NCBI RefSeq assembly: GCF_009720485.1
Contig: NZ_CP045245.1
Location: 3,782,001 to 3,846,000 of the forward strand
Direction: 5' to 3'
DNA: 64,000 nt
Source of the DNA: Cellulomonas sp. JZ18
GTDB taxonomy: Bacteria > Actinomycetota > Actinomycetes > Actinomycetales > Cellulomonadaceae
Below are positions 1 through 64,000 of the stretch, piece by piece. The translations under genes and the position numbers were made by a program. Below the pieces are notes generated by a model. The model did no database searches. It had not been told where the DNA came from and saw nothing but the letters and a program-made list of their open reading frames with translations. The first letter of the stretch is position 1; the number at the start of each line of letters is the position of its first letter.

Positions 1-164
1 CTCGGCCGGCCAGGGTCGCCCGGCTCGGGCAGGTCCTCGACCGTGACGCGTCCGCCCAGCAGCCGCGCGGGAACGTGCGCCTGCTCGTGGGGGCGCGCGG
101 TGCTGATCGTGATCGACGTGGCGCGCAGCCGGGGCCCGCCGGCGCGGACGTCGTCGTCGCTCAT
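1..164 (-). CDS. VOC (glyoxalase-like) family protein, N-terminal fragment
   Basis: The gene runs off the left edge, so only the first 54 or so residues are visible, read leftwards from an ATG at 162-164. The peptide starts MSDDDVRAGGPRLRATSITI and continues with an ARLLGGRVTVEDLPEPGDPG stretch. This matches the first beta strand, helix and 'RLLGxxVxxE' turn of actinobacterial VOC/glyoxalase-like proteins. VOC proteins are small metal-binding dioxygenase, lyase or resistance folds. No metal ligand can be checked in the fragment, so the substrate is unknown. The assignment is by resemblance only. Confidence 0.5.
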   Translation of the reverse strand, partial: MSDDDVRAGGPRLRATSITISTARPHEQAHVPARLLGGRVTVEDLPEPGDPGRP

Positions 165-281
165 GCCCCGATGCTGGCACCGGACCCGCCCTCCGTCACG
201 CACGCCCGACCCCGCCCCGACCACCAGCCGCCTCTCTCTCCCGCCGACGCGACGACCCGCGCCCTCCGGGCGGTGCGACGA

Positions 282-333
282 GACCGTGATCGTGCACCGG
301 TCGCGGCCCGCGTCGGTGCACGACCACGGGGTC
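282..333. repeat. Dispersed palindromic repeat, copy A
   Basis: Left arm 282-297 (GACCGTGATCGTGCAC) faces right arm 316-333 (GTGCACGACCACGGGGTC), separated by an 18-nt GC-rich loop. Read on the minus strand it aligns with copies at 29788-29841 and 38851-38904. The rest of the 165-510 gap shows nothing I recognise apart from the start region of the next gene. Confidence 0.6.
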
Positions 334-510
334 GCGCGCGGAGCCGGCGTCGGGGCCGGCCCGGCGTCGCGCCCGGAGCCGACACGCCCGGACCGGGACA
401 CACCGGGCGCTTGACGCAGGCCGGCCGGGCGGCTGGGGTGAACGCCGTCCACGCCCCTGACCTGCACCGGAGGTGACCGTGCGCCGCAGCGGACCGGAGC
501 CGGCGGCGTC

Positions 511-1385
511 GTGAAGGGCGCCCACCACGCGCTCTGCGGCGCCGCCGCGTGGGTGGCCGTCGCCTCGACCGCGCCGTACACGCTCGGCTGGTACCCGGTC
601 TCGCCGCTCGGCGTCGTCGCCGGTGCGTTCGTCTGCGCGGGCGCCGCGCTCGCCCCCGACGCGGACCACCACGACGCGACGATCGCGCACTCCCTGCCGC
701 CGGTGTCCGAGTGGGTGTGCGACGTCGTGGGGCGCCTCGCGGGCGGGCACCGCAACGGGACGCACTCGGTGTTGGGCGTCGGCGTGCTCACCGCGCTCGC
801 GTGGGGGCGGGGCAGGTCACCATCACCACCGAGCGCCTCGGGGAGCTCGCGCTCGGGGCCGGGGTCCTGTCGCTGCTGCTCGTGGCGTTCGCGGCACGCG
901 CCCTCGGCCTCGCCCGGCGGCGGCTGGACGCGTGGGCGCTCGCGCTCGCGCTCGCGGCCTTCGTCACCGTGGCGGCCCCCACGGAGTGGGACTGGCTGCC
1001 CGTGGCCGTCGGGCTGGGCGCGGCGGTGCACGTCGCGGGCGACATGCTGACGGGCAGCGGCGTCCCCCTGCTGTGGCCCTGGGAGCCGCGACCGCCGCGC
1101 TGGTGGCGCCGCACCCCGGTGCTCAACGACGTCTGGACCGCCGGGGGCAACCTCGCGCTGCCGCTGCTGGGCACCACGGGGTCCTGGCGGGAGCGGCTGC
1201 TGGTCGCGCCGCTGACGGCCTACGCGGCGTACGGGGTGGGCGCGGCGGTGGTCGGCGGGTCGCTCACGGCGCTGGGGTACGACGCCGACCGGGTGCTGGA
1301 GCGCGTGTGGGAGGCCGCGGGCGCGCTGGTCACCACGGCGACGGTCGTCGGCGCCGTCACCCTCCGGGCGCCGCTGCCGGGCTGA
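511..1385 (+). pseudogene. YdjM/DUF457-type metal-dependent hydrolase (membrane), frameshifted
   Basis: Frame 1 from GTG 511 gives MKGAHHALCGAAAWVAVAST with the family's N-terminal His, a PDADHHD segment and GHRNGTHSVLG (family motif GHRxxTHS). It then runs out of frame at the G-run 803-807 within TGGGGGCGGGG. The continuation is in frame 3 (AGQVTITTERLGEL onward) with hydrophobic segments, a VHVAGDMLTGSGVPLLWP motif (the family's second metal-ligand box) and a stop at 1385. One missing G restores a normal protein of about 290 residues. Such proteins are predicted membrane metal-dependent hydrolases (LexA-regulated YdjM in enterobacteria). The 3' end overlaps the convergent gene by 29 nt. The break may be a real pseudogene or a homopolymer error. 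Confidence 0.7.
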
Positions 1386-1848
1386 CGGGACGCACGGCCG
1401 GTCCTGCCGTGAAGAACGTCAGCTCGGGCCCGTAGTCCCCGTCGCGGACCGCGTCGACGACGAACCGGCGACCGGGGAAGGCGCGGTCGAGGGCCGCGTG
1501 CCAGAACCAGGCCATCGGCTCCACGAGGAGCTCCGCCTCGCGCGCGTCGAAGCCCCTGCTGGGGAGCAGGTCCCAGACGTGGACGTGGTTGACCACCTTC
1601 TCGACGGCCGCGACGTCGCCCAGGCGGTCGAACCAGTCGTCCACGACGGCGAGGTCGGTGCGGAACCCGCGCAGCACCGCGCCCCGGTGCTCGACGAACG
1701 GGGGTGCCAGGAGGGCCATGACCGCGGCGATCGTCCCCGCGGAGCCGTGCACGCCGATGAACGGGCGCGGGTCCTGCGGGTGCGCGTCGTCCAGCAGCTC
1801 GGTGAGCTCCGCGAACCCGCGGAGGTCCAGCTCGGGACGGTCCGTCAT
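1357..1848 (-). CDS. Hypothetical protein (163 aa)
   Basis: ATG at 1846-1848 is preceded by a good ribosome site (GGCAGGAGCG on the minus strand). The product is soluble, starts MTDRPELDLRGFAELTELLD and has several Trp- and His-rich stretches such as VVNHVHVWDLLPSRGFDARE and WFWHAALDRAFPGR. I do not recognise the family and see no signal peptide or membrane span. Longer in-frame starts exist upstream but lack a ribosome site and would add a low-complexity Arg-rich leader. It is convergent with the broken hydrolase and upstream of nothing obvious on its strand. Confidence 0.6.
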   Translation of the reverse strand: MTDRPELDLRGFAELTELLDDAHPQDPRPFIGVHGSAGTIAAVMALLAPPFVEHRGAVLRGFRTDLAVVDDWFDRLGDVAAVEKVVNHVHVWDLLPSRGFDAREAELLVEPMAWFWHAALDRAFPGRRFVVDAVRDGDYGPELTFFTAGPAVRPVSPAAAPGG

Positions 1849-2026
1849 CGCACGCTCCTGCCCGCCCGAGGTCGTCGGGCCCCGTGGACCGCGCCGGGCC
1901 CGGTGCGCCGCACGCACCCGGCGGGCCGGCGCCGTGCCGGACACCAGCCGCGCGACCACCACCGGCGGGGCGGACCGGCCGGGTCCGGCACGGCCAGGCG
2001 GTGACGGGGAGGGACGGTGGCGGCGG

Positions 2027-2503
2027 TCATCCGCGGGCCACCCGGCGCAGCAGCCCCAGCAGCTGCTCCTGCTCGTCGGGCGTCAGGACGTCGAGCCGGG
2101 CCCGGGCACCCTCCTGCCGCCGGTCCGAGAGCCGCGCGAGCTGCTCGCGGCCCGCGTCCGTGAGCTCGACGAGGGTCGCCCGGCGGTCCGCGGGGTCGGG
2201 CACGCGGCGCACCCAGCCGTCCTCCTCGGCCTGGTCCACCTTGGACGTGATCGACCGCGGCGCGACGTCCAGCACGTCGGCGAGCTCGCCGAGGCGGCGC
2301 GGCCGGTCGCAGCGGTCCAGCGTGCGCAGCAGGCGCAGCTGGCCCGGCGTGATGTCGTGCCCGAGCACCGTGGACGCCTCCCGGCGGACGCTGCGCAGCA
2401 CGTCGTGCAGCAGCTCGAGGAACTCCTCCGACGGGCTCGCCGGCCCGCCCGCGCCGGCCGTCGGGGGCACCGCGGGGGTGTCGTCGTGCAGGTGCGCGTC
2501 CAC
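2027..2503 (-). CDS. MarR family transcriptional regulator
   Basis: A 158-residue winged-helix regulator. The helix-turn-helix is visible around residues 65-90 (LGELADVLDVAPRSITSKVD) followed by the wing (VRRVPDPADRRATLVELTD), the classic MarR DxRxxxxxLT signature. MarR proteins bind palindromic DNA as dimers and often repress an adjacent efflux gene. Here the gene is divergent from the ABC exporter at 2625. The start is GTG 2501-2503. A minus-strand TAGCCT box at 2510-2515 lies 6 nt before it, so the mRNA is probably leaderless. A 13-bp palindrome at 2551-2563 is the likely operator, which would give autoregulation plus control of the exporter. Confidence 0.88.
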   Translation of the reverse strand: MDAHLHDDTPAVPPTAGAGGPASPSEEFLELLHDVLRSVRREASTVLGHDITPGQLRLLRTLDRCDRPRRLGELADVLDVAPRSITSKVDQAEEDGWVRRVPDPADRRATLVELTDAGREQLARLSDRRQEGARARLDVLTPDEQEQLLGLLRRVARG

Positions 2504-2550
2504 GGACCGAGGCTAGCGGGGAATGAAACCGCGGTGAATCACGCTCATGG

Positions 2551-2563
2551 TGAGGTAACCTCA
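2551..2563. promoter_or_regulatory. Predicted MarR operator in divergent promoter
   Basis: TGAGGTAACCTCA is a perfect 5-bp inverted repeat with a TAA centre. It contains TAACCT (2556-2561), a good TANNNT -10 for the rightward ABC gene, so bound repressor would block that promoter. The site lies about 48 bp from the marR start. Its function is inferred from position and symmetry. Confidence 0.6.
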
Positions 2564-2624
2564 GCATCGCGACCGCCCCGGCCGCGACACCTCCGGACCC
2601 AGGAGGCCCCATGACTCCCCCTCG

Positions 2625-4511
2625 ATGCCCGGCGGAGGCGGCAACCCCGCCGTCCGCGGCTTCACGCGCGACCCGTCCGTCAAGGCCCAGCGCCTGCAGC
2701 GCGGCTCGCTGCGCCGGATCCTCGCGTTCGCGCGCCCCTACCGCGCCCAGCTCGCGGTCTTCCTCGTCCTCATCGCGCTCGGCGCCGGCGCCGGCGCCCT
2801 CACCCCGTGGCTGCTGCAGCGGCTCATCGACGACGGCATCACCCGCGGCGACACCGGCGTCGTCGTCGGGATCGCCGGCGCGGTCGCCGGCCTCGCGGTG
2901 GTCTCCGCGGTCCTCGGCGTGGCCGAGCGGTGGGTGTCCGCGCGCATCGGCGAGGGCCTCATCCACGACCTGCGCACCGCCGTGTTCGACCACGTGCAGC
3001 GCATGCCCCTCGCCTTCTTCTCCCGCGCCCGCACGGGCGCCCTCGTCCAGCGTCTCAACGGCGACGTCCTCGGCGCGCAGCAGGCGTTCACGTCCACGCT
3101 GTCCAACGTCGTGAGCAACTCGCTCACGGTCGCCTTCGTGCTGGCCGCGATGCTGTCGATGTCGTGGCAGCTCACGCTGCTCTCGCTCGTCCTGCTGCCC
3201 GTCTTCGTGCTGCCCGCCCGCTGGTTCGGGCGCAAGATCGCCGCGATCACGCGCGAGTCCTACGAGCTCGGCGCCGAGGCGTCGCAGACGATGACCGAGC
3301 GGTTCAACGTCGCCGGCGCGCACCTGGTCAAGGTGTTCGGCGACCCGGCGCGCGAGTCCGCCGCCTACGCCGAGCAGACCGCGCGCGTGCGCGACATCGG
3401 CGTCAAGCGCGCGCTGTACTCGACGTGGTTCCGCATCGGCCTGACCACCGTCGCGTCCGTCGCGACGGCGATCGTCTACGGGCTGGGCGGTCTGCTGGCG
3501 ATCCGCGACGAGCTGACCGTCGGCGTCGTCGTCGCCCTCGCCGCCTACCTCGGCCGCCTCTACGGCCCGCTGACGGCGATGTCGAACGTGCAGGTCGACG
3601 TCATGACGGCGCTCGTCTCGTTCGAGCGCGTGCTCGAGGTGCTCGACCTGGAGCCGACGGTCGCGGAGAGGCCCGGCGCCTCCGACCTGCGCGACGCCGT
3701 CGCGGCACGGGGCGCGAGCGTCGAGCTCGACCACGTCGGCTTCCGCTACCCCGCGGCCGGAGAGGTGTCGCTCGCGTCCCTCGAGTCCGTCGCGACGCTC
3801 AGCCACGACCCGGTCGCGGACACGCTCACCGACGTCACGTTCTCCGTGCCGGCCGGCGCCATGGTGGCCCTCGTCGGCCCGTCGGGCGCCGGCAAGACGA
3901 CCATCTCGCAGCTCGTCACGCGGATGTACGACCCCACGCGCGGGGCCGTCCGGATCGCCGGGCAGGACCTGCGCGACGTCACCGCCGACTCGCTGCGTGC
4001 GACCGTCGGCGTCGTCAGCCAGGAGGCGCACCTCTTCCACGACACCATCGCGGGCAACCTGCGCTTCGCCCGCCCCGACGCCACCGACGCCGACATCGAG
4101 CGCGCCCTGCGCGCCGCGCACGTGTGGGACCTCGTCGCGTCGCTGCCCGACGGCATCGAGACCGTCGTCGGCGACCGCGGCTACCGCCTCTCCGGCGGCG
4201 AGCGCCAGCGCCTCGCGATCGCGCGGCTGCTGCTCAAGGCCCCCGACGTCGTCGTGCTCGACGAGGCCACGGCCCACCTGGACTCGGAGTCGGAGGCCGC
4301 CGTGCAGGCCGCCCTCGACGAGGCGCTCACCGGGCGCACGTCGCTCGTCATCGCGCACCGCCTGTCGACCGTCCGGCAGGCCGACCTCATCGTCGTCGTC
4401 GAGGCCGGGCGGGTCGTCGAGCAGGGCACGCACGCCGACCTGCTCGCGCGCGGCGGGCTGTACGCGGACCTGTACCGCACCCAGTTCGCGGAGAAGGCCG
4501 CGGCCGCCTGA
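2625..4511 (+). CDS. ABC transporter, fused permease/ATPase (exporter type)
   Basis: A 628-residue half-transporter. An N-terminal six-helix ABC membrane domain (residues about 30-330) precedes an ATPase domain with Walker A GPSGAGKTT (about 417), signature LSGGERQR (about 521), Walker B VVLDEATAHLD (about 543) and the H-loop AHRLS. It would act as a homodimeric or heterodimeric multidrug or lipid exporter in the membrane. It is divergent from marR and the probable target of that regulator. The start is odd. A strong AGGAGG (2601-2606) sits 5 nt before ATG 2611, which is out of frame, while the in-frame ATG 2625 lies 18 nt from it. One extra C in the run at 2616-2621 would fuse the two. Confidence 0.9.
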   Translation: MPGGGGNPAVRGFTRDPSVKAQRLQRGSLRRILAFARPYRAQLAVFLVLIALGAGAGALTPWLLQRLIDDGITRGDTGVVVGIAGAVAGLAVVSAVLGVAERWVSARIGEGLIHDLRTAVFDHVQRMPLAFFSRARTGALVQRLNGDVLGAQQAFTSTLSNVVSNSLTVAFVLAAMLSMSWQLTLLSLVLLPVFVLPARWFGRKIAAITRESYELGAEASQTMTERFNVAGAHLVKVFGDPARESAAYAEQTARVRDIGVKRALYSTWFRIGLTTVASVATAIVYGLGGLLAIRDELTVGVVVALAAYLGRLYGPLTAMSNVQVDVMTALVSFERVLEVLDLEPTVAERPGASDLRDAVAARGASVELDHVGFRYPAAGEVSLASLESVATLSHDPVADTLTDVTFSVPAGAMVALVGPSGAGKTTISQLVTRMYDPTRGAVRIAGQDLRDVTADSLRATVGVVSQEAHLFHDTIAGNLRFARPDATDADIERALRAAHVWDLVASLPDGIETVVGDRGYRLSGGERQRLAIARLLLKAPDVVVLDEATAHLDSESEAAVQAALDEALTGRTSLVIAHRLSTVRQADLIVVVEAGRVVEQGTHADLLARGGLYADLYRTQFAEKAAAA

Positions 4512-4515
4512 CGGG

Positions 4516-5790
4516 TCAGATCGACCGCGTCTCCCCGCTGCGGTCCGCGTACGCCTCCGCGACGCGACCGTCGAGGACGAGGCGCACCCGCTCGGCGAGG
4601 TCGCGGACGGCCGCCCGGTCGTCGTCGAGCAGGTCGTCCGCCATCTCCCGGAGGACGAGGTCGACCTGCCGCCGCAGCTCGGGCGCGTGCGCGTCAGGGT
4701 CCGCGTGCACGCCGACGTCCCGGCACAGGCGCAGGAGCGCGACGAGCACCGTCGGCTCGCGCCGCCCGTAGCGCCGCACCTGCCCGCACGCCAGGTCGAG
4801 GTAGTAGCGCAGGTCGCGGTCCATGACGACGGCGCGGCCGACGCCGTCGTCGTCGGTGTGCATCGTGCCGCCGAGCCGCCGCCCCGTGAGGCTCACCAGC
4901 AGCTCCGACATGTGCCCGACCGCGTGCGCGGCCGTCACGGGGTCGTTGATGCTGGGCGAGAGCGCCTTGACGGCGATGCCCTCGAGCTGCCGGAAGCCGA
5001 ACGCGGCGTCCTGCTCGACCGTCCGCTCCCGCCCGAGGGCGACCGCCGCGAGGAGCCCGGCGACGACGTCGTCCGGCACCCTCGCGGCGTCGCGCCCGTC
5101 GCCGGTCCACAGCGTCAGCAGGGGCGTCCCGCTCACGACCAGGTCCCCCGGGCGGGCCTCGACCCGCACGACCACGTCGGCCGCCCGGGCTCGCTGCACG
5201 AGTGGCTCGACGTCGACCCGCTGGACGAACCCGCCGCGCGGCGCGTCGACGACGGTCCCCGGGACGTCCGGCCCGAGCCTCTCGGGGACCTGCGCGGGAC
5301 CGTCGCCGCGCTCGGGCAGGAACATCGCGATCGCGCGCTGCGACTCGTCGTGCACCTTGGCCATCATCGAGTCGATCCGCAGCATCCCCGTGATGTGGTG
5401 GACGAACGCGACGACGGCGGTCACGCTCGCGGCCGCCAGGACGAGCACGAGCGCCAGCGCCACCACCGGCACCGGCTCGTCCTCGTGGAGGGTCCGGACC
5501 ACCGTGAGCGACAGGGCGATCGTCCCGACGAGGACGGCCAGCACGGTCTTGATGGTGCGGTCGCGCAGGAAGTCGCGCAGCAGCCGCGGCGAGAACTGCT
5601 GCGACGCGAGCTGGAGCGCGACGACCGTGATCGAGAACGCGGTCGTGAGCGTCGCCATGGTCGCGGTCGCGACCGTCTGCACGGCCGCCGTCGCCGCGGC
5701 CACGTCGCCCGGCCAGAGCACCCGCACGAGGCCGGAGTCCGCGGGCGGGCGGACGTGGGAGAGCGCCACCCCGACGACGACGGCGGTCAC
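4516..5790 (-). CDS. DUF2254 family membrane protein, 5' end interrupted
   Basis: This frame encodes 424 residues of a DUF2254 protein: hydrophobic helices near the N-terminus (ATMATLTTAFSITVVALQLA, then TIKTVLAVLVGTIALSLTVV and VVALALVLVLAAASVTAVVA), the family block SQQFSPRLLRDFLRDRTIK, and a soluble C-terminal half with ALSPSINDPVTA. Function of the family is unknown. The first in-frame start, GTG 5788-5790, has no ribosome site and would cut into the first membrane helix. In the same frame a GTG at 5869-5871 has an excellent site (GGAAGGAG) and reads 19 codons before a TGA at 5812-5814, then straight into this ORF. The natural gene is therefore probably 4516-5871 with a nonsense codon or a base error. 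Confidence 0.8.
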   Translation of the reverse strand: MTAVVVGVALSHVRPPADSGLVRVLWPGDVAAATAAVQTVATATMATLTTAFSITVVALQLASQQFSPRLLRDFLRDRTIKTVLAVLVGTIALSLTVVRTLHEDEPVPVVALALVLVLAAASVTAVVAFVHHITGMLRIDSMMAKVHDESQRAIAMFLPERGDGPAQVPERLGPDVPGTVVDAPRGGFVQRVDVEPLVQRARAADVVVRVEARPGDLVVSGTPLLTLWTGDGRDAARVPDDVVAGLLAAVALGRERTVEQDAAFGFRQLEGIAVKALSPSINDPVTAAHAVGHMSELLVSLTGRRLGGTMHTDDDGVGRAVVMDRDLRYYLDLACGQVRRYGRREPTVLVALLRLCRDVGVHADPDAHAPELRRQVDLVLREMADDLLDDDRAAVRDLAERVRLVLDGRVAEAYADRSGETRSI

Positions 5791-6117
5791 GCCGGCGGTG
5801 GCCGGCCACGTTCACAGCTCCGGTGCGGTGCGCTCCGCGTCGCGTCGGGCGTGAGGACGGGGGAACGCCACGATCGTCTCCTTCCGGCGGGAGCGGGTGC
5901 TGCCACGACCCTCGCCCATCCGTCGCGGCCGCGCAGCCCGGGGGCGCGGTCGCGCGTGCGCGCCGCGGCGCAGGTCAGCGGCGCGCGACCCCGTGCGGCG
6001 CCCCGACCTGCGAACGGGACGGCGGCGGCGTGCAGGGCCACGGCGCGTGCTCGACGGGCACGCGCACGGGGGCGTCGGGGAGCCGGCCGCTCATCGCCCC
6101 ACCCCCTGCCGCGCCCG

Positions 6118-6432
6118 TCAGTGGGCCAGCTTGAGACCGATCACGCAGGCGACGATGCCGAGGATGAGCAGGATCTTCACGAGCGACACCGTCTCGGTGC
6201 CGGTCACCATGCCGTACGCCACGGTGAGCGAGGCGCCGATGCCGACCCAGACCGCGTACGCGGTGCCGGTCGGCAGCTCCCGCATGGCGTAGGCGAGCCC
6301 GCCCATGGAGGCGAGCAGCGCGACGCCGAACAGCACGGTCGGGCCGAGCCTGGTGAAGCCCTCGGAGCGGCCGAGGGCGGTCGCCCACACGGCCTCGAGG
6401 ACCCCGGAGACGACGAGCACGAGCCAGGACAT
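6118..6432 (-). CDS. gdx: SMR-family guanidinium exporter (Gdx/SugE type)
   Basis: A 104-residue four-helix small multidrug resistance protein: MSWLVLVVSGVLEAVWATAL carries the conserved membrane Glu (E13) that binds proton and substrate, followed by the G-x-G-rich helices (AYAVWVGIGASLTVAYGMVT). Gdx proteins work as antiparallel dimers and export guanidinium ion against protons. The specificity call rests on the guanidine-III riboswitch directly upstream, which would switch expression on guanidine. The start ATG 6430-6432 follows GGAGG at 6439-6443. The gene stands alone, and the 3' region to 5872 contains no convincing gene. Confidence 0.88.
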   Translation of the reverse strand: MSWLVLVVSGVLEAVWATALGRSEGFTRLGPTVLFGVALLASMGGLAYAMRELPTGTAYAVWVGIGASLTVAYGMVTGTETVSLVKILLILGIVACVIGLKLAH

Positions 6433-6445
6433 GGTGGACCTCCGT

Positions 6446-6489
6446 GGCTGCCGTCTTGTCGCTCTCCGGGTACGGCGCCGCTCGTCCGG
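6446..6489 (-). promoter_or_regulatory. Guanidine-III riboswitch (ykkC-III)
   Basis: Minus-strand sequence reads CCGGACGAGCGGCGCCGTAC, then CCGG and, after a short linker, GACAAGACGGC. This closely matches the ykkC-III/guanidine-III class as I recall it from Thermobifida fusca (CCGGACGAG...GCGCCGUACCCGG...GACAAGACGGC). The CCGG/CCGG helix and the GCCGT/ACGGC pseudoknot can both be drawn. The 3' strand of the pseudoknot ends 3-4 nt before the GGAGG of the SMR gene, so ligand-dependent control of translation is likely. The remaining gap 6490-6762 shows no other feature I can support beyond a ribosome site for the next gene. Confidence 0.85.
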
Positions 6490-6762
6490 GGGACCGCGAC
6501 GACATGAGGTGGGGCGCGGTCCCGCAGCCATGGTGGCACGCAAGGGCACGTCGGGGCACGGCCGGGCAGCGGCAGCCGTGGTGGGGTCGGCCACCCACCG
6601 GCGGACACGCCGGGACGCCGACCGTCGCGGGCGCCGCGGCACCGCGGCTAGCGTCGTCGGGGTCGCCCGGTGCGCCGCCGCACCCGCCACGTCCCCCGTG
6701 GTGCGCGACCCGACCGCCCCGGGCACGACCGGCGCGTGCGCCGGCACCACGGAAGGACACCG

Positions 6763-9117
6763 GTGACCTCTCCCACCCCGCTCCCCGACGACCGCCCCTG
6801 GCAGGACGCCACGCTGCCCGCCGACGAGCGCGTGGCCCTGCTGCTCGACGCGATGACGCTCGAGGAGAAGCTCGCGCAGCTCGGCTCCTACTGGTTCGAC
6901 CGCCGGGGCGCGGGCGAGGTGGTGGCGCCGATGCAGGACACGTTCGGCGCCCGCCGCCCGGACTTCGCGACCGCGTCCCGGCACGGGCTGGGGCACCTGA
7001 CGCGCGTGCTCGGCACGGACCCGGTGCCGGCGGACGAGGGTCGGGCGAAGCTCGCCCGCACGCAGCGCGAGCTCGTCGCGAACCACCGGCTGGGGCTGCC
7101 GGCGATCGCGCACGAGGAGTGCCTCACGGGCGTGACGTCGTACGGCGCGACCGTCTACCCGACGCCGCTCGCGTGGGGTGCCGCGTTCGACCCGGACCTC
7201 GTGCACGAGGTCGGGTCGGCGATCGGGCGGGACCTGCGGCGGCTCGGCGTGCACCAGGGCCTCGCCCCGGTGCTCGACGTCGTGCGCGACTACCGGTGGG
7301 GCCGGGTCGAGGAGACCCTCGGCGAGGACCCGTACGTGGTCGCCACGATCGCGACCGAGTACGTGCGCGGCATGGAGGAGCAGGGCGTCGTCGCGACGCT
7401 CAAGCACTTCGTCGGGTACTCGGCGTCGCGCGGCGGCCGCAACCACGCGCCCGTCTCGGTGGGCCCGCGCGAGGTCGCGGACGTGCTGCTGCCGCCGTTC
7501 GAGACGGCCGTCCGCGAGGGCGGCGCCCGCTCGGTCATGAACTCCTACACCGACCTCGACGGCGAGCCCGTCGCCGCGTCGTCGTCCCTGCTGACCGGCG
7601 TGCTGCGCGACTCCTGGGGGTTCGAGGGGACGGTCGTCTCGGACTACTGGGCGGTGGCGTTCCTCGTGACGGCGCACGGGGTCGCGGCGGACGCCGCGGA
7701 CGCGGGGGCGCGGTCGCTGCGCGCCGGCATGGACGTCGAGCTGCCGAACACGATGTGCTTCGGCGAGCTCGCACCGCTCGTGCGGGACGGACGCCTGGAC
7801 GAGGCGCACGTCGACCGGGCCGTGCGCCGCGTGCTGCTGCAGAAGGCCCAGCTCGGCCTGCTCGACGCGCCCGCCGCCGACGGCACGCCCCGGGCGGCGC
7901 CCCGACGCCGACCCCGTCGACCTGGACCCGCCGGCCAACCGCGACCTGGCGCGGCGGCTCGCGGAGGAGTCGGTGGTGCTGCTCGACAACCCGCGCGGCG
8001 TGCTGCCGCTCGGGTCCGGCGGTGGGCTGCGGCGGGTCGCCGTGGTCGGCCCCTCGGCCGCCGACCCCGGCGTGCTGCTGGGCTGCTACTCCTACCCGAT
8101 CCACGTGCTGCCGCGGCACCCGGAGCTGGGCTGGGGCATCGAGGTGCCGTCCCTGCTCGACGCGCTGCACGCCGAGCTCGACGGGGTCGAGGTCGTGCAC
8201 GAGCGCGGGTGCGACGTCGTCGACGACGACCGCAGCGGGTTCGACGCCGCCGTGGCCGCCGCCCGGGACGCCGACGTGTGCGTGCTGACCGTCGGCGACC
8301 GTGCCGGCATGTTCGGCCGCGGCACGTCCGGCGAGGGCTGCGACGCCGCGGACCTGCGCCTGCCGGGCGTGCAGCACGAGCTGGTCGATGCGGTGCTCGC
8401 GGCGGGGACGCCGGTCGTGCTCGTCGTGGTGTCCGGGCGCCCCTACGCGCTGGGTGCGTACGTCGGCCGTGCGGCCGCGGTCGTGCAGGCGTTCATGCCC
8501 GGCGAGGAGGGGGCCGGCGCCGTCGCGGGGGTGCTGAGCGGGCGGGTGGACCCCAGCGGGAAGCTGCCCGTGCAGGTCCCCCGGCACGCCGGGGGCGGCC
8601 CGCAGACGTACCTCGGCCCGGCGCTCACGCGGCGTCTCGACCGGATCAGCAACCTCGACCCGAGCCCGGCGTTCCCGTTCGGGCACGGGCTGTCCTACAC
8701 GTCGTTCGCGTACGGCGACCTGACGGTGACGCCGGGCGACGTGCCGACGGACGGCGCCTTCGAGGTCGCCGTGACGGTGACGTGCACGGGCGGGCGCGCG
8801 GGCACGGAGGTCGTCCAGCTCTACCTGTCCGACCCCGTCGCCGACGTGGCGCGGCCGGTCAAGCAGCTCGCCGGGTACGTGCGCGTCCCGCTGGCCCCGG
8901 GCAGTCCCGCCGCGTCACGTTCACGGTGCCCGCCGACCTGACCTCCTACACGGGCACGGACCTGGTGCGCGTCGTCGACCCCGGGACGGTCGTCGTGCAG
9001 GTGGGCGGCTCCAGCGAGGGCGACGTGCTGCGCGCCGAGGTCGAGCTGACCGGCCCCCGCCGCCACCCCGGCCGGGACCGCGCCCTGCGCACCACGGCCA
9101 CGGTCGCCGACGCCTGA
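6763..9117 (+). pseudogene. Glycoside hydrolase family 3 (beta-glucosidase/xylosidase-like), two frameshifts
   Basis: GTG 6763 follows GGAAGGACACCG. Frame 1 covers the GH3 N-terminal barrel (MTLEEKLAQLGSYWFD; GHLTRVLG; KHFVGYSASRGGRNHAPV) and the nucleophile loop VVSDYWAV (the Asp of SDYW). Near 7885-7903 the protein moves to frame 2 for the C-terminal sandwich (RRLAEESVVLLDNPRGVLPL; HPELGWGIE; PFGHGLSYTSF). Near 8899-8912 it returns to frame 1 for the end of the fibronectin-III-like domain. Restored, it is about 785 residues with no signal peptide, so it is cytoplasmic and probably trims imported beta-glucosides or xylosides. Both shifts lie in G/C runs, so sequencing error is likely. The exact sugar specificity cannot be read here. 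Confidence 0.78.
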
Positions 9118-9155
9118 CCGCGCTCCCCGCCGCGCCCGCCCTCCCGCCCCCACCC

Positions 9156-9229
9156 GTCGAGCGCGCCCGTTCCCCGTCGAGCGCGCCCCTCACGACGGGC
9201 GCGCTCGCGGGACACGGGGTGCGCTCGAC
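9156..9229. repeat. Long imperfect inverted repeat (33-nt arms)
   Basis: Arms 9156-9188 and 9197-9229 pair over most of their length around an 8-nt loop. The left arm also contains the same GTCGAGCGCGCCC twice (9156-9168 and 9176-9188). It lies between the GH3 stop and the ABC gene and could act as a GH3 terminator, but it lacks a T-tract. Confidence 0.55.
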
Positions 9230-9298
9230 GGACACGTCGTCGGCACCGATCGGTGGATACCGCTTTCCATCAGTCGTCCGCCGGGTGACCATGAGGCG

Positions 9299-11068
9299 GT
9301 GACGTCCCCCGCCTCGCGGCACTCCCCCGTCGACGTCGACGGCCAGCACCCCGTCCGGTCCGTCTTCCACCTCCTGGGCATGCACCGCCGGCGCATCGCC
9401 ACGGCGGTGTTCTTCTTCGCGCTCAAGGACACGCCGCTGTGGCTGATGCCGTTCATCACGGCGCGCGTCATCGACGTCGTCGTCGACCGCCGGCCGCTGC
9501 ACGAGCTGTGGCTGTGGGCCACGGTGGCGTTCGTCGCGCTGCTGCAGAACTACCCGAACCACGTCATGTACACGAAGCTGTTCATGGGCGCGGTCCGGCA
9601 GATCGGCGCCGACCTGCGCAACGCGCTCGCCGCACGGCTGCAGAGCCTGTCGATCGGCTTCCACACGCGCACGTCCGCCTCGATCGTGCAGACGAAGGTC
9701 GTGCGCGACGTCGAGAACGTCGAGCTCATGCTCCAGCAGGTCACGCACCCGCTGCTGTCGTCGTCGATGGTCGTCATGGGCGCCGTCGTCACCACGGCGA
9801 CCTCCGTGCCGCAGTTCCTGCCCGTGTACGCGCTGACCATCCCGCTCGCCGTGCTGCTGCGGTACGGGCTCGCGCGCCGCTCCCGCGAGCGCAACGAGGC
9901 CTTCCGCAAGCAGGTCGAGCGGTTCTCCGCGCGCGTCGGCGAGATGGCGACGCTCATGCCGATCACCCGCGCGCACGGGCTGGAGGCGACGGCGCAGGAG
10001 CGGGTCGCGGAGGGCGCGGAGGGCGTGCGCACGTCCGGGTACGAGCTCGACGTGCTCAACGGCCGGTTCGCGTCGCTGTCCTGGGTCGGGCTGCAGCTGC
10101 TCGGCGTCGGCTGCCTCGTGCTCGCCGCGACGGCGGCCCTGACCGGCTGGTTCCCGGTGACGGCCGGGCAGGTCGTGCTGCTGTCGTCGAACTTCACGCT
10201 CATCACCGGCGGCGTCACGCAGCTGCTCATGCTCCTGCCGGTGGCGGCCAAGGGCACCGAGTCCGTGCGGTCGATCGCCGAGGTGCTCGCGGAGCCCGAC
10301 GTCGAGCAGAACGAGGGCAAGGCGCCGGTCACCGCGGTCCAGGGGCGGCTCACGTTCGACGCGGTGCACTTCCGCTACGACGACGCCGACGGGCACGCGC
10401 TCGACGGCGTCGACCTCGACGTGCACCCGGGCGAGACGGTCGCGTTCGTCGGGCCGTCCGGGTCGGGCAAGTCCACCGTGCTGAACCTGGCGCTCGGGTT
10501 CCTGCGGCCGACGTCCGGGCGGCTGCTGCTCGACGGCGTCGACGCCGCGACGCTCGACCTGCGCACGTTCCGCCGGTACGTGTCCGTGGTGCCGCAGGAG
10601 TCCGTGCTGTTCGAGGGGTCGATCCGCGACAACGTCACGTACGGGCTCGGGCCCGTGCCCGACGAGCGGGTCCGAGCCGCCCTCGAGGACGCCAACGCCG
10701 CCGAGATCGTCGACGCCCTGCCCGACGGCTGGCACACCGTGGTCGGCGAGCGCGGCGCGCGTCTGTCCGGGGGGCAGCGCCAGCGCATCGCCATCGCCCG
10801 CGCGCTCGTGCGCGACCCCCGCGTGCTGCTGCTCGACGAGGCCACGTCCGCGCTCGACCCGGAGTCGGAGGCGCTCGTCCGCGACGCGCTCGCCCGCCTC
10901 ATGCGCGGGCGCACCACGCTCGTGGTGGCGCACCGCCTGTCCACCATCCGCGACGCCGACCGGATCGTCGTGCTCGACCAGGGCCGGATCGTCGAGACCG
11001 GCCGGCACGAGGAGCTCATGGCCGCCGGCGGCCGCTACGCCCGCCTGGAACGCGCGCAGCGGGTCTGA
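9299..11068 (+). CDS. ABC transporter, fused permease/ATPase (exporter type)
   Basis: A 589-residue ABC half-transporter starting at GTG 9299. The membrane domain occupies about residues 20-310. The nucleotide-binding domain has Walker A GPSGSGKST (about 384), Q-loop VVPQESVLF, signature LSGGQRQRIAIARAL (about 490), Walker B VLLLDEATSALDPES and H-loop AHRLSTI. It looks like a multidrug or lipid exporter. No substrate clue is present and no partner half-transporter is adjacent, so a homodimer is likely. It is not closely alike to the one at 2625 outside the ATPase motifs. It is convergent with the NUDIX gene. Confidence 0.9.
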   Translation: MTSPASRHSPVDVDGQHPVRSVFHLLGMHRRRIATAVFFFALKDTPLWLMPFITARVIDVVVDRRPLHELWLWATVAFVALLQNYPNHVMYTKLFMGAVRQIGADLRNALAARLQSLSIGFHTRTSASIVQTKVVRDVENVELMLQQVTHPLLSSSMVVMGAVVTTATSVPQFLPVYALTIPLAVLLRYGLARRSRERNEAFRKQVERFSARVGEMATLMPITRAHGLEATAQERVAEGAEGVRTSGYELDVLNGRFASLSWVGLQLLGVGCLVLAATAALTGWFPVTAGQVVLLSSNFTLITGGVTQLLMLLPVAAKGTESVRSIAEVLAEPDVEQNEGKAPVTAVQGRLTFDAVHFRYDDADGHALDGVDLDVHPGETVAFVGPSGSGKSTVLNLALGFLRPTSGRLLLDGVDAATLDLRTFRRYVSVVPQESVLFEGSIRDNVTYGLGPVPDERVRAALEDANAAEIVDALPDGWHTVVGERGARLSGGQRQRIAIARALVRDPRVLLLDEATSALDPESEALVRDALARLMRGRTTLVVAHRLSTIRDADRIVVLDQGRIVETGRHEELMAAGGRYARLERAQRV

Positions 11069-11096
11069 CGCGACGCCACGGGCGGGGCCGCGGCCG

Positions 11097-11648
11097 TCAG
11101 GTCAGGCGGCCCAGGTGGAGGGCCGCGAGCGCGAGGGCCGTCACCGTCTCCCCGTCGCGGACGCGGCCGTCGCGGACCATCGCGAGGACCTCGGCGAAGG
11201 GCACGGTCCGGACCTCGCTGATGCCCTCGTGCGCCTGCTCCTGGGCGGTGGCGTCCGCGTCCCCCACGGGGGAGAGCCCGCGCGCGACGAACACGTGCTC
11301 GGGTGCGCGCGCGATCCCGTTCAGCGCCTCGGTCGTCCCGACGTGCACCCACTCGCGTGCGAGGAGCCCCGCCTCCTCCGCGAGCTCGCGCTGCGCGGCC
11401 ACCAGCGGCTCCTGCCCGTCGGTGCCGCCCGCCGGCACCTCGACCGACGCGGGACCGGTCGTGTACCGGTCGGTCGTGACGAGCACGACCTCGTCGTCGT
11501 CGGTCAGCGCGACGACGAACACCGACGGGCGCAGCTCCACCCAGCCGTACAGCGCGGGGCTGCCGTCAGGGGCGACCGCGTCGTCCTCCCGCACGACGAT
11601 CCACGGGTTCTCGTACACGACGCGGGAGGAGACGGTCTGCCAGGTCAT
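11097..11648 (-). CDS. NUDIX hydrolase (ADP-ribose pyrophosphatase-like)
   Basis: 183 residues. The Nudix box reads GGTDGQEPLVAAQRELAEEAG, in which the catalytic REL-EE core is intact while the first conserved Glu position falls on Gln. The upstream VEVPAGG and the YENPWIVVREDD N-terminus are typical of the ADP-ribose/nucleotide-sugar pyrophosphatase group. It would hydrolyse a nucleoside diphosphate linked to another moiety using Mg2+ in the cytoplasm. It starts at ATG 11646-11648 and stands alone, convergent with the ABC gene. Confidence 0.85.
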   Translation of the reverse strand: MTWQTVSSRVVYENPWIVVREDDAVAPDGSPALYGWVELRPSVFVVALTDDDEVVLVTTDRYTTGPASVEVPAGGTDGQEPLVAAQRELAEEAGLLAREWVHVGTTEALNGIARAPEHVFVARGLSPVGDADATAQEQAHEGISEVRTVPFAEVLAMVRDGRVRDGETVTALALAALHLGRLT

Positions 11649-11705
11649 GCCCCGACGGTAGGCCGTCGGCGGTGCTCACCGACGCCGAGGGGCCGAGCGC
11701 CGGCG

Positions 11706-13679
11706 TCACGACGCCGACGCCGGTGACGCCGAGGACCACCGGTCCTGCCCGTGCGTGTGCGGTCGCGACGGCGGGTCGCCCGGCGACGGGTAGGCGCGCT
11801 CGTCCTGCGCGTCGACGACGTGCGCGTCGGTGTCGCCGCCGACCGCGAGCGCCGCGTGCACGAGGGCCAGGTGCGAGAGGGCCTGCGGCAGGTTGCCGAG
11901 GAACTCGCCCGTACGGGCGTCGATCATCTCCGACCAGATGCCGACGTCGTTGGCCTGCTCCAGCAGGTCGTCCATCCACGCGCGCGCCTCGTCGACGCGG
12001 CCCAGCAGCGCGGCCGCGCGCACGCCCCAGAACGCGCACGCGACGAACGTGCCCTCCTCGTCCTGCATGCCGGAGTACCGCCAGAGCAGCGCCCCGGCGC
12101 CGAGCTCGCGGCGGATCGCGTCGAGCGTCGAGGACAGCCGCTCGGGGGTGTCGAACTCCTGGTCGACGAAGAGCAGCACCGACGCGTCGAGCGCGTCCGT
12201 GCCCGGGTGCATGACGTAGGCCTGCTTCGCGTCCGACCAGCACTCGGCGCGCACCCACGCGGCGATCGCCTCCGCCTCGGAGCGCCAGCGCTCCGCGTCG
12301 CCGGGCAGGTGCCCCTCCTCCGCGAGGTGCGCCGCGCACAGCAGCGCGTGCCGGCAGCCCAGGGCGGAGGACGTGTACCGGTGCTCGTCGGTGAGCTCCC
12401 AGATGCCGGCGTCCGGCCGGCGCCAGGCGTCGCAGGCGCGGTCCGCGACGCCGGTGAGCACGCGGGACGTCTCGGCGTCGAGCAGGTTGCCCGCGTCGAC
12501 GTAGGTGCGCACCACGCCCATGAGGTCCCCGTAGGTGCCGAGCTGGAGCTGACGCGAGGCCCGGTTCCCGTCGACGACGGGGCCGATGCCGCGCCACCCG
12601 GGCACGTCCCGCTCGGCGCGCCCGTGCGCGAGCTCCCCGTCGAGCGTGAAGAACACCGTCGGGGGGTGCTTGGCGACGGTCCGCAGCGTCCAGGCCATCG
12701 CCGCGTGCGTCTCCTCACGCAGCCCGAACCGCGTGAGCGCGTCGACGACGTACGCGACGTCCCGGACCCACGCGTACCGGTAGTCCCAGTTCTTGCCGCC
12801 GTCCCAGGACTCCGGCAGCGCGGTCGTGCCGGCGGCCGCGACGGCGCCCGTCGGGGAGTGGATGAGCAGCTTGAGCGCGAGCGCGCTGCGCTGCACCGCC
12901 TGCGCCCAGGGCCCGCCGTAGTGGAACTCGCGGGTCCAGGTGCGCCAGTTCTCGACGGTCCGCTCGATGCCGCGGTCCATCTCCTCCGGGTCGGGCACGT
13001 ACACCGGCTCGTCCTGCGTGCCCGCGAGGCCGAGCACGTGCCGGGACCCCGGCGCGGTGGTGAGCACGCCGGCGACCTCCCGGTCGTCCACGTGCGTCGT
13101 CATCTCCCCCAGGGTCGCGACGACCACGGAGACCCCGTCCAGCGTGATGACCGGCCCCCGCCGCGTGCGCCGCACCCACGGGGACGCCGTGCCGAGCATG
13201 GTCCCGGGCACGACGCGCCACGCCATCGGGACGCTCCCCGTGACGCCCTCGACGCGTCGCACCAGCTCGCACCACGGCAGCCGGCCGGCCACGCCGGTGG
13301 TCGTCGCGTCGGTCACGCGCGCCTCGCCCGTGGCCGTCACGAACCGGGTGACCAGCACGTTCGTGCCCGGCACGTAGGCGCGGGCGACCTCGAACGGCAC
13401 GGTCGGGGCGAGCTCGACGTACCCGCCGCCGACCGGGTCGAGGACCGCCGCGAACGCCGGCTGCGTGTCGAGCACGGGCACGGGGAACCAGTCGATGCGG
13501 CCGTCGTCCGCCACCAGGGCGACCGTCCGGCCGTCCCCGATCGCCGCGTACGCGCGCAGCGGCACGTACCCGTCCGTGCGGGGCGTGGGCGGCCGCGGGT
13601 CGTCGGCGTCGCGTCGGCCGGACCCCGGGATGCCCTCGTCCGCGGTGAGCGAGTCCGGCAGCGCCGGGTCGTCGGTCAC
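11706..13679 (-). CDS. Glycoside hydrolase family 15 protein (glucoamylase/trehalase-like)
   Basis: 657 residues, cytoplasmic (no signal). An N-terminal beta-sandwich ([34 protein letters not shown]) leads into an (alpha/alpha)6 barrel with the GH15 marks [37 protein letters not shown] (about 423) and [20 protein letters not shown] (about 581), where the acid/base glutamates are expected. Such bacterial GH15s hydrolyse trehalose, dextrin or isomaltose-type alpha-glucosides. The ATG at 13677-13679 overlaps the stop of the upstream SDR gene (ATGA), implying translational coupling. The C-terminus ends in a Ser/Pro-rich disordered tail. Substrate is not determined by what I can see. Confidence 0.88.
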
Positions 13680-14569
13680 GGGGTCGGCATCCCGCCCGTC
13701 ACCGCGATCGTCGCGCCGCTGACGTAGCTCGACTCCTGCGACGCGAGGAACACGTACGCGGGTGCGAGCTCGGCCGGCTGACCCGCGCGGCCGTACGGCG
13801 TCTGCTCACCGAACTCCGGCAGCGCCTCGGGCGGCTGACCGCCCGCGGCCTGCAGCGGCGTCCACACCGGCCCCGGCGCCACGACGTTGACGCGGATCCC
13901 CTTCGGCGCGAGCTGGCCGGCGAGGGCCTTGGAGATCGTGTTGATCGCGGCCTTCGTCGTCGCGTAGTCCACGAGGTTGGGCGACGGCTGGTACGCCTGG
14001 ATGGAGCTCGTGTTGATGATCGACGCACCCTTGGGCAGGTGCGGCAGCGCCTCCTGCACGATCCAGAACAGCGCGTGCACGTTGGTGCGGAACGTCTGGT
14101 CGAAGCTCTCGCTCGTCAGGTCGGCGAGGTCCTCGACGTGCTGCTGGCGGCCCGCGATGTTCGCGATGACGTCGATGCCGCCGAGCTCGTCGACGGTCGT
14201 GCGCACCAGCCCGCGGGCCACCTGCTCGTCCGACACGTCGCCGGGCGCCAGGACGCACCGGCGCCCGGCCTCCTCGACGAGCCGGCGCACGACGTCCGCG
14301 TCCTCCTGCTCCTGCGGCAGGTACGACAGCACGACGTCCGCGCCCTCGCGGGCGAACGCCACGGCGACCGCCCGCCCGATGCCCGAGTCCCCGCCGGTCA
14401 CCAGCGCCCTGCGTCCCTCGAGCCGCCCGCTGCCGCGGTAGGTGTCGAAGCCGTGGTCGGCGGTCGGCGTCAGGTCGGCGTCGAGCCCCGGGCCGTCCAG
14501 CGTCTGCTCCGGGATCTCCGGCTGCGGGTACTGCGAGATCGGGTCCGTCATCGTGTACTGGTCGGCCAT
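13676..14569 (-). CDS. SDR family oxidoreductase (YhdF/YdaD-like stress dehydrogenase)
   Basis: 297 residues, ATG 14567-14569 after GGAGGCCCACC. The N-terminal tail ([20 protein letters not shown]) is typical of the 'general stress protein 39' type of SDR. The Rossmann motif [16 protein letters not shown], and the catalytic set with Ser in INTSSIQAY and YATTK (Tyr-x-x-x-Lys) are all present, ending with GGMPTP. It is predicted to be an NAD(P)-dependent oxidoreductase in the cytoplasm. It is the first gene of a two-gene operon with GH15, sharing ATGA. Confidence 0.9.
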
Positions 14570-14742
14570 GGTGGGCCTCCTGTCCTCGCGTGCGGGGTGG
14601 GTGGGGCGGGATCGGGACGGGGTCGGACGGGCGCCGGCACGCACCCTGCCCTGGGCCGGTCGACCCCGGACGGCCCTTCCTCCCGGCCGTGGACCGGCGT
14701 GCGCGGGTGCCGGGCTGGGGTCGGCTCGGGGCGAGCCGGGCG

Positions 14743-15204
14743 TCAGCGCGACGTGGCGACGAGCTTGTTCGCGGTCGACAGCACGACGGCGTCCTCGGCG
14801 AAGCCCGCGGCGCGGCCGCTCAGGAAGGACGGGCCGTGGTCGGCCGCCCACTCCCGCCACGACGCGCCCCCGACGGCGCCCGCGAAGGCGCCGGCCGCGC
14901 CCGCCAGGCCGGCGAGCACGACGGCCGGGACGCGGCGTCGCTCGACGAGCGCGAGCGCGACGGCACCGCCGGCGCCGGACAGCAGCCGGCCGGTCAGCAT
15001 CGGCGGGACCAGCCGGCTCGGCAGGCCGGGCAGCTTGTCCGTGACGGTCTCCCCGACGAGCGCGGCCCGCGCCAGCGTGCGCGCGAGCGCGGGACCGACG
15101 CCCCGCCTGCCCTCCGTCGCGGCGAGCACGGGCACCGCCACCCCGACGGCCGCCCGTCCGCCGGCGGCCAGACCGAGCGCTGCAGAACGCACGAGAGCTC
15201 CCAT
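14743..15204 (-). CDS. Small membrane protein, hypothetical (153 aa)
   Basis: Ala/Gly-rich protein with hydrophobic stretches ([40 protein letters not shown] and [17 protein letters not shown]), suggesting three or so membrane helices. It resembles the DUF4126/DUF4267-like group of small actinobacterial membrane proteins, but the match is loose. It starts at ATG 15202-15204 with a weak ribosome site. It sits alone between the SDR operon and the dcd operon on the same strand. Function unknown. Confidence 0.6.
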
Positions 15205-15284
15205 GCCTCGTGTCTACCGGCGCGCGAGCGAGGCGGCATCCCGAGGGCGCGCCCTCCCGGACGTGCGACCCGGACCCGCCGGCG

Positions 15285-16436
15285 TCAGAGGTCCGCCGGG
15301 TCCACCAGGAAGTCGGCCTCGTCGGCGATCTCGCCGCCGAGCTCGGCGTGCAGCACGCGCGCGATGGCCGACACGAGCGGCGCGGACCGGCTGCGCGCGA
15401 CCCGGTGCTCCAGCGTGGGGCGCTCCTGCTCCAGCTGCTCGATCTCGCGCGGCTCCCAGCGGACGCGGTACGCGACCACCCCGTCCGCCACCCACGGCAG
15501 GCCCTCCAGCAGCGGCGGCAGCTGCTCGGTGGCGGCCACCTCGACCGCGAGCATGCCGTCGACGCCCAGGTCGACGAGCACCCCGAACGCCTCCGACGGC
15601 GGGGGTGCCGCGAGCATGAGCTCGTCGTACGCGTCGGCCTCCGCCATGAGCCGGTGCCGCTCGGCCTCGTCCGCGACGCCGTACCGCTCCAGCGCGGCGC
15701 GCAGGCCCGACCCGCCCGCCTCGGGCGAGCCGCCCACGGCCCCCTGCGAACCGCGCCCGGTGCGCGACGCCGGTCCCTGCCACGCACCCGGCGTCGGCAC
15801 CGACAGGTACGCGCGCGGCTGCACGCGCTGCACGACGCCCAGCACCTCGTCCGGCTCGAGCCAGCGCGGCGTCAGGACGGTCAGGTCGGTCGACGCGTCG
15901 GGGTCGGGGGTGAGGATCGCGCCGGTCTGGGTGCGCACGGCGCCGCCGAGCCGGCGCGCCGCGGCCACGAGCCACTGCACGACGCGCTCCTCCTCCCGCA
16001 CCGGCAGCCCGTCGGGGAAGGCGCGCTTCAGGCCGTCCCGGTCGCCACCCGGCCACGGCCGGTCGCCGCGCTCGCGGGGTGCGGAGAGCACCCACACGGT
16101 CCGCGTCGTGCCGGGCAGCCCCAGCGCGACCGCGTCCTCGACGCCCACCGCGTAGGGACCGGCGAGCGACGAGAGCCGCGCGAGCCGCAGCGCCCGCACG
16201 GCCGCGGGAGCGGCGCCGCGGGGCACGGCCCGGATGCCGAGCGCGGCGGTCACCGCGGGCAGCACACCGGTGCGCGCGGACGCCTCGGGCGCGGGGGCGT
16301 CCTCCCAGCGCACGTTGCGGAACCGGCTGGAGGCGAGCACCTCGACCTCGTCGGGCTCGACCCCGTCGGGCAGCGCGAGCAGGTGCCGCTCGGCGAGCGT
16401 CGGGTCCTGGACGGGCAGCGGCGGCAGGTCGGCCAC
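15285..16436 (-). CDS. Uncharacterised protein, paralogue of the gene at 44229-45131
   Basis: 383 residues, soluble, no recognised domain. Landmarks: [19 protein letters not shown] near the N-terminus, [20 protein letters not shown] in the middle, [20 protein letters not shown], and a C-terminal block [20 protein letters not shown] followed by [20 protein letters not shown] and FLVDPADL. The gene at 44229-45131 has matching blocks in the same order, so the two form a family. It lies 3 nt downstream of dcd, so co-transcription is near certain, which hints at a housekeeping or nucleotide-linked setting. A low-complexity insert ([20 protein letters not shown]) separates the halves. Confidence 0.75.
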
Positions 16437-16439
16437 GCG

Positions 16440-17015
16440 TCAGACCTCCGTCCGGTGGAACCCCTGCCAGGACCGCGAGGCCGTCGGCCCCCGCTGCCCC
16501 TGGTAGCGCGAGCCGTAGGCCGGCGACCCGTAGGGGTTCTCCGCCGCGGACGACAGGCGGAAGAAGCAGAGCTGGCCGATCTTCATGCCGGGCCACAGCT
16601 GGATCGGCAGCGTCGCGACGTTCGACAGCTCGAGGGTCACGTGCCCGGAGAAGCCGGGGTCGATGAACCCGGCCGTCGAGTGCGTGAGCAGGCCGAGGCG
16701 CCCGAGCGACGACTTGCCCTCGAGGCGGGCCGCGACGTCGTCCGGCAGGGTCACGCGCTCGAACGTCGAGCCGAGCACGAACTCCCCCGGGTGCAGCACG
16801 AACGGCTCCCCCGGCTCGACCTCGACCAGCCGCGTCAGGTCGGGCTGCTCCGCCGCGGGGTCGATCACCGGGTACTTGTGGTTGTCGAACAGCCGGAAGT
16901 ACCGGTCGAGCCGCACGTCGATGCTGGACGGCTGGATCATCGCCGGCTCGTACGGGTCGAGGGCCACGCGCCCGGACTCGAGCTCGGCGCGGATGTCGCG
17001 GTCGGAGAGCAGCAC
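16440..17015 (-). CDS. dcd: dCTP deaminase (probably bifunctional deaminase/dUTPase)
   Basis: 191 residues, the usual Dcd length. The start is GTG 17013-17015 ([17 protein letters not shown]). Conserved blocks: [43 protein letters not shown] (with the catalytic Glu in [16 protein letters not shown]) and [17 protein letters not shown]. Dcd converts dCTP to dUTP for dTMP synthesis. Mycobacterial relatives also hydrolyse the dUTP to dUMP. It heads an operon with the uncharacterised gene at 15285, spacing 3 nt. Confidence 0.95.
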
Positions 17016-17046
17016 GCGCCCACGGTAGTGGCCCCGCCCGCCCACC

Positions 17047-17090
17047 GTGCGCGGCCGTCCGCGTCCCCGTGCGCGGCCGTCCGCGTCCCC
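17047..17090. repeat. 22-bp perfect tandem duplication
   Basis: GTGCGCGGCCGTCCGCGTCC plus two C is present twice back to back (17047-17068 and 17069-17090) in the divergent gap between dcd and the MFS gene. It is probably a replication slippage product, and no function is visible. Confidence 0.6.
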
Positions 17091-17156
17091 CGGGTGCGGA
17101 CCCGCGACGCCACCCGATCGGGCGTGCCGACACCCCGGGGACGCCGCGCGGTGCCC

Positions 17157-17176
17157 GTCGAACCGGTTGCTACCGT
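17157..17176 (+). promoter_or_regulatory. Palindrome GAACCGGTTGC and -10 box before the MFS gene
   Basis: AACCGGTT (17160-17167) is a perfect palindrome of the type bound by LacI-family sugar regulators. It is followed by TACCGT at 17171-17176, a TANNNT -10 that ends 6 nt before GTG 17183, suggesting a leaderless transcript. A close relative (TCGAACCGCTTGC) occurs upstream of the first LPMO gene. Inference from position only. Confidence 0.4.
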
Positions 17177-17182
17177 GGCGGC

Positions 17183-18515
17183 GTGGTGGGGACCGACGGC
17201 CGGGAGGCCGCGCAGCGGGTCCCCCTCGTCGGATCCCTCGCGCTCGTCGCCGCCGCGCTCGCCGCCTGCTACGGCGCGGTCGTCGCGGTGCTGCTGCCGG
17301 CGCAGGTCGCCGCGCTCGACCCGGCCGCGAAGGTCGGCAACCTCGCCCTCGTCAGCACCGTGTCGTTCGCGTGCACCATCGCGGCGCAGCCGCTCGTGGG
17401 GGCGCTCAGCGACCGCACGCGCGGGCGGTGGGGGCGGCGCGTGCCGTGGGCGGTCGCCGGGGCGCTCGTCGCGGCGGCCGGGCTGCTCGCGCTGGGCGGT
17501 GCGACGACGCTCGCCGCGGTCACGGTGCTCTGGGTGGTCGCGCAGGTGGCGCTCAACGGGCTCGACGTCGCCACCTCGGCCGTCGTCCCCGACGAGGTCC
17601 CCCGCAGCGACGCGGCCGCGCCGTCGCGCTCATCGGGTTCGGTGCGGTCACGGGCGGCGCCGTCGCGGTGCTCGCGGCGGGGGCGTCCGCGGGGCGTCCG
17701 GCACCGGTGTGGGCAGGGCTGGCCGTCGCGGTCCTCGTCGCGACGTCCGTGTTCGTGGTCGTCGACGCGCGCCGCCGCCGGCTCGCCGTCGCCGACCCGT
17801 CCGCGCGCCCGCCCGACCCCGTCCGCGGGCCGTTCTGGCGCGGTCTGCTCGTCGACCCGCGCACCGAGCGGCGGTTCACCGACGCGTTCGTCTCCCGGCT
17901 GCTGTTCGTCCTGGCGTACCAGCTCGTCTACGCGTTCCAGCTGTACGTGCTCACGGACCACGTGGGCGTGCCGCCCGAGGCGGCCACCGCGCTCACGGGC
18001 GTGCTCACCGCCACGACGCTCGTGGCCGTGCTCGTCGCGGTCGTCGTGACCGGCTGGTGGAGCGACCGGGCCGGCACGCGCACCCCGTTCATGGTCGGCG
18101 CGTGCGGCCTGCTCGCGGTCGCGCTGCTCGTGCCGCTCGCGGTGCCGACGACGGGCGGGATGGCCGTCTTCGCGGTGCTCAAGGGGCTGGCGTTCGGCGC
18201 GCACATGGCGTCCGGGACGGCCCTCGTCACGGAGGTGCTGCCGGCGGGCGGTGCGAGCGCGGGCAAGGACCTCGGCCTGTACAACGTGGCGACGAACCTG
18301 CCGCAGACCCTCGCACCGGCGGTCGCGGCGACGGTCGTGGCGCACCTCGGCGGCTACCCGGCCCTGTTCGTCACGGCCGCCGGTGTCGCCGTGCTCGCGC
18401 TGCTCGTCGGCGTGCGGCTCGCACGGCGCGGCACGGTCCCCGGCCCGGCCCCGGCCCCGGCCCCGGCGACGCGACCCGGGAGCGGCCGGTCGCCGCCGGG
18501 CGGGGGCGCGCATGA
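17183..18515 (+). pseudogene. MFS transporter (sugar/glycoside type), two frameshifts
   Basis: Frame 2 from GTG 17183 gives the first helices and the MFS loop [20 protein letters not shown]. Near 17615-17635 the protein moves to frame 1 (AVALIGFGAVTGGAVAVLAA onward) with helices to about 18420. In the tandem CCCCGG stretch 18436-18468 it moves to frame 3 and ends ...AAGRGRA at TGA 18513-18515, overlapping the next start (ATGA). Restored, it is about 444 residues with 12 predicted helices. The likely cargo is a sugar or glycoside because of the conserved loop and the MalT-like regulator downstream. Both shifts lie in GC-rich runs or short repeats, so either decay or error is possible. Confidence 0.75.
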
Positions 18516-21121
18516 GCGACGTGCCCCCGGGGCCGGCGCGCGACGTGCCGGCGCTGCACGGCGCACCGCGCCTGCCGTCCTGGGCCGTGCCGCGCCCCCG
18601 GCTGGTCGCCGCGCTCGACCGGGGCGCACCGCTGACCGTCGTGCGCGCCCCTGCGGGCGGCGGCAAGACGGTGCTGCTCGCCGAGTGGGCGCGTGCGTCC
18701 GCCGACCCCGGGCTGCGCGGCGCCTGGGTGCCGGTCGCGGCGCCCTCGCCCGGGCGGCTGGCCTTCTGGGGCCAGGTCGCGGCGACGCTCGTCGACGCCG
18801 GGCTCGTCGCGTCCGACGGCCCGCTCGGCGACGCGGTGGCGTCGCTCGCGGAGGTCACGGACCTGCGCGGCTTCCTCACGCGCGCGTTCACGCGGCTCGG
18901 ACCGGTGACGCTCGTCGTCGACGACGCCGACCGGCTGGACGAGGACGTCGTCGACGACCTCGTGCACGTCGTCGCGGGCGTGCCGGACGTGCGCGTCGTC
19001 GTCGCGTGCCGCTCGGTGACGGCCTTCGAGTCCGCGCAGGTGCGCCTGGTGCTCGACACGCTCGTGCTCGACGGGGCCGCGCTCGCCCTCACGGTCGAGG
19101 AGACGGCCCAGGTCCTCGGGGTCGACGCCGACCGGGCGGCGGCGGTGCGGCAGGCCACCGACGGCTCCCCGCTGGCCGTCCGCGCGGTGCTGCTGGAGCG
19201 CGAGGCGGGCACGGAGGTGGACCCGCGGCAGGCGCTCGAGCAGCTCGTCACGTCCGCCGTCGACGCGCTCGACGCGCCCACGCGGGAGTTCGCGGCCACG
19301 ACCGCGACGGCCGACGTCGTCCCGCCGGACCTCGCGCGCACGCTCACCGGCACGGACGACGCCGACGCCCTGCTCGAGCGCGTCGCGCACCTCGGCCTCG
19401 GCACGTGGACGCACGTGCCCGGCGGCCGCGCCCTCACGTACACCTCGGTCGTGCGGCACGCGCTGCGCGCCCGGCTGCGCCGCGAGGACCCCACCCGCTT
19501 CCGGGCCCTGCGGCGCGCGGTCGCGGTGTGGGCCGACGCGCACGCGCGCCCCGTGGAGGCGGTCGAGGCGGCCGTCGACGCCGAGGACCTGGACCTGGTG
19601 ACCGCGGTGCTGCGCCACCACTGGCGCGCGTTCCTCGCCGAGCACGCCGGCACGGTGCGGCGCACGGTCGCCCCGCTGGGCCTCGTGCGGCTGCGCCGCC
19701 ACCCGGTGATCCTGTTCCTGCTCGCGCTCGGGCACAACGCCGACCGCCGGTCGCGGGCGCGTGCGGTGGCGCTGTTCGGCCTCGCGACGGCGACGGCACG
19801 CGCGCAGCGCCGCCGGGCGAGCGCGCCCGACCGGGTCGCGATGCGGCTCATCGAGACCGTCGCGCTGCGGGTGACCGGCCGCGCGGGCGCCGCCGCGCAC
19901 GCCGGGGACGACCTGCTCGCCCTCCTCGACGACCTGGCCCCGGCGGACCGCACCGAGGTCGAGGACCTGCTGAACACCGCGTACCTGCACACCGCGATGG
20001 CGTACCTGTACGACGGGCGCCCCGACGACGCGGTGGCGGCGGCCGAGCGCGCCCTCGCCGAGGCCCGGCACGACCTCGGGCACCTGGGTGCGCTGTCGCT
20101 GCTCGGCGGGGTGCACGCGCTCACGGGGTCGCTCGAGGCGGCCGAGGGGTACGCGGCCGACGTGCGGGCGCGCCGCTGGCCGGAGGGCGCCGTGGACGGC
20201 TACACCGGTGCCCTGCACCAGGTCGCCGAGGCCGTCCTGGCGCTCGAGGCGCTCGACCCGGCCCGCGCGCAGGCGCACCTCGACCGGCTGGCGCCGCACC
20301 GCGAGACGATCGAGCACTGGCCGCTCCTCGCGCACGTCCAGGCGCACGTCGACCTGCTGACGTCCGGCGCGGAGACGGCGCTCGAGCGGCTCGCCGCGAC
20401 ACGGCGCACGCAGGCCCGCCGCCAGTCGACGCACCGGGCGACCGGTGCCCTGCTCGACGCGACGCACGCGCTGCTCCTGACGGCCGCGGGACGTCCGCTG
20501 GCGGCCCTGGCGGCGCTGCCCGACGCACGTCCGGTCACCCCCGCCCTCGCCGTCGCGCAGGCCCGCGCGGAGCTGGTCGCGGGGCGGCCCGCGCAGGCGG
20601 TGGTGTCGCTGGCCGCCGCGGGGGCGACCGGCGGTGCGTCGCTGCGCACGCAGACCGAGCACGCGCTGCTCGAGGCGGCGGCGCTCGCGGCGGAGGGCCC
20701 CGAGGAGCAGGCCGTCCCGGCGCTGGCGCGCGCGCTCGCGCTGCTGCGGGTGCACCACCTGCGCCTGCCGCTCGTGCTCCTGCCGGCACGCGACCGGTCG
20801 CGGCTGGCCGCCCTCGCGGCCGCGCACGGCCTGCCGCACGCCGACGTCCTCGCCGCCGCGCTGCCGGCGGTGCTGCCGGACGCCGCCGCCGCCCCGGAGC
20901 TCACGCCGCGCGAGGAGGTCGTGCTGCGCGCGCTCGCCCGTACGGGCTCGACGTCGCAGATCGCGACGGAGCTCGTCGTGAGCCCGCACACCGTGAAGTC
21001 CCAGCTGCGCACGCTGTACCGCAAGCTCGACGCGACGTCCCGGTCCTCCGCGCTCGCGGCCGCCCGCGCGCACGGGCTGCTCGACGCGGACGCCGCCGAC
21101 GGGGCACCGCACGGCGGCTGA
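18512..21121 (+). CDS. MalT-like LuxR family transcriptional regulator
   Basis: 869 residues, a large ATP-dependent LuxR (LAL/MalT) activator. It has a P-loop APAGGGKTVLLAEWARAS near residues 46-63, Walker B LVVDDADRLDE, a long helical repeat region (about 330-780), and a C-terminal LuxR helix-turn-helix LTPREEVVLRALARTGSTSQ continuing into VVSPHTVKSQLRTLYRKLDA. Members bind an inducer plus ATP, oligomerise and activate transport or catabolic genes. ATG 18512-18514 overlaps the MFS stop, so transporter and regulator are translationally coupled and probably serve one substrate. A 14-bp-stem terminator follows. Confidence 0.9.
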   Translation: MSDVPPGPARDVPALHGAPRLPSWAVPRPRLVAALDRGAPLTVVRAPAGGGKTVLLAEWARASADPGLRGAWVPVAAPSPGRLAFWGQVAATLVDAGLVASDGPLGDAVASLAEVTDLRGFLTRAFTRLGPVTLVVDDADRLDEDVVDDLVHVVAGVPDVRVVVACRSVTAFESAQVRLVLDTLVLDGAALALTVEETAQVLGVDADRAAAVRQATDGSPLAVRAVLLEREAGTEVDPRQALEQLVTSAVDALDAPTREFAATTATADVVPPDLARTLTGTDDADALLERVAHLGLGTWTHVPGGRALTYTSVVRHALRARLRREDPTRFRALRRAVAVWADAHARPVEAVEAAVDAEDLDLVTAVLRHHWRAFLAEHAGTVRRTVAPLGLVRLRRHPVILFLLALGHNADRRSRARAVALFGLATATARAQRRRASAPDRVAMRLIETVALRVTGRAGAAAHAGDDLLALLDDLAPADRTEVEDLLNTAYLHTAMAYLYDGRPDDAVAAAERALAEARHDLGHLGALSLLGGVHALTGSLEAAEGYAADVRARRWPEGAVDGYTGALHQVAEAVLALEALDPARAQAHLDRLAPHRETIEHWPLLAHVQAHVDLLTSGAETALERLAATRRTQARRQSTHRATGALLDATHALLLTAAGRPLAALAALPDARPVTPALAVAQARAELVAGRPAQAVVSLAAAGATGGASLRTQTEHALLEAAALAAEGPEEQAVPALARALALLRVHHLRLPLVLLPARDRSRLAALAAAHGLPHADVLAAALPAVLPDAAAAPELTPREEVVLRALARTGSTSQIATELVVSPHTVKSQLRTLYRKLDATSRSSALAAARAHGLLDADAADGAPHGG

Positions 21122-21196
21122 GCCCCACGGCGGCCGGCCCGGCGCGGGGACCCGGTCGCCGCACCCACCGCCCGCCACCGCGCCACGCCGGACGCA

Positions 21197-21235
21197 CGCG
21201 GGCCCCGGTGCCGCTGCTCGACACCGGGGCCCGCG
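21197..21235. terminator. Bidirectional hairpin terminator
   Basis: A perfect 14-bp stem (CGCGGGCCCCGGTG at 21197-21210 with 21222-21235) and an 11-nt loop, placed between the convergent LuxR and surface-protein genes. No T-tract, as is usual in high-GC actinobacteria. Confidence 0.75.
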
Positions 21236-21253
21236 CGTCAGGCGGTCAGGACG

Positions 21254-24200
21254 TCAGCCCTCCGCGCCCCGGCGCCGCAGCACCAGGGCCCCGGCGCCGC
21301 CGAGCACGAGCAGCGCGGCGAGCGCCGCGAGCCCGAGGCCCGCCCCACCGGTCACGGCCAGCGGGGACGTCGGTGCCGCCGCCGGCGTCGCGCCGGGCGT
21401 CGGCGCGGGGGTCGCCGCGGCGTACGCGACGCGCGCGACGGCCTCGGTCGGGTTCCCCTCGACGTCGCTGACCCGGTAGCGCACGGGCGACGGGTCGCCG
21501 GTGAAGCCCGCGGCCGGCGTGAACGTGAGCGCCCCGGTCCGCGCGTCGACGGTCCACGTGCCCTCGCCGGGCACCGTGAGCGTCAGCACCTCGGCGCCCG
21601 ACGCGTCGAGCAGCCGCACCGACGTCGGGTCGAGCGCGCCGCGGTCGTTGCCGACGACGTCCACCGTGGCGGGGGTGCCGGCGGGCACGCCCTCGCGGAC
21701 GTCGTCGAGCGCGCGCGGCAGGTAGGTCACGACGACCTGCGCACCGGCCGTGCCGCCCGCGGCGTCCTGCGCCTCGTAGCGCACGGGCGTCGGGTTGCCC
21801 CAGAAGCCGTCCTCGGGGTGAACGTCGCCGTGCCGGCCGTCGTGTCGACGGTCCACACGCCCTCGCCGGGCACGCGCAGCGTCGTGACGCGCTCGTCCGT
21901 GGCGGGGTCGACGAGGCGCAGGGTCGAGGCGAGCAGCGCGCCCGCGTCGTTCGGCAGCACGTCGACGGTCACCGGCGTGCCGAGCTCGTTGCCGCGGCTC
22001 TCGTCGGGGTCGGCGACCGGCTGGTACGTGACCGTGACGGTCGCGGCGACGGTGTCGCCCGTGGTGTCCGTGACCTCGTAGCCGACCGGCGCGGGGTTGC
22101 CCGTGAACCCGTCCTCGGGCGTGAACGTCACCGCACCCGTCGCCGGGTCGACCGTCCACGTGCCCTCGCCCTCGACGACGAGCGTGGTGACGCGGTAGGC
22201 GCCGTCCACCAGGACGACGGACGTCGGGTCCATGTCGCCGGCGTCGTTCGCCAGGACGTCGACCGTGACGGTCTCGCCGATCGTGTTGCCGAGGTCGGTG
22301 TCGTCCGTCGCGTCCGGCACGTAGCCGACCGTGACGGTGGCGGAGACGGTGTCACCGGTGCTGTCGGTGACCTCGTAGGTCACGGGAGCGGGGTCGGTGA
22401 GAAAGTCCGGCTCGGGCGTGAACGTCACGGCGCCCGTGCGCGGGTCGACCGTCCAGCGGCCCTCGCCCTCGACGACGAGCTCGGTCACGCGCTGGGTGCC
22501 GCGCACCAGGACGACGGACGTCGGGTCCAGGTCGCCGCGGTCGTTGGCGAGCACGTCCACCGTCACGACGTCCCCGATGGCGTTGCCGAGGTCCTCGTCG
22601 GCGACGGCCTCGGGCACGTAGCCCACGGTCACCGTCGCGGTGGCGGTGAGCCCGTCCTCGTCGCTCACGCGGTACGTCACCGGCGCCGGGTCGACCTCGA
22701 ACCCGTCCTGCGGCGTGAACGTGATCTCACCGGTGGTCGTGTCGACCCGCCAGGTGCCCTCGCCCTCGACGACCAGCTCCGTGCCGGCGGGCTCGCCCGC
22801 CGCCGCGTCCCACAGCACGACCGACGACGGCACGAGCGCGCCGCTCACCGCGCGGTCGTTGTCGAGGACCGGGACGCGGACGACGGAGCCGATCGCGTTC
22901 TCGAGGTCCTCGTCGTCCTGCGCCACCGGCGGGCCGACGACCGTGACCGAGGCGGTCGCGGCGTCGTCCGCGTCGTCGCCGCGGTCCGTCACGGAGGCCG
23001 TGTTCGTCAGGACCGTGTTGGGCGCGTCGGTGACCTGCTGGGCGTAGACGACCGTGAGCGTCTCGCCGACGTCGAGGCCGCGCACGCCGTCCGCGTCACC
23101 GCCCTCGGGGCGTAGGGGCGCGCGCACACCAGGGCGTCGGGCATCGGGTCGCCGACCCCCGCGTCGCAGGTGACCGGACCGCGCTCGAGCGCGTCGTTGG
23201 CGCCGCCGCTGACGGCGATCGAGCGGATGCTCGTGCGGCCCGCGCCCGGCACCGTGTCGGCGAGCGTGACGACGTCGCCGCGCGTCATGGCCGCCGGGCC
23301 GGCGTTGCGCACCGTGACCGTCCACACGAGCGTGGACCCGACCGGTGCGCGCGTGGAGCCGGCGGGGGCGCCCTCGACGGCCACCTGCTTGGTCACCGCG
23401 AGGTCGTACGCGCACTCGACCCAGTCGAGCACGATGGAGCCGTTCGCCCCCGCGCCGACGCCGGTGACCCGCCCGACGGCCGTGGAGGAGACGTCGCGCG
23501 CGCCGGCGCCGACCGCGCTGGACCCGCCACCGCCGCCACCGCCCGCGACGGTGTTGATGCCGTTCTGGCTGTTCTGGATGACGGTCGAGGCACCGCCGCC
23601 GGCGCCGAAGAAGCCGCCGCCGCCACCGCCGCCGGCGTCGAAGTTCGGGTCGTACGCGCCGGCGCCGCCGGTGCGGCCCACTCCCGGCAGGCCGTCGAGC
23701 GAGGCGTCCGTGCTGTGCGCGCCCCCGGCGCCCGGGCCGGTGGTGCCGCCGCCCTCGCCGCCGCCGACGACGATGCCCGGGCCCTCGTACCCGGCCGTGC
23801 CCGCGGTACCCGCGACGACCGTGCCCGCGGCGGACGGCAGGCCGGCGTCGCCGCCGAAGCCGTCCTGGGTCACCGAGTGCCCGCCGCCGCTGCCGCCGCC
23901 ACCGCCCGCGAGGACGGCCGGCGCCTGGGGGTCGGGCGTGCCGAGGAAGAGGACCGAGTAGCCGCCGCCCCCGGCGCCGCCGTGGTCGGACGCGGCCGTG
24001 CCGCCCGCACCTCCGCCGTTCACGCCGCCGTCGCCGCCGATCCGGCCGCGGTACTGCTGCCCGCCGCCGCCGACCGTGCCGCTGTAGGGCGTGCCGGGCA
24101 GGACGTCGAACGTCGCGGTGATGCGGGCGGCCCCACCGTTGGAGCCGCGGCCGTCGGCACCCGCGGCGCCGCGGCCGCCGGCGCCGCCCGTGACGGTCGT

Positions 24201-24434
24201 CGTGACGGCGCAGACGCCGTCGGGCACCGTGCCGGCGACCGTGTCGCCGACGGCGAAGACCCGGTCGGGCGCGGCCGGCGCGGGCGCGGCGAGCGCCGCC
24301 GCGGGGACCGCGACGACGGACGCGAGCGCGAGTCCGAGGGTCGTCAGCGTGGCGGCGCCGGTGCGGGCCGCGTGTGCGGCCCCGCTCGGGCGTCGGGTGG
24401 TCCGCGCACGTGACGCGGGCAGCCTCTTGGGCAC
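21254..24434 (-). pseudogene. Large secreted surface protein: glycine-rich, DUF11, CshA-type repeats, LAVTG sorting tail; two frameshifts
   Basis: The start ATG 24432-24434 opens a signal peptide (basic head, then a hydrophobic stretch ending [10 protein letters not shown]). Residues about 65-330 are Gly-rich, like secreted glycine-rich wall proteins. DUF11 follows (YDLAVTKQVAV, TLVWTVTVRNAGPAAM). Six CshA-type repeats of about 90-105 residues come next, each with VxVDVLxNDxG, EGTWTVDPxTGAVTFTPEDG and PAPVxYxVTD. The end is LAVTG, a hydrophobic helix and RRRGAEG, a class E-like sortase signal. The frame changes at 23108-23114 and 21818-21824, both repaired by one C in a CCCC run before GAG. 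Restored length is about 1,060 residues. It is probably a wall-anchored adhesin or fibril. Confidence 0.8.
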
Positions 24435-24940
24435 GTGGTCCTCCAGGTTCGGGTGGGCGCGCCCTCTCCCGCGGCACCGCGACGGCGGGCGGCGGTCCGG
24501 ACGCTCGTGGGTCCGGGGGCGGGCGCTCGTTCGATGCTCGGGCTGCGGAGAGCGCCTCCCGTGCCGTCCCGGACCCTTTTCACACCCGACTTCACACCGG
24601 CCCCGCCGGACCCCTCCCGGTACGTCCGGATCGTCCGTCTGCGCAGGTCAGCGGCGCTCCGCGCGTGACGTGCACCGGCTCGGCCGGGCCGGTCGCGCCC
24701 CCGGGCCGGCGCCGCGCGTCCCCGTCGCCCCCGGCTGTGAAACCTGCCGACCCGTTCCGGGCCGGGGCACCGGCGGCTATGCTGTCGGACGACACGCGTG
24801 GGAGCGCTCTCGCGCACCGGCGCAGGACCAGAACAGACATCACGACCAGGTACCCGAGCAGGGCCGCTGACCTGGGCCGCACCGCTCGGTGCCGACCCGT
24901 GCCGACGGCCACGTGCGACGGCGCACGCGAGAGGCATGCC
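24435..24940. other. 506-bp divergent intergenic region (surface protein / cbp)
   Basis: No gene is visible. It contains the cbp promoter, with TATGCT at 24778-24783 as a plausible -10, and the CelR-like site downstream. On the minus strand GGTGTGAA occurs twice near 24582-24596 as a short direct repeat upstream of the surface protein. The long cbp leader (about 150 nt after the -10) has no riboswitch I recognise. Confidence 0.5.
24799..24812 (+). promoter_or_regulatory. CelR/CebR-like operator upstream of cellobiose phosphorylase
   Basis: TGGGAGCGCTCTCG differs at two of 14 positions from the TGGGAGCGCTCCCA palindrome bound by the cellobiose-responsive LacI-family repressors CelR (Thermobifida) and CebR (Streptomyces). 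It lies just after the -10 TATGCT, a good position for repression that cellobiose relieves. The match is read from sequence; regulation is inferred. Confidence 0.7.
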
Positions 24941-27409
24941 ATGCGTTTCGGCCACTTCGACGACGAGGCCCGCGAGTACGTCATCACGACGCCCCACACG
25001 CCCTACCCCTGGATCAACTACCTGGGGTCGGAGCGGTTCTTCTCGCTGCTGTCGCACCAGGCCGGCGGGTACGCGTTCTACCGCGACGCGAAGATGCGCC
25101 GCCTCACGCGGTACCGCTACAACAACATCCCCGCCGACGCGGGCGGCCGCTACCTGTACGTGCACGACGAGGGCGACGTCTGGACCCCGTCGTGGCTGCC
25201 GGTCAAGGCGGACCTCGACCACTTCGAGACGCGCCACGGCCTCGGGTACTCCCGGATCACCGGTGAGCGCGGCGGCCTGCGCGTCTCGACGCTGTTCTTC
25301 GTGCCGCTCGGCGAGGACGCCGAGGTGCACAAAGTCACCGTCACCAACACGTCCGACGCCGAGAAGACGGTCACGCTCTTCTCGTTCGTCGAGTTCTGCC
25401 TGTGGAACGCCCAGGACGACCAGACGAACTACCAGCGCAACCTCTCGATCGGCGAGGTCGAGGTCGAGCAGGACGGCCCGCACGGGTCGGCGATCTACCA
25501 CAAGACCGAGTACCGCGAGCGCCGCGACCACTACGCCGTGTTCGGCGTGAACACGCGCGCCGACGGCTTCGACACGGACCGCGACACGTTCGTCGGCGCG
25601 TACAACGGGCTGGGGGAGGCCGCCGTGCCGCGCGCCGGGGCGTCGGCGAGCTCGGTGGCGTCGGGCTGGTACCCGATCGGCTCGCACTCGGTGCGCGTCA
25701 CGCTGGCCCCGGGCGAGTCCCGCGACCTCGTCTACGTGCTCGGCTACCTGGAGAACCCGCAGGACGCGAAGTGGGCGGACGACGCCCACCAGGTCGTGAA
25801 CAAGGAGCGCGCGCACGCGCTGCTGGGCCGCTTCGCGACCACCGAGCAGACGGACGCCGCGTTCGAGGCGCTGCGCAGCTACTGGACGGACCTGCTCTCG
25901 ACGTACTCGGTGCGCTCGACCGACGAGAAGCTCGACCGGATGGTCAACATCTGGAACCAGTACCAGTGCATGGTCACGTTCAACATGTCGCGCTCGGCGT
26001 CGTTCTTCGAGACCGGCATCGGCCGCGGCATGGGCTTCCGCGACTCGAACCAGGACCTGCTCGGCTTCGTCCACCTGGTGCCCGAGCGCGCGCGCGAGCG
26101 CATCATCGACATCGCGTCGACGCAGTTCCCCGACGGCTCCGCGTACCACCAGTACCAGCCGCTGACGAAGCGCGGGAACAACGACATCGGCTCGGGCTTC
26201 AACGACGACCCGCTGTGGCTCATCGCCGGCACGGCGGCGTACGTCAAGGAGACGGGCGACTTCTCGATCCTCGACGAGCCGGTGCCGTTCGACAACGAGC
26301 CGGGCTCGGAGGTGCCGCTGTTCGAGCACCTCACGCGCTCCTTCGAGTTCACGGTCACCCACCGCGGCCCGCACGGCCTGCCCCTCATCGGGCGCGCCGA
26401 CTGGAACGACTGCCTGAACCTCAACTGCTTCTCCACGGAGCCGGGCGAGTCGTTCCAGACCACCGAGAACAAGGGCGGCGGGGTCGCCGAGTCCGTGTTC
26501 ATCGCCGCGCAGTTCGTGCTCTACGGCGCCGAGTACGCCGAGCTGGCCGAGCGCCGCGGGCTGACCGAGGTCGCGTCGCAGGCCCGCAAGGTCGTCGACG
26601 AGGTCCGCCAGGCGGTCCTCGAGCACGGCTGGGACGGCCGCTGGTTCCTGCGCGCGTACGACTACTTCGGCAACCCCGTCGGCACCGACGCCAAGCCCGA
26701 GGGCAAGATCTGGATCGAGCCGCAGGGCTTCGCCGTCATGGCGGGCATCGGCGTCGGCGACGGCCCGGACGACGCCGACGCCCCGGCCGTGCAGGCGCTC
26801 GACGCGGTCGGCGAGATGCTCGGCACGCCGCACGGCCTGGTGCTGCAGTACCCCGCGTACACGACGTACCAGATCGAGCTGGGCGAGGTCTCCACGTACC
26901 CGCCGGGGTACAAGGAGAACGGCGGCATCTTCTGCCACAACAACCCGTGGGTGATCATCGCCGAGACCGTGCTGGGCCGCGGCGACCGCGCCTTCGACTA
27001 CTACCGGCGCATCACCCCGGCATACCGCGAGGAGATCAGCGACGTGCACCGGCTCGAGCCGTACGTGTACGCGCAGATGATCGCGGGCAAGGAGGCGCCC
27101 CGCGCCGGTGAGGCCAAGAACTCCTGGCTCACGGGCACGGCGGCGTGGAACTTCGTCGCGGTCTCGCAGCACCTGCTCGGGGTGCGCCCGGACTACGAGG
27201 GCCTGGTCGTCGACCCGCAGATCGGCCCCGACGTGCCGTCGTTCACGGTCACGCGCGTCGCCCGCGGCGCGACGTACGAGATCACGGTGACGAACTCCGG
27301 TGCGCGCGGCTCGCGCGGGCGGCTCGTGGTCGACGGCGCACCCGTCGACGGCAACCTCGTGCCCTACGCGCCGGCCGGCAGCACCGTCCGCGTCGAGGTC
27401 ACGCTCTGA
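24941..27409 (+). CDS. cbp: Cellobiose phosphorylase (GH94)
   Basis: 822 residues, the same length as Cellulomonas gilvus/uda CBP, and nearly identical wherever I can compare from memory ([60 protein letters not shown]). The catalytic acid is the first Asp of [12 protein letters not shown] near residue 490. Phosphate is bound around [10 protein letters not shown] and WLTGTAAW. The enzyme is cytoplasmic and splits cellobiose with phosphate into alpha-glucose-1-phosphate and glucose, saving ATP. ATG 24941 follows GAGAGG. A CelR-like operator lies 130 bp upstream. The epimerase gene follows after 41 nt, forming an operon. Confidence 0.97.
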
Positions 27410-27450
27410 CGCGGTCCACACCGACCGTCACGCCGCCCGGGGGCACCGAC

Positions 27451-28488
27451 ATGACGCTGATCGAAGCGATCGACACGCTCGACGCACCCCTCGTCCGCCC
27501 GCAGCCGCGGGCGGGCGGGGGGCCGTCCCCGCTGGTCCCGCCGGACCCGCGGGTCGTCACGGTGCGCAGCGACGTGTGGGAGCTCGACGTGCTCCCCGCG
27601 ACCGGTGCGTGCCTGGCGGCGGGGCGGGTGCGCACGGCGGACGGCGTCTGGAAGGACCTGCTGCGCCCGACCCGGCGCACGCACCTGGGCGACCCGGAGA
27701 AGACCGCGAGCTTCCCGATGGTGCCCTGGTCCAACCGGATCCGCGGCGGCGTGCTGCCGTACCGCGGCCGCAGGTGGCAGCTGCAGCGCAACGCGGCGGA
27801 CGGCACGGCGATCCACGGCGCGTCCCGGTACGCCGCGTGGGACGTGGTCGGGCGGACCGACGGCGCGGTGGCGCTCCGCCTGGACTCCTCCGAGCTCGTC
27901 GGCGTGAACTTCCCGTGGCGCTTCGTCGCCTCCGTGACGTACGCCCTGCTCGGGCCGACGCTCACGGTGACGACGACCGTGCGCAACGCCGACACCGAGC
28001 CGTTCCCGGCCGGCTTCGGCCACCACCCGTACCTGCGGCGCACGCTGCTGCCCGTCGGCGCCCCGGCCGCGGAGTACCCGCTGACGGCGGGTCCGGTCGT
28101 GCACGTGCCCGCGTCGGCGGGGTACCGGCTCTCGGCGGCGATGGCCACCGGAGCGGCCGGCGAGCTGCCGCTGCGCGCCGACTACCGGACGCCGCGCCCG
28201 CTCGGGACCGCGTTCGTCGACGACGTCGTGACCGGGCTCGTGCCCGGCGCACCGGTCCGCGTCGACTACGAGGACGACGGCGTCACCGTCGAGATCGGCA
28301 TGGACCCCGTGTACGAGCACCTCGTCCTGTACGCGCCGCGGCGCCGCTGCTACTTCGCCGTCGAGCCCGCGACGAACGTCAACGACGGGTTCACGCTGCA
28401 CGACGCGGGCGTGCCGGGCACGGGCGTCTTCGAGCTCGAGCCGGGCGAGGAGCGCACGGGCGCGTTCACGATCACCGTCCGCGGCTGA
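27451..28488 (+). CDS. Aldose 1-epimerase family protein (mutarotase)
   Basis: 345 residues. Aldose-epimerase features: the SFPMVPWSNRIRGGVLPYRG substrate loop (conserved N-R), TAIHGASRYAAWDV with the active His, GFGHHPYLRRTLLP with the second His pair, and a late acidic base (FAVEPATNVNDGF). It would interconvert alpha and beta anomers of glucose or a related aldose. Cellobiose phosphorylase releases or uses a defined anomer in the reversible reaction, so a mutarotase next to it makes sense. It starts at ATG 27451 after a G-rich site and is co-transcribed with cbp. Confidence 0.85.
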   Translation: MTLIEAIDTLDAPLVRPQPRAGGGPSPLVPPDPRVVTVRSDVWELDVLPATGACLAAGRVRTADGVWKDLLRPTRRTHLGDPEKTASFPMVPWSNRIRGGVLPYRGRRWQLQRNAADGTAIHGASRYAAWDVVGRTDGAVALRLDSSELVGVNFPWRFVASVTYALLGPTLTVTTTVRNADTEPFPAGFGHHPYLRRTLLPVGAPAAEYPLTAGPVVHVPASAGYRLSAAMATGAAGELPLRADYRTPRPLGTAFVDDVVTGLVPGAPVRVDYEDDGVTVEIGMDPVYEHLVLYAPRRRCYFAVEPATNVNDGFTLHDAGVPGTGVFELEPGEERTGAFTITVRG

Positions 28489-28608
28489 CGGGCGGCGTCC
28501 GTCGCTGACCGGCAGCGTGCACGGGCCGCGGACCACAGGGCGCGCCGCCCGTGCCGGGTCGGCGAAAACAGCTCGTCGGGCACCCGGTCCGCGGGCCACG
28601 CTGGCGGG

Positions 28609-29745
28609 ATGAGCACCACCGGCACCGACGTCGTCGCACGGCCCTGGCGCGTCCTGCCCGCGCCGCCCGCACCCGCGTCGCCCGACGACGCCGACGCGTG
28701 GCCCTACGCGGGCGTCGCCGAGGTGTCCCGCCGCGTCGAGCTCGCGACGTGGGGCTGGGACGACCTGCACTCCCCCGTCCCCGTGCTGCTGCCCACGCTC
28801 CGGCCCAACCCGTACCGCGACGTCGCCGTGTGGGTCGCGGTGCTCGACGGTCCCGACGCGCCGGGCGCGGACGACGTCGTCGGCTTCGCCCGCGCGCTGC
28901 TGCCCCGCACGGCGAACACGCACACGGCGGAGGTCGAGGTGTGCGTGCTCCCCGAGCACCAGGGGCGCGGCGTCGGCTCGGCGCTGCTCGCCGCCGTGGA
29001 GGAGCACGCGCGCGCCGGCGGTCGCACGACCCTGCACACGTGGTCGGGCCACAGCCCGGAGCCGGAGCCGGGACCGGGCGCCCTGACCGCACCGACCGGC
29101 ACGGGCCGCGCCCCGGCCGACGCGCGCGCCGTGCGGTTCGCGCTCGCGCGCGGCTACGTGCTGGAGCAGGTCGAGCGGTACTCCGTCCTCGAGCTCCCCG
29201 GCGACCCGGGGCACCGGGCCGCGCTCCTCGCGGACGCCCGCGCGCACGCCGGCGACGACTACCGGACGCACACGTGGCACGACGAGCTGCCGGCGGACCG
29301 CCTCGGCGACCTCGCCGAGCTCTGGACCCGCATGAGCACCGACGTCCCGCTGGGCGGGCTCGACCTGCAGGAGGACCGCTGGGACGCCGAGCGGGTGCGG
29401 ACGCTGCTCGACCGCATGGCCCAGCGGCACCAGCACGTGCTGCTCACGGCGGCGGAGCACGTGCCGTCGGGCCGGCTCGCCGCCTTCACCTGGCTCCAGG
29501 TGCCGCGGCCGGACGTGCCGTTCGCGTTCCAGCAGGACACGCTCGTGCTGCGCGAGCACCGCGGCCACCGGCTCGGGATGCTCGTCAAGGCCGTCAACCT
29601 CGACGCGTTCACCGCGTGGCGGCCCGGCGAGCGGCGAATCCACACGTGGAACGCGCAGGAGAACGACCACATGCTCGCGATCAACGTCGCCCTCGGCTTC
29701 CGGCAGGCCGGCGTCGCGGCGGCCTGGCAGCGCACGGGCCTCTGA
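28609..29745 (+). CDS. GNAT family N-acetyltransferase, tandem-domain type (378 aa)
   Basis: About twice the length of a single GNAT. The N-terminal half carries the acetyl-CoA loop VCVLPEHQGRGVGSALLAAV (V/I-x-x-x-x-Q/R-x-x-G-x-G/A). The C-terminal half has a degenerate loop (VLREHRGHRLGMLVKAVNLD) and ends IHTWNAQENDHMLAINVALG, the usual Asn-rich end of this tandem family. Related actinobacterial proteins include mycothiol synthase-like enzymes, but the substrate here is unknown. ATG 28609 follows a weak site. The gene lies downstream of the cbp operon by 120 nt and may be independent. Confidence 0.85.
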   Translation: MSTTGTDVVARPWRVLPAPPAPASPDDADAWPYAGVAEVSRRVELATWGWDDLHSPVPVLLPTLRPNPYRDVAVWVAVLDGPDAPGADDVVGFARALLPRTANTHTAEVEVCVLPEHQGRGVGSALLAAVEEHARAGGRTTLHTWSGHSPEPEPGPGALTAPTGTGRAPADARAVRFALARGYVLEQVERYSVLELPGDPGHRAALLADARAHAGDDYRTHTWHDELPADRLGDLAELWTRMSTDVPLGGLDLQEDRWDAERVRTLLDRMAQRHQHVLLTAAEHVPSGRLAAFTWLQVPRPDVPFAFQQDTLVLREHRGHRLGMLVKAVNLDAFTAWRPGERRIHTWNAQENDHMLAINVALGFRQAGVAAAWQRTGL

Positions 29746-29757
29746 CACCGGGAGCCC

Positions 29758-29778
29758 CTCGTCCACGTGGTGGACGAG
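29758..29778. terminator. Short perfect hairpin after the tandem GNAT gene
   Basis: CTCGTCCAC and GTGGACGAG form a 9-bp perfect stem around a GTG loop, 12 nt after the stop codon at 29745. It is a plausible intrinsic terminator without a T-tract. Confidence 0.55.
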
Positions 29779-29787
29779 CGCCGTCAC

Positions 29788-29841
29788 GACCCCGTGGTCG
29801 TGCGACGGACCGACGCCGTCGACGCCGCTGATGACGGGGTC
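29788..29841. repeat. Dispersed palindromic repeat, copy B (degenerate right arm)
   Basis: Left arm GACCCCGTGGTCGTGC (29788-29803) is identical to copy C; the right arm (TGATGACGGGGTC, to 29841) has decayed. The core CCGACGCCG is shared with copy C. It lies between convergent acetyltransferase genes. Confidence 0.6.
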
Positions 29842-29914
29842 GGCGACGGCCGGTCCCGCCATCCGGACCGCACCGCCGGGGTGGCCGCGTGAGCGCGCGG
29901 GCCGTCGGGACCCG

Positions 29915-30514
29915 TCAGCGCAGCGGCAGGACCATCCGGTGCCCCCAGCCGTGCGACGCGTGCCGCCGCATCCCGATCCGCTCGTAGAACGCGATCGCGC
30001 CGGTGTTGCGCGCCGCCACGCCGAGGTGCAGGCCCGGCACGCCGCGCTCGCGCAGCGCGTCGGCGAGCGTGCCGAGGAGCCGGCGCCCCCAGCCCTGCCC
30101 CTGCAGGTGCGGCAGCAGGTCGACGTGCAGGTGCGCGGGGAACCCGTCGGGCACGTCGGGCGGCTCACGGTGGTGCAGCTGGCGGACGAGCACGTGGTCC
30201 TCGCTGCCGTCGTGCGGGTCGGGGCGCTCCGGGTAGCGCGCGCGCAGGCCGGGCCACCAGTGCGTCGCGGTCCACGCCTCGAACGCCGCGGTGTCGGCGG
30301 TGCCGACGACGTACCCGCCGACCCCCTGCTCGTCCGTCACCACGAACGTCAGCCCGGGGTCGGCCAGCGGGTACGGCCCGGCGTAGAGGTGCCCGAGCAG
30401 GTCCGGGTCGCGGTACAGGGGCGTCGCGTCGCGCCCCGCGTCGCCCGTGCGCAGGCACACCCGGTACAGGCCGGGCTGGTCGGACGGGTGGTAGGGGCGC
30501 AGGACGGCGGGCAC
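29915..30514 (-). CDS. GNAT family N-acetyltransferase
   Basis: 199 residues from GTG 30512-30514. The acetyl-CoA binding loop is LQGQGWGRRLLGTLADALRE and the downstream GLHLGVAARNTGAIAFYERI ends in the typical (N)xxAxxFYExxGF signature. The N-terminal VLRPYHPSDQPGLYRVCLRT and PLYRDPDLLGHLYAGPYP resemble actinobacterial acetyltransferases often labelled hexosaminidase-associated. The ribosome site is weak. It is convergent with the tandem GNAT gene and divergent from the tRNA. Substrate unknown. Confidence 0.88.
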   Translation of the reverse strand: MPAVLRPYHPSDQPGLYRVCLRTGDAGRDATPLYRDPDLLGHLYAGPYPLADPGLTFVVTDEQGVGGYVVGTADTAAFEAWTATHWWPGLRARYPERPDPHDGSEDHVLVRQLHHREPPDVPDGFPAHLHVDLLPHLQGQGWGRRLLGTLADALRERGVPGLHLGVAARNTGAIAFYERIGMRRHASHGWGHRMVLPLR

Positions 30515-30595
30515 GCGACGAGCCTGCCACGCGCGTCGCGACCGGCGCCGTGGATTGGGTAGGATCGTCGGCGCACGTCCCCTCGGGGCCGTCGC

Positions 30596-30666
30596 GCGGG
30601 TGTAGTTCAATGGTAGAACTTCAGCTTCCCAAGCTGACAGCGCGGGTTCGATTCCCGTCACCCGCT
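30596..30666 (+). tRNA. tRNA-Gly (anticodon CCC)
   Basis: A 71-nt cloverleaf without encoded CCA: acceptor GCGGGTG/CACCCGC, D-arm with GTAGTTCAATGGTAGAAC, anticodon stem TCAGC/GCTGA with loop TTCCCAA (CCC at 30628-30630), and T-arm GCGGGTTCGATTCCCGT. It decodes GGG. No integrase or att duplication is seen beside it. Confidence 0.97.
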
Positions 30667-30671
30667 CCCTC

Positions 30672-30707
30672 CAGGGCCAGGTCAGGACGTCGTCCGACCT
30701 GGCCCTG
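30672..30707 (+). terminator. Terminator after tRNA-Gly
   Basis: CAGGGCCAGGTC (30672-30683) pairs perfectly with GACCTGGCCCTG (30696-30707) around a 12-nt loop, 5 nt after the tRNA. Confidence 0.8.
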
Positions 30708-30779
30708 ACGCATGTCCGGGTGCGGAGCCCGACGGACGGCGGGACGATCGTCGGGTCGGTGCGACCCGAGGAGGCGACC

Positions 30780-31214
30780 ATGCCGAAGACCGCACGTTCC
30801 GGGAAGGCGAAGCAGGACGAGATCCCGTCGACGCTGCAGCGCTCGGACGAGAAGGCGCAGCGCACGTTCGCGAAGACGTACGACTCGGCGATGGAGTCGT
30901 ACGACGGCGACGAGCAGCGGGCCGCGCGCGCCGCCTACGCGTCGCTCAAGCACACGCACGAGAAGGTGGGCGACCACTGGGAGCCCAAGGAGGAGAACGG
31001 TCCCTCCGACTCCCGCGCGGAGGGCGGCGGCCCGGACGGCGACGCCCCGACCGCGGGCGGCGTCGACGCGAACGCGAGCAAGAAGCACCTCTACGACGTC
31101 GCGTCGCGCCTCGAGATCAGCGGCCGCTCGCGCATGACCAAGGACGAGCTCGTCGAGGCGATCGGCAAGGAGAACGACCGGCGCTCGCGGAAGGCCCGCG
31201 AGCAGGACCGCTGA
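30780..31214 (+). CDS. ChaB family protein with C-terminal Rho-N/SAP-like domain
   Basis: 144 residues, ATG 30780 after GAGGAGGCGACC. The N-terminal ChaB domain (about 10-70) reads IPSTLQRSDEKAQRTFAKTY followed by YASLKHTHEKVGDHWEPKE. A Gly/Asp-rich linker follows. The C-terminal helices KKHLYDVASRLEISGRSRMT and KDELVEAIGKEN look like the Rho-N/LEM-like nucleic acid binding fold that often tails actinobacterial ChaB proteins. The original ChaB is linked to cation transport in E. coli, but the real role is unknown. It is a single gene between the tRNA and the TetR operon. Confidence 0.85.
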   Translation: MPKTARSGKAKQDEIPSTLQRSDEKAQRTFAKTYDSAMESYDGDEQRAARAAYASLKHTHEKVGDHWEPKEENGPSDSRAEGGGPDGDAPTAGGVDANASKKHLYDVASRLEISGRSRMTKDELVEAIGKENDRRSRKAREQDR

Positions 31215-31271
31215 CGGCGACGCCCGCCACTCCCCCGGCGACGCGCTGAGGAGCGCCTGAGCACCACCCCC

Positions 31272-31301
31272 TTGCCACCGGGCTGAACGCGTGGTTAGCC
31301 T
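31272..31301 (+). promoter_or_regulatory. Promoter of the TetR-ABC operon with overlapping direct repeats
   Basis: TTGCCA (31272-31277), an 18-nt spacer and TAGCCT (31296-31301), with ATG 31309 only 7 nt downstream, so the transcript is probably leaderless. Two 18-nt direct repeats (CTGAACGCGTGGTTAGCC at 31283-31300 and CTGAACATGCGGTCAGCC at 31303-31320), 20 bp apart and 14/18 identical, cover the -10 and start codon and look like the TetR operator. Confidence 0.6.
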
Positions 31302-31308
31302 ACTGAAC

Positions 31309-31989
31309 ATGCGGTCAGCCACCCCGTCCGACGACCTCACCGCCCGCGCGCGCATCCGCGACGCCGCGATCGCGCGGTTCGGCCGCGACGGGTTCGGCGT
31401 CAGCCTGCGGGCCATCGCGCAGGACGCCGGCGTCAGCGCACCCCTCGTGCTCCACCACTTCGGCTCCAAGGACCGCCTGCGCGCGGAGTGCGACGCGCAC
31501 GTGCTCGCGACGATCGCCTCGCACAAGGCGGACGCGGTCGGCCCGTCGGGTCCCGACCACCTGCTCGTCGACCTGGCGCAGGTCGAGTCGTTCGCGCCGC
31601 TGGTCGCGTACGTCCTGCGCAGCGTGCAGCACGGCGGCGAGCTCGCCCGCACGTTCGTCGACGCCTTCGTCGCGGACGCGGAGGAGTACCTGCGCGCCGG
31701 CGTCGCGGCCGGCACCGTCCGCCCCAGCCGCGACGAGCGCGCCCGCGCCCGGTTCCTCACGCAGCAGGCGATGGGCGGCCTGCTCGTCGCGCTCACGCTC
31801 GAGCCCGCGCAGGACCCCACGCAGCTCGGCGCCCGCCTGCGCGCCCACATGGACGCCGTCGCGCTGCCCGCCCTCGAGCTCTACACCGAGGGCCTCATGA
31901 CCGACCGGCGCATGCTCGACGCCTACCTCATGTACGTGACGGACCCGCCCGGGGGCACGCCCGCCCCCGACCCCACCCCGTCGTCCTGA
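31309..31989 (+). CDS. TetR/AcrR family transcriptional regulator
   Basis: 226 residues. The N-terminal TetR DNA-binding domain is clear ([20 protein letters not shown] followed by [20 protein letters not shown]). The C-terminal ligand domain is of the type seen with ABC-2 drug exporters. The start ATG 31309 is leaderless (see promoter). The ABC ATPase begins 13 nt after its stop and the permease overlaps that, giving a three-gene autoregulated efflux operon. Confidence 0.92.
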
Positions 31990-32002
31990 GAGAAGACCCG
32001 CC

Positions 32003-32890
32003 ATGCCCGTCGTCGACGTGCACGACCTGACCAAGTCCTTCGGCACCGTCCGCGCCCTCGACCACCTCGACCTCACGGTCGAGGCCGGCGAGGTGCACGG
32101 CTTCCTCGGCCCCAACGGCGCCGGGAAGACCACCACCCTGCGCGTGCTGCTCGGGCTCATCCGCGCCGACTCCGGCAGCGCCCGCGTCCTCGGCGCGGAC
32201 CCCTGGGCCGACGCCGTCGCCCTGCACCGCCGCACCGCGTACGTCCCGGGCGACGTCACGCTGTGGCCGCAGCTCACCGGCGGCGAGACGGTCGACCTGC
32301 TGCTGCGCCTGCACGGCCGGCACGACCGCCGTCGGCGCGACGAGCTGCTCGAGCGCTTCGCCCTCGACCCCACCAAGAAGGCACGCACCTACTCCAAGGG
32401 GAACCGGCAGAAGGTCGCCCTCGTCGCGGCGCTCGCGAGCGACGCCGAGCTGCTCGTGCTCGACGAGCCGACGTCGGGCCTCGACCCGCTCATGGAGCTC
32501 GTGTTCCAGGAGTGCGTCGCGGAGGCGGCCGCCGCCGGGCGGACCGTGCTGCTGTCCAGCCACGTGCTCGCCGAGGTCGAGCGGCTGTGCGAGCGCGTGA
32601 CCATCGTCCGCGAGGGCCGCACGGTCCTCACGGGCTCCCTCGCCGAGCTGCGCGCGCTGCACCGCACGAGCGTCAGCGCGACGACCGACGCCGACCCAGC
32701 CGCCCTCGCCGCCCTGCCCGGCGTGCACGACGTGCGCCGCGACGGCGGGCGCGTGCAGCTCGCGGTCGACGACGACGCGCTCCCGCAGCTCCTGGCAGCG
32801 CTGGCCCGGGCGGGTGCGCGCGGGCTCGTCGCGACGCCGCCGTCGCTCGAGGAGCTGTTCGTGCAGCAGTACGCGGGGGTGGCGCGGTGA
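32003..32890 (+). CDS. ABC transporter ATP-binding protein (ABC-2 exporter)
   Basis: 295 residues. Walker [18 protein letters not shown] (residues about 36-52), signature-type [15 protein letters not shown] (about 131-145), Walker [17 protein letters not shown], and H-loop [11 protein letters not shown]. The SKGN signature in place of LSGGQ is typical of the drug/polyketide-exporter ATPases in actinobacteria. It energises the permease encoded next, whose GTG start overlaps its stop (GTGA). Confidence 0.93.
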
Positions 32891-34521
32891 CCGCCGTGCT
32901 GCAGCGACCCGCCCCGGTCGCCGAGCGCACGCACGACCTCACCGGCGTCGGCACGCTCGTGCGGGTCGGGCTGCGCCGCGAGCGGGTCCGCCTCGCCGTG
33001 TGGGTCGCCGCCCTCGGCGGGTTCCTCACGCTCGTCGCCACGTCGCTCCAGGAGGTGTACCCGAACCCGGCCGCGTGGCAGGGACGCGCCGCGATCATGC
33101 GGGAGCCGTCCGGTGCGCTGCTGAGCGGACCCGGCTACGGCCTGGACGACTACACGGTCGGTCCGATGGTCGCCAACGAGATGCTCGGCATGCTGGCCGT
33201 CGCGGTCGCGCTCATGTCGTCCTTCCTCGTCGTGCGGCACACCCGCGCCGAGGAGGAGCAGGGCCGGCTCGACCTCGTCCTCGCGGGCGTGGTCGGGCGG
33301 CGTGCGCCGCTCGTGGCGGCGCTGGTGCTCGCGGTGGTCGCGGACGCCGCCGTCGCGGTGGCCCTGGTGGCCGGGATGCTCGCGGCGGGCCTGCCCCTCG
33401 CCGGGTCGCTCGCCGTCGGCGCCGGCGTGGGCGCGGTCGGGCTCGTCGGCGCCGGGCTCGCGGCCGTGACGGCGCAGCTGACCTGGCGCGCGCGGACCGC
33501 CAACGGGCTGGCGTCCGCCGCCGTCGCGCTGGCCTACGTGCTGCGCGGCGTCGGCGACGCCCGGCAGCAGGGCGGCAGCGCGCTGTCGTGGGCGTCACCG
33601 ATCGGCTGGGCGCAGCAGACGCGCGCGTTCGTCGACGAGCGCTGGTGGCCGCTGCTGCTCGTGCTCGCGCTGGCCGCCGCGCTCGTCGCCGTCGCTCTCG
33701 TGCTGGGGCGTCGGCGCGACGTCGGCGCGGGCCTGCTGCCCGAGCGCCGGGGGCGCGCGCGGGCGTCGGCGGCCCTGCGCAGCCCGCTCGCGCTCGTGGC
33801 CCGCCTGGAGCGCGGCGCGCTCGTCGGCTGGGCGGTCGGCCTCGCCGTCATGGCCGTGCTCACGGGGTCGCTCGTCGAGGGCGTGGTGGACGGCCTCGAG
33901 GCCGACCCCGCCCTCGCGGACGTGTTCGGCGCCACCGGCGACGACGTGGTGCTCGGCATGCTGTCGGCCTTCCTGGGCTTCCTCGCGATGGCCGTCACCG
34001 TGTTCGCGGTCGTGGCCGTCCTGCGCGCGGGCCGCGAGGAGGCGCGCGGGCGGGCCGCGACCGTGCTGGCGGCCGCGGTCAGCCGGCCGGCCTGGCTCGG
34101 CGCGCACCTGGTGGTGGCGGTCGCCGCGGCCGCGGTCCTGCTGGTGCTGTCCGGCACGGCGCTCGGCGCGGGGGCGGTCGCCGTCACCGACGACGCCGGC
34201 CTGGTCGGCGACCTCGCCCTGGCCTCGCTGGTGCACCTGCCCGTCGTCGCCGGGTTCGCCGCGCTCGCGGCGCTCGTGCACGCGCTGCGCGCGCCGACGT
34301 GGACGCTGTGGCTGGTCGTCGTCGCGAGCGTCGTCGCCGGCCTGTACGGCGGGCTGCTGGGGCTGCCGCGCGCGGTGCTCGACGCGGTGCCGTTCGCCCT
34401 GGTCCCGGCCGCACCGGCCGAGGCGTTCGACGCGGGTGCGGTGCTGGCCGTGAGCGCGGTCGCCGTGCTGCTGTCGGCCGCGGCCCTGGCCGTCCACCGC
34501 CGTCGCGACCTCGCCGCCTGA
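32887..34521 (+). CDS. ABC-2 type permease (drug/polyketide exporter family)
   Basis: 544 residues with about 12 hydrophobic segments in two homologous halves; the first begins [20 protein letters not shown] and the second [20 protein letters not shown]. This layout matches the actinobacterial 'exporter of polyketide antibiotics' permeases. Typical residues of the external loop are visible ([20 protein letters not shown]). It forms the membrane pore with the ATPase at 32003. GTG 32887 overlaps the preceding stop. Confidence 0.9.
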
Positions 34522-34572
34522 CGGGCCCGGTCGCGCCCGGCTCCTGAGACGTGCGTGAGAGGGGCGTCCCCG

Positions 34573-34582
34573 CAAACGTTTA
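34573..34582 (+). promoter_or_regulatory. LacI-type box upstream of DUF4352-like gene
   Basis: CAAACGTTTA has the AAACGTTT core of the boxes found before the LPMO genes. It lies 175 bp upstream of the start at 34758, with TACGGT near 34600 as a possible -10. Position fits regulation but the outer bases differ from the LPMO boxes. Confidence 0.3.
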
Positions 34583-34757
34583 GGCCTCCACGGGCGTCGC
34601 TACGGTCGTCGCCGACGTCGCCCCGGGACGCCCAGCCGGACCGGGTGCCGCGGCGTCGTGCGCACCCGCCGACGCACCGGCCGGTGCCCGCCCCGTGACC
34701 GCCGCCGCCGGCCAGCCCGGCGGCGGCGGCGCGCCGTCGTCCAGGAGGCACACCGTC

Positions 34758-35402
34758 GTGACCACGTCCCGCGCCCACAGCCCGGCAGCGCACCCCGCGA
34801 CCGGCGCGACGCCCGTCGCGCCGGCCCGACCGGCCGGGCCCGACGACCCCGAGGGCACCGGCACCGGGACGGGCCGTGCCCGGGTGTGGGGCGCGGTCGG
34901 CCTCGTCGTGGCCGTGCTCGCCGTCGTCCTCGTCGTGCGGTCCGGGCTGGGCTCGACCGCCGGCACGGCGGCCGCACCCGCCGGTGCGGCCTCTCCCGAG
35001 GTGCTCGACGCGGGCCACACGACGTTCGGGACGGCGTTCGCGTACGCGGACGGCCTCGAGGTCGAGGTCGGCGCACCGCAGCCGTTCACGCCGTCGCCCC
35101 TCGCGTCCGGCGCGGACCCCGGCCGGACCACCGTCCTCGTCGAGGTCACGGTCACCAACGGGACCGAGAGGACCTACCGCGCCAGCACGCTCGCCGTCAC
35201 CGCGTCCTCGGGGAGCACGCAGGCACCGCAGGTCGCGGACCCGCAGCACGCGGTCGAGCTATCCGGGCCCGCCTTCGCGGTGCCGCCGGGCGGTGAGGTG
35301 TCGTTCCGCCTCGGCTTTGCGGTGGACCGCCCGGACGATCTGCGCCTGACGGTCATCCCGGCCATCTACGGCTACGCACCGCTCGTCGTCGCGGACGTGT
35401 GA
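34758..35402 (+). CDS. DUF4352-like membrane-anchored protein (214 aa)
   Basis: GTG 34758 is chosen because AGGAGG (34743-34748) sits 9 nt before it. A Pro/Gly-rich cytoplasmic head (about 45 residues) precedes a single hydrophobic helix (VWGAVGLVVAVLAVVLVV). An extracytoplasmic beta-sandwich with DUF4352-type motifs follows (VLVEVTVTNGTERTYRAS, SFRLGFAVDRPDDLRLTVIP). It is a tandem relative of the lipoprotein at 35706. Function unknown; the fold is common in secreted and lipid-anchored proteins of Gram-positives. Confidence 0.75.
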   Translation: MTTSRAHSPAAHPATGATPVAPARPAGPDDPEGTGTGTGRARVWGAVGLVVAVLAVVLVVRSGLGSTAGTAAAPAGAASPEVLDAGHTTFGTAFAYADGLEVEVGAPQPFTPSPLASGADPGRTTVLVEVTVTNGTERTYRASTLAVTASSGSTQAPQVADPQHAVELSGPAFAVPPGGEVSFRLGFAVDRPDDLRLTVIPAIYGYAPLVVADV

Positions 35403-35705
35403 CGAACGTCTCCGGGGGTCCGCAGCAGGGGCGCCATTGTTTCCGGCGCATTTCCCCGACGCATCGCACAGTTGCATTCCGGACCATTCCCCTGCACCTG
35501 TTCACCCGATCGTCGGTTGCGCGCTGCGCGGCCGTGATCTGGGGCATCGGGGCCCCGACGGAGCCCCGTGCCGCGGCGTGGACGGGCCGGCCGCCGCCCC
35601 GGACGGCGCTGCTACATTCGCGCCGACCGGCGGGGGCCGGAAAAAGGACGGCCTTTTCCCCGGACTGCCCGCGTTCACCGGCGGACACGTTCCGAGGAGA
35701 TCCCC
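35403..35705 (+). other. 303-bp gap, locally less GC-rich, with leader hairpin
   Basis: The stretch 35436-35520 (TTGTTTCC, CATTTCCCC, TTGCATTCC and similar) is noticeably richer in A/T than the surroundings. TACATT at 35613-35618 is a possible -10 for the lipoprotein gene. In the leader, CCGGAAAAAGG (about 35637) can pair with CCTTTTCCCCGG (about 35652) just upstream of the GAGGAG ribosome site. No known riboswitch is recognised. Confidence 0.35.
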
Positions 35706-36283
35706 GTGACCCACCTTCCCGCCGTGCGCACCGCGCGCGCACCCCGCACCGCCCCCTCTCCCCGCGCGCGCCGCGGCCTGCGCGCGCCGCGGCGGCCGCG
35801 CTCCTGGTGGCCCTGCTGACCGGCACCGCGGCGTGCACCTCCAGCGCCGAGGCCGGCGAGGCCGCCACCCCGACCGCCGAGGTCACGCAGGCGGGCTCGA
35901 CCGTCCCGTTCGGGCGCCCCTACCAGTACGGCGACGGCCTGTTCGTCCTCGTGAAGGAGCCGCAGGAGTTCGAGCCGTCCCGCGAGGCGCAGGGCGTCGA
36001 CGAGGGCGTGCCGGTGCGGGTGCGCGTCCAGGTCACCAACGGCACGCGCCGGTCGTACACGCCCAGCACGCTCGAGGCCACGGCCATGTCGGGGGGTGCG
36101 CAGGCCACCCAGGTCGTCGACCTGACGCGCGAGATCGACGCCGCCGGCCCCTACGTGACGCTCGACCCCGGCCAGACCGTGAGCTTCGACCTCGCGTTCG
36201 CTGTCGCGGACCCCGACGACGTCACGGTGACGGTCGCGCCCGCGCTCGGCGGGTACGAGCCGCTGGTCGTCACGACCGACTGA
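35706..36283 (+). pseudogene. DUF4352-like lipoprotein, frameshift in signal peptide
   Basis: GTG 35706 follows CGAGGAGATCCCC but its frame (VTHLPAVRTARAPRT) ends early. From about 35785 the coding frame is frame 2: AAAALLVALLTGTAAC, a good lipobox (LTGTAAC), then VRVRVQVTNGTRRSYTPSTL and SFDLAFAVADPDDVTVTVAP. A one-base loss somewhere in 35755-35800 (GC repeats) explains this. No start codon exists in frame 2 between the ribosome site and the lipobox. The mature domain is a tandem copy of the protein encoded at 34758. Export and lipid anchoring are predicted; role unknown. Confidence 0.65.
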
Positions 36284-36292
36284 CGCGGACAC

Positions 36293-36319
36293 GGTGGGCC
36301 GCCGGCGCGGCGGCCCACC
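36293..36319. terminator. Bidirectional terminator
   Basis: GGTGGGCCGCCG and CGGCGGCCCACC form a perfect 12-bp stem around GCG, between the convergent lipoprotein and CobW-like genes. Confidence 0.8.
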
Positions 36320-36335
36320 TCCGCGCACCCCGGGC

Positions 36336-37442
36336 TCACGCCGAGGTGCGGGCCCCGAGCCAGGGCTCCAGCACGTCGGGGCGGCCGAGCCACGGGGTGA
36401 GGCCGGCGCGCATCTCGGCCGCGCTGAGGACGAGGTCCTCGAAGGCGTCGCGCAGGGCGGGCGCCTCGTCCCCCGTGCCGACGACGACGATCCGCGTGTC
36501 CGGGCGCCGCCCGCCCCACGGCCCCGCCGCGCCGACGCTCAGCTGACCACCGGCGCCGTCCCACGCGCACAGCGTGTCCGGGCGGCTGGGCACCCAGAAC
36601 CTCCCGCGGCTGCGCAGCCGCCCGTCGCCCAGCCGGTGCACGCCGTGCAGCAGCCGCTCGGGGTGGAACGGGTGGGGCGTGCGCAGGTCCAGGGACCACA
36701 CGCCGTGGTCGGTGGGGGCACCGGCGACGGGCGCGGCGTACGCCGGGTCCAGGCGGCGCTCGGCCCGCGCCGGGCGGTGCTCGTGGGCGACGAGGTCCGC
36801 GAGACCGGCGCCGTAGCGTCCGTCCTGCCGGCGCCCGTCGGCCGCGCGGACGTGGTCCAGCAGGTCGGAGGCGACGGGGTGGTCGCGCCGGTCCCCCGTG
36901 ACGAGCACGAGGTCGGCGTGCGCGACCTGCGCGGCGAGCGCCTCGCCGACGGCGCGGCGGTCGTCCTCGGTGAGGGCGTGGCCGCGCTCGACGAGCAGGT
37001 CGTCGCCGAGCAGGTCGTCCTCGAACGTGGCGAGGTCGACGGTGGCGACGGCGTCGGCGAGGCGCAGGCGCGCGAGCGGCTCGCCGGGTCGCATCGCCCA
37101 CCCGAGCGCGCGGACGACGGGCAGCGACTCGGCGCTCACGGGCAGCGCCAGGACGATCGCGTCCCACCGGCCGTCGGCGGCGAGACGCGCGAGCGTCGGC
37201 ACGGCGTCCTCGCGCACCGCGCAGGACAGGCAGGCGTGCTCGAGCGGCACGGTCTCGTCCTCGACGACCCCGGACGCGTCCGCGACGACGCGGCGCAGGC
37301 TCCCGCCGTCCTCGTCGTCGTGGATGTCGTGGCGCAGCGCGACGACGCGCGGGGAGTCGACCAGCAGGCCGAGGACGACGGCGTCGCGCTCGACGGGGTC
37401 GATCGAGGACAGGACGACGACGGGCGTGCGGACAGGACCCAC
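36336..37442 (-). CDS. CobW-family-like protein with degenerate P-loop (Rv0106 type)
   Basis: 368 residues, GTG 37440-37442 after AGGAGGAGG. The fold follows CobW/ZNG metallochaperones: N-terminal strand VRTPVVVLSSIDPVERDAVV, an ACLSCAVREDAVPTLARLA metal/CxxC block (CobW has CxCC-TLRED), and a C-terminal CobW_C-like part (RTPHPFHPERLLHGVHRLGD, GRFWVPSRPDTLCAWDGAGG). The Walker A GxxxxGKT is absent, replaced by SSIDPVERDAV, as I recall for M. tuberculosis Rv0106. GTP hydrolysis is therefore doubtful. It is divergent from the alternative ribosomal protein operon with a Zur-like box between, implying a role in zinc starvation. Confidence 0.8.
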   Translation of the reverse strand: MGPVRTPVVVLSSIDPVERDAVVLGLLVDSPRVVALRHDIHDDEDGGSLRRVVADASGVVEDETVPLEHACLSCAVREDAVPTLARLAADGRWDAIVLALPVSAESLPVVRALGWAMRPGEPLARLRLADAVATVDLATFEDDLLGDDLLVERGHALTEDDRRAVGEALAAQVAHADLVLVTGDRRDHPVASDLLDHVRAADGRRQDGRYGAGLADLVAHEHRPARAERRLDPAYAAPVAGAPTDHGVWSLDLRTPHPFHPERLLHGVHRLGDGRLRSRGRFWVPSRPDTLCAWDGAGGQLSVGAAGPWGGRRPDTRIVVVGTGDEAPALRDAFEDLVLSAAEMRAGLTPWLGRPDVLEPWLGARTSA

Positions 37443-37476
37443 GGCGGGCCTCCTCCTGGGTGGCGAGCGGGTGACG

Positions 37477-37506
37477 TTGACGCGAACGATAATCAATAAC
37501 TACTGT
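37477..37506. promoter_or_regulatory. Divergent promoter with Zur-like box
   Basis: TTGACG (37477-37482), 18 nt and TACTGT (37501-37506) make a strong rightward promoter, with ATG 37515 only 8 nt beyond. The spacer holds GATAATCAATA; its complement TGATTATC is the half-site of actinobacterial Zur boxes (TGATAATGATTATCA-like). Zinc-bound Zur here would shut off both sides. Confidence 0.6.
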
Positions 37507-37514
37507 CGTCGTCC

Positions 37515-37751
37515 ATGAGCCGTCACTGCCAGGTGCTCGGGAAGGTGCCGTCCTTCGGCAACGCCGTCTCGCACTCGCACCGCCGCACGTCCCGTCGCTT
37601 CGACCCGAACGTCCAGCGCAAGCGGTACTGGGTGCCCTCGCTCGGTCGGCACGTGCGCCTGCGCGTCTCGACCGACGGCATCAAGGTCATCGACCGCCGG
37701 GGCATCGACGCCGTCGTCGCCGAGATCCTGCGCCGCGGGGAGAAGCTCTGA
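37515..37751 (+). CDS. rpmB: 50S ribosomal protein L28 (alternative, zinc-independent paralogue)
   Basis: 78 residues beginning [20 protein letters not shown], continuing with [20 protein letters not shown]; clear L28. Only one Cys (in SRHC) and no CxxC pairs, so it fits the zinc-free form. First gene of a tightly packed six-gene operon; its stop overlaps the next start (TGATG). Replaces the zinc-binding L28 when zinc is low, by analogy with the mycobacterial and Streptomyces C-minus sets. Confidence 0.93.
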
Positions 37752-37921
37752 TGGCCGGGAAGCGGGCCGACCTGCGGCCGGTCGTCAAGCTCCGGTCCAC
37801 CGCGGGCACCGGGTTCACCTACGTGACGCGCAAGAACCGCCGGAACACCCCCGACCGCCTCGTGCTGAGCAAGTACGACCCGGTCGTGCGCCGGCACGTC
37901 GACTTCCGCGAGGAGCGCTGA
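37751..37921 (+). CDS. rpmG: 50S ribosomal protein L33 (zinc-independent paralogue)
   Basis: 56 residues: [20 protein letters not shown], then [20 protein letters not shown] and [16 protein letters not shown]. Typical L33 without any Cys, so it is the zinc-free form. The ATG shares its A with the L28 stop and the stop is 1 nt before the S14 start. Part of the Zur-type ribosomal operon. Confidence 0.93.
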
Positions 37922-37922
37922 G

Positions 37923-38228
37923 GTGGCCAAGAAGAGCAAGATCGCCCGCGACGCGCAGCGCCGCGAGGTCGTCGCCCGGTACGCCGCCCGTCGCGCCGAG
38001 CTGCGGGCCGCGTCGGTGAACCCGCACCTGACGGAGGACCAGCGCCGGGCCGCCCGCGCCGAGCTGCACCGCCAGCCGCGCGACGCCTCCCCCGTCCGCC
38101 TGCGCAACCGCGACCTCGCCGACGGCCGCCCGCGCGGCCACCTCCGCACGTTCGGCCTGTCCCGCGTGCGCTTCCGCCAGATGGCGCTGCGCGGCGAGCT
38201 GCCCGGCGTCACCAAGTCGAGCTGGTGA
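37923..38228 (+). CDS. rpsN: 30S ribosomal protein S14 (zinc-independent paralogue)
   Basis: 101 residues from GTG 37923: [40 protein letters not shown] and [20 protein letters not shown]. The length (about 101) and lack of CxxC mark the long, zinc-free S14 rather than the 61-residue zinc-binding type. Fourth-to-last gene of the operon and starts 1 nt after L33. Confidence 0.94.
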
Positions 38229-38265
38229 CGGCGCCCGCCGTCGCCCCGAGCCCCAGGAGCCACCC

Positions 38266-38526
38266 GTGAAGAAGGGCATCCACCCCGACTACCGGCCCGT
38301 CGTGTTCCGCGACAAGTCGGCCGACTTCGCGTTCCTCACGCGGTCGACCGCCACGTCGTCGACGACCGTCGAGTGGGAGGACGGGAACACGTACCCCGTC
38401 ATCGACGTCGAGATCTCGAGCGCGAGCCACCCGTTCTGGACCGGCAGCGCGCGCGTCATGGACACCGCCGGCCGCGTCGAGAAGTTCCAGCGCCGCTACG
38501 GCCGTGGGACGGGGGGCACGCGATGA
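38266..38526 (+). CDS. rpmE2: 50S ribosomal protein L31 type B
   Basis: 86 residues from GTG 38266, after [33 protein letters not shown] and [20 protein letters not shown] are diagnostic of type B L31, the zinc-free paralogue. Its stop overlaps the L36 start (ATGA). In other bacteria type B L31 is induced under zinc limitation and replaces the zinc-carrying L31. Confidence 0.95.
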
Positions 38527-38645
38527 AGGTCCGCGCGTCGCTCGCGTCGCTGAAGAAGAAGGACGGGTCCATCGTCGTGCGCCGCCGCGGCAAGACCTAC
38601 GTGATCAACAAGCGCAACCCGCGGTGGAAGGCGAGGCAGGGCTGA
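38523..38645 (+). CDS. rpmJ: 50S ribosomal protein L36 (YkgO-type, zinc-independent)
   Basis: 40 residues: [20 protein letters not shown] then [21 protein letters not shown]36 without the C-C-C-H zinc ribbon; this is the YkgO-like alternative form. It overlaps both neighbours by 1-4 nt. It fits the zinc-starvation set. Confidence 0.94.
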
Positions 38646-38833
38646 TGGCGGTCCCCAAGCGGAGGACGTCCCGCTCGCGCACGCGCTCACGCCGGGCGCA
38701 GTGGGTCGCGACGCCGGTCGACCTGGTGCCGCTCACGGTCGACGGCCGCACGGTCGCCGTCCCGCGCCGCCTGGTGGGCGCGGTCCGCCGAGGCCTCGTC
38801 GACGTCACGACCCTGCCGGACCACCCCCGCTGA
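38645..38833 (+). CDS. rpmF: 50S ribosomal protein L32 (zinc-independent paralogue)
   Basis: 62 residues: [20 protein letters not shown] is the L32 N-terminus, and the rest ([20 protein letters not shown]) lacks the usual CxxC pairs. Last gene of the operon; the ATG overlaps the L36 stop. The strong palindrome at 38851-38904 follows and may end transcription. Confidence 0.88.
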
Positions 38834-38850
38834 CGAGCCCCCCACCCCGC

Positions 38851-38904
38851 GACCCCGTGGTCGTGCACGGATCCGACGCCGGACCGCTGCACGACCACGG
38901 GGTC
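38851..38904. repeat. Dispersed palindromic repeat, copy C (perfect 17-bp arms); likely terminator
   Basis: GACCCCGTGGTCGTGCA (38851-38867) pairs perfectly with TGCACGACCACGGGGTC (38888-38904) around a 20-nt loop that includes CCGACGCCG. It lies between the convergent rpmF and YibE/F genes and can work as a terminator in both directions. Related copies are at 282-333 and 29788-29841. Confidence 0.8.
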
Positions 38905-38923
38905 GTCCTGCGGGAGGGGTGAG

Positions 38924-40158
38924 TCAGCGGGCGGTGGGGGCTGCGGCGGGGACCGCGTCGGGCGGGGTCGCGGTCGCGCCTCGGGCGGCGAGGCGGACGA
39001 GGAGGGCCGCCAGGGCCGTCGTCGCGGGGATGGCGAGGACGAGGCCGATGGAGCCGACGAGCGTGCGCACGACCTCCTCGGCGATCTCCCCCGCCGTGAG
39101 CAGCTCCAGGAACGACCGGTCCGCCAGGCTCACCAGCAGCACCATCGGCAGGGCCGCGCCGACGTAGGCGAAGACGATCGTGTAGACGGTCGACGCGATG
39201 TGGTCGCGGCCGATCCGCATCCCCTGCCCGAACAGGTCGCGCGCCGACGCGGTCGGACGCGCCGCGTGCAGCTCCCACACCGCGGACGCCTGGGTGATCG
39301 TGACGTCGTTGAGGACGCCGAGCCCCGCGAGCACCATCCCGCACACCAGCACCGCGCGCAGCCGCACCTCGGGCGCGGACGCCAGCAGGTCGAGCGCGTA
39401 CTCCCCCGACAGCCCGGTCAGGTGCGCGGCCCCGCCGGCCCACGCCGCGATGGCGCAGGTCGCGGCCAGCCCGACGAGCGTGCCGAGCAGCGCCGTCGAC
39501 GTGCGCACCGACACCCCGTGCGCCAGGTACAGCACCGCGAACATGATGACGACGCTGGTGACGAGCGCGACGGGCACCGCCGGCCGGCCCTGCAGCAGCG
39601 CGGGCAGCGTGAAGAACGCGACCACGCCGAGCCCCACGACGACGCCCGCGAGCGCCGCGAGCCCACGCCAGCGCGCGACGAGCACCACGAGCACCGCGAA
39701 GACCCCGGCGAGCAGCGCGATGGGCGGTCCGCGCACGAAGTCGACGAAGACGTACGACGTCGTCATGACGTCGGGGTCGCCGAGCGGGTCCAGCGCCGTC
39801 TCCGGCACCTCCATCCGCGCGACCCGCAGCGTGTCGCCGGCGGCGAGCTCGGGCACGTACTCGGGGGCACGTGCGCGTCGACCTCCTCGCCGTCGGCGAG
39901 CCGGATCGTCGCCTGGTCCATGCCCGTCGCGTCGGGGTGGACCTCCACGACGTCCGCGCGCACGTAGGTCACGCCCGGGCCGGCGGTGTCGATGCGCGGC
40001 GGGGCGGCGTCCGGGTCGGGCCACAGCCACCACGCGCCTGCGAGCGCGGCGGCGAGGGACGCGAGCAGGAGGACCGTGAGCAGCACGCGGGCGCGCGGGA
40101 CGGCGGCGGCCGTCGCGGCGGACGAGCCGGCGGACGAGGTCGGGGCGTGGACGTGCAC
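38924..40158 (-). pseudogene. YibE/F-like membrane protein, frameshifted
   Basis: The N-terminal part from GTG 40156-40158 has a membrane helix (VLLTVLLLASLAAALAGAWW) and an extracytoplasmic domain (VTYVRADVVEVHPDATGMDQ). At the G-run 39863-39867 (CCCCC in the coding strand) the frame changes, continuing EYVPELAAGDTLRVARMEVP and then seven or so helices of the YibE/F family (GLAALAGVVVGLGVVAFFTL, NDVTITQASAVWELHAARPT). One extra C restores a protein of about 410 residues. YibE/F members are uncharacterised membrane proteins. The coding frame is otherwise intact, so a base-calling error is plausible. Confidence 0.72.
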
Positions 40159-40275
40159 GCTCCAGCATGAGCCGCACCCCCACCCGCCGAGCACGGGACG
40201 CGCCGTGACCCCCGCACCAGCCCCCACAGCCCCTCACCCCAGCCCCCCTCCCCACCCCAGCCCCCCTCCTCCCCC

Positions 40276-40349
40276 GCCGAGTTCGGCAGTTCCACGTCGA
40301 CTTCGCGACCCAGAGGTCGCTGACTCGGCACAGAACTGCCGAACTCGGC
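40276..40349. repeat. Long intergenic palindrome with internal hairpin
   Basis: GCCGAGTTCGGCAGTTC (40276-40292) and its exact complement (40333-40349) flank a 40-nt loop that holds a second hairpin, GCGACC-CAGA-GGTCGC (40305-40320). Flanking C-rich (left) and G-rich (right) tracts extend the symmetry. The 321-bp gap 40159-40479 lies between divergent genes; apart from this, only a poly-purine stretch is seen. Confidence 0.7.
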
Positions 40350-40479
40350 GTGGAGGGGCGGGTGGGGGGCGAGAAGGGGGTGGGGGTGGGGGTGGTCGGG
40401 GCGGGGCGCGGATCGGGCGGATCGGGCGGGGCGGCGGGTGGGGGCGACGGTCCCGGTGCGCGTGCGTCAGACTGCCCGC

Positions 40480-43236
40480 GTGACCGACCTGCTCTCGTCG
40501 CCGCGCCTGGTGGGCGACGGACCGGCGGTCGCGCACGCCCCGGACTGGACGTGGCTGCCCGACCCGGTCGACGCACCGAGCGCGGACGACCTCGCGCGGG
40601 CCGGCCGCGAGGCCGAGCAGATCCTCGCGGAGCGCGGCGTCACCTACGGTGCCGACCTGCCCGGCGGGCAGGGGCGGTGGCGTCTCGACCCCCTGCCCGT
40701 GGTCGTCGACGAGACCGAGTGGGCCGCCCTCGACGCGGCGCTGGTGCAGCGCGCCGAGCTGCTCGACGCCGTCCTGCACGACCTGTACGGACCGCGCCGC
40801 CTGCTCGACGACCGTCTGCTCCCCCCGACCGCGGTGCTCGCCCACCCCGGGTTCCTGCGCGCGGTCGACGGCCTGCGCACGCCCGGCGGGCGTGAGCTCG
40901 TGCTCACCGCGACCGACCTCGTCCGGGACGCGTCCGGCGGCTGGTGCGCCGTCGCCGACCGCACGCAGGCACCGTCCGGTGCGGGGTACGCCATGGAGGA
41001 CCGCCGCGTCACCGCGCAGGTGCTCGCCGGCGTGTACCGGCAGGCGCCGATCGCGCGCCTCGGGCCGTTCTTCCACGCGCTGCGACGCGCGCTGCGGGAC
41101 GTCGCGCCGCGCACGGCGTCCGACGACCCCCGCATCGTCCTGCTCTCTCCCGGCCCGGGCAGCGAGACCGCGTTCGACCAGGCGTACCTCGCGTCCATGC
41201 TGGGGCTCCCCCTCGTCGAGGGACGCGACCTGCTCGTGCGCGAGGGGCGCGTCCACCTCGAGGGCATCGACGGGCTCGAGCCGGTCGACGTCATCCTGCG
41301 CCGCGTCGACGCCGACTGGTGCGACCCCCTCGACCTGCGCGCCGGGTCGCGCCTGGGCGTGCCGGGCCTCGTGCGGGCGGTGCGCGGCGGGTCCGTCAGC
41401 GTCGTCAACCCGCTCGGTGCGTCCGTGCTGGAGAGTCCCGCGCTCCTGGCGTACCTGCCGCGCCTGGCGCGCGCCGTGCTGGACCAGGACCTCGCGCTGC
41501 CGTCGGCACCGACGTGGTGGTGCGGTGAGGAGCCCGCCCTGCGGCACGTCCTCGCGTACCTCGACCGGCTCGTCGTGAAGCCCACCGCGCAGGGGTCGGA
41601 CGTGACGACCGTGCTCGGCTGGTCGCTCTCGGCGGCGGAGCGGGACGCACTGGCCGCCCGGATCCGGGCGGAGCCGTGGGCGTGGGTCGGCCAGGAGCCG
41701 GTCGGCCCGACCGTGGGCCCGCACGGGGGCGTCGGGTCGGACCGTCCCGGCGCGGCGGGCGTCGGACCGGCCGACCTCGGCCCGCGCGCCGCCGTGCTGC
41801 GCGCGTACGCGGTCGCGCACGCCGGCACGTACACCGTCATGGCGGGTGGGCTGGCCCGCGTGGCCGACGCACCCGTCGTCTCGTCGTCGCGGGGCGCGAC
41901 GGCCAAGGACGTCTGGGTGCTCGCGAGCCAGCCGACGGCGCCGCCGGACGTGGCGGTCCGCGAGGACGCCGTCGCCGCGGTCGGCCGCGCCGTGGGCGCC
42001 GGCATCTCGCCGCGCAGCGCGGAGAACCTGTACTGGGTGGGCCGCTACGCCGAGCGGGCCGAGGGCGGGGTGCGCGTGCTGCGCGCGGTCGCGGACCGGT
42101 GGGACGACTACCACCGGACGCCGGGGTCGGCGGGAGGACGCGCGCTCGCGGTGCTGCTGCAGGCGCTCACGCCCGCGGCGCTGCCGGACGCCGCCGGGAC
42201 GGCCGGCGCCGCCGGGCACCCGGACGTCGCCGACGACGAGCGCATCGGGGCAGGCGTCCCGGCGCTGCGCGACCTGCTCGTCGACCGCGCGACGCCGGGC
42301 AGCGTCGCGGGGGCCGTGCACCGGCTCGCGGGCGCCGCGGCCGCCGTGCGGGACCAGCTCTCGACCGACACGTTCGAGCCGATCGCCCGCATCGAGCGGG
42401 CGCTGCGCGACGAGCGGGGCCGCTCCCGCCCGCGCCCCGCGGACGCGCTCGGCCTGGTCCCGGAGCAGACCACGGCACCGACCGCGGACCAGGCCACGGA
42501 CCACGCCACGGGCCGGGTCACGGGCCGGGTCACGGACCACGCCACGGAGCAGGCCCAGGACCGGGCCGCGCAGCAGGCCGCCGCCGTCACGGCCGGCCTG
42601 CGCCCGACGCTCGACCGCGTGCTGACCGACCTGCTCGCGCTGTCCGGCGTGGCGGCCGAGGGCCTGACGCGCGACGTCGGCTGGTACCTGCTCGACGCGG
42701 GCCGGCGCATCGAGCGGGCGCAGAACCTCGTCGACATGCTCGCCGCCACGCTCGTCGTGCGCCGCTCGGCCGACGTCGAGGACCTCCTGCTGGAGTCGGT
42801 GCTGCTCGCCAACGAGTCGGGCATCACGTACCGCCGGCGGCACCAGGGCGCACCGGGCGTCGCCAGCGTCCTGGACCTGCTGGTGCACGACCGCACGAAC
42901 CCCCGCTCGCTCGCGTTCCAGCTCGACCGCCTCCTCGAGGACCTCGAGGCCGTGCCCGCGCCGTGGCGGTCGGCCGGGCAGCGCGACCACCTGCTGCACG
43001 GCGTCGCGGAGCTCGTCGCCGAGCTCGACACGGTGGTCGTGGGTCAGGTCGTGTCGGACGACGGCCGCCGGGTCCGGCTCGCGGAGGCGCTCGAGTCGAT
43101 GCTGTGGCGGCTGCGGGCCGCGTCCGACGAGATCGAGCGCGTGCACTTCGTGCGGCCGGCCGCGAGCCGCGCCCTCGTCGACCTGTGGGGTGCGACGAAC
43201 CTGCACGAGCACGACGACGCGGGAGGACGGGCGTGA
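40480..43236 (+). CDS. Circularly permuted ATP-grasp / alpha-E domain fusion
   Basis: 918 residues. Residues about 1-500 are the circularly permuted type 2 ATP-grasp (DUF404/DUF407): APIARLGPFFHALRRALRDV, IVLLSPGPGSETAFDQAYLA, DRLVVKPTAQGSDVTTVLGW. Residues about 510-918 form the alpha-E domain (DUF403): ISPRSAENLYWVGRYAERAE onward. The alpha-E part contains a low-complexity insert near 665-695 (ATDHATGRVTGRVTDHATEQ). In many bacteria these are two genes; here they are fused. Families of this kind are predicted to make peptide-like bonds on protein or peptide substrates together with a transglutaminase, which follows with a GTGA overlap. GTG 40480 has no clear ribosome site. Confidence 0.88.
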   Translation: MTDLLSSPRLVGDGPAVAHAPDWTWLPDPVDAPSADDLARAGREAEQILAERGVTYGADLPGGQGRWRLDPLPVVVDETEWAALDAALVQRAELLDAVLHDLYGPRRLLDDRLLPPTAVLAHPGFLRAVDGLRTPGGRELVLTATDLVRDASGGWCAVADRTQAPSGAGYAMEDRRVTAQVLAGVYRQAPIARLGPFFHALRRALRDVAPRTASDDPRIVLLSPGPGSETAFDQAYLASMLGLPLVEGRDLLVREGRVHLEGIDGLEPVDVILRRVDADWCDPLDLRAGSRLGVPGLVRAVRGGSVSVVNPLGASVLESPALLAYLPRLARAVLDQDLALPSAPTWWCGEEPALRHVLAYLDRLVVKPTAQGSDVTTVLGWSLSAAERDALAARIRAEPWAWVGQEPVGPTVGPHGGVGSDRPGAAGVGPADLGPRAAVLRAYAVAHAGTYTVMAGGLARVADAPVVSSSRGATAKDVWVLASQPTAPPDVAVREDAVAAVGRAVGAGISPRSAENLYWVGRYAERAEGGVRVLRAVADRWDDYHRTPGSAGGRALAVLLQALTPAALPDAAGTAGAAGHPDVADDERIGAGVPALRDLLVDRATPGSVAGAVHRLAGAAAAVRDQLSTDTFEPIARIERALRDERGRSRPRPADALGLVPEQTTAPTADQATDHATGRVTGRVTDHATEQAQDRAAQQAAAVTAGLRPTLDRVLTDLLALSGVAAEGLTRDVGWYLLDAGRRIERAQNLVDMLAATLVVRRSADVEDLLLESVLLANESGITYRRRHQGAPGVASVLDLLVHDRTNPRSLAFQLDRLLEDLEAVPAPWRSAGQRDHLLHGVAELVAELDTVVVGQVVSDDGRRVRLAEALESMLWRLRAASDEIERVHFVRPAASRALVDLWGATNLHEHDDAGGRA

Positions 43237-44186
43237 CGACGACCGACGACGCCGCCCGCCCGGCGGGCCGCGCCTACGACCTCGTGCACCGCACGACGTA
43301 CGAGTACCCCGCGCCGGTCACGGACTCCTACGGGCGCACCACCATGACGCCGCGCGACCTGCCCGACCAGCGCCTGGTCACCACGTCGCTGACCGTGGAC
43401 CCCGTGCCGGCGGACACCCAGACGCACGTCGACTGGTTCGGCAGCACGACGACGTACTTCGGTGTCACCGCGCCGCACACGCGGCTCGTGGTCACGTCCC
43501 GCTCGACGCTCGAGGTCAGCCGCGTGGCGCCCGCACGCGCGGACCTGCCCGACGTGCGCTGGCGCGGCGTGGCGCGGGCGGTCGCGGCGGGCGACCTCGG
43601 CACGCTGCACACCGACGCGTCCGGCCTGGTCGCGCTGCGCGAGGCGGTCCTGCCGTCGGTGCACGTGACGTTCGTCGACGAGATGCGTGCGTGGGCGGCG
43701 CCGTCGTTCGCCGAGGACCGGCCCCTCGCCGACGTCGTCCTGGACCTCCTGCACCGCGTCCGCACGGAGCTGACCTACCGCTCCGGCTCCACGACCGTGC
43801 ACACGACGCAGGCGCAGCTGCTGGCCCAGGGCACGGGCGTCTGCCAGGACTTCGCGCACCTCGTCATCGCGGCGCTGCGCCTGCACGGCGTCCCCGCGCG
43901 GTACGCGTCCGGGTACATCGAGACGCGGCCGCGGCCGGGCCGGGCCAAGCTGCGGGGCGCCGACGCGTCGCACGCCTGGGTGTCCGTGTGGCTGCCCGGG
44001 CACGGCTGGCTGGAGGCCGACCCGACGAACGACCAGCTCGTCGACGACCGGTACGTCGTGCTGGGCTGGGGGCGGGACTACCACGACGTCCCGCCGCTGC
44101 GCGGGGTCATCTTCACCGAGGGCGGCGGGGCGTCGCCGCGCGTCGAGGTCGACCTGGTGCCGGCGGGCTCCGACCCCTTCCTCTGA
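43233..44186 (+). CDS. Transglutaminase-like protein (ATP-grasp/alpha-E associated)
   Basis: 317 residues, GTG 43233 overlapping the stop of the fusion gene. The N-terminal bacterial transglutaminase-like domain (YDLVHRTTYEYPAPVTDSYG) precedes the catalytic core: Cys in GTGVCQDFAHLVIAALRL (about 204), His in ADASHAWVSVWLPGHGWLEA (about 246) and Asp in EADPTND (about 263). It could act as a peptidase or cross-linking enzyme. No signal peptide. The pair is a conserved unit, so both products probably act on the same peptide substrate in the cytoplasm. Confidence 0.92.
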   Translation: MTTTDDAARPAGRAYDLVHRTTYEYPAPVTDSYGRTTMTPRDLPDQRLVTTSLTVDPVPADTQTHVDWFGSTTTYFGVTAPHTRLVVTSRSTLEVSRVAPARADLPDVRWRGVARAVAAGDLGTLHTDASGLVALREAVLPSVHVTFVDEMRAWAAPSFAEDRPLADVVLDLLHRVRTELTYRSGSTTVHTTQAQLLAQGTGVCQDFAHLVIAALRLHGVPARYASGYIETRPRPGRAKLRGADASHAWVSVWLPGHGWLEADPTNDQLVDDRYVVLGWGRDYHDVPPLRGVIFTEGGGASPRVEVDLVPAGSDPFL

Positions 44187-44228
44187 CGACGGGGCCGCAC
44201 GTCCGCCCGGCTCCCGCGACCGCCCGGC

Positions 44229-45131
44229 TCAGCGCAGGGCCGCGCCCGCCCGCTCGTCCAGCTCCGCGCGCCCCACGACGAACCCGCCCGCGTCGACGAC
44301 CGTCCCGCCCGCGGCCCGCCACAGCGTGCCGACGACGCGTGCGACGGCCGGGGCCACCCGCGTGCGCGCGACCACGTGCTGCTGCGACGGGGGCTCCGCC
44401 TGGAGCTGCAGCGGGTCCGGTGGCTCCCAGGTCACGTGGTACCCCCACGGTCCGTGCTCCCGCCAGTCCAGCCCCGAGAGCACCAGCGGCACCTGCGCGG
44501 CGCGCGCGAGGCGCACCACGACCGCGCCGTCGTACGGGAACGTCGCCGTCAGGGTGAAGCCGGGGGCGCCGTCCGCGGGGACCGACGCGGGACCGAGGCG
44601 GCTGCCCGACAGCGCGGGCCGCACGAGGGGCACGACGTCCTGCGCGGCGACCGGCACGGCCGACCACAGCGTCAGGTCGAGCGCCGCCGCGGGGTCCGGC
44701 ACGACGACGGACGCGCGGTCGGCCGGCAGGATGCCGCCGCCCGTGCGGCGCGCCGCGGCGGTCGCCCACCCCGCGAGCAGCCCGGCGGGGACCTGCGCCT
44801 CCGCCGGCGTGCGCACCGGCAGGCCGTAGAGGTCCGCGTCCCGGGCGGGCAGGCCCAGCGCCCGCGCCGTCGCCGCGTCGCACGGGTGCGGGCCCACGAG
44901 CACGACCCCGGGCGCGACGGCGAGCGCGCCGACCACGGGTGCCGCCTCGACGGCGATGCCGCGGAAGCGCGCGCCGGTGGGGCGTGCGGCCGGCTGCGCG
45001 AGCCCCGGCTCACGCTCCCAGCGGGCGTCGGCGAACCACGCGCGCGCGAGGCCGACGACGTCCGTGCCGGCGGGCAGCGCGAGCACGTGCAGCCCGTCGA
45101 GCGCGGGCGGGACCGGGGCCGGCGGCGTCAT
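44229..45131 (-). CDS. Uncharacterised protein, paralogue of the gene at 15285-16436
   Basis: 300 residues, soluble. Blocks shared in order with the gene at 15285: LHVLALPAGTDVVGLARAWF (against [17 protein letters not shown]), GWATAAARRTGGGILPADRA with VVVPDPAAALDLTLWSAVPV (against [12 protein letters not shown] and [16 protein letters not shown]), and GYHVTWEPPDPLQLQAEPPS with RTRVAPAVARVVGTLWRAAG and FVVGRAEL at the end. The copy here is shorter because it lacks the low-complexity linker. ATG 45129-45131; convergent with the transglutaminase. No known domain is recognised, and the copy next to dcd is operonic, which may help assign function. Confidence 0.75.
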   Translation of the reverse strand: MTPPAPVPPALDGLHVLALPAGTDVVGLARAWFADARWEREPGLAQPAARPTGARFRGIAVEAAPVVGALAVAPGVVLVGPHPCDAATARALGLPARDADLYGLPVRTPAEAQVPAGLLAGWATAAARRTGGGILPADRASVVVPDPAAALDLTLWSAVPVAAQDVVPLVRPALSGSRLGPASVPADGAPGFTLTATFPYDGAVVVRLARAAQVPLVLSGLDWREHGPWGYHVTWEPPDPLQLQAEPPSQQHVVARTRVAPAVARVVGTLWRAAGGTVVDAGGFVVGRAELDERAGAALR

Positions 45132-45291
45132 GCGCGGACGCTAGCGGGCGATCGTCACGCCGGTGTTTCCCCGCACGGCCGATCGGGCGACGCGCCGACG
45201 ACGCGCCGGTCGCGCGTCCGCCGGCGTCCGCGCAGCGGTCGGTGGCGGGCGGCCCGGATCGGTCGGTCGCGGGCCGGTCGGCCGCGGGTCG

Positions 45292-45849
45292 TCAGGCCCG
45301 GACGTCGTGCAGGTGGTGGACGACGTCGTGCAGGAAGTACTGCCCGAGCGTGCGCACCGTGAACCGCGACCCGTTGCTGCGCCGACCCGGGCGGTCCCAC
45401 TGCCCGTCCGTCACGGCCTCGAAGCGTGCCGCCGTGACGTCCGCCGCGGCCGCGAGCTCGCCGGCGACGACCTGCGGGTCCTGCAGGTCGTAGCGGTCCT
45501 CTCGCGCGGTGGCGTCCTGGTCCCAGTTGGCGAACAGCGGGTCGTCCTCGTCCAGCATGAGCTGCACGCGCTCGCCGAAGATGCGCATGACGTCCCGCAC
45601 GTGCGCGCCGTACTCCAGCGTCGACCACGTCGTGGGCTCGGGGCGCTCGCGCGCGTCGTCACGGTGCAGCGCGGAGACCCAGCGCGGCACGAGGTCGCGG
45701 ACCGTGCCGGCGACGGCCTCCGGCGGGACGTCCGACGCGGCGAAGCCGCACTCGGGGCAGCGCTGCTCGACGACCCAGGTCCAGTCCTTGTCGTCGGGCG
45801 CGATCGCGGGCGGCTCGGGGGTCTGGGCGGCTGGCGCGGGCGTGTCCAC
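45292..45849 (-). CDS. DinB family protein
   Basis: 185 residues from GTG 45847-45849. A zinc-ribbon-like CPECGF near the N-terminus, then DinB/YfiT four-helix features: WSTLEYGAHVRDVMRIFGER with the first metal-ligand His, and QYFLHDVVHHLHDVRA with the C-terminal His pair. DinB-like proteins are metal-dependent thiol (mycothiol or bacillithiol) transferases or of unknown function. A mycothiol role would suit an actinobacterium. Single gene downstream of the GAF regulator. Confidence 0.85.
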   Translation of the reverse strand: MDTPAPAAQTPEPPAIAPDDKDWTWVVEQRCPECGFAASDVPPEAVAGTVRDLVPRWVSALHRDDARERPEPTTWSTLEYGAHVRDVMRIFGERVQLMLDEDDPLFANWDQDATAREDRYDLQDPQVVAGELAAAADVTAARFEAVTDGQWDRPGRRSNGSRFTVRTLGQYFLHDVVHHLHDVRA

Positions 45850-46138
45850 GCCGTCACGGTAGCGGCAGGGGCCGCGGCGTCGGCAGAGGTGCCGGGCCGT
45901 CGGCGGTCGTCGACGACGACGCCCGCCGGGCCGGGGAAAGAGGGTCGGGCGACGCGCCCCCTCCCGCGCGCCGCCCGACCGGGCACCGGTGCCCCGGAAC
46001 CCCCTCAGGTCCGGTGCGGTGGTGCCACTGCGCGGAACGCTAGCCAGCGGACCGTTGCACGACCGTTGCACGGCGTATGCACCCGTCTGTGCGTTTTCGC
46101 GCAACCGCTTCGCCCGCTCGCGGGGACGCGACGTGCGG
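45850..46138. other. Intergenic region with 11-bp tandem repeats
   Basis: ACCGTTGCACG is repeated perfectly at 46051-46061 and 46062-46072, one helical turn apart, followed by GTGCGTTTTCGCGCAACC (46089-46106). This looks like a regulator binding site but no clear promoter or gene is attached; the nearest leftward gene is dinB, 200 bp away. Confidence 0.35.
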
Positions 46139-47413
46139 TCAGCGCAGCGTGCGGTCGAGCTGCGCGAGGCGGGTGTGCGCGCGCAGGTGGGCCGCGGACC
46201 CGATGGGGGCGATGCGGGCGAGCGTCTGCCACGCCTCCCAGTCGTCGGCGCCCTCGTCGCCGCCCGTCCATCGGGCGACGAGGTCGACGTCCCGGGACGC
46301 GAGCGTGGACGCCCGCAGCCAGCCGACCAGCGCGTCCCGCACGCGCTGCACGCCCGGCGCGCTCGAGCGCGGCAGCACCGGTCCGGGGTAGGCCGCGAGC
46401 GCGCCGGACACGTCCCCGACGGCGAGCGCGTCGCGCACGTGGTCGACGTCGGTCTGCAGCGGCGACGTGAGGCGGTAGGGGCGCGACTCCGACAGCAGCG
46501 GGCCGACCAGGCGGCGCAGGCGGGAGATCTCGGCGCGGACGGTGACCTCGGACAGCTCGGCCTCGGAGAGGAGCACCGTGAGCTCGTCGCCCGTGAGGCC
46601 GCCGGGGTGCTCGGCGAGCAGCAGGAGGATCTCGGCGTGGCGGCACGTGAGGCGGCGCCGGCCCTGGGGCGTGTGCAGCGTGCCGCCGTGCGTCCCGAGC
46701 ACCTCGAGGCGGGTCACGGGCGGCTGCGGCACGGTGGAGGCGATGGTCGCCTCGACGGCGGCGACCGTGGCCCGCACGAGCGCGAGCGCCATCCACGACG
46801 CGGTCTCCTCGCGGCCCGTCACGTCGAGCACGCCGACGAGCCGGCCGGACGGGTCCCGCACGGGTGCGGCCGCGCAGTTCCACGGGTGCACCACGCGCGC
46901 CCAGTGCTCGGTGCTCAGCACCTGCAGCGGCCGGCGGGTCTGCAGCGCCGTGCCGATGCCGTTGGTGCCGACGGCGTCCTCGCGCCACGCGGCGCCCTCG
47001 ACGAGACCGACCTGGTCGAGGGGACGGCGCAGGTCGCGGTCGCCGTCCACCCACAGGATCCGGCCCGTCTCGTCGGCGAACGTGGCGACCCAGCCGGACG
47101 CCGGCTCCACGAGCAGGCGGCGCACCACCGGCACCGCACCCGAGATCGGGTGCGCCGCGCGCAGGCGGTGCAGCTCGGGGTCGGACAGGTCGACGGGCGG
47201 GTTCGGCAGCTCCGGGTCCACGCCGACCCGCCGGCTGCGGCGCCACGACTCCGCGACGACCGGCCGCACGCCGTGCCCCGGTTCGCCCCCGGCCAGCACG
47301 AAGCGCTCGTGCGCCTCGCGGACACGCCCCACCATGCCGGGGCCGAAGCCGCGCGGGGCGGGTTCGGAGGCCCGGTCGGCGCCGCCGGTGGCGACCCGGA
47401 CGTGTCGGCTCAT
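46139..47413 (-). CDS. GAF domain-containing transcriptional regulator (AcoR-like sensory half)
   Basis: 424 residues, ATG 47411-47413. The sensory part resembles AcoR/acetoin-type GAF regulators: VAESWRRSRRVGVDPELPNP, FADETGRILWVDGDRDLRRP, GAAWREDAVGTNGIGTALQT and HWARVVHPWNCAAAPVRDPS. There is no AAA+ sigma54 domain. The C-terminal part looks like a winged helix (LTCRHAEILLLLAEHPGGLT, TVRAEISRLRRLVG), so it probably controls sigma70 promoters. In actinobacteria such proteins often sit next to aldehyde dehydrogenase genes; none is present here. It is divergent from the TetR gene at 47620. Confidence 0.85.
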   Translation of the reverse strand: MSRHVRVATGGADRASEPAPRGFGPGMVGRVREAHERFVLAGGEPGHGVRPVVAESWRRSRRVGVDPELPNPPVDLSDPELHRLRAAHPISGAVPVVRRLLVEPASGWVATFADETGRILWVDGDRDLRRPLDQVGLVEGAAWREDAVGTNGIGTALQTRRPLQVLSTEHWARVVHPWNCAAAPVRDPSGRLVGVLDVTGREETASWMALALVRATVAAVEATIASTVPQPPVTRLEVLGTHGGTLHTPQGRRRLTCRHAEILLLLAEHPGGLTGDELTVLLSEAELSEVTVRAEISRLRRLVGPLLSESRPYRLTSPLQTDVDHVRDALAVGDVSGALAAYPGPVLPRSSAPGVQRVRDALVGWLRASTLASRDVDLVARWTGGDEGADDWEAWQTLARIAPIGSAAHLRAHTRLAQLDRTLR

Positions 47414-47619
47414 GGGTGACTTCCGTGCTGGTGCGGGCCCGGCGTCGACCGCCACGGGGGTGGACGGCGGCCGAGGGACGACGGCGGGCGGGGACGGTGC
47501 GTGTGTCGCCCTCGCATCGTACGCGAATGCGACAGCCCGGACGTGAGGGACATCACACCAACGGACGCACGACCACCGGCGTGGCGGCTTTTCCTGACAC
47601 GATGTGCGAGACTGTCAGC

Positions 47620-48228
47620 ATGCCCAAGATCATCGGCGCGTCGCTGCACGAGCACCGCGAGCAGACCCGGCTGCGGCTGTTCGCCGCGCTGTCGACGCTC
47701 ATGGCCGAGCGCGGGTTCGACGGCATCACGCTCGCCGACATCGCCGCCGCCGCGGGCGTGGGACGCACCGCCGTCTACAACCACTTCCCCGACAAGGAGG
47801 CGCTCCTGCTCGGGTTCATCACGCACGAGACCGAGCAGTACGCCGTCACGCTGCAGTCGTCCCTGGACGACATCGAGGACCCGGTGGAGCAGCTGCGCGC
47901 CTACGTCCGCGCGCAGGCGTCGCTGACCCGGGTCTACCACGTGGCCCCCGGGCCCGAGCTGCGGTCCGTCCTCTCCCGCGGCGCCCAGCAGCGGGTGCGC
48001 GAGCACGTCGTGGTGGTCGAGCAGATCCTGCGGCGCATCCTCGAGGCCGGCATCGCCTCCGGCGCGTTCCCCGAGCAGGACCTCGCGACCACCGTGCCCC
48101 TCGTGAACGCGTGCCTCACGGGCCGCAACCTGCCGGACGTCGACGGCCCCGAGCGCGACCACGCCGTCGCCCAGACCGAGGCCTTCGTCCTGCGCGCGGT
48201 GGGCGCAGGCGTGCCGGTGCCGGCCTGA
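47620..48228 (+). CDS. TetR/AcrR family transcriptional regulator
   Basis: 202 residues, ATG 47620. DNA-binding domain: LFAALSTLMAERGFDGITLA and DIAAAAGVGRTAVYNHFPDK. Ligand domain ends in TGRNLPDVDGPERDHAVAQT. CTGACA/TGTCAG (about 47594 and 47613), 13 nt apart, is an inverted repeat between the promoter and the start and could be its operator. The methyltransferase frame opens right after its stop. Confidence 0.92.
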   Translation: MPKIIGASLHEHREQTRLRLFAALSTLMAERGFDGITLADIAAAAGVGRTAVYNHFPDKEALLLGFITHETEQYAVTLQSSLDDIEDPVEQLRAYVRAQASLTRVYHVAPGPELRSVLSRGAQQRVREHVVVVEQILRRILEAGIASGAFPEQDLATTVPLVNACLTGRNLPDVDGPERDHAVAQTEAFVLRAVGAGVPVPA

Positions 48229-49640
48229 GCGCCGGGCAGGGCGGCCGCCGCCCCCGCCCGGGGCAGGGTGGCCGTCCCGAGCGCGGCGGTCGACCGGGCC
48301 AGGGCGGACGACCGGGCCAGGGCGGACGACCGGGCCAGGGCGGGCCGTCCGATCAGGGTGGACGGTCCGAGCGCGGCGGCCGGCCCGAGCAGGGTGGACG
48401 GTCCGAGCGCGGCCGCCGGTCCGAGCAGGCCGGGCGGTCGGAACGCGGCGGCCGACCCCAGCGCGGCGGCCGGTCCGCGGGTGACGCCCGCCCCGCCCGC
48501 TCCCCGCGCGCGACGACGACGCGCTCCGTCCACCGTGCGCCCGTCCCCGCGGCCGTCGAGCTGACCTTCCTGCCCGGCCTGCGCGACGTGCTCGCCGCGG
48601 AGGTCGGCGAGGCGCTGCCCGGCGCCCGCGGGCTGCGCGACGTGCCGGGGCGTGACGACGCGCTCGAGCTGCGCCTGCCCGGCGCGCTCGCCCCCGTCGC
48701 CCGGCTGCGCACCGCGGTGGCCGCGTGGGTCGTCGTGCACCTCGACGTGCCGCGCCCCCGCTCGATCACGAGCCCGGAGCACCTCCAGCGGGTCGTCGAC
48801 GCCGTGTACGCGTCCCTGCGGGTGGCCGGCTCGTCGACCTTCCGGTTCGAGGCGGCCGGCAGCGACTCCGCGGCGTTCCGCAGGCTCGGGGAGCTGCTGC
48901 ACGAGGCCACGGGGCTGCGGCACGAGCCGGAGCACGGCGACCTCGTGCTGCGGGTGCGCCGCGGCCCCCGGACCGGCGAGGCGCCCGACGTGGACCCCGG
49001 GTGGGACGTGCTCGTGCGGGTCGGCCCCCGGCCGCTCTCCGCGCGCACGTGGCGCGTCGCCGACTTCCCCGGGGCCGCGAACGCCACGATCGCCGCGGCG
49101 ATGGCCCGGCTCGCGGGGGTGCACGACGACGACCGCGTGCTCAACCTCATGTGCGGGTCCGGCACGCTGCTGGCCGAGCGGCTCCTGGCCGGTCCGGCCG
49201 CGGCCGCGCTGGGCGTGGACCTCGCCGAGCCGGCGCTCGACGCCGCGCGCGCGAACCTCGAGGCGGCGGGGCTGCTGGGGCGGGCGTCGCGCACGTCGCT
49301 CGTGCGCGGCGACGCCACCGACGCGGACGCGGTCGGTGCCGCGGTGGCCGCGCACCTCGCGGTGGGCGACCGGCCCGCGGCCGCCGACGTCGTCCTGGCC
49401 GACCCGCCGTGGGGGACGCTGCACGGCTCGCACGCGGCGAGCCCCGCGCTGCACGCCGACCTGCTGCGGGTGGCGCACGCCGTGTCGGCGCCCGGCGCCC
49501 GGCTGGTGGTGCTCACGCACGAGGTGAAGGTCATGGAGCGGGTCGTGCGCGACGCGGCGGACCTGTGGCGGCCGGTGTCCGTCACGCGCGTCTTCGCGAA
49601 GGGGCACCACCCGCGCGTGCACGTGCTGCGGCGGGTCTGA
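48221..49640 (+). CDS. THUMP-type RNA (or DNA) methyltransferase with Arg/Gly repeat N-terminus; start uncertain
   Basis: The C-terminal 360 residues look like a UPF0020/TrmN-type m2G methyltransferase: THUMP-like VELTFLPGLRDVLAAEVGEA, a Rossmann glycine motif VLNLMCGSGTLLAERLLAGP, and the catalytic motif LADPPWGTLHG (motif IV, N/D-P-P-Y/W). It would methylate a guanine N2 in tRNA or rRNA. Before it the same frame reads about 85 residues of GGRPGQ/GGRSER-type hexads, an RGG-like low-complexity tail. No ATG, GTG or TTG lies in this frame between the TetR stop and the THUMP part, so the true start is unclear: a rare start, a frameshift within the repeat, or an upstream start are all possible. 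Confidence 0.75.
48240..48490 (+). repeat. 18-bp coding repeats (GGRPGQ / GGRSER hexads)
   Basis: Three near-identical 18-bp copies of CGACCGGGCCAGGGCGGA occur at about 48291-48346, flanked by degenerate copies (CGGTCCGAGCGCGGCGGC type) extending to about 48480. The unit is a multiple of three, so length changes would keep frame. The repeat is of the kind prone to slippage and assembly collapse. Confidence 0.7.
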
Positions 49641-49692
49641 GGCTCGAGCGCGCGCGACCGCGGCGTCGCGCCGTCACCCCACGTCACGCCCG

Positions 49693-49719
49693 TCGAACCG
49701 CTTGCGCACGAAACGCTTC
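49693..49719 (+). promoter_or_regulatory. Two LacI-type boxes upstream of LPMO gene 1
   Basis: TCGAACCGCTTGC (49693-49705) and GAAACGCTTC (49710-49719), about 140 bp before the start at 49851. The second is of the same type as the boxes before the other two LPMO genes (GAAACGGTTC, GAAACGTTTC). Confidence 0.6.
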
Positions 49720-49850
49720 AGGGCCTTCCCGCCCGCCCGGCCGCACCGGGACCGTGGGGGCCCGACGCGCCCGCAGCCGACGGGTCGGCACCGTCGCCGC
49801 ACCCGGCCTCCCGGCGCCGCCCCGCGCGTCCCGACCGACGGGAGACCCGC

Positions 49851-50924
49851 ATGCACCGCAGGAACCGGCTGCGCACGCTCGCGCTCGCCGTGCCGCTGGC
49901 CGTCGCCGCGACGACCGTGGTCGCCGCCGCCCCGGCGGCGGCGCACGGCTCGGTGACGGACCCGCCCACCCGCAACTACCGCTGCTGGGACGTGTGGGGC
50001 GGCCGCTTCCAGGACCCCGCCATGCAGACGCAGGACCCGATGTGCTGGCAGGCCTGGCAGGCGGACACCAACGCGATGTGGAACTGGAACGGCCTCTACC
50101 ACGAGGGCATCGGCGGCCGGCACGAGGAGCTCATCCCGGACGGGCAGCTGTGCTCGGGCGGCCGCACCGAGGGCGGCCGCTACGACGCGATGGACGTCCC
50201 GGGCCCGTGGGTCGCGACCACCGTGCCGCAGCGCTTCACGCTCACGCTCACCGACCAGGCGAAGCACGGCGCGGACTACCTGCGCGTGTACGTGACGAAG
50301 CCGGGCTTCGACCCCACCCGCGAGGCGCCCGCGTGGGACGACATGCAGCTGCTGAAGGTCACGGGCCGCTACGCGCCCGCCGGCGAGTACCGCACGGACG
50401 TCGACCTCACCGGTCGGTCGGGACGCGCGATCCTCTACACGATCTGGCAGGCCAGCCACAGCGACCAGCCCTACTACCTGTGCAGCGACATCAGCGTGGG
50501 CGGTCCGGCGCCCACCCCGACCGTCACGCCGACGCCGACCCCGACGCCGACGGCCACGCCGACCCGCACGCCGACCCCCACGCCGACGCCGACTCCCACG
50601 CCGACCGTCACCCCGACCGCCACGCCCACCCCCACCCCGACGCCCGGCACGGGCGCGTGCACCGCGGCCGTGCGCGTCGTGAACTCGTGGCCGGGCGGCT
50701 GGCAGGGCGAGCTGACCGTCACCGCGGGCGCGTCCGGCACGACCGGGTGGCGGGCCACCGTCGCCGGCGCCACCGTCACGCAGGCGTGGAACGCGTCGGC
50801 GTCGGGCGGCGCGCTGACGAACGCGGCGTGGAACGGCACGCTCGCCCCAGGGGCCTCGACGACGGCGGGCTTCCTCGCGTCGGGCTCCGCGGGCACACCG
50901 ACGGCGACGTGCACGGGGGCGTGA
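49851..50924 (+). CDS. Secreted lytic polysaccharide monooxygenase (AA10) with CBM2
   Basis: 357 residues. Signal peptide 1-31 ends AAA before H32, so the mature protein begins with the copper-binding His (HGSVTDPPTRNYRCWDVWGG). The second histidine-brace His is about H139 (AKHGADYLRVYVTKPGF). The AA10 domain (32-219) resembles Streptomyces LPMO10B-type cellulose/chitin enzymes. A Pro/Thr linker (about 220-266) joins a CBM2 (about 268-357, CTAAVRVVNSWPGGWQGELT) that binds crystalline cellulose. It oxidatively cleaves cellulose outside the cell using an electron donor and O2/H2O2. ATG 49851 follows GGGAGACCCGC. LacI-type boxes lie 130-160 bp upstream. Confidence 0.95.
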   Translation: MHRRNRLRTLALAVPLAVAATTVVAAAPAAAHGSVTDPPTRNYRCWDVWGGRFQDPAMQTQDPMCWQAWQADTNAMWNWNGLYHEGIGGRHEELIPDGQLCSGGRTEGGRYDAMDVPGPWVATTVPQRFTLTLTDQAKHGADYLRVYVTKPGFDPTREAPAWDDMQLLKVTGRYAPAGEYRTDVDLTGRSGRAILYTIWQASHSDQPYYLCSDISVGGPAPTPTVTPTPTPTPTATPTRTPTPTPTPTPTPTVTPTATPTPTPTPGTGACTAAVRVVNSWPGGWQGELTVTAGASGTTGWRATVAGATVTQAWNASASGGALTNAAWNGTLAPGASTTAGFLASGSAGTPTATCTGA

Positions 50925-51103
50925 CCCCGGCCTGACCGCGTCCGCCGGTGCGAGGTCGCGGGTCGTGCGCCAGGTCGCGGGTCCGGCACCCGTGACGGGC
51001 CGGGACCCGCGACCTCGCACCGGCGTGGCGGCCGCGCCCCTCGCGCCGCGCACGGTGGCGCGGCAGGCTGGCCCCCAGGGGTCCGGCGACGGGAGGCGGC
51101 GCG

Positions 51104-52438
51104 ATGACGTCCAGCGACGACACGAGCAGGACCACGTGCGTCGTGGTCGGCGCGGGGCCCGCCGGGCTGGTCCTCGGCCTGCTCCTCGCGCGCGCCGGCG
51201 TGCACGTGACCGTGCTCGAGAAGCACGCCGACTTCCTGCGCGACTTCCGTGGCGACACGGTGCACCCGACGACGCTGGCGATGCTCGACGACCTCGGCCT
51301 GGGCGAGCGGTTCGCCGCGCTGCCGCACTCGCGCGTGGCGCGCGTGACCGTGCCGACGGGCAGCGGCGAGGCCGTCCTCGCCGACTTCGACCGGCTGCCG
51401 CTGCGGCACCCGTACGTCGCGATGGTCCCGCAGTGGGACCTGCTCACCCTGCTCGCGGAGGCCGCCGCGCAGGAGCCGACCTTCGACCTGCGGGTGCGCC
51501 ACGAGGTGACGGGTGTGCTGCGCGAGGGCGACCGTGTGACCGGTGTCGAGCTGCGCACGCCCGACGGCCCGCGACGGCTGCGCGCGGACCTCGTCGTCGC
51601 GTGCGACGGCCGCTGGTCCGTGGTGCGCCGGTCGGTCGGGCTGCCCGCGCGGCGCCACCGGGTCGGCTTCGACGTGTGGTGGGTGCGCGTGCCGACCCGC
51701 CGCGACGTGGGCGAGTCGCTGCTGCCGCGCCTGACGCGCGGGCGCGCGGCCGTGGCGATCCCGCGCGAGGGGTACCTGCAGCTCGCGTACCTCGGCCCCA
51801 AGGGCACCGACGCCGCGCTGCGGGCCCGCGGCCTCGACGCGTTCCGCGCCGAGGTGGCCGCGCTCGTGCCCGAGGTCACGGACGACGTCGGCGCGATCGC
51901 CTCGATGGACGACGTCAAGCACCTGGACGTGCGGATGGACGTGCTGCGCCGGTGGCACGCGCCGGGTGTGCTGTGCATCGGGGACGCGGCGCACGCGATG
52001 TCCCCGGCCGGCGGGGTCGGCATCAACCTCGCGGTGCAGGACGCGGTGGCGGCGGCGCGGCTGCTCGCGGGCCCGCTGCGCCGCGGCACGCTGCGCGGTC
52101 CGGCCGGCGACCGCGTGCTCGCCCGGGTGCGGCGTCGGCGGCTGCTGCCCACCGTCGTGGTGCAGGCCGTGCAGCGGGCCGTGCACGCGCGGCTGCTGGT
52201 GCCCGCGGTCGAGGGCCGGGCGAGCGGGCCGCCGCCGTGGCTGCTCGCGCTCGTGCGGCGCGTGCCGGTGCTGACGGCGCTGCCGGCCCTGGCGATCGGG
52301 GTGGGGCCGCGTCCGGAGCGCGTGCCGCTGTGGGCGCGCCGTCCCCCCGTCGACACCGCGCCCCCTGCCCGTCCGGCGGGCCGAGGTCCGCGACACGCCG
52401 CTCCCCCGGGCACCGACTCGACGGTCGCGCGCTCCTGA
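51104..52438 (+). CDS. FAD-dependent oxidoreductase/monooxygenase (PHBH-like)
   Basis: 444 residues, ATG 51104 after GGGAGGCGGCG. FAD motifs of the aromatic hydroxylase family: GxGxxG as VVVGAGPAGLVLGLLLARAG, the DG motif VACDGRWSVVRRSVGL, and the GD motif VLCIGDAAHAMSPAGGVGIN. The C-terminal 90 residues are Arg/Pro-rich and disordered. No signal peptide, so cytoplasmic. Substrate unknown. It lies between two LPMO genes but is probably unrelated to LPMO electron supply because it is not secreted. Its TGA overlaps the operator of the next LPMO gene. Confidence 0.9.
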   Translation: MTSSDDTSRTTCVVVGAGPAGLVLGLLLARAGVHVTVLEKHADFLRDFRGDTVHPTTLAMLDDLGLGERFAALPHSRVARVTVPTGSGEAVLADFDRLPLRHPYVAMVPQWDLLTLLAEAAAQEPTFDLRVRHEVTGVLREGDRVTGVELRTPDGPRRLRADLVVACDGRWSVVRRSVGLPARRHRVGFDVWWVRVPTRRDVGESLLPRLTRGRAAVAIPREGYLQLAYLGPKGTDAALRARGLDAFRAEVAALVPEVTDDVGAIASMDDVKHLDVRMDVLRRWHAPGVLCIGDAAHAMSPAGGVGINLAVQDAVAAARLLAGPLRRGTLRGPAGDRVLARVRRRRLLPTVVVQAVQRAVHARLLVPAVEGRASGPPPWLLALVRRVPVLTALPALAIGVGPRPERVPLWARRPPVDTAPPARPAGRGPRHAAPPGTDSTVARS

Positions 52439-52446
52439 AACGGTTC
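52437..52446 (+). promoter_or_regulatory. LacI-type box upstream of LPMO gene 2
   Basis: GAAACGGTTC begins on the FAD-gene stop codon, 127 bp before the LPMO start at 52573. It matches the boxes upstream of LPMO genes 1 and 3 in sequence and distance. Confidence 0.6.
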
Positions 52447-52572
52447 GACCCCTCCCGCACGCGGGATCGCTCCCGCACGGTAATGCGGACCCCCGGACGT
52501 CCGCCGCGGCTTCGACATCGATGTCGAATCGTCACGACGGGCCCCGATCCCCCTGCGGACAGGAGAACCTGC

Positions 52573-53634
52573 ATGTCCACCCGTGTGCGTGACCGGCTGC
52601 GCCGGATCGCCCTCGCCCTGCCCGCCGCCATGCTGGCGGCCGGCCTCGGCATGACCCTCGCCGCCACCCCTGCCGCCGCCCACGGCTCCGTGACCGACCC
52701 GCCCAGCCGCAACTACGGCTGCTGGGAGCGCTGGGGCGACGACCACCTGAACCCCGCCATGGCCACCCAGGACCCGATGTGCTGGCAGGCGTTCCAGGCC
52801 AACCCGAACACGATGTGGAACTGGAACGGCCTCTTCCGTGAGGGCGTCGGCGGCCGGCACGAGCAGGTCATCCCGAACGGCCAGCTCTGCTCCGGCGGCC
52901 GGACGCAGAACGGCCTGTACGCGTCGCTCGACACCCCGGGCGCGTGGACGATGAAGACCGTCCCGACCAGCTTCCAGCTGACGCTGACCGACGGCGCCAA
53001 GCACGGTGCCGACTACATGCGCATCTACGTCTCCAAGCCGGGCTTCGACCCGACCCGCGAGGCGCTCGGCTGGGACGACATCACCCTGGTCAAGGAGACC
53101 GGCCGCTACGGCACCACGGGCCTGTACCAGACCGACGTGAACCTCGCGGGCCGCTCGGGCCGCGCGGTGCTCTTCACGATCTGGCAGGCCAGCCACCTCG
53201 ACCAGCCGTACTACATCTGCTCGGACATCAACATCGGCGGCACCGCGCCGACGCAGCAGCCGACGCAGCAGCCCACCCAGCAGCCCACCCAGCAGCCCAC
53301 CCAGCAGCCCACCCAGCAGCCGACCCAGCAGCCCACCCAGCAGCCCACGCAGCAGCCCACGGGCGCCTGCACGGCCACGGTCTCGGTGACCAACTCGTGG
53401 GGCGGCGGCTACCAGGCCGACGTCCGGGTGACGGCCGGCACGTCCGGTGTCCGCGGCTGGAAGGTGACGGTCAACGGCGCCACCATCACGCAGTCGTGGA
53501 ACGCGACGGCGTCCGGGAACGTCCTGAGCAACGTCGGCTGGAACGGCACGCTGGCGGCGAACGCGTCGACGAGCTTCGGCTTCATCGGCTCGGGCTCGCC
53601 GTCCGGCCTGACGGCCACCTGCTCGGCGGCGTGA
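52573..53634 (+). CDS. Secreted lytic polysaccharide monooxygenase (AA10) with CBM2, PTQQ linker
   Basis: 353 residues, ATG 52573 after AGGAGAACCTGC. Signal peptide 1-36 ends TPAAA before H37; the mature protein starts HGSVTDPPSRNYGCWERWGD and the second copper His is about H144 (AKHGADYMRIYVSKPGF). It is a close relative of the gene-1 product. The linker is unusual: nine PTQQ repeats instead of the PT-rich linkers of the other two. A CBM2 (CTATVSVTNSWGGGYQADVR) ends the protein. Expected to oxidise cellulose and perhaps chitin. A strong 17-bp-stem terminator follows. Confidence 0.95.
   Translation: MSTRVRDRLRRIALALPAAMLAAGLGMTLAATPAAAHGSVTDPPSRNYGCWERWGDDHLNPAMATQDPMCWQAFQANPNTMWNWNGLFREGVGGRHEQVIPNGQLCSGGRTQNGLYASLDTPGAWTMKTVPTSFQLTLTDGAKHGADYMRIYVSKPGFDPTREALGWDDITLVKETGRYGTTGLYQTDVNLAGRSGRAVLFTIWQASHLDQPYYICSDINIGGTAPTQQPTQQPTQQPTQQPTQQPTQQPTQQPTQQPTQQPTGACTATVSVTNSWGGGYQADVRVTAGTSGVRGWKVTVNGATITQSWNATASGNVLSNVGWNGTLAANASTSFGFIGSGSPSGLTATCSAA
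53248..53355 (+). repeat. 12-bp tandem repeat coding for (PTQQ)9 linker
   Basis: Nine in-frame copies of CCNACNCAGCAG with third-base variation (CCG/CCC, ACG/ACC). It separates the AA10 and CBM2 domains. Copy number can change by slippage without frameshift, altering linker length. Confidence 0.9.
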
Positions 53635-53689
53635 CCCTGACGGCCTGACCGTCCGGCGGCACGAGCCGGACGCCAGGTCACGCACCACC

Positions 53690-53731
53690 CGGGGCCCGGG
53701 TGCAGCACCTCTCCGCTGCACCCGGGCCCCG
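53690..53731. terminator. Bidirectional terminator after LPMO gene 2
   Basis: CGGGGCCCGGGTGCAGC (53690-53706) pairs perfectly with 53715-53731 around ACCTCTCC, between the convergent LPMO and GT2 genes. Its 17-bp stem is among the longest in the window. Confidence 0.85.
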
Positions 53732-53786
53732 TCGCGTGCGCGTCCCGCCGCCCGTCGCGTGCGCGTCCCGCCGCGGCGGCGGGCGC

Positions 53787-54788
53787 TCAGCCGATGGGCT
53801 GCAGCAGGTCGAGCAGCACGTCCTTGCGCCCGCGGGCGAGCCGGTCGTAGGCGCCGCCCGACGCGGTGCGCAGCACGTGCGGCGCACGCAGCAGCCGGTT
53901 GCGCGGGTACCGCGAGCGCACCCGCTCGTGCCGCAGGTTGTCGACCGCGAGCTCGTAGGCCCAGTCCTGCACGTGCGGGCGGATGGCGTCGAGGCCGGCG
54001 ACCAGCGCCTCGGCCCGTGCCAGCAGCCGCGCGTTGCGCTCACCGCCCGGCTCGCGCAGCATCCGCAGCTTCTCCCCCACGCCGCGCCGGCGCACGCCCC
54101 CGGAGGTGTTCGTCGGGTGCGTGCGGTAGCGCAGCCCGGGGCGCTCGTCGAGCGCCACGCCACCGGTCGCGGCCGCGAGCAGCGCCAGCCAGGCGTCGGT
54201 GCGGAAGCCGTGCGGGACGGGCGGGACCAGGTCGAGCAGGTCCCGGCGCAGCGCGGCGGTGGCGCCGTGCGCGAGGAACCGCCGCACGAGCACCCGGAAC
54301 CCCTCGCCCGCCCGGTACTGCGCGAGCTCGTCCGCGGTCACGCCCTCCGTGCGCAGCATCGACGTCGAGACCGTCGCGCCGTCGCTGTCGACGATCTCCG
54401 CCTCGCAGTGCACGAGCAGCAGCTCCGGGCGGGCCGCGAACATCTCGACGGCGTGGGCGAACCGGTCCGGCAGGCACACGTCGTCGTGGTCGCACACCAC
54501 GACGACGTCCCCGGTGCACGCCGCGTACGTCCGCGCCATGTTGGCGTCGAGCGGCGTCGGCTGCGACGGCAGGATCGTCCACTCGACGGGCAGGCCCGCG
54601 GCCCGCGTGCGCTCGACGTACGCGCGGACCAGCTCCTGCGACCCGTCCGTCGACCCCGCGTCCGCCACGACGACCTGGTCGGGCAGGCGGGTCTGGGCGA
54701 GGATCGAGTCGATCTGGTCGCCGAGGTAGCGGACCGCGTTCGTGGACGTGACGGCCGCGGAGACCGTGAGCGCGCGCGGATCGGCCAT
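53787..54788 (-). CDS. Glycosyltransferase family 2
   Basis: 333 residues, ATG 54786-54788 after GGGGGAGGACG. GT-A features: N-terminal LTVSAAVTSTNAVRYLGDQI, the nucleotide-binding VVVADAGSTDGS, and the metal-binding DHDD in VVVVCDHDDVCLPDRFAHAV. It would transfer a sugar from a nucleotide donor onto a wall, capsule or rhamnan-type glycan. No membrane helix is evident. It is divergent from the NHL-thioredoxin gene and convergent with LPMO gene 2. Confidence 0.9.
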   Translation of the reverse strand: MADPRALTVSAAVTSTNAVRYLGDQIDSILAQTRLPDQVVVADAGSTDGSQELVRAYVERTRAAGLPVEWTILPSQPTPLDANMARTYAACTGDVVVVCDHDDVCLPDRFAHAVEMFAARPELLLVHCEAEIVDSDGATVSTSMLRTEGVTADELAQYRAGEGFRVLVRRFLAHGATAALRRDLLDLVPPVPHGFRTDAWLALLAAATGGVALDERPGLRYRTHPTNTSGGVRRRGVGEKLRMLREPGGERNARLLARAEALVAGLDAIRPHVQDWAYELAVDNLRHERVRSRYPRNRLLRAPHVLRTASGGAYDRLARGRKDVLLDLLQPIG

Positions 54789-54928
54789 GACCGACGTCCT
54801 CCCCCGGGGTCGTGCGGACGCCGCGGGTCGTGACCTGCGCCGCAGCGCCGTCACCGTACCGGACATATCGGGCGACCGGCAGTGGTCCCGGCACCCGGCA
54901 GGGGGTGAACCGGTGGGAGACTACGGGC

Positions 54929-56854
54929 GTGACCGAGACGACCACCCGCCTGCCCCGCGTCCGCGCGTCCGAGCTCGTCGGGCGCGGCTGGCTCAACACC
55001 GGCGGCGAGACCGTGACGCTGGCCGACCTGCGCGGCAAGGTCGTCGTCCTCGACTTCTGGACGTTCTGCTGCATCAACTGCCTGCACGTGCTCGACGAGC
55101 TGCGCGAGATCGAGGAGCGGCACCGCGACGTGCTCGTCATCGTCGGCGTGCACTCGCCGAAGTTCGTGCACGAGGCCGACCCGGTGGCGCTCGCGGCGGC
55201 CGTCGAGCGGTACGAGGTGCACCACCCGGTGCTCGACGACCCCGAGCTCGTGACGTGGCAGGCGTACACCGCGCGCGCGTGGCCGACGCTCGTCGTGATC
55301 GACCCCGAGGGCTACGTCGTCGCGCAGATGGCCGGCGAGGGGCACGCGCACGCCGTCGAGGCGCTCGTCGAGGAGCTCGTCGCGGAGCACGAGGCGAAGG
55401 GCACGCTGCACCGCGGGTCCGGCCCGTACGTGCCGCCGCAGCCGCAGCCCTCGACGCTGCGGTTCCCCGCCAAGGCCGTCGAGCTGCCGGGCGGGAACCT
55501 CCTCGTGGCCGACGCCGGGCACCACGCGCTCACCGAGCTCGCCGCGGACGGCGAGACGCTCGTGCGGCGCATCGGGTCCGGCGAGCGCGGGCTCGTGGAC
55601 GGCGGCCCGGACGAGGCGCGGTTCAGCGAGCCGAACGGGCTGTGCCTCGTGCCGGAGGACCTGCGCGAGCGGCTCGGGTACGACGTGCTCGTCGCGGACA
55701 CCGTCAACCACGCGCTGCGCGGGGTGCGGCTGACGGACGGGCACGTGACGACGGTCGCGGGCACGGGCCAGCAGTACATGGTCGGCGCGGTCGACAACGT
55801 CCTCCCGCCCGAGGACGGGGCGACGGCGGACCCGGCCGAGCCGCAGTCCGGCGACCGCTTCGCGGCGACCCGCGTCAAGCTGTCGTCCCCGTGGGACGTG
55901 GCGTGGTCGCCCGAGCTGCGGGCGTTCGTGGTCGCGATGGCCGGGAACCACACGCTGTGGTCGTTCGACCCCGAGCTCGCGGTCGTCGCGCGCATGGCGG
56001 GCACGATGAACGAGGGCCTCGTCGACGGGCACCCCGACGAGGCGTGGTTCGCCCAGCCCTCCGGCCTGTCCCGCGGTGCCGACGGCAGGCTCTGGCTGGC
56101 CGACGCGGAGACGTCGGCAGTGCGGTGGTTCGACCCGCAGGACGGGTTCGTGCACAGCGCCGCCGGGACGGGCCTGTTCGACTTCGGCCACCGCGACGGC
56201 TCGGCCGACCAGGCGCTCTTCCAGCACCCGCTGGGTGTGGCCGCCCTGCCGGACGGCTCGGTGCTCGTCGCCGACACCTACAACGGCGCGCTGCGCCGCT
56301 GGACGCCCGGCGCCGACGGCGGCGGCCCCGGTGAGGTCAGCACGCTCGCGACCGGCCTCGCCGAGCCGAGCGGCCTGGTGCTGCCGGCCGACGGCGGGCA
56401 CGTGCTGGTCGTCGAGTCGGCCGCGCACCGCCTGACGCGCGTCCCGCTGCCCGCGGGTGCCGCCGGCGAGCAGGTCGACGGCGGCGCGCACCGCACGCAG
56501 CGCCCGGTGACGGAGGTGCCCGGCGGCGCGCTCACGCTCGAGGTCGTGTTCACGCCGGCGCCCGGGCAGAAGCTCGACACGCGGTGGGGCCCGTCGACGT
56601 CGCTGCGCGTCTCGTCGACCCCGCCGGGGCTGCTGCTCGACGGCGCGGGCGACGACGTGGACCTGACGCGCACGCTGCGCATCGACCCGGCCGTCGGCGA
56701 GGGCGTCCTGCACGTCACCGCCCGCGCGGCGAGCTGCGACGCGGACGAGTCGATCGAGCACCCGGCCTGCCACCTGGCGGCGCAGGACTGGGGCGTGCCG
56801 GTGCGCGTCGTCGACGGCGCGCCGGACGTGCTCACGCTGCCGCTGCTGGGCTGA
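54929..56854 (+). CDS. NHL repeat-containing thioredoxin-like protein (NHLRC2-like)
   Basis: 641 residues from GTG 54929. Residues 1-150 are a thioredoxin-like fold with a WTFCCINCLHVLDEL active site (C48-I-N-C51). Residues about 170-520 are NHL beta-propeller repeats (LLVADAGHHALTELAADGET; VLVADTVNHALRGVRLTDGH; WLADAETSAVRWFDPQDGFV; VLVADTYNGALRRWTPGADG). A C-terminal domain follows (about 530-641). The architecture matches NHLRC2 and its bacterial relatives, predicted disulfide-handling proteins with unknown partner. No signal peptide. A 12-bp-stem terminator lies 6 nt after the stop. Confidence 0.92.
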   Translation: MTETTTRLPRVRASELVGRGWLNTGGETVTLADLRGKVVVLDFWTFCCINCLHVLDELREIEERHRDVLVIVGVHSPKFVHEADPVALAAAVERYEVHHPVLDDPELVTWQAYTARAWPTLVVIDPEGYVVAQMAGEGHAHAVEALVEELVAEHEAKGTLHRGSGPYVPPQPQPSTLRFPAKAVELPGGNLLVADAGHHALTELAADGETLVRRIGSGERGLVDGGPDEARFSEPNGLCLVPEDLRERLGYDVLVADTVNHALRGVRLTDGHVTTVAGTGQQYMVGAVDNVLPPEDGATADPAEPQSGDRFAATRVKLSSPWDVAWSPELRAFVVAMAGNHTLWSFDPELAVVARMAGTMNEGLVDGHPDEAWFAQPSGLSRGADGRLWLADAETSAVRWFDPQDGFVHSAAGTGLFDFGHRDGSADQALFQHPLGVAALPDGSVLVADTYNGALRRWTPGADGGGPGEVSTLATGLAEPSGLVLPADGGHVLVVESAAHRLTRVPLPAGAAGEQVDGGAHRTQRPVTEVPGGALTLEVVFTPAPGQKLDTRWGPSTSLRVSSTPPGLLLDGAGDDVDLTRTLRIDPAVGEGVLHVTARAASCDADESIEHPACHLAAQDWGVPVRVVDGAPDVLTLPLLG

Positions 56855-56859
56855 CGCGC

Positions 56860-56889
56860 GCAGGCCGGCCCGAGGACGGGCCGGCCTGC
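56860..56889. terminator. Bidirectional terminator
   Basis: GCAGGCCGGCCC and GGGCCGGCCTGC form a perfect 12-bp stem around a 6-nt loop, directly between the convergent NHL and GGDEF genes. Confidence 0.85.
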
Positions 56890-56890
56890 G

Positions 56891-58378
56891 TCAGTGCGCG
56901 TCGCCGACGGCGATCGCCATGAGCACCGACAGCGCGGTGCGGACCTGCGGGCCCGCCGACGCGGCGCTCGACGCGGCGATCTCGACGACCCACTCGCCGC
57001 GCTCGACGGTCAGGGACTGCGTCTCGCCCGCGTCGGCGGGGCTGCCGCCGCGCGCGACCGTCGCGGGCTCCCCCTCGCCGGCGCGGCGCAGCACCGCCCA
57101 CTCGTCGCCGCCGAGCGTCTCGGTCGCGGCACCGGCGAGCGCGAGCAGCCGCGGCACGACGCCCGGCTGGGCGGCGCCGATGGCGACGGCCCCGGTGGCG
57201 ACCAGGCGCTCCACGGCGACGGTCGGGTCGGCGACCGCCGGCAGCGTGCGGGCGCGGGCGCGGGCACGGCGGCGCTTCGCCTGGTACTGGGCCTGGTCGG
57301 CACGGCGGAACAGCGAGCGGGCGCCGACCGCGCCCATGACGGCCGTGGAGGCGATGCCGTAGGAGATCGCGGCGCCGTGCGGCAGCGGGAACTTCGCGAC
57401 GGTCGCCGCCATGGTCTCGGTGACGGCGGCGCGCGGCTGCCCGACCGTCACGAGGCAGAACTCGTCGCCGCCGATGCGGGCGGCGGTCGTGCCCGGCAGG
57501 GCGTCGGACGCCCGTCGCAGCACGTCGGCGACGGCGCGCAGCAGGTCGTCGCCCGCGTCGTGGCCCAGCTCGTCGTTGACCCGCTTGAGGCCGTCGACGT
57601 CGCACATGACGATGCAGACCTCGCGGCCCGAGGCGAGCGCGGCGTCGGCGGCCTGGTCGGCGACGCGCCGGTTGGCGAGCCCCGTCAGCGGGTCGTCGGC
57701 GATCATGTGCCGGACCTGGTGCTCGAGGTCGACGCGGGCGATCGCGCCGGCCGTGAGCGCGGCGAGCACCTCCGCGGTCGCCACGTCGTCGACGTCGAAG
57801 CGCGGCGCCTCGACGGAGCGCACGACCGTGATCTGCCCCCACACCGAGTCGTTGACGACGATCGGCGAGCTGAGGGCGGAGGCCGCCCCGAGCTCGCGCA
57901 GCGCCTCGACCTCGACCCGGTCGCCCGCGGACTCGTCGCCGGGCAGGACCGAGCGGCCGCGCTCGTCGAAGGCGTGCGCGACCCAGCTCGCGCGGTCGCG
58001 GATCAGGCCGCGCAGCGCGGGCCTGTCCTCCGCGCGGTACGTCGCGGCGACGAACGCGAGGGAGCGCGGGTCCTCCGGAGGCGGCTCGACCCGCACGATG
58101 CGGCACGTGTCCTGGGAGATGCGGCACAGCGCCGCGGTGTCCGCCGCGAGCACGTCGAGGGCGATCGTCGCCGCCGCCTCCAGCACCGAGTCGACGTCCC
58201 GGCACGCGTCGAAGCGGTGCGCGGCGACCGCCAGCCCGCGCACGCCACCGAGGTCCGCAGCCGAGAGCCCGCCCCGGTGCGCACCCTTGGCAGTCGTGCC
58301 CCGACGCGTCACCGGGACATCATCGACCCTCCGGGCACCGGACGCCGAGACCGACCCGTGAGAGGTCGGTGAGATCAC
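56891..58378 (-). CDS. GAF-GGDEF protein (predicted diguanylate cyclase)
   Basis: 495 residues if read from GTG 58376-58378; an in-frame GTG at about 58312 ([14 protein letters not shown]) is an alternative start. Residues about 45-215 form a GAF sensor ([40 protein letters not shown]). Residues about 225-375 form a GGDEF domain with [32 protein letters not shown] and an intact RIGGDEF near 300, so cyclic di-GMP synthesis is expected. A C-terminal GAF-like remnant (about 390-495) is unusual. Cytoplasmic. It sits divergent from the third LPMO gene with less than 40 bp to its operator. Confidence 0.88.
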
Positions 58379-58412
58379 CCTCGTGCGCGAACGCGGGACG
58401 CTCCTGCAGCGG

Positions 58413-58422
58413 GAAACGTTTC
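58413..58422 (+). promoter_or_regulatory. LacI-type box upstream of LPMO gene 3
   Basis: GAAACGTTTC is a perfect palindrome, 118 bp before the start at 58540. Together with GAAACGCTTC (49710) and GAAACGGTTC (52437) it defines a shared motif of the three LPMO genes. Confidence 0.65.
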
Positions 58423-58539
58423 GGAGGCTTGTCGGCCACGGGTGCGCTCATGAGCCTGTCGGCACACGTCTCCCCCGTCCGGAGGCCGTGGCCCACCCCC
58501 GACCGCGGCGACGACGCCGCCCCTGCGAGAGGGACACCC

Positions 58540-59709
58540 ATGACCACCCGACACCGCCTCGCCCGCCGAGCCCTGGCCGGGCTCGCGGCGACGACCGTGC
58601 TGGCGGGGGCGCTCGTCGCCCTGCCGACGGCCGCCCAGGCCCACGGCGGCCTGACCTACCCCGCCACCCGGACGTACCAGTGCTACGTCGACGGCCTCGC
58701 CGGCGGCCAGGCCGCCGGGCAGGCGGGCAACATGCTGCCGACGAACCCGGCGTGCAAGAACGCCCTCGCGTCGAACAGCTACGGCTTCTACAACTGGTTC
58801 GGCAACCTGCTCGGCACCATCGACGGCCGGCACGAGACGATCCCCGACGGCAAGCTCTGCGGCCCGGACTCGCGCTTCGACGCGTTCAACACGCCGAGCT
58901 CGTCGTGGCCGACCACGCGCGTGCAGCCGGGCCAGCGGATCACGTTCCAGTACGCGGCGACCGTGCCGCACCCGGGCTGGTGGACGCAGTACATCACCAA
59001 GGACGGCTGGAACCAGGACGAGCCGATCGGCTGGGACGACCTCGAGCCCGTGCCGTTCGACCGCGTCCTGAACCCCCCGCTGCGCAACGGCGGCCCCACC
59101 GGCCCCGAGTACGCCTGGGACGCGACCCTGCCGAACAAGTCCGGCAAGCACGTGATCTTCTCGATCTGGGAGCGCACCGACAGCCCCGAGTCGTTCTACA
59201 ACTGCTCGGACGTGGACTTCGGCGGCGGCGGCAGCACGCCGAACCCGACGCCGACGGCGACGCGGACGCCCACGCCGACCCCGACGGCGACGCGCACCCC
59301 CACGCCGACCCCCACGCCCACGCGCACCGCCACCCCGACGCCCACGCCCACGCCCACGCCCACGCCCACCGCGACCCCGACCGTCCCGGCCGACGCCCGC
59401 TGCGAGGTCGAGATCGACGTCACCAACGCGTGGCAGGGCGGGTTCCAGGGCGACGTCACGGTGTTCAACGCGACGATGGAGCCGGTCAACGGGTGGGAGC
59501 TCACGTGGCGCTTCACGAACGGCGAGAAGGTCACGCAGTCGTGGAGCTCGACCGCGACGCAGACCGGTGACACGGTGACGGTGCGGAACGCCGCCTGGAA
59601 CGCGACGATCGGGCACCACAACGCGGTGTCGTTCGGGTTCATCGGCTCCGGCACGCCGAAGGCGGCCACGGCGGTGACGCTGAACGGCTCGCCCTGCATC
59701 GTCCGCTGA
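58540..59709 (+). CDS. Secreted cellulose-active LPMO (AA10, CelS2-like) with CBM2
   Basis: 389 residues, ATG 58540 after CGAGAGGGACACCC. Signal peptide 1-34 ends AQA before H35; the mature start is [20 protein letters not shown] and the second copper His is about H144 ([16 protein letters not shown]). This belongs to a different AA10 branch from the other two, closest in wording to Streptomyces CelS2/LPMO10C, which is strictly cellulose-active (C1-oxidising). A PT-rich linker (about 235-285) joins a CBM2 (about 288-389, [20 protein letters not shown]). Expected to cooperate with the other two LPMOs and with cellulases encoded elsewhere. Confidence 0.95.
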
Positions 59710-59731
59710 CGACACCGGCACGGCCCGCCGG

Positions 59732-59771
59732 ACGACGCCCGGCACCCACGACCAGGGGTGCCGGGCGTCGT
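59732..59771. terminator. Terminator after LPMO gene 3
   Basis: ACGACGCCCGGCACCC (59732-59747) pairs perfectly over 16 bp with 59756-59771 around ACGACCAG, 22 nt after the stop. Confidence 0.85.
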
Positions 59772-59838
59772 CGTGCGCGCACGGGTCGCCGCCCGCGCCG
59801 CGAGCGCGTGGGCGCCCGGTGCAGCGGCGGCTGCGGGC

Positions 59839-60075
59839 TCAGCCCTGGCGGCGCTGGGCGTGCACCGTGCCGCCCGGACTGACCCGGACGTGCACGCCCC
59901 GCACCTCACGCGGCACGCCGTCGGCCTGCGCCGCCACGGTGTCGCCGCGCAGGCGGACGAGCAGCCCGTAGCCGTCCTCGTCCGGAGCGATGCCCACCGC
60001 CGTCACGTCCTGCCGTCCTGCCAGGGCCGCCTTGAGCTCGTCCTTCGCGCGGCGTGCTTCGCCCAGGTCCGCCAC
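59839..60075 (-). CDS. Small protein resembling the protease N-terminal domain (78 aa)
   Basis: MADLGEARRAKDELKAALAG, then RQDVTAVGIAPDEDGYGLLV and RLRGDTVAAQADGVPREVRG. The layout is a helix of EA-x-x-A-K pattern followed by a beta segment with V-GIA-x-DEDGYGL. It matches the first 60 residues of the protease encoded immediately upstream (GEARQAKAHAATVARELAER; APLAIGVAVDGHGGYGVAVR). It starts 41 nt after that gene, on the same strand, and so is probably co-transcribed. It may be a chaperone, inhibitor or targeting domain of the protease. Function inferred only. Confidence 0.65.
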   Translation of the reverse strand: MADLGEARRAKDELKAALAGRQDVTAVGIAPDEDGYGLLVRLRGDTVAAQADGVPREVRGVHVRVSPGGTVHAQRRQG

Positions 60076-60116
60076 GGGTCCACCTTCCGGTCCCCGGCGG
60101 CGGGCACGGACCCGCG

Positions 60117-61121
60117 TCAGGCGAGCAGCGTGGCGTCCAGCGCGCCGAGAACGGCGTCGATCGGGTTGACGTACGTCAGTCCAACTCCATTCTGACCCCC
60201 GGACTCCGACCCGGCAAAGAGAAGTCCGAGCGCGACGCCGTCCTCGCGGTAGACGAGCGAGCCGGAGTCGCCGCCGCGCGAGAAGGGCGCGGACCCGGTG
60301 CTCTCCACCTCGATCTGGTCGTCGAACGCGAGCTCCCCCAGCTCGTCCCCGTACCCGACGACGACGTCGTCGAGCTCGATGGCGGTGACGCGCCCGGTCG
60401 TCACGGCGGTGGTCCGTCCGACCTTGCCCACCTGCTCCCCGCCGACGGCCCGCGCGGTGGTCGTCACCCGCCCGACCGGGTACGTCGGGTCGACCTCCTG
60501 CTCGTCGAGCAGCGCGACGGCCGCGTCGACGTACGCCGTGGCACCGCGCTTGAGCGGCACGCTCGCCGCGAGCGTGCCGATCCGGTCCCGGGACGCGACG
60601 CCGCCGTCGGCCGGTCCCGGCTGCACGACGACGTCGCCGACCTGCGCACCCGGCGCGCCGGCGAGGACGTGGTGGTTGGACAGCGCGTGCAGGCGCCCGT
60701 CGACCAGCACGAACGCGCCGAGGGTGCCCGCGCTGACACCGACGTGCGCGACGGAGGCCCCGGGCCGCAGGGGCCGCACGCGGCCCGTCTCGCCGAGCGC
60801 CTGGGCGGTGACCACGGGAGGGCGGGGGCGCACGGGCCGGTCGCCCGCCGCGATCGGGCGGATGCGCCCCGTCCGCCGGACGTCGACGGGCGGCCCGATC
60901 TCGTCCACCAGCCGGCGGGCGATGGACCGGATGCCGGGCAGCCCGAGCCGGTAGCGGACGGCGACGCCGTAGCCGCCGTGCCCGTCGACGGCGACGCCGA
61001 TCGCCAGCGGCGCCTCGGCGGGCCCGGCGTCCGAGACCCGGACGCGGCGCTCCGCGAGCTCGCGGGCCACCGTCGCCGCGTGCGCCTTGGCCTGCCTGGC
61101 CTCCCCGTGGTCCATCCTCAT
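60117..61121 (-). CDS. Trypsin-like (S1) serine protease, cytoplasmic
   Basis: 334 residues, ATG 61119-61121. No signal peptide. Residues 1-80 are a separate N-terminal domain (see the small neighbour). The chymotrypsin-fold core has His in HALSNHHVLAG (H150/H151), a possible Asp in TAYVDAAVALLDE (about D199) and Ser in SRGGDSGSLVYREDGVALG (S286), giving a full triad. The end (GVGLTYVNPIDAVLGALDA) is characteristic of this bacterial group. An intracellular, non-secreted S1 protease is unusual. Such proteins are seen in predicted immunity or effector modules as well as standing alone. Target unknown. Confidence 0.85.
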   Translation of the reverse strand: MRMDHGEARQAKAHAATVARELAERRVRVSDAGPAEAPLAIGVAVDGHGGYGVAVRYRLGLPGIRSIARRLVDEIGPPVDVRRTGRIRPIAAGDRPVRPRPPVVTAQALGETGRVRPLRPGASVAHVGVSAGTLGAFVLVDGRLHALSNHHVLAGAPGAQVGDVVVQPGPADGGVASRDRIGTLAASVPLKRGATAYVDAAVALLDEQEVDPTYPVGRVTTTARAVGGEQVGKVGRTTAVTTGRVTAIELDDVVVGYGDELGELAFDDQIEVESTGSAPFSRGGDSGSLVYREDGVALGLLFAGSESGGQNGVGLTYVNPIDAVLGALDATLLA

Positions 61122-61399
61122 CCGCTGCCCCCTGCGTCGTACGCCGTCCGCGGCCGCCGCGCGCTCACCGCGTCGCGTCGCCCCGGTCCGGTCCGTCGGG
61201 TCCGTCCCGTCGGGTCGTCAGTGTGGCGGCGCCCACCGACAGCCGCGCGCGCTGCCGCGGTGCGTCCCACCGCTCGGACGCACCGGGCGCGCCGCCCGGC
61301 CACGGCACGACGACGCCGGTCGGGACGGCACCCCTGCGGGCGCTCCCGACCGGCGTCGGTGTCACGGCTGCGCGCCGTCGGGTGGCGTGCCGGGTCGGC

Positions 61400-61624
61400 T
61401 CAGGCGCGCGGCGCCGGCGGGTTGTCGTGCCGCTCGACGACCTCGCGGTGCGTCGTGTTGCTGCGCTGCGCGTTCAGGGCGATCGCCGCGATCAGCCAGA
61501 TCAGGCCGCCGCCCATGAGGATGTACCCGATCACCGTCAGGTCGACGCCGTCGATCCGGTCGGCGACACCGAACGAGAGGATCGCGCCGATGACCAGGAG
61601 TGCGATGCCGCCTCCGATGCCCAT
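61400..61624 (-). CDS. DUF6458 family small membrane protein
   Basis: 74 residues: MGIGGGIALLVIGAILSFGV, then ADRIDGVDLTVIGYILMGGG and LIWLIAAIALNAQRSNTTHR. Two membrane helices and a basic tail with the family's conserved G-x-G-x-x-L start. DUF6458 is widespread in actinobacteria and has no known role. ATG 61622-61624 follows GGAGCGGAC. Nothing else is visible in the 278-nt gap to the protease gene. Confidence 0.85.
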   Translation of the reverse strand: MGIGGGIALLVIGAILSFGVADRIDGVDLTVIGYILMGGGLIWLIAAIALNAQRSNTTHREVVERHDNPPAPRA

Positions 61625-61711
61625 GTCCGCTCCTTCAGCTCGGACCGGGACGGCGCCCCGGTCGTGGTGCGGGAAGTCTTGCGGCGACCGGGGCGGCCCG
61701 CACGTCGAGAG

Positions 61712-62554
61712 TCAGACGGTCGCCCAGGGACGGTCGACGCGTGCGTGGTCCAGGGCCCACTCGAGCGCGAGGTCCGCGACCTCCTCCCAGCCGGGTGCAC
61801 CGCACGTCCAGTGGTCCCGGCCGGGCAGCTCGACGTAGTCCGTGACGGCCGGTGACCGGTGGTAGTGCCGGGCGTTCGACCGGTTCACCGACGGCGGCAT
61901 GATGTGGTCCTTCTCCCCCGCCACGAACAGCAGCGGCGCGCGGTCGGCGTCGTAGTCGACCCAGGTCTCCTGCCGGCCGGGCTTCACGTTCGCGAACAGG
62001 CCGTACTCGAAGATCCAGTGCCCGGGGGCGCCGATCGCGTACCGCTCCCACACCCGCAGCGACTCCTCCTCCGACAGGGTGTTGGTGAAGGCGTAGCGGA
62101 ACTCCTCCGGGGTGAACGCGACCGCGCGGTGCCGGTTGGCGGGGTTGCGCAGGGCGGGCAGCAGCGAGCGCGCCTGCGACAGCGGGCTCACGCGGACGCC
62201 CTCGGTCGGCGCGGAGTCGATCGCGACACCCACCGAGCCGAGCCCTCGGGCCAGCAGGAGCTGCGTGAGGGTCCCGCCGAACGAGTGGCCGATGACGACC
62301 GGCGGTGTCGGGGTGGACTCCACCACCCGGGCGAGGTGGTCCACCACCTCGGGGACCGTGAGGCGGGCGATGCGCTCGGGGTCCTCCCGGAGCCCTTCCA
62401 CCTCGACCTCGAACCCGGGGTAGCCGGGCGTGAGGACGGTGAACCCCTTGGCCTCGTAGTACGGGACCCAGTGCTCCCAGCTGCGGGGTGTCATCCACAG
62501 GCCGTGGACGAGGACGATCGTGTCAGGTGCCGTGGTGCCGGTCGGGTCGGACAT
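61712..62554 (-). CDS. Alpha/beta hydrolase
   Basis: 280 residues, ATG 62552-62554. Oxyanion region VLVHGLWMTPRSWEHW, nucleophile elbow VIGHSFGGTL (Ser in GHSFG), acid in FVAGEKDHIMP and a terminal His in PGRDHWTCGA. Close to actinobacterial alpha/beta hydrolases of unknown ester substrate. No signal peptide. It lies 12 nt downstream of another hydrolase gene, so the two form an operon. Confidence 0.9.
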   Translation of the reverse strand: MSDPTGTTAPDTIVLVHGLWMTPRSWEHWVPYYEAKGFTVLTPGYPGFEVEVEGLREDPERIARLTVPEVVDHLARVVESTPTPPVVIGHSFGGTLTQLLLARGLGSVGVAIDSAPTEGVRVSPLSQARSLLPALRNPANRHRAVAFTPEEFRYAFTNTLSEEESLRVWERYAIGAPGHWIFEYGLFANVKPGRQETWVDYDADRAPLLFVAGEKDHIMPPSVNRSNARHYHRSPAVTDYVELPGRDHWTCGAPGWEEVADLALEWALDHARVDRPWATV

Positions 62555-62566
62555 GGCGGTGCTCCC

Positions 62567-63388
62567 TCAGCCGTCGACGAACGCGAGCAGGTCGGCGTGC
62601 AGGCGGTCGCGGTCGGTGTCGGGCAGCGCGTGCCCGCTCCCCTCGTAGACAGTCAGCGTGGCGCCCTCGACGAGGTCGACGGTGCGCTTCCCGCCGACCT
62701 CGAAGGGCACGATCTGGTCGTCGTCGCCGTGGATCACGAGCGTCGGGACGTCGACCTTGGCGAGGTCCGGGCGGAAGTCCGTCGCGGAGAACGCCGCGAT
62801 GCACTCGTACGCCGCCCGGTGGCCGCACGCCATGCCCTGCAGCCAGAACGCGTCGCGGAAGCCCTGGGGCACGTCGTGGGTGCGGTTGTGGCCGAAGAAC
62901 GGACCGTCCGCCAGGTCGCGGTACAGCTGCGACCGGTTCGCCCGCTCGCCCGCGCGCAGCCCGTCGAACACGGCGAGGGGCAGGCCCTCGGGGTTGTCGT
63001 CGGTGCGGACCATGAGCGGTGGCACGGCGCTGACCAGCACGACGCGGGCGACCCGGGCGGTGCCGTGGCGGCCGACGTAGCGGACGACCTCGCCGCCGCC
63101 GGTCGAGTGGCCGACGAGCGTGACGTCCGTGAGGTCGAGCTGGTCGAGCAGGCAGGCGAGGTCGTCGGCGTACGTGTCCATCTCGTTGCCGTGCCAGGTC
63201 TGGGTCGAGCGGCCGTGGCCGCGTCGGTCGTGCGCGACCGCGCGGTGGCCGTGCTCGGCGAGGAAGAGCGCCGCGGCGTCCCACGCGTCCGCGTTGAGCG
63301 GCCACCCGTGGCTCAGCACCACCGGCGGCCCGTCGCCCCAGTCCTTGTAGAAGATCTGCGCCCCGTCGTGCGCGGTGACGTACGGCAT
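62567..63388 (-). CDS. Alpha/beta hydrolase (non-haem chloroperoxidase/esterase type)
   Basis: 273 residues, ATG 63386-63388 after GGGAGGAACGAC. Typical of the cofactor-free haloperoxidase family: [55 protein letters not shown], the GHSTGGGE nucleophile elbow, and the late [19 protein letters not shown] with the acid and [10 protein letters not shown] with the His. It probably acts as an esterase or perhydrolase on an unknown small molecule. First gene of the two-hydrolase operon; divergent from the SRPBCC gene. Confidence 0.92.
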
Positions 63389-63505
63389 GTCGTTCCTCCC
63401 CCTGCTGGACGGACGGACACGTCGATACTGTCCGCTTTCGCCCGGTTCCCGCCAGACCCCGCCGGACGTCCGCTCCGCCGTGGCGGCGTGTCGGACGTGC
63501 CGGGC

Positions 63506-63925
63506 ATGCTGGTCGGCGTGGACACCGGGACGCTGCACCTGTCCGTGCGCATCGAGCGGTCGGCCGAGGACGTCCGTGCGTTCGCCGCGGACCCGGCGAA
63601 CCTGCCGCGCTGGGCGCCGGGCCTCGGCTCGTCCGTCGTCCACCGCGACGGGGACTGGTGGGTCGGCACGCCGGAGGGGCCCGCGCGGGTGCGCTTCGCC
63701 CCGCCGAACCCGTTCGGGGTGCTGGACCACGAGGTGCTCACGCCGTCGGGCGAGACCGTCCACGTGCCGCTGCGTGCCGTCGCCGACGGCGCCACCGCGT
63801 GCGACGTCGTGTTCACGCTGCGCCGGGCGCCGGGGATGACCGACGCCGACCTCGCCCGGGACGCAGGGCTCGTCCGGGCCGACCTCGAGCTGCTGAAGCG
63901 GGTGCTGGAGGGCGCCGCGCACTGA
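63506..63925 (+). CDS. SRPBCC (START/Bet v1-like) family protein
   Basis: About 139 residues if ATG 63506 is used; GTG 63488 or 63518 are also possible because no strong ribosome site is seen. The fold reads as a polyketide-cyclase/SRPBCC protein: [40 protein letters not shown] and a long C-terminal helix [20 protein letters not shown]. It probably binds a small hydrophobic ligand. It faces the hydrolase operon and ends just before a strong hairpin. Confidence 0.8.
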
Positions 63926-63954
63926 CGCCGGCGGCGGGGCCCGGCGGCGGGACG

Positions 63955-63997
63955 ACGACGCCCCGCCGTCCGCGCACGGCGGGCGACGGGGCGTCGT
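63955..63997 (+). terminator. Terminator after SRPBCC gene
   Basis: ACGACGCCCCG (63955-63965) pairs with CGGGGCGTCGT (63987-63997); the interior can also fold as CCCGCCGT/ACGGCGGG. It lies 30 nt after the stop, at the window edge. Confidence 0.75.
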
Positions 63998-64000
63998 GGG

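Follow-up and report, generated by a model that had tools for sequence, protein, structure and literature searches.

A palindromic box in fixed register with a −10-like element at LPMO and other plant-cell-wall genes of Cellulomonas: a candidate LacI-type regulon with composite promoters

The window, the whole 64-kb stretch of DNA analyzed here, covers positions 3,782,001–3,846,000 of the single contig (4,043,325 bp) used for the genome scan and carries three LPMO genes, each preceded by one copy of the box GAAACGNTTC (Table 1). Gene reading confirms that these genes are non-contiguous, with unrelated genes lying between them, and the distances of 131 (box 1), 126 (box 2), and 117 bp (box 3) from the end of the box to the ATG that an earlier note on this DNA had reported are exact. 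The pattern occurs at no other place in the window, where 0.05 places are expected (mean of 100 dinucleotide shuffles); four matching rows correspond to three places because box 3, being palindromic, is counted on both strands. The first bases of box 2 overlap the stop codon of the gene at 51104–52438. Two further sites were observed nearby: an imperfect second box, GAACCGCTTG, at 49696–49705, 14 bp upstream of box 1, and a CelR-like palindrome with two mismatches, CGGGATCGCTCCCG, at 52462–52475, between the predicted −35 and −10 elements of LPMO2.

Table 1. Boxes, LPMO genes and predicted promoter elements in the window (window coordinates; offsets counted from the box start).
Feature	Coordinates	Strand	Details	Basis
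Box 1	49710..49719	+	GAAACGCTTC	pattern match
Predicted −10-like element, LPMO1	49750..49755	+	GACCGT; +40; 2/3 key bases	inferred
LPMO1	49851..50924	+	LPMO_10 + CBM2	Pfam
Box 2	52437..52446	+	GAAACGGTTC	pattern match
Predicted −10-like element, LPMO2	52476..52481	+	CACGGT; +39; 2/3 key bases	inferred
LPMO2	52573..53634	+	LPMO_10 + CBM2	Pfam
Box 3	58413..58422	+	GAAACGTTTC; perfect palindrome	pattern match
Predicted −35-like element, LPMO3	58429..58434	+	TTGTCG	inferred; TTGT at this offset in 7/7 orthologs
Predicted −10-like element, LPMO3	58452..58457	+	GAGCCT; +39; 2/3 key bases	inferred; NANNNT at +39 in 7/7 orthologs
LPMO3	58540..59709	+	LPMO_10 + CBM2	Pfam

The genome-wide scan that had been suggested as a check for enrichment near CAZyme genes bore the idea out. 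There are 20 distinct places with GAAACGNTTC (21 matching rows, since one perfect palindrome is counted on both strands), against 3.1 or 2.3 places expected from Markov models of order 1 or order 2, respectively, built on 280 kb of the same genome (Poisson P ~1.5e-12); the reversed pattern, used as a control, has no match in the whole genome. The surroundings of all 20 places were read with a simple codon-usage gene finder, 20 proteins from these places and the window were searched against Pfam, and signal peptides of the target proteins were judged by eye. Thirteen of the 20 places lie upstream, in the correct orientation, of genes for polysaccharide-acting or cellulose-binding proteins: GH9 (L001 and L009, the full protein being checked for L009), pectate lyase (L002), GH10 (L004 and L012), rhamnogalacturonan lyase with CBM2 (L005), a BNR-repeat protein with CBM2 that is xyloglucanase-like by our reading (L008), GDSL esterase with CBM2 (L010), four LPMOs with CBM2 (L015 and the three in the window), and a CBM2 protein with an esterase-like part, whose Peptidase_S9 match is below the cut-off (L020). 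Of the remaining seven places, one stands before a gene whose product has no Pfam match (L016), two lie in promoters that a LacI gene shares with sugar genes (L006, with a mutarotase named by eye, and L013), and four appear unrelated (FKBP at L003; L007 and L011, without a Pfam match; L014, outside the Pfam set), which is about the number expected by chance.

A looser pattern, BAAACGNTTV, has 19 forward and 23 reverse matches at 36 distinct places, against 1 and 2 matches of its reversed control. Five of the 16 extra places precede CAZyme-type genes identified by Pfam: GH48 with CBM2 (L117; protein in L147), GH5 with CBM2 (L121; protein in L148), GH62 (L120; protein in L150), a fifth LPMO with a divergent GH10 gene (L127), and a polysaccharide deacetylase gene followed by a GH11 gene (L126). 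A box is present at all five LPMO_10 genes met in this genome. The earlier note had proposed a scattered LPMO regulon with a LacI-like operator; the scattered regulon and the form of the operator are supported, but the restriction to LPMOs falls with the GH9, GH10, pectinase, and esterase-like targets. The predicted regulon is not LPMO-only: here and in relatives, the box is common to cellulase, xylanase, pectinase, esterase-like, and LPMO genes.

Across 60 genomes of the genus, the box pattern gives 619 strand matches versus 51 for the reversed control (palindromes counted twice) and exceeds the control in all 60, with at least 10 boxes in 33 genomes and five or fewer (1–5) in 22. A scan of named genomes for LPMO3 returned nine loci, eight of them titled Cellulomonas; once L164, which covers the protein end only, was set aside, seven Cellulomonas orthologs with upstream DNA were available, and the box is kept as GAAACGTTT[C/A] in all seven, while the upstream DNA of the Phytohabitans homolog lacks GAAACGTTT[C/A]. 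Six box-rich genomes have no close ortholog of the LacI gene L038 (see below), and all 38 box places were read in four of them (G031, G056, G002, and G039, the other two being G004 and G005). In G031, G056, and G002, 13 of the 26 boxes stand before genes of kinds like those targeted in the genome studied here (GH5, GH6 with CBM2, GH10, pectate lyase, rhamnogalacturonan lyase with CBM2, another CBM2 protein, and LPMO; the L186 protein was assigned by its 91% identity to L167, not by Pfam), and three more precede GH3 genes. In G039, none of the 12 places precedes a cellulase or xylanase gene; among their neighbors are a GH3 gene, sugar genes of aldolase type, a LacI gene paired with a binding-protein gene, and a gene whose product weakly resembles pectate lyase, with a match below the cut-off. 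The regulon would thus be widespread in the genus, not universal. In two outgroup genomes from another family of the order (G071 and G088), where 20 of 24 listed places were read by eye, without Pfam, no secreted cellulase or xylanase was seen among the 20 boxes; some boxes lie inside genes and others at LacI, rhamnose-type, GH31-like, or other genes. G056 and G031 also carry, each in addition, an exact box 82–84 bp before a sigma-factor-like gene, out of register (L165, L182), and another about 420 bp before a dnaN-like gene (L177, L196), both genes being named by eye.

The position of the box relative to the promoter was analyzed in 31 CAZyme-type promoters aligned on the box in the direction of the gene: 13 from relatives and 18 from this genome, the latter made up of 14 of the 20 exact places (13 CAZyme/CBM2 genes and L016) and four looser ones (L117, L121, L126, and L127). 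The informative columns outside the box are −1 (T/C), +10 (G/A), +16 (T), and +39, +40, and +44 (T, A, and T). The last three columns match the key bases of actinobacterial −10 elements, TANNNT. A score for these bases peaks at +39 in each set taken separately, reaching 26 in this genome (maximum of 2000 shift permutations, 18) and 21 in the relatives (permutation maximum, 16); on the mirrored upstream side it is 10 and 13, respectively. At least two of the three key bases are present at +38 to +40 in 15 of 18 promoters of this genome and 11 of 13 of the relatives (26 of 31 CAZyme boxes), versus five of the 26 other boxes of this genome, some of which were scored in both directions, and a background of 9%; the GH62 promoter (L120) was scored among the 26, and moving it to the CAZymes makes the score of this genome 15/19. 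T at +44 occurs in 18 of 27 promoters when orthologous pairs are removed, and both NANNNT at +39 and TTGT at +16 are kept in all seven LPMO3 orthologs. The register is not kept by four of the 20 exact boxes of this genome, by most of the boxes at GH3 genes (two of the three GH3 promoters of relatives and that of G039 among them), or by the GH62 promoter.

Distance to the start codon is more variable: box centers lie 123–264 bp from the predicted starts (14 boxes of this genome), some of which were probably placed too late. What the earlier note took as a fixed distance to the start is better understood as a constant distance to the promoter, marked by the −10-like element. A box related to those of the LPMO genes had also been reported at 34573; CAAACGTTTA, a match to AAACGTTT, does lie at 34573–34582, upstream of a gene at 34758, but on neither strand does it have a −10 at +38 to +40 (score of 0–1 of 3); the TANNNT closest to it is TACGGT, beginning at +28. 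With a layout unlike that of the CAZyme boxes, it is probably a different site and not the module found at the LPMO genes.

If the NANNNT element is taken as the −10, transcription would start ~51 bp after the start of the box, and the center of the box would lie near −46. Each promoter would then be composite, with the box directly upstream of a weak −35: box, 5–6 bp, a (T/C)TG-type −35, ~18 bp, and the NANNNT −10. Activator-dependent promoters are expected to have their site at a constant position, and the box does keep one with respect to the −10-like element. Such a register suggests that the bound regulator contacts RNA polymerase, which would favor an activator or a contact-dependent switch.

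The binder itself would belong to the LacI family. GAAACGNTTC is a palindrome with the central CG expected of LacI-family operators, perfect in box 3 as well as in several of the relatives' boxes. This genome has 31 LacI-type matches, and comparison with relatives reveals conserved palindromes upstream of several of these genes: CGAATCGATTCG at L054, TCGAAGCGCTTCGA-type at L031, CGATAACGTTATCG-type at L043, TGGTGACGTCACCA-type at L030, GAAACCGGTTCC/GGAACCGGTTTC at L049, and GCAAACGTTTGC at L038. Those of L054 and L031 share a GAA-N-CG-N-TTC skeleton, which supports a LacI-type reader of the box, although none of these palindromes takes the CAZyme form. A LacI-family controller, as envisaged in the earlier note, is plausible on these grounds, but none of the LacI genes can be assigned to the box: no LacI gene was found with a CAZyme-type box in CAZyme register at its own promoter, and the boxes near L006, L013/L040, and L046 either are out of register or belong to a LacI gene that is not conserved with the regulon.

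The GH3-linked L038 is associated with the box, its orthologs (at least 70% identity) being present in 37 of 60 genomes with a mean of 13.1 boxes, versus 5.9 in those without (Mann-Whitney P 2e-5, uncorrected for kinship). However, CAZyme promoters still carry boxes in G031 and G056, where L038 has no match at E ≤ 1e-60, and in G002, where its best match is 41%, and the promoter of L038 itself has GCAAACGTTTGC in close orthologs (nine of the 10 closest loci, the copy in this genome being one base off), mostly without the register. In the promoter between L038 and a GH3-type gene (L118, L085–L094), a second palindrome-like site, CGAAACGTSTCG or CGGAAACTTTCG, was observed ~50 bp from GCAAACGTTTGC. 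Orthologs of L046 occur in 20 of 60 genomes, some of them box-poor, and are missing from box-rich ones, so that the association is weak (P 0.014); L040 is found in this genome and in three of 60 genomes at 51–53%, other matches lying near 42%.

Presence of the LacI genes was also compared in a small sample of five genomes, this genome and box-rich G031 versus box-poor G036, G001, and G057, with 31 queries (L029 by a C-terminal piece only). For G057, 37 of 39 LacI matches entered the comparison; the L038 ortholog (71%) is among the other two, so that the value of 48% obtained for L038 is too low. L054, with its own motif CGAATCGATTCG, is kept at 70–73% in the three box-poor genomes too, and L037, linked to GH127, is 82% identical in box-poor G057. 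L045, L049, and L273 are present only in the box-rich genomes; the operator of L049 differs from the box. L045 lies directly upstream of a GH6 cellulase gene (Pfam), whose counterpart beside L045 in G031 encodes a protein 82% identical over 123 residues and carries the box TAAACGATTC with TCACCT at +39, where the copy in this genome reads TAAACAATTC; L045 is the best lead for the regulator of the box, but an unlikely one. A protein encoded divergently from L045 (L045:1805-3136; L328:5185-7884) has LacI-type sugar-binding domains in this genome and in G031, where it is ~900 aa long, and the piece tested gave no LacI DNA-binding match. The LacI gene beside rhamnose-type genes (L029:632-1674) reads as two overlapping open frames of 101 and 245 aa, so a frameshift or an assembly error may have split it.

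Taken from sequence, the enrichment, the targets, the conservation, and the fixed register make it somewhat likely that a box of approximate form YGAAACGNTTCR is the site of a LacI-type regulator governing one plant-cell-wall regulon of Cellulomonas from composite promoters, with LPMOs as members among many. The putative regulator, presumably a LacI-family dimer, would bind the box at scattered plant-cell-wall genes and touch RNA polymerase there, more probably as an activator or contact-dependent switch than as a simple blocking repressor; polymerase contact, and hence activation, would be at least as likely as plain repression. The fuller reading, in which a putative LacI-type activator at a palindrome near −46 recruits RNA polymerase and so switches on cellulases, xylanases, pectinases, and LPMOs, is quite possible, though somewhat less likely than not.

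Repression by a classic LacI-type protein is a possible if rather doubtful alternative. The boxes would be operators relieved by oligosaccharide, as for CelR and BxlR, and the register would reflect a preferred blocking position beside the −35; the palindrome is LacI-like, and the described actinobacterial LacI-type control of such genes is repression in the parts of the sources consulted (CelR, PMC3377646; BxlR, PMC12772271). Yet blocking needs no register within 1 bp, such as 26 of 31 boxes keep, and the box lies upstream of the core promoter, not over it. It is very unlikely that the boxes are not one regulon and that several LacI paralogs read overlapping GAA-N-CG-N-TTC sites: the related operators at L054 and L031 do differ mainly at the N positions, rhamnose-type and LacI promoters (L006, L013) match the pattern too, and G039 has the pattern at other genes, but the promoter register is common to the CAZyme boxes and mostly absent elsewhere (26/31 vs. 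5/26). The three LPMOs in the window are paralogs, which would fit an origin of the boxes in a single promoter copied along with duplicated LPMO or other CAZyme genes. However, the target genes come from many unrelated families, and the flanks of the 18 promoters of this genome are no more alike outside the box than by chance (mean pairwise identity 0.33, largest 0.46, expected 0.31), so the register is not copied sequence and this origin is barely credible. The −35 motifs of some ECF sigma factors resemble GAAAC, but the box can hardly be the −35 of an alternative sigma factor, since it is palindromic and since the 29 bp between its end and the −10-like element are more than one sigma factor could span.

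In the literature searched, the co-ordination of the secreted cellulase system of Cellulomonas has no settled account: a 2012 genome survey, in the part consulted, gives a motif without naming a regulator. The survey lists 15 occurrences of that motif, CNAA(T/A)CGNTTA/C, in C. flavigena; they lie before nearly all cellulase genes and also before that of a GH10-GH62 protein, separate from CelR (Anderson et al., 2012; PMC3377646); no other description of this box was found in the one literature collection searched. The genus, the AA(T/A)CGNTT core, which the boxes described here contain, and the cellulase targets are the same. The C. flavigena motif, as given in the part of the source consulted, differs in demanding a C before the box, which is present in five of 18 promoters of this genome and six of 13 of the relatives, and in having a G at +13 (the fourth base after the box), present in eight of 18 and eight of 13, respectively. 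Neither LPMOs nor pectinases are mentioned in the consulted part of the survey, nor are a promoter register or tests of regulators (PMC3377646). Relative to it, this analysis adds LPMOs and pectinases as members, a view across the genus, the register with the promoter, and the poor fit of three candidate regulators (L038, L040, and L046). The proposed composite promoter, the target list with its LPMOs and pectinases, and these three poorly fitting candidates make the question of co-ordination directly testable, and the composite promoter would offer a ready promoter design for enzyme production.

CelR of Thermobifida fusca binds TGGGAGCGCTCCCA at scattered cellulase genes as a repressor released by cellobiose, according to the part of the source consulted (PMC3377646). 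Both systems place a palindrome of LacI type, with CG at its center, at dispersed cellulase genes, but the half site is GGGAGC for CelR and GAAACG here, in agreement with the earlier view that the LPMO operator is distinct from the CelR-type box. None of the box sequences matches TGGGAGCGCTCCCA with one mismatch or fewer, and TGGGANCGNTCCCA occurs in the window only with two mismatches, three times, 3.0 being expected by chance. The CelR-like gene L050 adjoins a predicted cellobiose ABC operon (named by eye) and is kept at 76–84% in the three box-poor genomes too.

BxlR of Streptomyces, also of the LacI family, acts at secreted xylanases through CGAANxTTCG (CGAANNTTTCG) sites, as far as the consulted part of the source goes (PMC12772271). 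Its sites share with the boxes a GAA...TTC palindrome at secreted xylanase genes and appear to differ in center and spacing. The boxes here are GAA-N4-TTC, with a C before the box in five of 18 promoters of this genome, and the spacing of the BxlR site is loosely defined in that part of the source. In this genome, the LacI gene L043, beside a GH3 gene and an ABC operon, has CGATAACGTTATCG upstream. Some LacI-family regulators contact RNA polymerase, among them GalR and Cra of E. coli and CcpA of Bacillus. The putative regulator of the box would work alike, binding a LacI-type operator ahead of the −35 and touching the polymerase, a likeness drawn from promoter layout. If the activator reading is true, the plant-cell-wall genes of Cellulomonas would be positively controlled, in contrast to the repression modeled for other actinobacteria with CelR and BxlR.
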